From the IMG/VR virus record IMGVR_UViG_3300023281_000031, positions 1 through 24,464 of that record: a DNA stretch of 24,464 nucleotides, one strand, 5' to 3'. This DNA is from a virus. Numbering within the stretch: the first letter of the stretch is position 1; every line of letters starts with the position of its first letter. Positions 1 through 24,464 of this stretch are shown here, in pieces. Position numbers and translations under genes: made by a program. Below the pieces are notes generated by a model, which did not search any database, was not told the DNA's origin, and saw only the letters and a list, made by a program, of their open reading frames with translations.

Positions 1-1500
1 CATCATAGCTTCGGCTGCCCACCCTGAGTTCCACGCGTTAGAAACACCGTCAGTAAATCCCTGCCAGTTCTCAGTAAACTCAGCGTATACATTCTTATCG
101 TGCTTAGCGTCTAAGTAAGTCTTCGCTTGGTCATACTTCATAGCCGCCTGCTGCTGCACCTGCTTATTGGAGTTGAATTCAGCGATTAGATTATTAGCAT
201 ACTCAAGCTCCTGCTCATTCTTAGGCTCGTATTTTACTAGCTCCTCCACGGGTATACCGAACGAAGCCATAGAATTCTTCTGAATAGCTGCCTCCTTAGC
301 GCGTGATGATTGATTAATACTAGCCGCCTGACCAGCTATTTTATTCTGACGCTGGTTGAGGTATACATCGAAGTCCTCACGTGCTGTCATAGCCTCGTCA
401 TCCATAACCGCATCGAAGAGGGTGTCCTCTCGCTGCTCGATAGAATCCACATAGCTCTCTACGTCTTTACGTAGTACGCCGTTAGTGTAGTGCTGACTAT
501 ACAAAGCCTTCTCTTCTTCATTAAGAGATTCTAACTCAACGTTGTCACTGTCCTCTAAGAAGATACGCTCGTCACGTAAAGCCTCGTACTCCTGTAGTGC
601 TGCTTGGTCAGAGCCATAATCTCTATTCCTTTCACGAAAGAAATGCTGAGCTTCAATCTCTACAGGGGCCACGTCCTTCCAGCTGCCCTCAGCAAAAGCA
701 TTAGCCTCCTCCTCAGTGTCAAAAGTAAATACCTCACCACGCGATTCAGCTGTTTGGATAGCTTCGTCCGTACCCAACCTCATCCACGTTCTACCGTCTG
801 AGTTGTAGTTGTCAGGGTTGATAGGGAATAGAGTAGGCGCCACCTTGTACTGACCGTCTTGTTCGTACGACATAAACTCCACCGTGGATTCGGTGCCGTC
901 GTTATTACGCATAGCTTCCGCCCTCATATTCTGAGCACGGTAAGCTTTGTCTAGTACGTTATCGGTGTCTAACTCTACAGGTGCGGTAGCGTTAGCATTC
1001 ATAAACTGACGTAGACGCTGCGATTCTACCTCAGCCCCTGCATCAGTAAACGTGTCTAGGTCCACGTCGATAGAGGCGCTACCGTCGGTAGTAGTGACGG
1101 ACATTGCATCGCCGATACCTGATTCGTTGAAAGTAAATCCATACTTCCCAAACTCTTTACGCATATCAGGAACCACCTGCTCCTCCTCCTGAGCTATAAG
1201 GCCAGGGGTTACTACGTCGAGAGACTCAGATAGGCTAGGTGCTTGGTCAACGAGTTGAACGGACGGCTCCAAAGAACCATCGTCCAATGACGAATCCATA
1301 GGCTCGTCTTTTTTTTTTAAGCCCATCAAGGCTTGGTAGTCATCCATACTCTTGGAATAACCACCCGTCTGAAACAAGTCGTAAGAATCTTGAAGAGCTT
1401 GAGGGTTTGTATTGATAAGCTCTACAAACTCATCGAAAGATTTGGCGTAGCCCCCTGTCTTAAACAACTCGTACGAGTCCTTAACTGCTTGTTCGTTCAT
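1..1500 (-). CDS. Large virion (cargo/internal) protein, 3'-truncated by window edge
   Basis: The frame stays open from an ATG at 1500 to the window edge, giving 500 residues with no stop, so only the N-terminal part is seen. Residues 2-61 are two copies of a 30-residue motif with core DSYELFKTGGYAKS and then DSYDLFQTGGYSKS. A lysine patch (62-64) encoded by a run of ten A follows. The rest is acidic, rich in Q, E and A, and mostly helical in character, with no catalytic motif I recognise. It starts 9 nt after the 670-aa gene and continues the block of candidate internal virion proteins. From position and composition I infer a large protein packaged in the head and ejected with the DNA. It could also be the start of a very large virion enzyme whose active domain lies outside the window. 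The gene is secure; the role is tentative. Confidence 0.75.
   Translation of the reverse strand, partial: MNEQAVKDSYELFKTGGYAKSFDEFVELINTNPQALQDSYDLFQTGGYSKSMDDYQALMGLKKKDEPMDSSLDDGSLEPSVQLVDQAPSLSESLDVVTPGLIAQEEEQVVPDMRKEFGKYGFTFNESGIGDAMSVTTTDGSASIDVDLDTFTDAGAEVESQRLRQFMNANATAPVELDTDNVLDKAYRAQNMRAEAMRNNDGTESTVEFMSYEQDGQYKVAPTLFPINPDNYNSDGRTWMRLGTDEAIQTAESRGEVFTFDTEEEANAFAEGSWKDVAPVEIEAQHFFRERNRDYGSDQAALQEYEALRDERIFLEDSDNVELESLNEEEKALYSQHYTNGVLRKDVESYVDSIEQREDTLFDAVMDDEAMTAREDFDVYLNQRQNKIAGQAASINQSSRAKEAAIQKNSMASFGIPVEELVKYEPKNEQELEYANNLIAEFNSNKQVQQQAAMKYDQAKTYLDAKHDKNVYAEFTENWQGFTDGVSNAWNSGWAAEAMM
1318..1497 (-). repeat. Two tandem 90-bp coding repeats (30-aa motif)
   Basis: Residues 2-31 and 32-61 of the truncated virion protein align without gaps at a period of 30 residues (90 bp). 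By eye about 15 positions are identical, including D-S-Y-x-L-F, T-G-G-Y, K-S, D and L. The DNA copies have diverged more than the proteins, so this is an old duplication kept for protein function and not a recent tandem slippage. The pattern suggests a small helical hairpin used twice, for example as a docking tag. Confidence 0.85.
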
Positions 1501-1509
1501 GACTATTTA

Positions 1510-3522
1510 TTAATATCCACTTGTATCCCTAGTACCGTTTGGGTTGGTCGTAGCTGGTGCTCCAGACGCGCCAGGCGCTCCGAACTGTCCTTGTCTAGCC
1601 TCTCTAACTTTCTCGTTATTGTAGGCATCGAACGTGGCTCCATCAAAGATAGAACGAAAGTCCTTAGTGGTAATAGTTCGCCCCGTTTTTGCAGCGTCAA
1701 GCACCATCTTATTTACCTCTTCCATCGTTGACTTAGGAACATCTCTATCATCAGGTATATATATAGGCTCCGTCATTACGCTAGGCACAAAGTATTCGAT
1801 AGCGTCGTTGTCGTTTCCTAACAGCCCTTCACTACTAGGGATGTCGTTTTCATTTACAAATCTAACAGTGGACTGAAGTCCCGCCGTAGCTAGAGCTGAC
1901 TGAGCAGCCGTAGCCATGACTGAGAACTCAGGGTCCTCAGGGTTCTCCCCTAGTGCCTCATTGTATGCATTACGTGGAGACTTCTTGGACTTACCAACCA
2001 CCTCATCGTAGCCTGTTATCTGAGTGGGTGCGTCAGTAATTCCAGCCCTCGTACCAGAGAAATCCTTATTAACCATAGTAGATGAGGGGTCGCCACCACC
2101 TGAACGCTCCATCACCTCGGTCACATTGCTCACCCCATGAACAGTGTTGCCCAACTCAGCCCACTGCTGAAGAGTTACATCCTCTGGTAGATTGATTGTA
2201 CGAGAGGTGCCGTTACTATAGGTAACGGTATACTGTCCGTCGGTTGTAAAGTCAAGGTCTCTTATATCCCTACTTACCGCGCCTGGTTCGCTCAACGCTT
2301 TATCAGCTGCCATCTGCCGCTCTTCAGCGCTGGTCGCGTTAAAGATTTGATTCCATGAACCCACCGCCTGTTCTTCAGTTTTTTCTGAGCCTGACCGAGC
2401 TTCAGCTTGAGAGCTTTTCTCCCACCATTTCTCAGGTCGAGCCGTCTCTTTCTCGTCAAGCATTCCACGCAAACGATTGGTTACCGTCTCCTTCGCCATA
2501 GCTACCTGGCTCTCTCGGTTGGCGTTAATCTTATCGGCCATCTCCTGTGTGACAGGAGGGACGGCGTCAAGGTTGGCTTTAATCTCTACGTCGAACCCAG
2601 GGATAGGCGCACCAGACGTAGGTTGTTCGGGGTTGTCAATCAATAGTATCAGGGACGGGTCGTTAGCCGCCTCCTGGAAATCAGACGTAAAACCAAAGGG
2701 AGTCCCCTCATCGTTAGTCTTTCGGATATTGGTTAGGATAGAGCTGGTATTGGTGGGCACCGCAAGCTGTTGGTTAACCAGGTCCCTTTCCATATTGAGA
2801 TACTCAGGGCTATTCATAGCTGACTCAAGGGTTTTTACATTACCCTTCATCATCACCTTTACCTTAGCGCCTAGGTTATCCACGCTAGAAGCTAGAGAAC
2901 CCTCCATGTCAAAGGCGTCGTACCTTGCCTTCATACGCATCTTCAGGTCATTCACTCTCAACCTGTCGTTAGGGCTGGTGGACATCTCTTGTACCCCTGT
3001 TTCAGGGTTAGTAATCATCTTAGCTGCATTGACCTGCCCATTAGCTGGGTCAATGAAAAGACTTGTACTACTAAAGTTACCAAACCCCTCTGCTGTAGCC
3101 ATCAGATATGCTTCAAGAGCCTGAGCCTCTCCATTTTTTTGGCGCTCCATCTTGTCAGCATACTCGTTCTGGTACTCCGTCGCCATACTGAACGCATCGT
3201 TAGTGCCCTGTTCTAGGTTTGCCCTGATATTGGTATAGTCGCTGACCCTCATCTGACCAGACTTCAATAAGTTCTCCGTGATAAGAGCGTACTCCGATAG
3301 GTCATTAGAGAACTGAGTGACATAACGATTAGCGTCCTGGTGCTCACCTAGTGGCGGGCTAGCAAACATCTCAGCTTGGTCCCTAGCTTGTTGGTCCAGT
3401 TCGGCCTTCATACCATCGCGAATACCACGCTCAGTGGCAATCATCTTGGTCATATCCTGCCCTACTTTACCCCAGTCTACCTGAGTAGCAGCACTCCTCT
3501 GAGCTCTCTTATAGTAAGTCAT
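1510..3522 (-). CDS. Internal virion (cargo) protein candidate, 670 aa
   Basis: Complete gene. Its ATG overlaps the stop of the 300-aa gene by 1 nt (TAATG), so the two are probably translationally coupled. The first 290 residues look strongly helical and charged, including an N-terminal stretch rich in D, Q, R and E (about 20-55) and a segment around 80-95 (ITENLLKSGQMRVSDY) that I associate with virion proteins of marine Bacteroidota phages. The middle has a short beta-like stretch (TTDGQYTVTYSNGTSRTINL). The C-terminus is a G/A/P/N-rich flexible tail. There is no signal peptide, membrane segment or enzyme motif. Position between a gp14-like small internal protein and a larger virion protein resembles the T7 gp14-gp15-gp16 order, which suggests a role as ejected internal protein. 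The family assignment is inference. Confidence 0.65.
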   Translation of the reverse strand: MTYYKRAQRSAATQVDWGKVGQDMTKMIATERGIRDGMKAELDQQARDQAEMFASPPLGEHQDANRYVTQFSNDLSEYALITENLLKSGQMRVSDYTNIRANLEQGTNDAFSMATEYQNEYADKMERQKNGEAQALEAYLMATAEGFGNFSSTSLFIDPANGQVNAAKMITNPETGVQEMSTSPNDRLRVNDLKMRMKARYDAFDMEGSLASSVDNLGAKVKVMMKGNVKTLESAMNSPEYLNMERDLVNQQLAVPTNTSSILTNIRKTNDEGTPFGFTSDFQEAANDPSLILLIDNPEQPTSGAPIPGFDVEIKANLDAVPPVTQEMADKINANRESQVAMAKETVTNRLRGMLDEKETARPEKWWEKSSQAEARSGSEKTEEQAVGSWNQIFNATSAEERQMAADKALSEPGAVSRDIRDLDFTTDGQYTVTYSNGTSRTINLPEDVTLQQWAELGNTVHGVSNVTEVMERSGGGDPSSTMVNKDFSGTRAGITDAPTQITGYDEVVGKSKKSPRNAYNEALGENPEDPEFSVMATAAQSALATAGLQSTVRFVNENDIPSSEGLLGNDNDAIEYFVPSVMTEPIYIPDDRDVPKSTMEEVNKMVLDAAKTGRTITTKDFRSIFDGATFDAYNNEKVREARQGQFGAPGASGAPATTNPNGTRDTSGY

Positions 3523-4424
3523 TATCCGAAAGGGTTCATGTTGTAAAAGTCATTCTGAGGCATACCGATTACTTGATTTCCAAGATTCGTTTGCTGTCCC
3601 TGTACGCCAGGCATAGTCACCACCCCTGGTACGGTCTGCTGAGCCTGAGGCATAGCGTAGTTGAAGGCGTTAGACCGAGCCATACCCTTCATTGCGTTAT
3701 TGTCCAGGCCGCCGATAAAGGAGCCATACTGTTGGTCATTCATACCCCCTACAGAAGAGAAGTCAACACCACCTATGATGCCAGCTTGAGCAAGAGAATT
3801 CCTGTAATCAGCGGACGTTGCGCCTTTATTGTTTTGCATGAATAACTTCTGCATCTTAGCGTCGTTCCTTACGTTGGCTGTCTTCGCGTATAGCGGAGCC
3901 ATCTCCATCGCTTGCTGGCCCATGCTAGCTACTCCAGTAACCCCAGCCTGTATGTTGGCTGCTCTAGCTACCTGAGCATCTCGCGCTGCCTCTTGAGCTC
4001 CAGCCACCTCACCTAAGTCAAGCTCAGTATTTATATCACGAAGCCTACTCTGTTCAGCTATAATATCATCCTCTATCTGCGTGAGCTCGTTACCCATCGC
4101 AGTACGGGTGCCAGCCTGCTGTTGACCAGCGGCCATAGCTACACGCCCAGCGGTGGCAGCGCTACCACGAGGGTCGGATTCACGAGCCGCCTGCATAGCG
4201 TCAGCCGCAACGACCAAGTTCGCCTCCCGCTCTAACTCGTATGGTTCTTTCTTAATAGACTTCGCCTCAGCGTAGTTTACATCCAGACGTTTTCTCGCCT
4301 CAGACATAGCTTTAGCTGCGTCAGCGTTAGCCTTATCTTCTAACTTACGCTGTTTGCCAGCTTGATAGAATGAAGCGCCAGTAGTTATGCTTGTTAGGGC
4401 TAGCGATGCGATTATTCCTGACAT
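3522..4424 (-). CDS. Small internal virion protein, alanine-rich, T7 gp14-like in position
   Basis: 300-aa gene starting inside the end of the cupin gene (13-nt overlap). The N-terminus (residues 3-20, GIIASLALTSITTGASFY) is a hydrophobic, glycine-containing stretch like that of small internal/ejection proteins. Residues 25-170 are Ala-, Glu- and Arg-rich and probably form long helices, with a short Gln cluster near residue 105. The C-terminal 100 residues are rich in N, Q, G and M and probably flexible. T7 gp14 and P22-type ejection proteins share this size and composition, but I see no residue-level signature, so the function is inferred from composition and from the larger virion proteins immediately downstream. 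Confidence 0.6.
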   Translation of the reverse strand: MSGIIASLALTSITTGASFYQAGKQRKLEDKANADAAKAMSEARKRLDVNYAEAKSIKKEPYELEREANLVVAADAMQAARESDPRGSAATAGRVAMAAGQQQAGTRTAMGNELTQIEDDIIAEQSRLRDINTELDLGEVAGAQEAARDAQVARAANIQAGVTGVASMGQQAMEMAPLYAKTANVRNDAKMQKLFMQNNKGATSADYRNSLAQAGIIGGVDFSSVGGMNDQQYGSFIGGLDNNAMKGMARSNAFNYAMPQAQQTVPGVVTMPGVQGQQTNLGNQVIGMPQNDFYNMNPFG

Positions 4425-4957
4425 AATAATTTCTTGTTTAGTATGATATGCTCAGGAAGCGTACGATAATCCGTAGTGTACACGTCCTGCTCAGCTTCCT
4501 CAATGGTTTGTTTATCGGTCCTATATACGCAGGCCCAAGTACAGTCCTCGTGCATATAAGCCACGCGCTGAGTACCTGTCTCAGTCATCACCGTAAGTGG
4601 TGCTTGAATTCTCTTTACCTCACCCGTGTCCATAAGCACTGACATATCGCCAGATAAGAAGAACGAAGGGTGGTCTTGCTTGTGGATGTAACTAACAACC
4701 AACGAGCCTTTAGGCATAAAGATTTCCCTAGTATATAACCCGTCCTTTAGGTGGTGCTTTAAAGGCATAGTCTCCTCCATCTCTTTAGTATGGTGAACGA
4801 CAGCCCCCTCCTGAGCCAATATACGCTGAGTAAAATCTTCTATATTCTCCCATAACAAACCCCTATCCTCATGGATATAAGACAAGACAGACTCTGGGCC
4901 ACTCCTTTTTTTATTGAGTAACTTCTTTACAGTCTCTAATGTTTGTGCTATCCCCAT
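4412..4957 (-). CDS. Cupin-fold protein in the tail/virion block
   Basis: 181-aa protein. Residues 72-147 read as a small single-domain cupin: GLYTREIFMPKGSLVVSYIH begins the barrel, H92 and H96 lie in the IHKQDH motif, a turn LSGDMSVLMDTGEVKRI follows, then APLTVMTETGTQRVAYMHED with H136 in the second cupin motif. H92, H96 and H136 could bind a metal. The glutamate usual in classical motif 1 is not obvious, so this may be a structural or altered cupin. Residues 1-65 are helical and charged. The gene starts 21 nt after the 267-aa tail gene and ends inside the start of the internal virion protein gene. I recall similar proteins in other phages of Bacteroidota and marine hosts, where the role is unknown. 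Sugar or small-molecule binding is possible but unproven. Confidence 0.7.
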   Translation of the reverse strand: MGIAQTLETVKKLLNKKRSGPESVLSYIHEDRGLLWENIEDFTQRILAQEGAVVHHTKEMEETMPLKHHLKDGLYTREIFMPKGSLVVSYIHKQDHPSFFLSGDMSVLMDTGEVKRIQAPLTVMTETGTQRVAYMHEDCTWACVYRTDKQTIEEAEQDVYTTDYRTLPEHIILNKKLLCQE

Positions 4958-4964
4958 ACTAATT

Positions 4965-4972
4965 CAAAGGTA
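4965..4972 (-). promoter_or_regulatory. Possible Bacteroidota -7 box (TACCTTTG)
   Basis: On the minus strand TACCTTTG matches TAnnTTTG and sits 7 nt before the cupin ATG at 4957, in the 21-nt gap after the 267-aa gene. A transcript from here would be nearly leaderless. I see no convincing -33 TTG box, and one 8-mer match can arise by chance, so this is weak. Confidence 0.25.
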
Positions 4973-4978
4973 AGAATT

Positions 4979-5782
4979 TCACGGGAAGGATTTCATGACC
5001 TCCGACTTCACTGCGAAAAGCTCTACCGCCTCAGTGTCAGAGTTGGTCAAGGTGAATACACAGTAGTGGCCTAGCACACCGTGAGACTCAGCTACCTGGT
5101 TCTTCACATACAGGATAAAACTTACGTCAGGCACCACTACTGTACCGATAACCACAAGGTTATTGATTCCGTTAGGGAGGTCCACGTTGATAGACTGTAC
5201 CGTACCCACAAACACGGGAGTTATAGTAGCGCCTGGAGCTGCGTAATAGATAGCGTCACCTCCAGTAATCATAGTGCCTATGCTGGTGGTCAGAGGGAAG
5301 TTGATAGTCGTCGTAGTCGCTCCCGTTACAGTAGTCAAGCTATTACCTATACCATTGACAGAGCGTAGGTCATAGTTAGCGAAGTCATCTCCCACTGTAC
5401 CAGGGTCCGCGCTGTTACGGATAAAGGCAAACCAGTCTGACTCCTTCTGCTTAAAGAAAGCCGCCTCAATAACACCTGGTGTCTGTAGCTCAGTAACCAA
5501 CTCAGCCTTCCACGCGTGGTCTCCCTCGTAAGCTATTGTCTTAAACAGCTTATTCATAATAGGCTCGGCGTTAAAGACGCTCTCCATTTTAGAAGAGTCC
5601 TGACTACCGTAGAAATTATTACGTAACTCGTTGGTGTTGTGCTGCCATAGGTTACCCCCACTAAATGTGTATAGGTACTGGTTCATACCTTGAATCCACT
5701 CAGGGATATAGGAATAAAAAGAAGGCCACCCCCGCGCAGGTGGGCTAAAAGTCAATGTGTAGTTCCCTTCAGGTACAGGCAT
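4979..5782 (-). CDS. Tail structural protein; stand-alone domain resembling part of crAss-like muzzle proteins
   Basis: 267-aa protein. Residues 18-70 carry the pattern GW-PSFYSY-PEW...YLYTF-GGNLWQHN...NNFYG....S-FN. I associate this with short-tail proteins of Bacteroidota phages, where it often lies inside the giant muzzle/stabilisation protein. Residues 71-130 look like a continuing beta-rich fold. Residues 145-240 contain a Thr/Ile/Val-rich beta domain (TTVTGATTTTINF and later). The last 30 residues return to charged beta strands. The gene lies 10 nt after the Cys-rich 306-aa gene. I infer a virion component of the tail tip or muzzle; no enzyme motif is present. Confidence 0.6.
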   Translation of the reverse strand: MPVPEGNYTLTFSPPARGWPSFYSYIPEWIQGMNQYLYTFSGGNLWQHNTNELRNNFYGSQDSSKMESVFNAEPIMNKLFKTIAYEGDHAWKAELVTELQTPGVIEAAFFKQKESDWFAFIRNSADPGTVGDDFANYDLRSVNGIGNSLTTVTGATTTTINFPLTTSIGTMITGGDAIYYAAPGATITPVFVGTVQSINVDLPNGINNLVVIGTVVVPDVSFILYVKNQVAESHGVLGHYCVFTLTNSDTEAVELFAVKSEVMKSFP

Positions 5783-5792
5783 AGCTTATTTT

Positions 5793-6713
5793 TTAGCAAG
5801 CAACAAGATTCGTAATAACACCGTTAGCCACGGTTATAACAGAACTAGTAGGTGCGCTGTCTGTTACTTTATAATCACCTGTAGCTAATATATTTGTCCC
5901 TAAAGAGTCACTAAAGACCCAGTCATTTACAGCTAATATACCAGGGGTATTTTTCACCGTAGCTTGATAGAACGTCTGGTCTTCAACAGAGCTACAGCTC
6001 CCTCCTACTAAAGAGGAAGAGAACGAAGGAAGAGCAGTCGCACAAGCTACCTTAACCCCCCATGAGGCAGACTTACAATAGCTAACTACTGTAATCTGAA
6101 GGGTAGAGGGCGTGGTAGCCGACTTAGGGATTACCATATAGCAGCTCTTAGGGTCTTGAGTACTAAAGCTCACATCACCCCCTGCTATAGTGACCGCCGA
6201 GGAAGACCCCGTAGCCGCGAAAGCCCCACCTGAGTATACATAATCAGGTAATGTGTACGGGCTTTCTGTTGTAATAGTGGTAGCACAAATACCTGATGTA
6301 GAATTACCTAGGTATGTAACACCATTAAGTGTAGATGTCTTATGGTAGCCGTCAATCTCTGAGCTAAAAGCGTTATACGTAACCCCGTTATACACCGCGT
6401 ACATACCGTCAGGGACATCTCCAGGGAGGTACTTAATAACAATAGCCCCCGTGTCTGCGCCTAAGTTGGTGGTGATATCGTAGACACCCTCGGTTCCTCG
6501 ATGTGTTATCTCGACACCATCACAGTCAGAGGCACACGAGGGGCACGAGGTAGAGGGACCTAATGTACAGGTAGCGTTGTCTAGATATCTTACGATAACC
6601 CCGTCGGAATAATTACCTGAAGCAGCACAAGTGGTTAGCCCTACGTTAGTGAATACACCTGTTGATGTAGCGAGTGTCGTTCCGTTTAGAAAGTAGTTGC
6701 TTATTACGCCCAT
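5793..6713 (-). CDS. Cysteine-rich tail tip/fibre-like protein
   Basis: 306-aa protein made almost wholly of short beta-forming, S/T/G/V/A-rich segments, with about eleven cysteines. A cluster C57-x2-C60-x3-C64 (CPSCASDC) could bind zinc or form disulphides. The N-terminal part (residues 20-43, FTNVGLTTCAASGNYSDGVI) and C-terminal part (FSDSLGTNILATGDYKVTD, ending in Cys 306) have the look of small modules found on tail appendages of Bacteroidota phages. The gene sits 9 nt after the muzzle-like gene, whose own C-terminus is also Cys-rich. The leader is A/T-rich (AATTTAAATC before ATG) with no Shine-Dalgarno sequence. I infer an exposed tail protein, possibly for receptor binding. Confidence 0.6.
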   Translation of the reverse strand: MGVISNYFLNGTTLATSTGVFTNVGLTTCAASGNYSDGVIVRYLDNATCTLGPSTSCPSCASDCDGVEITHRGTEGVYDITTNLGADTGAIVIKYLPGDVPDGMYAVYNGVTYNAFSSEIDGYHKTSTLNGVTYLGNSTSGICATTITTESPYTLPDYVYSGGAFAATGSSSAVTIAGGDVSFSTQDPKSCYMVIPKSATTPSTLQITVVSYCKSASWGVKVACATALPSFSSSLVGGSCSSVEDQTFYQATVKNTPGILAVNDWVFSDSLGTNILATGDYKVTDSAPTSSVITVANGVITNLVAC

Positions 6714-6722
6714 GATTTAAAT

Positions 6723-9700
6723 TTAAGTGCAGTCACATTTAGTTACACTAATACTTACCGTAGCTACAGTACCTGTAGTTACAACAGGAAGGGTTCGACT
6801 ACATACAGAGCCACTGCTTCTAGCTGTTATAGTTTGGTAGCTAGTGGTGCCTCCAGCGCATTCGTTATAGCTAACCACTACACTAGCTGACCCAGAGTTG
6901 GTAATGAGATACTCAGTACAAGTACCTGAGCCACACACGCAATCGCAACACGCATCCTGTGGTTTGTTTCCAAAGCACAACGCAGCGGGTGTCATCTTCC
7001 TATAGTCCCAAATTAAATAAAGATAGCTATCGTTAGAGTCAACCATATTAAACGATGACGAGTACTGATTAGGAGCAAGCGTACTGTCTATAGGGGTGGC
7101 CGTTGAAGCAAGGCTAAGAAGAATTGATATGTCAGTTTCGTTATTGTTATATAACGTATTGCTTCTTAGATACTTAAAGCTATCAGTCGTGGTATCGAAA
7201 TCGTAGTCGTCAGGCTGTATCTTATTGGAAATAAGTTTTACAGAAGCCGTGTCCGACGGGATGATATTAGCTCCCTGAGAACCTGTTATAACAGTGTACT
7301 GAGAAACCAACGGGAAGTTAGCCGCTGAAGAGAACTCCATCTGGGTAGAGTGAAGTGCTGATGTAAATGCTCCGCTGTCCGTCCATCGATATTGGTTATG
7401 GATAAATTTAGTGGCGTCATTCAACGATGTCACAGCTACCTGTATGAGAGTGAGAGGCACCTCAGTAGGGCACTTTACAGTTATACCTAGAACAATAGGA
7501 GTTGACCCGTTATTAACGAAATCTAAATCAAGCTGAGTAGCTGCAACGGAGTTTTTATTTACTGTAAAACTTCCGTTGGCACTAACATTACTAGCAGGCG
7601 TTGTAGTAATTGAGTTATAGGTAGCTGTAATATCAAAGCTATCGCCCGACGCAATTTGAAATACGGTATACGAAACATCTACGTCACCAACCAACTCACC
7701 GAGATTGTAGCATAAGCTAAGGCCAGCTGCGGGTACGGTAATTCGCTCTGTAATACCACACTCAGCGCACTTAACGGTTAACGGCAGCGCCTGGGTATTA
7801 CTGCTTAGCACATACTCGTTCATATAAGGGTCAAACCCCCCAATCTTTTGCGTATTAAAGCTGGATATAAATAAGTCCCTAAACCAACTTCGCATACCAG
7901 CCTCAGAGATAACCTCTAAGGTTTCGTTCTGCGCTGCCGACCCCGTTAAATGGATGACGGACCCTCGTTTGGCGTCAGTAAAATACTTATGTGGCCCCCA
8001 CTCAGCAAAGCTCTCTGGGTTATTACTGATGCCAAACTTCTCTATACGTGATATCTGCGTTCCTAACACCTCAGGAACAGAGGCCACAACGCCACCCCCT
8101 GTGCTGTCAGACAGCAAGTTCTTGCCTGCCATGACATACGATATCTTGTCCTCCTGAAGGGTAAGTATATCAGTCTCTCTAGCAAACAACTTCTCTACAG
8201 GGCCAAAGGATTCCTCCAGTGGTTTAAAGTTCAGTAGACCTAAGTTAAACTCGTTGAGTTTATTTACGTTAGACTCGTTATTAAATACACCGCTATAGGT
8301 AAGGTCAGCAAAACGGTCAGCCTCCTTATAATCCTGTGCGCTTACCGAAGTAACACGGTTACCTAGGTTAATAGCCTTACCGATAATCGAGTCACGTATC
8401 TTATAACTTTCTACACCGTTGCCAAAAGAAATACAATTAAAGAACTTAAGGTCTATAAGTGCTGGAATTGTATCGCTCTGGTTCTGAGTGATACCTCCAC
8501 CCGCATGAAACCCACCCGTAATAGGGTAGGACACGCTCGACTCATACCATACATCAGGTAAAGCGTCAGAGGGAAGCGTCTCAAATACAATGGTATCCTC
8601 GGCGGTAAATATCTGCCATCGAGTACGAATCTGAGATTCTTTTTTATCACTCCTTCCACACGCTTCCGTACCGCGAGTAATCCATTTAATTACGGAGCCT
8701 CCCGTAGGTCTATACCACGTGCACTTTAGGTCGTATACATTTTGAATATTCGTTGTCTGACCTAGACCGTAGTTGTTAGCGGTAGTAGTGGTGACTCCCT
8801 CATAATCAAAAGTCAACTCCTCTGTAGTGTCGCCGCCCACTTCCTGTACTCCGTCATTTAAAGTGGCGGAGATATTGTCTCCCGTAAACCACTCCACAAT
8901 ATCAGTGTAATCCTGTGAGGCTACCCATACTTTATTTAATGTGTATACCCTACGGTTGCAGCCGTTAGCTTGACCATCATTTCGGCCCCTTCGCTCAAAT
9001 TTTTGATTTAAGTTAAGTATAGTTCCAGCAGGTATAGCCATGCTACTACTAAGACCTTCATACACCTGAAGTGGAGCGTCGTTATTAGCGTTTGCTGTTG
9101 TAGTCTGTAGAGAAGGGGTGCCTGTAAAAAAGGCGTTTGTTGTATTTGATACATTAACCGCTGCTGAGCCTACCTTCATATAGACTCCACTAGGTACAAC
9201 ATCCACACCTGTGACAGTAATAAAGTCTTCTTCCTGCGCTTTCTTCTCTAATACAGTAATGTACTCACACGAGGAGACGGCACTGTCAACGTCACGTTTT
9301 ACAATAAGCCTATCACCCGTCTCTACCTTTTGTGAGTTTTCTCCCTCCAGTAAGAAGTAGGTGTTGTTAGTAAGGGCCTCGTTAAAGAATATACTAGAGT
9401 ACACCGTCTCGTAGTTCTCTCGGTCAGGCTTGATAACAAACTTATATCGTGTAGCAAACGAAGGAGGCAATTGCTGCACAGGTTTAGTCGCCTTGATATA
9501 GTTCTGGTCAACAGAGTTAGCGCACGGTACGTGGATGGTGTTATTCTGACTAACCAAAGCCGTAGTAGCTCTGTTATAATCATCCATATACACAATACCT
9601 ACCTCATAGTCACGGTTGCTATGGAGACTTGTAGGGTTCAGTACCGACCTAAACTGTAAATCGTTAATACTAATGTTATAGTACTCAAATACATTTAAAC

Positions 9701-11465
9701 TACTTAACGGCGCCGATTGATTATTTACAAAGCGCATAGCAGGAAACTGAAAACTAATTACATTCCCGTTAATAGAAGTAACTATAGCCTGCTCTAGCGC
9801 GTTAATACCACTGGAGTATTTATACGAAGGGTCAGGGTTACCTCCTGGTATCGTCGCGGGTACAGCACAGTTAAATCTATCGGTAAACGTAATTCCGTCG
9901 CATGAAGTTTCAGCAGGGTCTGCGGCGTAAACAGGCAGGATATTAGCGTTGGTTCCTATCTTCTCTTGAAAGTCAGCGCTGTTAAACAAAGCGTCTAAAC
10001 TAGCGAAGTTCTGCTGTAGTGTATAAGAAAAGTTTACGTTCACCCCTGAGGTCTGGGGTTTAGTACCAACGCTAGCAGGGGCGTCATAGCTCCATTGAGC
10101 GTGATTAAGAGTAATCCCAATGTCTATTACCGACCCAGAAACAAACTCTGAGTTAAATACCACGGAGCTAAAATCTACATTGAGAACCCCGTTCGGTACA
10201 CTCTGCTGAGATTGGTCAGGGTCAATGGTATATACACCCGCGCTTGTAGTAGAGGCGCTCACCAGGTCAAAGACCCCGCCCTCCCTAGATATACGCTCCA
10301 CCTCGTACTCAAGTTTAATAGGGTATCCATTCTGGCTAAGTAAATTATAACCGTCTATATAGTTACCATAGACCAAGCGATTACCCATAACGGTTTGCGC
10401 CTTAGCAAATCGAGGGACGTTATCATACAGACGTAATATCTCCGACGACGGAAGCAATGTAAATATCTTACTATTAGAAAAATTAAAGGTGTAGTCTTCA
10501 TTATCCTCATACCCAAGGTCAGATTTATTAATCTTCTCAATAACCTTAATAGTGCTACTGTTCATCTCCTTGAACAGTAGGTCAATACCTACGACTAAAG
10601 GGCCCCCTGAGTTAAATGTAACAGTACAGGCATTTGTAGAGTTAATCATACCCTCGTTGAGGTACGACTCTATACTTAAGTTATACCCGTTAGGAATAAA
10701 AGAGGGAGCCGTAAACTGAGAGGTGGCCGAGTACTCGTTGTCCTCATACTTATAGCGATAAGCGAAACAGATAAACCGCTCCTCCATAAAGTTCTCCTCG
10801 GCGATACCAGGTGCCTGAAATGATAATACAGAAGGTGAGTCTACAGGCGGTTTCTTAATGACAAGGATGGACTCATCTGAGAACTGGTCTATATATACAC
10901 CGCCAACCAATTCAGGGTTAGTGTAGTCCTTATTTACGTTTATACGTCGAGGGGCGTTGTAATCGTCAGTAAAGAATAGTAGGTTTTCTACCAGGTCAAC
11001 ACCCGTTATGAGGTGCTTATCGTCAAAGTTCAGCGTGGTCTTTGTTCCTGACCCATCATTGATACTTACGACGTGGTATACAAGGGCTTCACTTACAGTG
11101 TTGTACGATACAATAAGGTCTAGCTTATTGGTTGGGTTATTTATAGCACCGCCGTCGCCCGAAGCCGTGTAAGCAGAATCGTGTATAAACCAGTATATGG
11201 TCTCGTTAGCGCCGTCAGCATACGAGCCTATACAACGCGCGGACGCACTTAATGACGTGCCGTTATACGTGTCTGATACATCAATAAACTGAAGTGTTGT
11301 AATCCGAGTATTGCCCTTGGTATTTTCTATTGAGCCCACCTCGGAAGCCTCAGTAGAGCCCAACCGAATATTCAACGCGTCTATATACTCACCATTGGGG
11401 ACGAGTCGCTCGTCCAATGATTTGTTCATACGACCCTGAACAAAGTTTCTTACAATATTTGCCAT
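6723..11465 (-). CDS. Giant tail muzzle/stabilisation-like protein (1580 aa)
   Basis: Largest gene in the window. The N-terminus (residues 5-52) has the pattern VRNFVQGRMNKSLDERLVPN, then GEYIDALNIRLGSTEASEVG and a following GNT. I recognise this from the large tail protein of crAss-like and related short-tailed phages (muzzle in phicrAss001; functionally comparable to P22 gp10 or T7 gp12 nozzle proteins). The body is beta-rich, consistent with propeller and immunoglobulin-like domains. A conserved-looking block GGFDPYMNEYVLSSN lies near residue 1210. The last 84 residues hold ten cysteines including CCDCVC (1506-1511). The start is 1 nt after the ring-protein stop, so the genes are coupled. 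It should form the lower part of the short tail and gate DNA exit. The exact fold is inferred. Confidence 0.75.
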   Translation of the reverse strand: MANIVRNFVQGRMNKSLDERLVPNGEYIDALNIRLGSTEASEVGSIENTKGNTRITTLQFIDVSDTYNGTSLSASARCIGSYADGANETIYWFIHDSAYTASGDGGAINNPTNKLDLIVSYNTVSEALVYHVVSINDGSGTKTTLNFDDKHLITGVDLVENLLFFTDDYNAPRRINVNKDYTNPELVGGVYIDQFSDESILVIKKPPVDSPSVLSFQAPGIAEENFMEERFICFAYRYKYEDNEYSATSQFTAPSFIPNGYNLSIESYLNEGMINSTNACTVTFNSGGPLVVGIDLLFKEMNSSTIKVIEKINKSDLGYEDNEDYTFNFSNSKIFTLLPSSEILRLYDNVPRFAKAQTVMGNRLVYGNYIDGYNLLSQNGYPIKLEYEVERISREGGVFDLVSASTTSAGVYTIDPDQSQQSVPNGVLNVDFSSVVFNSEFVSGSVIDIGITLNHAQWSYDAPASVGTKPQTSGVNVNFSYTLQQNFASLDALFNSADFQEKIGTNANILPVYAADPAETSCDGITFTDRFNCAVPATIPGGNPDPSYKYSSGINALEQAIVTSINGNVISFQFPAMRFVNNQSAPLSSLNVFEYYNISINDLQFRSVLNPTSLHSNRDYEVGIVYMDDYNRATTALVSQNNTIHVPCANSVDQNYIKATKPVQQLPPSFATRYKFVIKPDRENYETVYSSIFFNEALTNNTYFLLEGENSQKVETGDRLIVKRDVDSAVSSCEYITVLEKKAQEEDFITVTGVDVVPSGVYMKVGSAAVNVSNTTNAFFTGTPSLQTTTANANNDAPLQVYEGLSSSMAIPAGTILNLNQKFERRGRNDGQANGCNRRVYTLNKVWVASQDYTDIVEWFTGDNISATLNDGVQEVGGDTTEELTFDYEGVTTTTANNYGLGQTTNIQNVYDLKCTWYRPTGGSVIKWITRGTEACGRSDKKESQIRTRWQIFTAEDTIVFETLPSDALPDVWYESSVSYPITGGFHAGGGITQNQSDTIPALIDLKFFNCISFGNGVESYKIRDSIIGKAINLGNRVTSVSAQDYKEADRFADLTYSGVFNNESNVNKLNEFNLGLLNFKPLEESFGPVEKLFARETDILTLQEDKISYVMAGKNLLSDSTGGGVVASVPEVLGTQISRIEKFGISNNPESFAEWGPHKYFTDAKRGSVIHLTGSAAQNETLEVISEAGMRSWFRDLFISSFNTQKIGGFDPYMNEYVLSSNTQALPLTVKCAECGITERITVPAAGLSLCYNLGELVGDVDVSYTVFQIASGDSFDITATYNSITTTPASNVSANGSFTVNKNSVAATQLDLDFVNNGSTPIVLGITVKCPTEVPLTLIQVAVTSLNDATKFIHNQYRWTDSGAFTSALHSTQMEFSSAANFPLVSQYTVITGSQGANIIPSDTASVKLISNKIQPDDYDFDTTTDSFKYLRSNTLYNNNETDISILLSLASTATPIDSTLAPNQYSSSFNMVDSNDSYLYLIWDYRKMTPAALCFGNKPQDACCDCVCGSGTCTEYLITNSGSASVVVSYNECAGGTTSYQTITARSSGSVCSRTLPVVTTGTVATVSISVTKCDCT

Positions 11466-11466
11466 G

Positions 11467-12390
11467 TTACTTCAGCCACTTGTCCCGTCCCCTAAGATTC
11501 ATAAGCAACCTACCTGGGTGGATATTACTAATTCTAATCTTAGCATTACGAAGCAATGCTGACTTGTTCTTCTTAGCGCGGCTAACCACGTACTCCTGAA
11601 CGCCCAACTTAGAGTTGAGGATAGCGTACTGGATATAAGCGTACACGTACTCCTCAAATAATTTGTTGACCATAACCTGGCTGTCATCACCACCCATCAT
11701 ACCGTCAGAAACATACTCTAATACCACGGACTCACCCGATACACCAGAGCTGAAGTTGATAACGCCTGACTGCTTGTCTATAGCAAAGGTGGGGTTAGCG
11801 TTAGCCGTCTCTGTATTAAGTCCGTAGCGACCGCCAATACCGTAGTCAAAGTACCATAGTCCGTCAACACACCAGCCCTCTGAGTTATTGTAGGCGCTGT
11901 TATCGTTGAGATAGATACTCCGCTTAGAACCGCTAATCCTATCCATATCGATAGGGGAGTTCTCAGGCTTTAACACATTGCCCTGCTCATCAAATAAAAT
12001 TCGTAGGTTGTTATCCTGTAGGTAAGCCCCACTCCAGTTAGTTTGGATGTTCTCGCTCAAAGGATACAGCAATCCATTTCGGTATGTAGAGATACGAACC
12101 CAGTTGACGTAGTCCTGCGGCAATACAAAACGCAGCTGGTCAGAAACAGTAAGCTGTAATATCTTAATCTCCTTAAAAGCGTCGTAGTTCAACTCCTGTA
12201 CCGCACGCTTAGCGTGGAATATAATCTTATAGCGCTCCTCGTTATTAATCAACGAGTGATTGCCGTTATACATCAACAAGAAGTTCGTTACAATATCGAA
12301 CAAAGAGACGTACTGATAGCTACCCCAGTTAGCATCCTCTGGATTGGCACCGCCATTCTCATAGTACTGATAGTCAGATATATAACCCAT
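11467..12390 (-). CDS. Tail ring/adaptor protein (crAss-like ring protein type)
   Basis: 307-aa protein. The opening (DYQYYENGGANPEDANWGSY), the middle segment LRFVLPQDYVNWVRISTYRN and the C-terminal helix-rich part (about 236-307, LFEEYVYAYIQYAILN, then a basic helix, ending RLLMNLRGRDKWLK) together match my recollection of the ring protein next to the muzzle protein in crAss-like phages, in the same position as T7 gp11-type tubular proteins. There is no membrane segment. Its ATG overlaps the stop of the preceding ring-protein gene by 1 nt, and the muzzle-like gene follows after 1 nt. It should build the tail between portal and muzzle. Confidence 0.7.
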   Translation of the reverse strand: MGYISDYQYYENGGANPEDANWGSYQYVSLFDIVTNFLLMYNGNHSLINNEERYKIIFHAKRAVQELNYDAFKEIKILQLTVSDQLRFVLPQDYVNWVRISTYRNGLLYPLSENIQTNWSGAYLQDNNLRILFDEQGNVLKPENSPIDMDRISGSKRSIYLNDNSAYNNSEGWCVDGLWYFDYGIGGRYGLNTETANANPTFAIDKQSGVINFSSGVSGESVVLEYVSDGMMGGDDSQVMVNKLFEEYVYAYIQYAILNSKLGVQEYVVSRAKKNKSALLRNAKIRISNIHPGRLLMNLRGRDKWLK

Positions 12391-13133
12391 TATCCTTGTT
12401 GTTGGTCGTTCTGTATCTCCTCACTATTGGCGTACTGATACACATCACCCTCACGAATCGAGATACCACACTGCTGTAATATACGATTGACCAGTCGGTA
12501 CTCATCGTCTATAGCCAGCTCAAAGTCTTGGTATCCCGAAACGTTAGGATTGAATATAGGCTCGCCTGCACCAACCGATGAAAACGTCCACTGCGGAGCT
12601 TTAGGATAGCGGATGTACTGACACTGTATAGAACTGGCTGTATTAAAAGACGCAGGAAATACAGTTAGAAGGCCACCCTCCGTGGTATACGCAGGGTAAT
12701 TTATAGAAGGGGCCGTTAACTGCGATGTATTTAGCAATGTGATATTACTATGTGTAACGTACTCAGCCTCACCACGTAACGTCCGTGGTGTAGTGGTAGT
12801 GTCATAACACAAAACCTTATTTAAAAGGTAGTAGTCATCACCTGTAGTTAGCTGCGATGGCAGTGAGAAGGTATTGTCCGCTACGTTAGCTAAGTCATTA
12901 GTGACAGAGAAGAAATCAATTACCTCGATAAGGCTTTTTGCAATATCAGCGTACCCCGTACCTGACTTACGAGCGTTCTCTTTATTGAGCTGTTTGTTAT
13001 AATCCGAGAAGTACTCATCGAATATCTCTAACTGTGCCTGCTTAGCGAATAAGTTAAAATCTGCTGGTGATATATACCCGTAGTTGTTCTTATTCAGTAT
13101 CGACAGGACAGTGTTTCTGACTGAGTTTATCAT
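12390..13133 (-). CDS. Tail ring/tubular protein, first gene of the tail block
   Basis: 247-aa protein. Residues 1-45 form a helical start (INSVRNTVLSILNKNNYGYI, then SPADFNLFAKQAQLEIFDEY) typical of tail-ring proteins that contact the portal. The rest alternates helices and strands (LRGEAEYVTHSNITLL; IQCQYIRYPKAPQW). The C-terminal 50 residues are acidic and Q-rich (EEIQNDQQQG). It is first after a strong terminator and a promoter-like box, so it probably opens the tail transcription unit. The partner is inferred to be the portal or the next ring protein. It could equally be called a head-tail connector. Confidence 0.65.
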   Translation of the reverse strand: MINSVRNTVLSILNKNNYGYISPADFNLFAKQAQLEIFDEYFSDYNKQLNKENARKSGTGYADIAKSLIEVIDFFSVTNDLANVADNTFSLPSQLTTGDDYYLLNKVLCYDTTTTPRTLRGEAEYVTHSNITLLNTSQLTAPSINYPAYTTEGGLLTVFPASFNTASSIQCQYIRYPKAPQWTFSSVGAGEPIFNPNVSGYQDFELAIDDEYRLVNRILQQCGISIREGDVYQYANSEEIQNDQQQG

Positions 13134-13148
13134 AGGTCAACCTTTGCT

Positions 13149-13156
13149 CAAAGATA
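13149..13156 (-). promoter_or_regulatory. Putative -7 box of the tail operon (TATCTTTG)
   Basis: TATCTTTG on the minus strand matches the Bacteroidota TAnnTTTG element, 15 nt before the ATG at 13133 and downstream of the terminator at 13205-13232. Promoter directly after terminator is the expected arrangement for a new unit. No clear -33 box is seen, so confidence is moderate. Confidence 0.45.
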
Positions 13157-13204
13157 GCCAAAAAAAAGGGGCCGATATTTTCGCTTGCAATGAAGCACAA
13201 TAAG

Positions 13205-13232
13205 AAAAAAAAAAGAGGGACCTAAGCCCCTC
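13205..13232 (-). terminator. Rho-independent terminator after the small-protein pair
   Basis: On the minus strand a 7-bp stem (GAGGGGC / GTCCCTC, one G-T pair) with a TTAG loop is followed at once by ten T. It lies 23 nt past the stop of the 95-aa gene and separates the head block from the tail block. Confidence 0.9.
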
Positions 13233-13255
13233 CTTTATTTCTATTTTCTTAAATA

Positions 13256-13543
13256 TCAAGGAGTAATAGCAATGGCACTAATCGCAGTGGGAGGTGTAGG
13301 TTTGCTTTCTACCTCTCTCCAGTTACTAGCTAAGGCCATTTCAACTTGCTGTGTCATAAACAACTTAAACTGATTAGCGGTTACATCCGCATCATGAGTA
13401 ATTAGTATAAGGCCAGTCGACGTCGCGTTGAAATATTTAAGACTTAACTGAGTAGAGCTTGTCGTATCTATATGAGCAAGACCCTGCAAAGGGATAGGAA
13501 CCTCCTGACCTGAGGGGAGTGTAAGAGTGATGTACTTTACCAT
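13256..13543 (-). CDS. Small beta-type protein B, possible paralogue of 13555-13881
   Basis: 95-aa protein with no membrane segment, signal or known motif. It begins M-KYITLTLPSGQ, continues with strands ending in QLSLKYFN, then a helix (about 57-75) and a Pro/Ala tail. The start, the T-SS-T segment and the (I/L)-x-Y-(M/F)-N segment parallel the preceding 108-aa protein. It follows that gene by 11 nt with an A/T-rich leader, and a strong terminator follows. Being expressed on its own short unit next to the capsid gene suggests a minor capsid or assembly role, but this is a guess. Confidence 0.6.
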   Translation of the reverse strand: MVKYITLTLPSGQEVPIPLQGLAHIDTTSSTQLSLKYFNATSTGLILITHDADVTANQFKLFMTQQVEMALASNWREVESKPTPPTAISAIAITP

Positions 13544-13554
13544 AATATATTTAT

Positions 13555-13881
13555 TTAACCAGCCGTAGGGCCAGCAACATTAGTAACTGTTTGAGGAAAA
13601 GCTGAGGCGTCAATCGTAAGCATAGGCTTGGTGTAGCTGTCTTGTTGAACCTCAACAAGTAAGTCTTTTACGAAATTTCCCATAGCAATACTCTGATTCT
13701 CATCAGTTGTTGAAGCAAAGGTAATTGTCATAACGTCATAGGCTGCGGCAGAGTTCATATACTGAATCTCAACAGTTGTATAAGGAGACGATGTACCAAT
13801 CTGGACATTGTACACGTCAAACGCGGGTAGAATCATTGTGTCATGGGTCGCAATGCCCGTGACTTTGATATACTTTTGCAT
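13555..13881 (-). CDS. Small beta-type protein A, possible paralogue of 13256-13543
   Basis: 108-aa protein of unknown function. It begins M-KYIKVTGIATHD, then strands (FDVYNVQIGTSS, TTVEIQYMN, DVMTITFAS), a helix about residues 65-80 (MGNFVKDLLVEVQQ) and an Ala/Thr-rich tail. The order strand-strand-helix and several positions match the following 95-aa protein. The gene lies between the terminator at 13929-13955 and a second gene ending in a terminator, and is preceded by a TATATTTG box, so the two small genes look like an independent two-gene unit. I do not recognise the family. Confidence 0.6.
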   Translation of the reverse strand: MQKYIKVTGIATHDTMILPAFDVYNVQIGTSSPYTTVEIQYMNSAAAYDVMTITFASTTDENQSIAMGNFVKDLLVEVQQDSYTKPMLTIDASAFPQTVTNVAGPTAG

Positions 13882-13916
13882 GGTAAAAAATTATGCGTTA
13901 GAAAAAATTATCGACA

Positions 13917-13924
13917 CAAATATA
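13917..13924 (-). promoter_or_regulatory. Putative -7 box for the small-protein pair (TATATTTG)
   Basis: TATATTTG matches TAnnTTTG exactly and sits 4 nt beyond the T-run of the terminator at 13929-13955, 35 nt before the ATG at 13881. A leader of roughly 28 A/T-rich nt would follow. No clear -33 box is visible. Confidence 0.45.
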
Positions 13925-13928
13925 CAAT

Positions 13929-13955
13929 AAAAAAAGAGGGGCTATTAACCCCTCT
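13929..13955 (-). terminator. Rho-independent terminator after the 247-aa gene
   Basis: Minus-strand stem AGAGGGG / CCCCTCT (7 bp, extendable by T-G and T-A) with an A/T loop, followed by a run of seven T. It lies 25 nt after the stop at 13981. Confidence 0.9.
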
Positions 13956-13980
13956 TCTCTCGTATATAAACCGTGTGTAT

Positions 13981-14724
13981 CTATACAGCAGACTCAAGCA
14001 TACTCAAGTGGTCTAGCCCGTTGTCACCCATAAGATAAGCGCCAGCCGCTGTCATAGGGTCGTCACCAAATGGAACGGTAAGCATCTTCTTCTTATTGGT
14101 AGATGTATTGAACCAAATCTCCTGCTTGTTCTTACGGAATGTAAGAAGTCCTTTATCAAAGAACCCTTGTACAGAAGCGTTAAAGTTAAGCTCAGGGTCA
14201 TTAACAGCCTGTAGAAAAGACTCAGCGTTATGACGGGCGAAGATGAGCATATCTCTACGTAGCTCAGATGTAGTTTGAGACGACGGGTCCATGCCAAATA
14301 CCACACGAGCTACATTCTCAATCTGCTCGATAGACATTTCACGACATTGGATAAGGGCGTCTACCTCTAGGTTGACCGCTTCTAACTCTTTATGAGCATC
14401 GCGCTCATTATTAATTTCCTCAAATTTAATACCATTTAAAGGGTGGTACTGAAGGAACTCTTGTAGGACTGGATTCTGTCTAGAGACCGAAAGGAATCCA
14501 TCCTCAAATACGATAGGTTCTAAAACCACGTTGCCGTCCTGCTCATCCGCGAAGGGTGACTTCTGGTTACGGGCGTAGCGTAGAGTTTTATTAACTCCAG
14601 CGTCGTCATCCCAATATAGCAGCGGTGTACGGGAGTTACCTTGTGCAGGAATCATATACGCCAATGGCGCTTCTTCCTTAGTGAGTCGGTAGATTCTATC
14701 TACCAGGGGGGCTTTGCTTTTCAT
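13981..14724 (-). CDS. Conserved phage protein of unknown function downstream of the capsid gene
   Basis: 247-aa soluble protein beginning MKSKAPLVDRIYRLTKEEAP. Recognisable blocks are LLYWDDDAGVNKTLRYARNQ, then ADEQDGNVVLEPIVFEDGFL (beta, about 58-78), a charged helical middle with ALIQCREMSIEQIENVARVV (about 124-143), a SELRRDMLIFARHNAESFLQ helix pair (about 153-172) and a final part with KNKQEIWFNT and KKMLTVPFGDDP. I associate this pattern with proteins directly after the capsid gene in marine Bacteroidota phages. The middle helix pair has the general look of a DNA- or protein-binding helix-extended-helix, which is only an impression. It sits alone between two hairpins, so its dose may differ from that of the capsid protein. 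Confidence 0.6.
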   Translation of the reverse strand: MKSKAPLVDRIYRLTKEEAPLAYMIPAQGNSRTPLLYWDDDAGVNKTLRYARNQKSPFADEQDGNVVLEPIVFEDGFLSVSRQNPVLQEFLQYHPLNGIKFEEINNERDAHKELEAVNLEVDALIQCREMSIEQIENVARVVFGMDPSSQTTSELRRDMLIFARHNAESFLQAVNDPELNFNASVQGFFDKGLLTFRKNKQEIWFNTSTNKKKMLTVPFGDDPMTAAGAYLMGDNGLDHLSMLESAV

Positions 14725-14755
14725 TAGATAAGATTTAAAGTTTAAAATAGAAGAA

Positions 14756-14775
14756 GGGGGGACCGTAGTCCCCCC
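14756..14775 (-). terminator. GC-rich hairpin after the capsid gene (leaky terminator or mRNA-protecting hairpin)
   Basis: Minus-strand stem GGGGGGAC / GTCCCCCC (8 bp) closed by a TACG loop, which belongs to the very stable UNCG tetraloop class. It starts 15 nt after the capsid stop at 14791. The T-run after it is interrupted (TTCTTCTATTTT), so termination may be partial, allowing some read-through to the 247-aa gene. It could also protect the 3' end of capsid mRNA. Confidence 0.75.
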
Positions 14776-14790
14776 TCATTCCTCAGTTTA

Positions 14791-16239
14791 TTATGCTTCG
14801 AACAAGAAGAAGTTATTCGCTCCCAAGGTGCAAACAGCACGCTCAGAGAGGAAGTTCACTTCCATTGCGTCGAGAGAGCTAGTAGCGGCGCCACCAGCAG
14901 AACCAGTAATCCAAGTCTTGTAACGACGGTCTTCAGTTTCTGAAGCGCGGTACCGAACGTGAAGGAAAGGTCGCTTAGCGTTCTTACCTAGGATTTGGTC
15001 ATATACAGATGTAGAGCCAGCAGGAACCAACAAGCCGTTGATACGTCCTGAACCAGTTGCAGTAGGCAATCCACCACGCATAGTTGGGTCGTTCAAATAC
15101 TTCCAGTCAGACTTGTAGAAGTCATAACCACGACGGAATCCAGTGAATCCGAGGTTGAGGGCCATGTCCTTATCGTTGTCGAAGAGACCGTAAGAAGTAC
15201 CACCTGCTCCGTAAGAGTTCTGAGCAGCCAACATATCGTCGATATCAAAGCTAAACTGACGGTCAACGAAGATTACATTTTCTTCGATAGCGCCTTGCTT
15301 ATCCAATCGTGAGATGATAGTGTCAAAGTCAGCCAACGTAGTTGGGTTACCTCCTCCGTATACATTACCTCGGTTGTTAACTACATAGAAGATACCTTCT
15401 GAACCAGCGCCAGTTGCACCAGCAGCAGCACCATTGCCCAACAAGGCATCAGCACCTCCGCCTTGTACAGCAGGTACAGCTTCAATCATAGCAGTCTCCA
15501 AGTAGTCGTCGAAACGAAGACGTGTCTCATGCTCTGACTTCATATACCATAGGTATCCGTTAGCTCCGTTCTCGGTTTGAATCTCAACCCACCCGATTTG
15601 AGCCATGTCAGAACCAGAGACAGCGTACTTGTCCTTGATGATGATTGGCTTATTCTCGAAGAAGATATCGTCAGACTCTAAAGAACCCTCCATCCCAGAG
15701 GTTCCTTTCTTAAACTCAGAGCCATAGATGAATACAGTAAACTTATCACCAGCAGTTACAACTGGCCCAGTAGCCGTGTAATAGTTAGCTGTGAATTGCT
15801 GATTAGTTGTATCTACACCGCTTACAACGGCTTTAAATAAACCAGGTGCTCCAGTAGTACGAGAAATAATTACGGTCTGTCCATTACGGAGAGCCATAGC
15901 ATTATTCGCGCTAAAAGGCGTTGGGTTAGCATTCGTTGCAGGAATTGTGTACACGTTAGTAGTAGCCGCTGCTGCTGCTGTTGCTGTTACTTCAGTATAC
16001 TTTACGTGGAGACGTCCTTGTTCTGCCCACTTGATAAGGTCAGAGTTAGAAGGCATCTCGGCTCCTACCATACGTAAGAAGCCAGAGATTGTACGATTAC
16101 CATATCGCTCGAATTCCTTCTCGTAAGTATCAGGGAGATACTGATTCAAGAAATCAAAGTTGGTAATGTAATTTGTTGCTGTGGGTACTTGCTGAGCGCT
16201 TGGCTGCAAGCCAAATCCTGGGTCTGTTTTAACTGCCAT
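14791..16239 (-). CDS. Major capsid protein (HK97-fold type, crAss-like)
   Basis: 482-aa protein in the expected place after scaffold and portal. The N-terminal arm (residues 1-50, with YLPDTYEKEFERYGNRTISG) leads to FLRMVGAEMPSNSDLIKWAE and an inserted beta region (80-170) that includes a five-alanine stretch. KGTSGMEGSLESDDIFFENK and a helical segment near residues 215-260 follow. The C-terminal half has the pattern of an A-domain (GLFDNDKDMALNLGFTGFRR; DYRRYKTWITGSAGG-like segment near the end). Length fits crAss-like capsid proteins (about 480-500 aa). No protease gene or obvious cleaved N-terminal delta domain is seen, so scaffolding appears to be by the separate upstream protein. The leader is A-rich (AAAAAGAAAAA before ATG), fitting strong Bacteroidota translation without Shine-Dalgarno. 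Confidence 0.82.
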   Translation of the reverse strand: MAVKTDPGFGLQPSAQQVPTATNYITNFDFLNQYLPDTYEKEFERYGNRTISGFLRMVGAEMPSNSDLIKWAEQGRLHVKYTEVTATAAAAATTNVYTIPATNANPTPFSANNAMALRNGQTVIISRTTGAPGLFKAVVSGVDTTNQQFTANYYTATGPVVTAGDKFTVFIYGSEFKKGTSGMEGSLESDDIFFENKPIIIKDKYAVSGSDMAQIGWVEIQTENGANGYLWYMKSEHETRLRFDDYLETAMIEAVPAVQGGGADALLGNGAAAGATGAGSEGIFYVVNNRGNVYGGGNPTTLADFDTIISRLDKQGAIEENVIFVDRQFSFDIDDMLAAQNSYGAGGTSYGLFDNDKDMALNLGFTGFRRGYDFYKSDWKYLNDPTMRGGLPTATGSGRINGLLVPAGSTSVYDQILGKNAKRPFLHVRYRASETEDRRYKTWITGSAGGAATSSLDAMEVNFLSERAVCTLGANNFFLFEA

Positions 16240-16256
16240 TTTTTCTTTTTAAATAA

Positions 16257-17324
16257 TTAAGAAGTGCGTTTTACACTTCGAACTTTCAAGCCTCGCCCCG
16301 AATCTGGGTTGATAGCTTTAACACTAAACTCACCCTTCGATACCGCTTGAGGTGTGCTACGCTCAGACATATTGATATTCTTTGTCTTACGCATCACATC
16401 ATCCACGGCCTCTGATTTACCTTGCTCATAAAAGAACTTAGCAAATTTCTCTGGGTTCATCGCCACGGCCAAAGATTTGTGGTAACCCACAGCGTCATTA
16501 ACGAGGCCCTTGTCATCCACGAACTTGTTAATCCAAGCTTGCGGAGTGTCTTGCAACTTCCTTAACTCTGCCTTATCTCCAGGAGAAAATACATACGACT
16601 TGTCGTCTATAGCGAACTCAAAACCTTTGAACTCGTTGCCGAAAACCTCATCGGATTTCTGGCCAAACCACTCTGCCTTACGCGTCTGCTCCTCTTGAAA
16701 AGTCTTTGACTGTTCAACATACTGCTTATAGCTCTGATACTCTTCGCTGTCTTCTAGAGAAAGACTCCCGCTTGACTCAAGGGGAACCTTATATGCCTCC
16801 TTCTGTTCATTGAAGTGCTTCTTTGCCTTAGCAATAATTTTTTTCTTTGCGACCTTAGTCTTTTTGATAAAGTCTTCATCGTCTAACTCCTCGTCGTAAT
16901 CATACTCCTGCATTACAGAATCGATGTCCTCTTCATCTAACCCCTCCTCTGTAGCCATAAGGTATTCCTTTAGCATAGTGTTAGGGTCAACTGTATCTAC
17001 GTCTCTGTTAAGCTTAACAAAGTCTTCGATACCACGGCCTGTTTCTTTCTTGTACTTAAAGTACGCGGCTACATCCTCAGGTAACTCTTCCGATTGAGCA
17101 CGCTCCTGGTTGAGCTCATCTAACGAAGAGATATCTCGGCCATATCGCTTACCGATATAACTAAGGACATCCTCCTCTTTCAGTTCCTGCTCTACCACCG
17201 CTTCAGCCACTGGCTCGTCAGGGGTTTCATTCAAACTTTTCTCGTGCTTTTCGAGAAGTGCTGACTCTACCTCCTGTATTGATTTAGGCTCTACGTCGTC
17301 TAACGCCCGTACTTTAATTTCCAT
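16257..17324 (-). CDS. Scaffold-like head assembly protein
   Basis: 355-aa, strongly charged protein. Residues 1-155 are very acidic (for example EEDIDSVMQEYDYDEELDDE at 131-150). A lysine-rich helix follows at 155-180 (KTKVAKKKIIAKAKKHF), then helical segments (195-225, 286-312) and a basic end (GLKVRSVKRTS). This is the usual make-up of a phage scaffold: acidic helical body with a basic C-terminal capsid-binding end. It is placed between portal and capsid, 18 nt after the portal and 17 nt before the capsid gene. I see no Ser-His-Asp protease motif. Function is inferred from composition and position. Confidence 0.7.
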   Translation of the reverse strand: MEIKVRALDDVEPKSIQEVESALLEKHEKSLNETPDEPVAEAVVEQELKEEDVLSYIGKRYGRDISSLDELNQERAQSEELPEDVAAYFKYKKETGRGIEDFVKLNRDVDTVDPNTMLKEYLMATEEGLDEEDIDSVMQEYDYDEELDDEDFIKKTKVAKKKIIAKAKKHFNEQKEAYKVPLESSGSLSLEDSEEYQSYKQYVEQSKTFQEEQTRKAEWFGQKSDEVFGNEFKGFEFAIDDKSYVFSPGDKAELRKLQDTPQAWINKFVDDKGLVNDAVGYHKSLAVAMNPEKFAKFFYEQGKSEAVDDVMRKTKNINMSERSTPQAVSKGEFSVKAINPDSGRGLKVRSVKRTS

Positions 17325-17342
17325 TTGATTGAATTTAATTTT

Positions 17343-19778
17343 TTATCTCGGCTCGAATTCAGCTAGGTCAAACCCATCCAAGCTATCCTCGTTAGACTCA
17401 AATGTCTGTGGAGGTAAGTTATTCTTGCGTTGGTTAATTAACCGTGACTGCTCTGTGTTCTGTTGACTGATACGGTCGGACTTCGCTTGCTCCTTGTCGT
17501 TCTCACGTGTCTGCATTCCGTTTTCCATAATGCCCTTAAGCCGCATCTGATAGTTGAATTCCGTTTCCATAAGCTGAGCCTTAAGCTGAGCCTCGTTATT
17601 CATCTTCTCAATATCAAACGCTACCTCAGCCTGCTTAAGCTGCATCTTCCCTTGAATCTCTTGCTGATTTTTCTGCATAGCCATCTGACCAGCCATCTCC
17701 TGAGATTTCAATTGTTGCTGCGCCTGCATAGCTTGCTGCTGCATCTTCATCTTTTCTTCTCGTTCCTGCTTAGCGACACGCTTCATCTTAAGTAGCTGAT
17801 TAGCCATCTTAAGATTACGCAGCTCACGTATATCAATAGCATCCTCTAAATTGATATCACTTTTAGACAGGGCCATCTGGATGTTTTGCTCCAGCATAGC
17901 TTTCTGCTCTTCATCAGGAGCTACTTCAATAAATATACCAAAGTCATATATGTATAGCTCCTTAATATCCTCTAGGATACTGACGTTATACTTACCAATC
18001 TGGTTAATAAACTGTTCCTTAAAGTCTGCGTACTCTAATATATCAGATATACGATACGTCAATCCCTCCGCTAAAGACCTATAGATATAAAGGCCCGCGT
18101 CTAGGATGTGTCGCGTAGCTGTATTAGAGTTTAAAGCGGCTAACTTCTGCACGCCCACTAAAGAGTATGGGTCAGGAGTGGAGCCGTCACGCGCTTCGTT
18201 AAGTCCCGTGACATCACGAATCATCTGCATATAGTGATTCATATTCTGAATCAACATCTGAGCTTTGTTGGCACCAGAACTAGAGTTCAACTGGGTGATT
18301 GGTACCTTACCTTGGTTGTAATCTCCGTCCTGCGTATAGCTACGGCCTACAACACTACCCGTCTGGAAGTAAAGACGCAAGGCATCCTCTGGGTTATAGG
18401 CATTACCTGTACCTAGGTCCACTTCATTAAGTCCGTCGGCATCTATATACACGCCATCAGGAACGGTACGTGAGATAACCTGCTGCAACTTCAGGTGTGT
18501 AATCTGTATGAGGTCCGCAAAAGGAATCATACGACGAGTAAGAGACTCGATAACACCCTTATACATACGTGGTGCAACAGCTACATAGTTAGGAAGAGCG
18601 TGCTGACTAGCTGATTTAGGGCGTACCATATTCTCAGCTACCTCCCACTTAAGTAGGATGTTAGTACCCATAACCATAACGCCATCATACCACACGTCAA
18701 TAGTCTTCTCTATCTTCTCGAAGTTCCCTTCCTCCATCATATCGGTAGGGGGATTGAATTCATCGGTCTTCTCAATCATACGAGAGCCGTCATTCTCTAA
18801 CAACTTCTTCTTATAGACAATCTTCTTAGTTGTCTTATAATTGAAGTACATCAAGGTCGTGCTATCTCGATAGAAAATATCGTTGTCATAGTACTGAGCT
18901 ACATTATAGTAATCGTACCAGCTCTGTCCGTGCTTAGATATCTCCTCTAAATCTTCGTTGGTAAGGGTGGGGTCAATCTTCAGTAGCTCTATAATAGGAA
19001 CTGTCTTAATCTCACCCCAGTAGAAACAATCTTTAAAATGAGGGTTCTCGGTATAGCTATACACAACATTGGCGGGGTCTACGTAAGACACCTTTACTCC
19101 AGACCCCTTTAGGAACTCATGCTTAGCCACGCTAAGACCCAGCACCATCTGGTCATAGTCGAGCTGCTTACGTAAATCTCCGTAGTGATTCTCATCGAAG
19201 ATAGTATTGATAGCTTCCTCCTCTGCAATCTCAATAGCTGGCTTAAACTTAAGCTGCATATAGAGTTGTAGCTCCTCATCAGTCTCAGGAAGTTCATCGG
19301 GGTCCATTGTAAATGGATTAACCCCTGTCTTTTGTTGGATAGTCTGAAGCATAGGCTTCGCGGCCATCTGCCCCTGTATCATATTCTGATACTTACTGCG
19401 TCGGGAAAGTGATAACGCGTCCTGAGCATAAGCGTTTATCTTAAAGAGACGCTCGGACATACCATTAACTACGATATCAATAAACTTAGGCAGGATAGGG
19501 ACGGGTGTCCAGTCAAGGTTTAAATATGACAGGTCCCCATCAACAGCCAACTCGTTTTTATACTTAGCTACGGATTGCTCACCGCGTGCGTACAACCTTA
19601 AGCGGTTGAAGTCGCGCCACTGGTTATAAAACCTACACTGATTACCGTCCTTCTTGAACCACTCATACTGAATAGCCTGACCGATTTGTAGGCCAAATTC
19701 CTCCGTGGCTTTTTCAGCATCAGGTACGAATTGACTAGGGAAACCTGCCGCTGAAATATTTACTTTGACGTTCTTCAT
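17343..19778 (-). CDS. Portal protein
   Basis: 811-aa protein starting at an ATGA overlap with the terminase stop. Position, length and segments such as YNQWRDFNRLRLYARGEQSV, DYDQMVLGLSVAKHEFLKGS and a central region with VTGLNEARDGSTPDPYSLVG (the phage-portal-like motif before the crown) support the call. Crass-like portals are near this size. After the core, residues about 655-790 form a long Q/M/K-rich coiled coil (QQQAMQAQQQLKSQEMAGQM and onward) and an acidic tail ends in DLAEFEPR. The portal makes the dodecameric DNA gate in one capsid vertex, binds terminase and then the ring proteins. The assignment to the wider family is secure; subfamily is inferred. Confidence 0.85.
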   Translation of the reverse strand: MKNVKVNISAAGFPSQFVPDAEKATEEFGLQIGQAIQYEWFKKDGNQCRFYNQWRDFNRLRLYARGEQSVAKYKNELAVDGDLSYLNLDWTPVPILPKFIDIVVNGMSERLFKINAYAQDALSLSRRSKYQNMIQGQMAAKPMLQTIQQKTGVNPFTMDPDELPETDEELQLYMQLKFKPAIEIAEEEAINTIFDENHYGDLRKQLDYDQMVLGLSVAKHEFLKGSGVKVSYVDPANVVYSYTENPHFKDCFYWGEIKTVPIIELLKIDPTLTNEDLEEISKHGQSWYDYYNVAQYYDNDIFYRDSTTLMYFNYKTTKKIVYKKKLLENDGSRMIEKTDEFNPPTDMMEEGNFEKIEKTIDVWYDGVMVMGTNILLKWEVAENMVRPKSASQHALPNYVAVAPRMYKGVIESLTRRMIPFADLIQITHLKLQQVISRTVPDGVYIDADGLNEVDLGTGNAYNPEDALRLYFQTGSVVGRSYTQDGDYNQGKVPITQLNSSSGANKAQMLIQNMNHYMQMIRDVTGLNEARDGSTPDPYSLVGVQKLAALNSNTATRHILDAGLYIYRSLAEGLTYRISDILEYADFKEQFINQIGKYNVSILEDIKELYIYDFGIFIEVAPDEEQKAMLEQNIQMALSKSDINLEDAIDIRELRNLKMANQLLKMKRVAKQEREEKMKMQQQAMQAQQQLKSQEMAGQMAMQKNQQEIQGKMQLKQAEVAFDIEKMNNEAQLKAQLMETEFNYQMRLKGIMENGMQTRENDKEQAKSDRISQQNTEQSRLINQRKNNLPPQTFESNEDSLDGFDLAEFEPR

Positions 19779-22018
19779 GTAATAAGCTCACTCGTATTCC
19801 CAGAGTTACGATACCTCGCGAAGTTAAGACTAATTTTTTTTTCTTTCTGCTCAGGTGTATACAGGTGTTTTTGATTAGCCATGATAGCCAAACCTGAACT
19901 TATAGTAGCGTCAAAAGCAGTACGGTTACTGATGTCAAACTTAGCCCAGTCCTCTAGCGTTCTAACGAACGGCATAGAACCCATATCGTCAGGGTCCCTA
20001 AAGGTTCCCTCTATATCCATACCTATATACTTCTCGATATATGACTCGATAGCAGCGGCGTGAGCCTGCTTTACATCCTCCGAGGAGTTCGGTATACCAC
20101 CTAGCTCGCGCTCTGTCTTCGAGAGCTTGGTGTAGTGTTTGTCAGGGCGGTTCATACAGAACCCACGGTAGCCCCTGTTCTTAAAGTGGTATAGCAGCCT
20201 AGGTTTGTTGTTCTCTACAAGGATAGGCATACCATAAAACACGCAGGCCATAAGCACCTCTTCAAAAAATATCTCAGCCGTTTGAGGACGCGCCACATAC
20301 TCTAGGAAAAACTCATTAGTAGGCGCCTCATCCATATGAAACTTAGTCATGCCGTGCAGCGCCCCGTTAGAGCCGCCCCCACCCACAACGCCTGATATAT
20401 CATACGAGTCACAACCAAAGGAACCTAGGTGCTCGTTGCCCGCATACTTAACACCGTGCTTCTCAATCACCCTATTCTGCATACCCTTCTGCGGTGTCCA
20501 ACTTACGTTGAAGCGCCCACGTTTATCTGGGTAGAACACCACCTCGGTATCTTTAATGCCATCCTTCCACCGAAAGGAGCCTCTTGTTGTGTAGTGCTCC
20601 TTTACTAAAGAGTCTGCGTAATCTAACTGCTGGTATATTTTAGTCAGGTTGAACAGCGAAGATTTACTTTCGTCACGGAAAGCGTGAGACTCTGTCCTAG
20701 GGAACTGCCTATAGAATTCGTTAAGAGCATCGGGGTCATTCTTTAATGAACTTACCTCCGCCTCCCAATAATCAATAGCTCCGTTCTTAATCTTCTGGTT
20801 GTCAACCCCTAATACAGGTTCCGATGGCTTATGAAATACAGGGTGACCGAACCTATCAATGAATCCCTCCATGTTATATTCCATAGGAATAAACAAAGAG
20901 TACATACCACTAAGGGTTTGGCCGTTAGCATTACGTTTCTCTACGCTAGAGTCCTCGTATAACTTCTTAAAGTTAGAACCACCCTTGTTAAGGGCGTTAG
21001 AAGTGGACCCCATCATACACTTACCTATAATTCTGCTACCCAATCGAAGACAGGTCTTCGTTACCCTCCAGTTATTGAGGATGTTATTAGGTTTAATCCA
21101 TTTCCCGCTTTCGTCATGTACTAACAGCAGCAATTTCTCTCCGTCATAACTGTTATCGTCAGTGTTCTTCCAGTCTATGGTAGTATCGAGGCCGACTATA
21201 TCGTCGGTGCCCACCTCGTGCATATTCTTCTTGGTAATTTTAGACGCAGGAACACGAAACGCTAGCTCCGTCTTCGGTTTATCCATACCGTCCTGTATAG
21301 GTTTAAAGAAAAACGGTAAACGGTTGGCGATAGGCACCACCTTATCCGTAAACATCTTCTTCGCGTCACTACCCGTCTTAGAAAGCACCCCTACGCGGGC
21401 ATCTTTTGCTAATGTACCCGTGTTAACGCACTCCGAGGAGCCCATAAAGGAGAATCCAGAACGTCTAATCTTAAGGTACGAGATACCAAAGCATCGCTCG
21501 TCAGCTTTACAAGCTTCCCAGAAGATAAAGAAGATACGGTTAGCCTCCCTAAAGTCAGGATAACCAATATCAATACTCGTCCACTGGAGATACATATAGT
21601 GCGCCCCAGTGATATAGGTGGGTACTCCGTTATTTATAAACCAGTGACCCGACTCACGCTTATCGAACTCAGACTCTATATAGTCCACCCAGGTATCTTT
21701 AAACACAGCGGTCATATCGTTCCACTGGAAGATAGACTGGATTTTAGATAGCGGTTTAGGTAGCGGCTCCCTTACCCAATACTCATCACTGCGTTTAGGC
21801 TTACGTTCTATATCGGACGTACTTAAAGGCAGCGCAATATTAACACCTGATATATTAATTACATCACCGACCTTACCCGTCTTGGATATGACCACCATAT
21901 CATACTTCTCGTTGTACCCATAGACCCATGTACTAGCTTGGTTCTTTCGAGCCAACGCATTTTTAGGTACATGGTCGTGAAGGACGCGATGTAATTTATT
22001 TGGACCGTCGTTCTGCAA
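19775..22018 (-). CDS. terL: Terminase large subunit (DNA packaging ATPase-nuclease)
   Basis: 747-aa protein. The ATPase half has a deviant Walker A around residues 183-190 (KIRRSGFS) and Walker B at 295-303 (KLLLLVHDE, D302 E303). GSTSNALNKGGSNFKKLY (337-354) fits the coupling region. The RNase H-like nuclease half has acid residues at D537 (FGCDSYD), E602 (PILVENNK) and D703 (AFDATISS). It is therefore likely to be an active motor that cuts and packages DNA. The start lies 23 nt inside the preceding 93-aa gene, and the stop overlaps the portal start by 4 nt, giving a coupled terminase-portal pair. Length is at the upper end for terminases and close to crAss-like ones. A run of nine A near the 3' end (19834-19842) is noted separately. 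Confidence 0.9.
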   Translation of the reverse strand: MQNDGPNKLHRVLHDHVPKNALARKNQASTWVYGYNEKYDMVVISKTGKVGDVINISGVNIALPLSTSDIERKPKRSDEYWVREPLPKPLSKIQSIFQWNDMTAVFKDTWVDYIESEFDKRESGHWFINNGVPTYITGAHYMYLQWTSIDIGYPDFREANRIFFIFWEACKADERCFGISYLKIRRSGFSFMGSSECVNTGTLAKDARVGVLSKTGSDAKKMFTDKVVPIANRLPFFFKPIQDGMDKPKTELAFRVPASKITKKNMHEVGTDDIVGLDTTIDWKNTDDNSYDGEKLLLLVHDESGKWIKPNNILNNWRVTKTCLRLGSRIIGKCMMGSTSNALNKGGSNFKKLYEDSSVEKRNANGQTLSGMYSLFIPMEYNMEGFIDRFGHPVFHKPSEPVLGVDNQKIKNGAIDYWEAEVSSLKNDPDALNEFYRQFPRTESHAFRDESKSSLFNLTKIYQQLDYADSLVKEHYTTRGSFRWKDGIKDTEVVFYPDKRGRFNVSWTPQKGMQNRVIEKHGVKYAGNEHLGSFGCDSYDISGVVGGGGSNGALHGMTKFHMDEAPTNEFFLEYVARPQTAEIFFEEVLMACVFYGMPILVENNKPRLLYHFKNRGYRGFCMNRPDKHYTKLSKTERELGGIPNSSEDVKQAHAAAIESYIEKYIGMDIEGTFRDPDDMGSMPFVRTLEDWAKFDISNRTAFDATISSGLAIMANQKHLYTPEQKEKKISLNFARYRNSGNTSELIT

Positions 22019-22277
22019 ATCCTTGCTTGGTGTCTTCTCGTCCTGAGGTGGATACGCTTAAGTCTAACTGCTCCTGCTCAGAATCAATTTTATTTAATAT
22101 CTCGAACGCATCGAAGATAGCGAGCTTTTTGGTAGCAGCGGCATTCTTTAACCTATCAGCTGCCAGCTCGTCCTCCTCGTTGGGCTTTATAATATCCTCC
22201 TGGGCCACCTTGATGAGCTGCTCTACAGCTCGTCGTCCTGCGGCTATGATTCGAACCTTTAGTTCTTTAGACTCCAT
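21996..22277 (-). CDS. Small protein before terminase; candidate small terminase subunit
   Basis: 93-aa, charged, mainly helical protein (KVRIIAAGRRAVEQLIKVAQ, then DRLKNAAATKKLAIFDAFEI up to about residue 65) with a polar C-terminus. It overlaps the GroES-like gene by 11 nt and the terminase gene by 23 nt, so it is translated together with them. Position directly before terL is where a small terminase subunit is normally found, and short helical small subunits exist. No helix-turn-helix is clear, so the call rests on position; a host-modulating small protein is an alternative. Confidence 0.5.
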   Translation of the reverse strand: MESKELKVRIIAAGRRAVEQLIKVAQEDIIKPNEEDELAADRLKNAAATKKLAIFDAFEILNKIDSEQEQLDLSVSTSGREDTKQGFAERRSK

Positions 22278-22839
22278 CTAGTATGGTAGTTATCTGGTGG
22301 TCGTACATACGGTACATCTTCTGCCCATCCACGGTGAACTCGTATTCACTGTCTGGTTTAAAGGTCACCTTATCACCTACCCGCACGCCCATATTTATAA
22401 GCGCATCGTTAGGGTATCGCATAATACCTGTTAATGGCTCTTCTTTAAGGGGCTTCATAAGGAACCAATCCTCAGGAGCGACAGGCTGAACGAAGCAATA
22501 TCTATCGTGAGCGTGCCACTCACCGTCGTGACGGTACATATAGAACTGCTCTGTATCCACGAAGAAAAGGTCGTCACGGAAAAAACTCTTCCCGCTTTGC
22601 TGCCTGCCCTTCATGTCGTTATAGAACTTAAAGACGTTGTGGTGCACTAGGAGCGTGTCACCCACTTCTATAGGCCCTTCGTACCCTAACGGCAGCGCGA
22701 CAACCTCAGCCTCCCTTGTAGAGGACGTGTGGTCCTCCTCAGAGGTGCTAGTTATAATGTCCATACCCTCAATCTCTTTCGAGTTAGTGTATCGTTTCCC
22801 GTTAACGGGACGAGCAATAAAAGAAAATGGTGACCTCAC
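22267..22839 (-). CDS. GroES-like co-chaperonin with expanded central region
   Basis: 190-aa protein beginning with GTG that overlaps the upstream TAG (TAGTG). The N-terminal part follows the GroES layout: IARPV at 8-12, a polar loop DIITSTSEEDHTSSTREAE in the place of the mobile loop, VVALP (46-50) and VGDTLLVHHNVFK (59-71). The C-terminal part has the final GroES strands: VGDKVTFKPDSEYEF at 154-168, then VDGQKMYRMYDHQITTI (170-186). Between them are about 80 extra residues with aromatic and charged strands (FFVDTEQFYMYRHDGEWHAH). GroES is about 97 aa, so this one is nearly twice as long. Like T4 gp31, it may work with host GroEL to fold the capsid protein. A variant that has lost that job is also possible. 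Confidence 0.68.
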   Translation of the reverse strand: MRSPFSFIARPVNGKRYTNSKEIEGMDIITSTSEEDHTSSTREAEVVALPLGYEGPIEVGDTLLVHHNVFKFYNDMKGRQQSGKSFFRDDLFFVDTEQFYMYRHDGEWHAHDRYCFVQPVAPEDWFLMKPLKEEPLTGIMRYPNDALINMGVRVGDKVTFKPDSEYEFTVDGQKMYRMYDHQITTILDGV

Positions 22840-23066
22840 TAGTCAAAGTTAATGTCATATTCAATAGACATAGGCATTGTCTTCTTGAATTCCTTCCATA
22901 AATAAACTTTATTCCCTCGCTGTATCCATATCATAATAGACTCAGAGTCGTTGTTGTATGATATAAGGTGTATTTTATACGACCCGCCTAATATCTCTTG
23001 CCCCACTAAGTAGTGCATAGCACCGCCTTTATAGTCGGGACCTACAGAGATTTTACGGATAAGCAT
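22839..23066 (-). CDS. Small phage protein of unknown function (75 aa)
   Basis: 75-aa protein (MLIRKISVGPDYKGGAMHYL...) with alternating short strands: YKIHLISY, IMIWIQRG, VYLWKEFKK and a final MPMSIEYDINF. It is soluble, with no motif or signal. It starts 4 nt before the 182-aa gene's stop side (gap of 3 nt) and ends in a 1-nt overlap with the GTG start of the GroES-like gene. I associate the IRKISVGPDY and the final EYDINF pattern with small proteins next to co-chaperonin genes in related phages, but cannot name a function. Confidence 0.6.
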   Translation of the reverse strand: MLIRKISVGPDYKGGAMHYLVGQEILGGSYKIHLISYNNDSESIMIWIQRGNKVYLWKEFKKTMPMSIEYDINFD

Positions 23067-23069
23067 AGC

Positions 23070-23618
23070 TTAGATAGAGTGAACCACGAAGTTTACGTGC
23101 TTACAAACAACATCTGTAGCGGCGGTGTTTTTTATTCGAACCTTTAGCGATTGATTGTAGGATAAATTTGTAATACACGTCATAGTCAAAACAAAGTCGT
23201 CGCTCGAACCAGGAGCGGTTACGTCTTGTGTAGAGGCCACTACATCAACTCCATTATTAGATAATAGAGATGTGATAACATTGTTATTTCCAGCACTCAA
23301 CGTCATAGATACAGTTACTTGAGAAAGTAAAGTAGTTTCAGGCGTGTTGCTATTTGTTACCAAGTTGCTTGAAGCAGTGTACCCGTCAGCTAGCCCCTGA
23401 GAGAGCGACACGTTTAAATCGACATAGGTACCCACCTGCGAAATAGTCGTTGTGGCTACTGTATTTGAATAGGCGTCGATATAATAACTAGGCGCTGTCG
23501 CTGAAGACAACGAGTCCACTCTAATATTCTTGGTAGCGTTAGAGTCGTTAGCGTCGCTAACTACAATCAAGTCTGATGGACTAGGGGTGACGGTTCCGTA
23601 TGTACTAATCTTTGGCAT
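23070..23618 (-). CDS. Possible head-fibre/decoration protein (beta-rich, 182 aa)
   Basis: Residues 1-38 (MPKISTYGTVTPSPSDLIVV then SDANDSNATKNIRVDSL) form an N-terminal attachment-like segment used in various phage surface proteins. The remaining 140 residues are almost all strands rich in S, T, V and N, with a good fit to a single jelly-roll/TNF-like head (for example VSMTLSAGNNNVITSLLSNN; FVLTMTCITNLSYNQSLKVR). There are two Cys and no enzyme motif. In phicrAss001 a head fibre of comparable type attaches to the capsid; I infer a similar role here. The start ATG lies 6 nt after the holin-like gene's stop. Confidence 0.5.
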   Translation of the reverse strand: MPKISTYGTVTPSPSDLIVVSDANDSNATKNIRVDSLSSATAPSYYIDAYSNTVATTTISQVGTYVDLNVSLSQGLADGYTASSNLVTNSNTPETTLLSQVTVSMTLSAGNNNVITSLLSNNGVDVVASTQDVTAPGSSDDFVLTMTCITNLSYNQSLKVRIKNTAATDVVCKHVNFVVHSI

Positions 23619-23624
23619 ACGTTC

Positions 23625-23786
23625 TTACCCTTTTCGGTTCTTACCCATAACAACGGCTTGAAGGATACGAGATAATACATTTACAATGCGGTCGTCCTTC
23701 TTGGTTTCTGTGAGCGCGGTCATAGTTCCTGCCGCAGTCAAAACAGCCAACGCAATCTCGGCCCAGTATGATGCTAAAAAATTCAT
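23625..23786 (-). CDS. Small holin-like membrane protein (53 aa)
   Basis: Short gene found by reading the gap: ATG at 23784-23786 (ATGA overlap with the amidase stop), stop TAA at 23625-23627. The product is MNFLASYWAEIALAVLTAAG then TMTALTETKKDD and a helical basic end (RIVNVLSRILQAVVMGKNRK). One membrane helix (about 4-23) is followed by a basic soluble part. Overlap with the amidase gene and the size make a holin or holin-associated protein likely. A small membrane protein of another sort cannot be excluded. Confidence 0.7.
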   Translation of the reverse strand: MNFLASYWAEIALAVLTAAGTMTALTETKKDDRIVNVLSRILQAVVMGKNRKG

Positions 23787-24202
23787 GTCGTTTCGTTTAA
23801 AAATTTATACTTATCCTGAACATCAAATGAAGGGCAAGCTTTTTTTGAATACTCGTTGTGTCCGTGGATATTTAACTCCCCAAAAATAAGGCGTAAACTT
23901 TTAACCAGATTTAAGAACGATATATCCTGCATCTCAGTCATCGTGTCTAGGGGTTTCAAGTTGTTGTCCACACCTCCTATATAACACACACCTATAGAGT
24001 CTAGGTTATGCGAATGAGTGTGAGCCCCAATCACATCGATGTCTCTACCTTTATGTATTGAGCCATCGGCGTAGATACAGAAGTGGTATCCGATATCGTC
24101 CCACCCACGAAGCATATGCCATCCACGTATATCATCAACAGTTACATCGCGTCCCTCTGGTGTAGCTGAGCAGTGTAAGATAATTCGTTTTAAATTCCTC
24201 AT
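23783..24202 (-). CDS. N-acetylmuramoyl-L-alanine amidase, T7 lysozyme type (endolysin)
   Basis: 139-aa Amidase_2 family enzyme. Residue by residue it follows T7 lysozyme: IILHCSATP with zinc ligand H10, Y39 in DIGYHF, H115 in HGHNEY, and KKACPSFD with K121 and zinc ligand C123. These correspond to T7 H17, Y46, H122, K128 and C130 with identical spacing. The short block NLDSIGVCYIGGVD is also shared. It lacks the extra N-terminal residues of T7 lysozyme. It hydrolyses the amide link between muramic acid and L-alanine in peptidoglycan. No signal peptide is seen, so access to the wall should need a holin. It is coupled by 4-nt overlaps to the small membrane proteins on either side. Confidence 0.95.
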   Translation of the reverse strand: MRNLKRIILHCSATPEGRDVTVDDIRGWHMLRGWDDIGYHFCIYADGSIHKGRDIDVIGAHTHSHNLDSIGVCYIGGVDNNLKPLDTMTEMQDISFLNLVKSLRLIFGELNIHGHNEYSKKACPSFDVQDKYKFLNETT

Positions 24203-24405
24203 TCAATACCCTTCTTAGCAAGCAATAACTTAATGTCATTTACTCCATCCACTAAGAAGTCAAGGCTCTGTTGAACTTTAGTCTCCTGTTTTTCTAATGA
24301 AAACAAGCGAGCCTTTATTGTTGTTACCTCATTTGTCATCTTTACCCATGTAGCTATAATCCCTCCTAGGGCGCCAATTGCTATCGAGATAATTTCGTAG
24401 TTCAT
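24199..24405 (-). CDS. Small membrane protein with coiled coil, lysis cassette
   Basis: 68 residues from the ATG at 24405 (MNYEIISIAIGALGGIIATW). A start at 24435 would add ten residues, but the upstream gene ends in TAA overlapping this ATG by 1 nt (TAATG), so 24405 is the better start. One membrane helix (about 5-21) is followed by a heptad-like charged region (about 25-65, VTTIKARLFSLEKQETKVQQ onward). The stop overlaps the amidase ATG (ATGA). A role as holin, antiholin or spanin-like lysis partner is likely; which one cannot be told. Confidence 0.65.
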   Translation of the reverse strand: MNYEIISIAIGALGGIIATWVKMTNEVTTIKARLFSLEKQETKVQQSLDFLVDGVNDIKLLLAKKGIE

Positions 24406-24464
24406 TACTCTTCGATAGGGTCTGGCGGGAACCAACCGTTGGCTTCCATATACGCCTGGTCACG
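24405..24464 (-). CDS. C-terminal end of an upstream gene (partial)
   Basis: The last 19 residues of a frame open to the window edge (RDQAYMEANGWFPPDPIEE, then TAA). The stop overlaps the next ATG by 1 nt, the joint typical of the surrounding genes, which supports it being real. Function cannot be judged from so short a piece. Confidence 0.6.
   Translation of the reverse strand, partial: RDQAYMEANGWFPPDPIEE

Follow-up and report, generated by a model that had tools for sequence, protein, structure and literature searches.

An exchangeable N-terminal tag bounded by a ten-adenine tract, a candidate slippage site, in giant proteins of flavophage-like podoviruses

Genes and Repeat at the Window Edge

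The window, which is the whole stretch of DNA analysed (a virus record of 24,464 bases), opens within a giant-protein gene on the minus strand. The ATG of this gene is at 1500–1498 and its frame leaves the window at base 1. The first 500 amino acids of the giant protein are contained in the window; the rest of the body (1–1308, minus strand) is cut off by the contig edge. The gene of a 96% identical homologue, L002, is complete and encodes 3,048 aa. Directly upstream of the giant gene is a 670-aa protein (1510–3522, minus strand) in the position of phi18:3 gp121, to which a virion role is assigned by gene order only. It is followed by a 300-aa protein (3522–4424, minus strand) in the position of phi18:3 gp120, which matches PHROG 13764, a virion structural protein, at E 8.6e-13. 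Most of 15 window starts inspected by eye are without a Shine-Dalgarno sequence and two have AAGG-like stretches. Such absence is usual in Bacteroidota, and the host of the window phage is likely a member of this phylum. An ORF at 23783–24202 opens like a phage amidase (IILHCSATPEGRDVTVDDIRGWH), judged from reading the sequence only.

The giant protein starts with MNEQAVK (1480–1500, minus strand), and an M-[ND]-E start is common to most tagged relatives. The first copy of the N-terminal repeat, hereafter the tag, spans residues 8–37 (DSYELFKTGGYAKSFDEFVELINTNPQALQ; 1390–1479, minus strand) and is predicted by AlphaFold2 to form a helix, a GYxKS loop and a second helix, with a pLDDT of about 85. 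The second copy spans residues 38–60 (DSYDLFQTGGYSKSMDDYQALMG; 1321–1389, minus strand) and is placed by lag comparison and the AlphaFold2 model. The residues LKKK come next, encoded as TTA AAA AAA AAA. This stretch includes a tract of ten adenines (A10; 1309–1318, minus strand), which is the proposed slippage site and cassette boundary. After LKKK there is an acidic linker rich in S, D and E (DEPMDSSLDDGSLEPS...; 1171–1308, minus strand). S/T-D-G-S linkers resembling that of the window come after the A-run in many relatives.

The two in-frame 30-residue copies described in an earlier, sequence-only reading of the window are real. The doubled unit consists of two copies of about 30 aa within residues 8–60. 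When the sequence is compared with itself at a 30-residue lag, 16 identities fall within the first 40 positions, and the next best value among lags of 25–39 is 4. The two units have 49 of 90 nucleotides in common, which indicates that the duplication is old; Tandem Repeats Finder gives no row at the repeat site. The unit is absent from the remainder of the 24,464-base record, as that reading had also stated, and the protein search and the core-pattern search agree on this.

Predicted Structure and Family Searches

The AlphaFold2 model of the tag contains two helical hairpins (helices 3–16, 22–31, 33–46 and 52–59; mean pLDDT 82). Helical hairpins are predicted for the KFPEF tag type as well (pLDDT 88, single sequence). 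With two tag types as queries, Foldseek finds no match in the PDB at E 0.001 or below. The best VIA-align result for the tag has a Z of 2.3 and an rmsd of 4.7 over 46 aligned residues. Among BFVD viral-library models there are five matches at probability 1.00, one of them with E < 0.001, and none is named. Sequence searches of Pfam, PHROG and the PDB with the tag give weak, mutually inconsistent matches only. DUF3364 (PF11844) matches 10 of 26 tags at E 0.1 or better; for the window tag it was rejected, with a score of 24.6 bits, below the Pfam curated cut-off of 27.4. No description of the tag or of the A10 tract was found among literature titles and the opening parts of abstracts.

Occurrence, Position and Types of the Tag

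The tag was searched for with a DNA pattern of two GYxK...[FY] cores 90 bases apart, which is independent of any start codon. At least 80 IMG/VR loci match. The extreme N-terminal position that had been noted for the window repeat holds for 78 of the 80 loci listed, which have a start codon 15–18 codons before the first GY. The two exceptions are L093, with a start 32 codons upstream, and L041, which is low-complexity. In 84,980 bacterial and archaeal genomes (257 Gb) there are 52 pattern stretches, three of which are true tags by profile: L235, from a Flavobacteriaceae MAG, L255 and L261. The L255 contig belongs to a Pseudomonadales MAG; its tagged gene is closely similar to tags from viral contigs, and it is probably a phage contig binned with that MAG. 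By these counts the position of the tag is strictly N-terminal, and almost all of its occurrences are on phage contigs.

In a search of 50 whole records, 49 match and each of these has a single strong match; Gundel_1 is without a match. The expectation that several cargo proteins per phage would be tagged is not supported by these records. Additional weak rows occur in G035 (E 0.0064, in another ORF) and G044 (E 0.0043, in the same ORF). Residues 130–150 of the L216 open frame resemble a third, partial tag copy, weakly (E 0.39; 0.0043 in another search). Among 50,697 GenBank phages searched at E 10 or better, the tag is matched only in MW202828.1 (E 3e-12; a 3,859-aa protein), which is also the sole match of two GYxK tags. 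In the same database the PDG...RYG tag type has no match and the KFPEF type has one weak match, to a Streptococcus phage (E 0.08).

A body-side search with the C-terminal module A7 was seeded from tagged proteins, and the best 80 of 132 loci were taken. IMG/VR contigs are fragments, and the N-terminus is visible in 63 of these loci, a count in which related sequences are not independent. The GYxK profile matches 39 of the 63 at E < 0.01, some weakly, and the other 24 match worse or not at all. Internal duplication exceeds that of all 60 shuffles in 58 of the 63; the five that fail are L300, L324 (tag in another frame), L330, L335 and L351. The tags of phi13:2, Gundel_1 and elemoA are also without significant duplication. 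Two copies are therefore not essential, as judged by these three phages and by L330, L335, L351 and L300.

The KFPEF and PDG...RYG types show no clear relationship to GYxK (hhalign probability 27.5, over 20 columns, for the former and 0.7 for the latter), and two other tag sets are remotely related to it (96.8 and 93.2). In 57 tags, the two copies within one protein share a mean of 12.5 of 25 positions. Copy 1 shares 9.4 of 25 with copy 2 of other proteins, and the values for copy 1 with copy 1 and copy 2 with copy 2 are 11.7 and 11.0. The higher similarity within proteins fits a paired or self-recognising module, and can also reflect intramolecular packing or shared descent.

The Ten-Adenine Tract at the Tag Boundary

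The lysine patch and the acidic stretch that the sequence-only reading placed after the repeat are both present, and the patch turns out to be the A10 nucleotide tract rather than a peptide feature. An A-run of at least nine is present in 129 of 134 distinct N-termini (A10 in 119, A9 in 7, A11 in 2 and A13 in 1). The five without a counted run are L028, which has A8 and a body open in another frame; L324, which has A9 and a tag out of frame; L061 and L071, where the contig ends; and L300, which has A7 in the stretch examined. When tags are clustered at 70% identity, the run is found in 62 of 66 clusters and is exactly ten long in 57. Among body-selected loci with the N-terminus in view, 62 of 63 have an A-run of at least nine no more than 420 nt into the open frame.

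The junction KKK is encoded as AAA AAA AAA in 119 of 122 genes, compared with none of 205 KKK occurrences after residue 130 of the same proteins; the AAA share of lysine codons is 99% at the junction KKK and 58% at those further on. The run starts at any codon position, mostly giving LKKK or VKKK, and otherwise EKKN or QKKK, or KKKR, KKKS and similar residues. A lysine patch acting as a peptide signal is ruled out, because the reading frame varies while the A-run stays. Synonymous recoding with the genes' own codon usage (200 trials) leaves a run of at least nine in a mean of 32.5 of the 129 genes, with a maximum of 44. The tract is thus selected as nucleotides and not as lysines.

Outside the junction such runs are rare. 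From nt 400 onward, the bodies (733,481 nt) are free of A-runs of at least nine, which suggests that such runs are slippery and costly here, and 302 kb of upstream sequence contain two A9 runs. The open frames of 54 related-phage pieces (848,814 nt) contain 59 runs of at least nine. All 47 that lie in ORFs of at least 600 aa are at the junction, two are in truncated tag genes, and the other 10 are elsewhere in shorter ORFs, some at the same place in related records. In the 14 window genes scanned, the A10 is the only A-run of at least nine except for an A9 in the terminase gene (747 aa), which is outside the 54-piece scan. A plus-strand A10 at 13205–13214 lies between minus-strand genes and may be part of a terminator.

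The cultured phages phi38:1, elemoA and Gundel_1 have A10. In phi13:2, phi18:3, phi19:3 and phi46:3 (L369, L371, L373 and L374) the run is A9 and the body is in the -1 frame. The deposited annotation of these four gives the tag and the giant protein as two genes split at the A9. Labels such as 'similarity to phi8:3' also occur in these Cellulophaga records and may be meant for phi18:3. The A9 with split frames in these four older genomes could be a sequencing error.

In the window, the first stop in the -1 frame past the A10 is at 1247–1249 (minus strand), 20 codons on, and the first in the +1 frame is at 1212–1214 (minus strand), 31 codons on. The predicted tag-only products are 84 and 95 aa long, respectively. 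Across the relatives, the median distance to the first stop is 22 codons in the -1 frame and 35 codons in the +1 frame. The tag-selected set, for which an intact body was no criterion, contains 71 distinct genes with a run of at least nine, 65 of them exactly A10. None of the 71 meets a stop within 45 codons past the run, or before the contig edge where that comes first; L028 is an exception outside this count.

A downstream RNA hairpin as a slippage stimulator was rejected, since the 60 nt downstream of the run fold only slightly better than their shuffles (-12.7 vs -11.3 kcal/mol). An SD-like 4-mer is found upstream of the run in 32 of 114 cases. The in-frame heptamer A AAA AAG is present in the A9 Cellulophaga genomes, in L324 and in the three of 122 junctions coded AAA AAA AAG, and is absent from the common A10 layout. 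The heptamer rule for ribosomal slippery sites, as worded in the available portion of its source, fits the A9 form with A AAA AAG (PMC4066793).

Exchange of Tags between Related Phages

The proteins L342 and L345 have different tags from L343 and L344, and the bodies are 95–96% identical over 500 aa. In DNA of the swap pair, identity is about 94% until 37–51 nt before the start codon, is lost across the tag, and is about 95% from the A-run on. Compared piecewise, G049 and G051 are about 95% identical across about 47.6 kb aligned, and the only unaligned block longer than 10 nt besides the contig ends is the tag block (279 vs 217 nt). At the G051 contig ends, 465 bases are unaligned to G049. A comparison with G050 (36.9 kb aligned) shows further gaps of 46 and 58 nt. 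Within the shared part of G049 and G051, a tail-protein stretch at 44.0–44.8 kb is less similar (82–84%), and three other 400-nt stretches are 88–89% identical.

Two loci of the tail region vary in their own right. L356 (G049 about 44.0–44.8 kb) encodes a 386-aa tail-region protein with 82–84% DNA identity across tag types and 97–99% between same-tag phages; it possibly co-varies with tag type. L355 (G049 about 22.4–26.6 kb) is a tail-fibre-like locus with collagen-like GPQGPKGDTG repeats, which varies even among same-tag phages and near which related contigs end.

Tags also differ between proteins with similar bodies in L084/L321, L316/L322, L072/L284, L280/L287 and L335/L351, among other pairs. 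Cultured phages give a parallel case: the tags of phi13:2 gp126 and phi18:3 gp122 differ, and after KKK all of their residues but one are the same. An additional scan for near-identical swap pairs gave only the same four records and one contig end. The tag is thus a self-contained, exchangeable cassette that extends, in the best pair, from about 45 nt upstream of the start codon to the ten-A tract. The finding of unrelated tags on one backbone of about 95% identity disfavours a virion receptor specific to the tag and encoded within the shared 47 kb or so, and the portal or ring docking proposed in the sequence-only reading loses ground accordingly. About 12 kb of G049, including tail-fibre-like genes, is uncovered by G051, so that a swapped partner there is possible. 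Such clean swaps fit self-association of the tag or a host-side role.

Giant Protein Bodies and Virion Placement

Complete tagged proteins are mostly 1,400–4,200 aa long, with exceptions of 762 aa and 104 aa; the latter is the A8 run-length variant L028. When the first 90 residues are removed, 46 of 48 bodies join one network through shared modules (the untagged Gundel_1 protein is included and proteins below 150 aa are left out). The recurrence of the unit on differing proteins, for which a search had been suggested, is observed: of the 741 pairs formed by complete tagged proteins, 292 match only within the first 110 residues, 253 match there and elsewhere, 161 match elsewhere only and 35 do not match, in a pair set that was chosen by tag and therefore overstates the relative conservation of the tag. 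The tagged bodies are mosaics.

Among the tagged proteins scanned with Pfam, ART-PolyVal is found in 2 of 16, LPD38 in 1 of 16 and LPD23 in 2 of 20. GNAT and DUF5700 zinc-peptidase models match some tagged bodies, and HEXXH-type motifs are present in some. As a group, the tagged giant proteins are assignable by their domains to the polyvalent proteins, as these are described in the available portion of Iyer et al. 2017 (PMC5512222). The family of the window protein has none of these polyvalent Pfam domains and only a HEXXH-type motif. L002 matches the Gundel_1 giant protein in the zinc-peptidase-like part of the latter (E 1e-9), and a search with the Gundel_1 protein gives 83 records, from phages of Flavobacterium, Cellulophaga and Tenacibaculum.

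In the phi18:3 record, the giant gp123 and the upstream gp120 and gp121 are annotated from experimental virion MS/MS. The window order of a 300-aa protein, a 670-aa protein and the giant protein resembles that of phi18:3 gp120, gp121 and gp123. In T7, three genes for internal virion proteins lie side by side, and the third of them encodes gp16. In a direct comparison with 172 proteins, gp123 matches 11, tagged ones among them. The best match is the GYxK-tagged L208 (33% over 856 aa, E 4e-116), followed by L202, L204/L081, L209/L078 and L180; none of the 172 proteins that belong to the window family (L221, L006) is matched directly. Virion placement is therefore direct for those other tagged proteins and indirect for that of the window. 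The earlier description of a large virion protein is partly supported, by MS/MS of a homologue of other tagged proteins. The main text of the phi38:1 proteomics study, in the portion available, has no mention of the giant protein gp101 (PMC13288928).

Discussion

Drawn from sequence and record annotations, the favoured interpretation, somewhat more probable than not, is that the window encodes a tagged, virion-type polyvalent giant protein of flavophage-like podoviruses, with an exchangeable cassette, slippage on the A10 and self-binding tags. RNA polymerase, or the ribosome, would slip on the A10 at the tag boundary, and one gene would yield both a short tag-only protein and a full tag-body fusion, at a fixed ratio to each other. 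The doubled helical hairpin might then bind its own kind, and free tags and tagged giant proteins might assemble together into the inner core of the particle. A tag that recognises itself would be swappable without change in any other gene.

Selection against A or T runs is evident at nine nucleotides in many bacterial genomes, and a length-conserved run of nine adenines across homologues is, according to the available portion of Baranov et al. 2005, very likely purposeful slippage (PMC1088944). The same source cautions that sequence is a difficult basis for predicting truncated slippage products. The tagged genes have two features of the dnaX type, namely an A-run of at least nine that is length-conserved in homologues and nearby stops in both shifted frames. 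The length-conserved run and the dnaX-like layout together indicate that the gene most likely gives, by slippage, both a tag-only protein and a fusion.

A different role for the tag, as a docking or packaging element that binds a virion partner (a portal, ring or core protein) with the A10 being incidental, is unlikely, and it has several observations on its side. These are the strict N-terminal position, the single strong tag match per record, the MS/MS annotation of phi18:3 gp123 as a homologue of other tagged proteins, a gene order that resembles that of internal core proteins, and the crAss001 cargo protein gp45, which the available portion of the source describes as retained at the portal and within the tail (PMC10172136). 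It has to accommodate the exchange of unrelated tags while flanking genes stay about 95% identical, and it leaves the A10 tract unexplained. A packaging role of the tag, as proposed in the sequence-only reading, is possible: the N-terminal position, near-confinement to phages and mosaic bodies agree with it, and the finding of one strong match per record, in place of several marked cargo proteins per phage, does not.

The tag may instead act after ejection on a host factor or defence and be swapped at a change of host, as a second host-range locus. The presence of unrelated cassettes on one body suggests diversifying selection, the records of phi13:2 and phi18:3 give different strains of Cellulophaga baltica, and the G049 group has its other clearly variable locus in the tail-fibre region, close to which there are also contig ends. 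This explanation is likewise given a low probability: few carriers have a known host, the fibre region is outside the swap-pair alignment, and the A10 tract is again left unexplained.

The resumption of swap-pair homology at the A-run could mean that the A10 is only a recombination anchor for cassette exchange, with no slippage. This is improbable, since a stretch of ten bases anchors recombination poorly, bodies that share no flanks all the same have a run of the fixed length 10, and 733 kb of body sequence lack runs of at least nine. Phase variation, in which changes in DNA length at the A-run turn the fusion on and off, has out-of-frame variants in its favour (L028 with A8, L324 with A9 and four Cellulophaga phages with A9) and is very improbable, as all 71 tag-selected genes with a run of at least nine stay open and a switch would give mixed lengths.

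The presence of an exact ten-A element across otherwise dissimilar giant proteins, and its absence from the rest of their coding sequence, is a strong sign of programmed slippage. Such slippage would concern a largely uncultured group of phages, where annotations give a gene of this kind either a single ORF or two, the latter in the four Cellulophaga genomes. A further proposal combines A10 slippage, by which every phage would produce free tag and tagged giant protein in a fixed proportion, with an interchangeable, usually duplicated N-terminal identity tag that assembles only with its own type. It is tentative and rather doubtful; if it is true, own-type assembly would keep the particles of co-infecting phages from mixing cargo. 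The slippage and exchangeable-tag claims are testable in the cultured phages phi38:1, phi18:3, Gundel_1 and elemoA.

Comparison with Known Systems

Phage tail fibres and secreted toxins usually have a constant N-terminus and a variable C-terminus, and exchangeable N-terminal tags are the reverse of this plan. The T4 capsid targeting sequence is a short N-terminal element on internal proteins that are carried in the head. The tag resembles it as a short N-terminal element and differs from it in its predicted form, a helical pair that spans about 60 aa. Like the polyvalent proteins of Iyer et al. 2017, the tagged proteins are very large, mosaic and multi-domain, and are encoded in the structural region; they differ in the shared exchangeable N-terminal tag and the A-run, neither of which is described in the available portion of that paper (PMC5512222). 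Polyvalent proteins themselves depart from the secreted-toxin organisation with N-terminal secretion-related domains (PMC5512222).

The layout at the A10 is like that of Thermus thermophilus dnaX, as far as the available portions of the sources describe it, with an A-run on the sense strand, an in-frame full-length product and closely following stops in each shifted frame (PMC1088944, PMC5009743). Unlike the run in dnaX, which is near the 3' end, the tag run comes after about 57–91 codons and lies at a cassette boundary in a virion-type protein, and slippage here is predicted from sequence. As in lambda-type gpG/gpGT, one gene is predicted to give a short protein and a fusion with a common N-terminus (PMC5009743, available portion). 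Unlike these tail chaperones, the putative slippage products described here belong to podovirus-type phages, are parts of an unrelated protein and would arise at an A10 tract.
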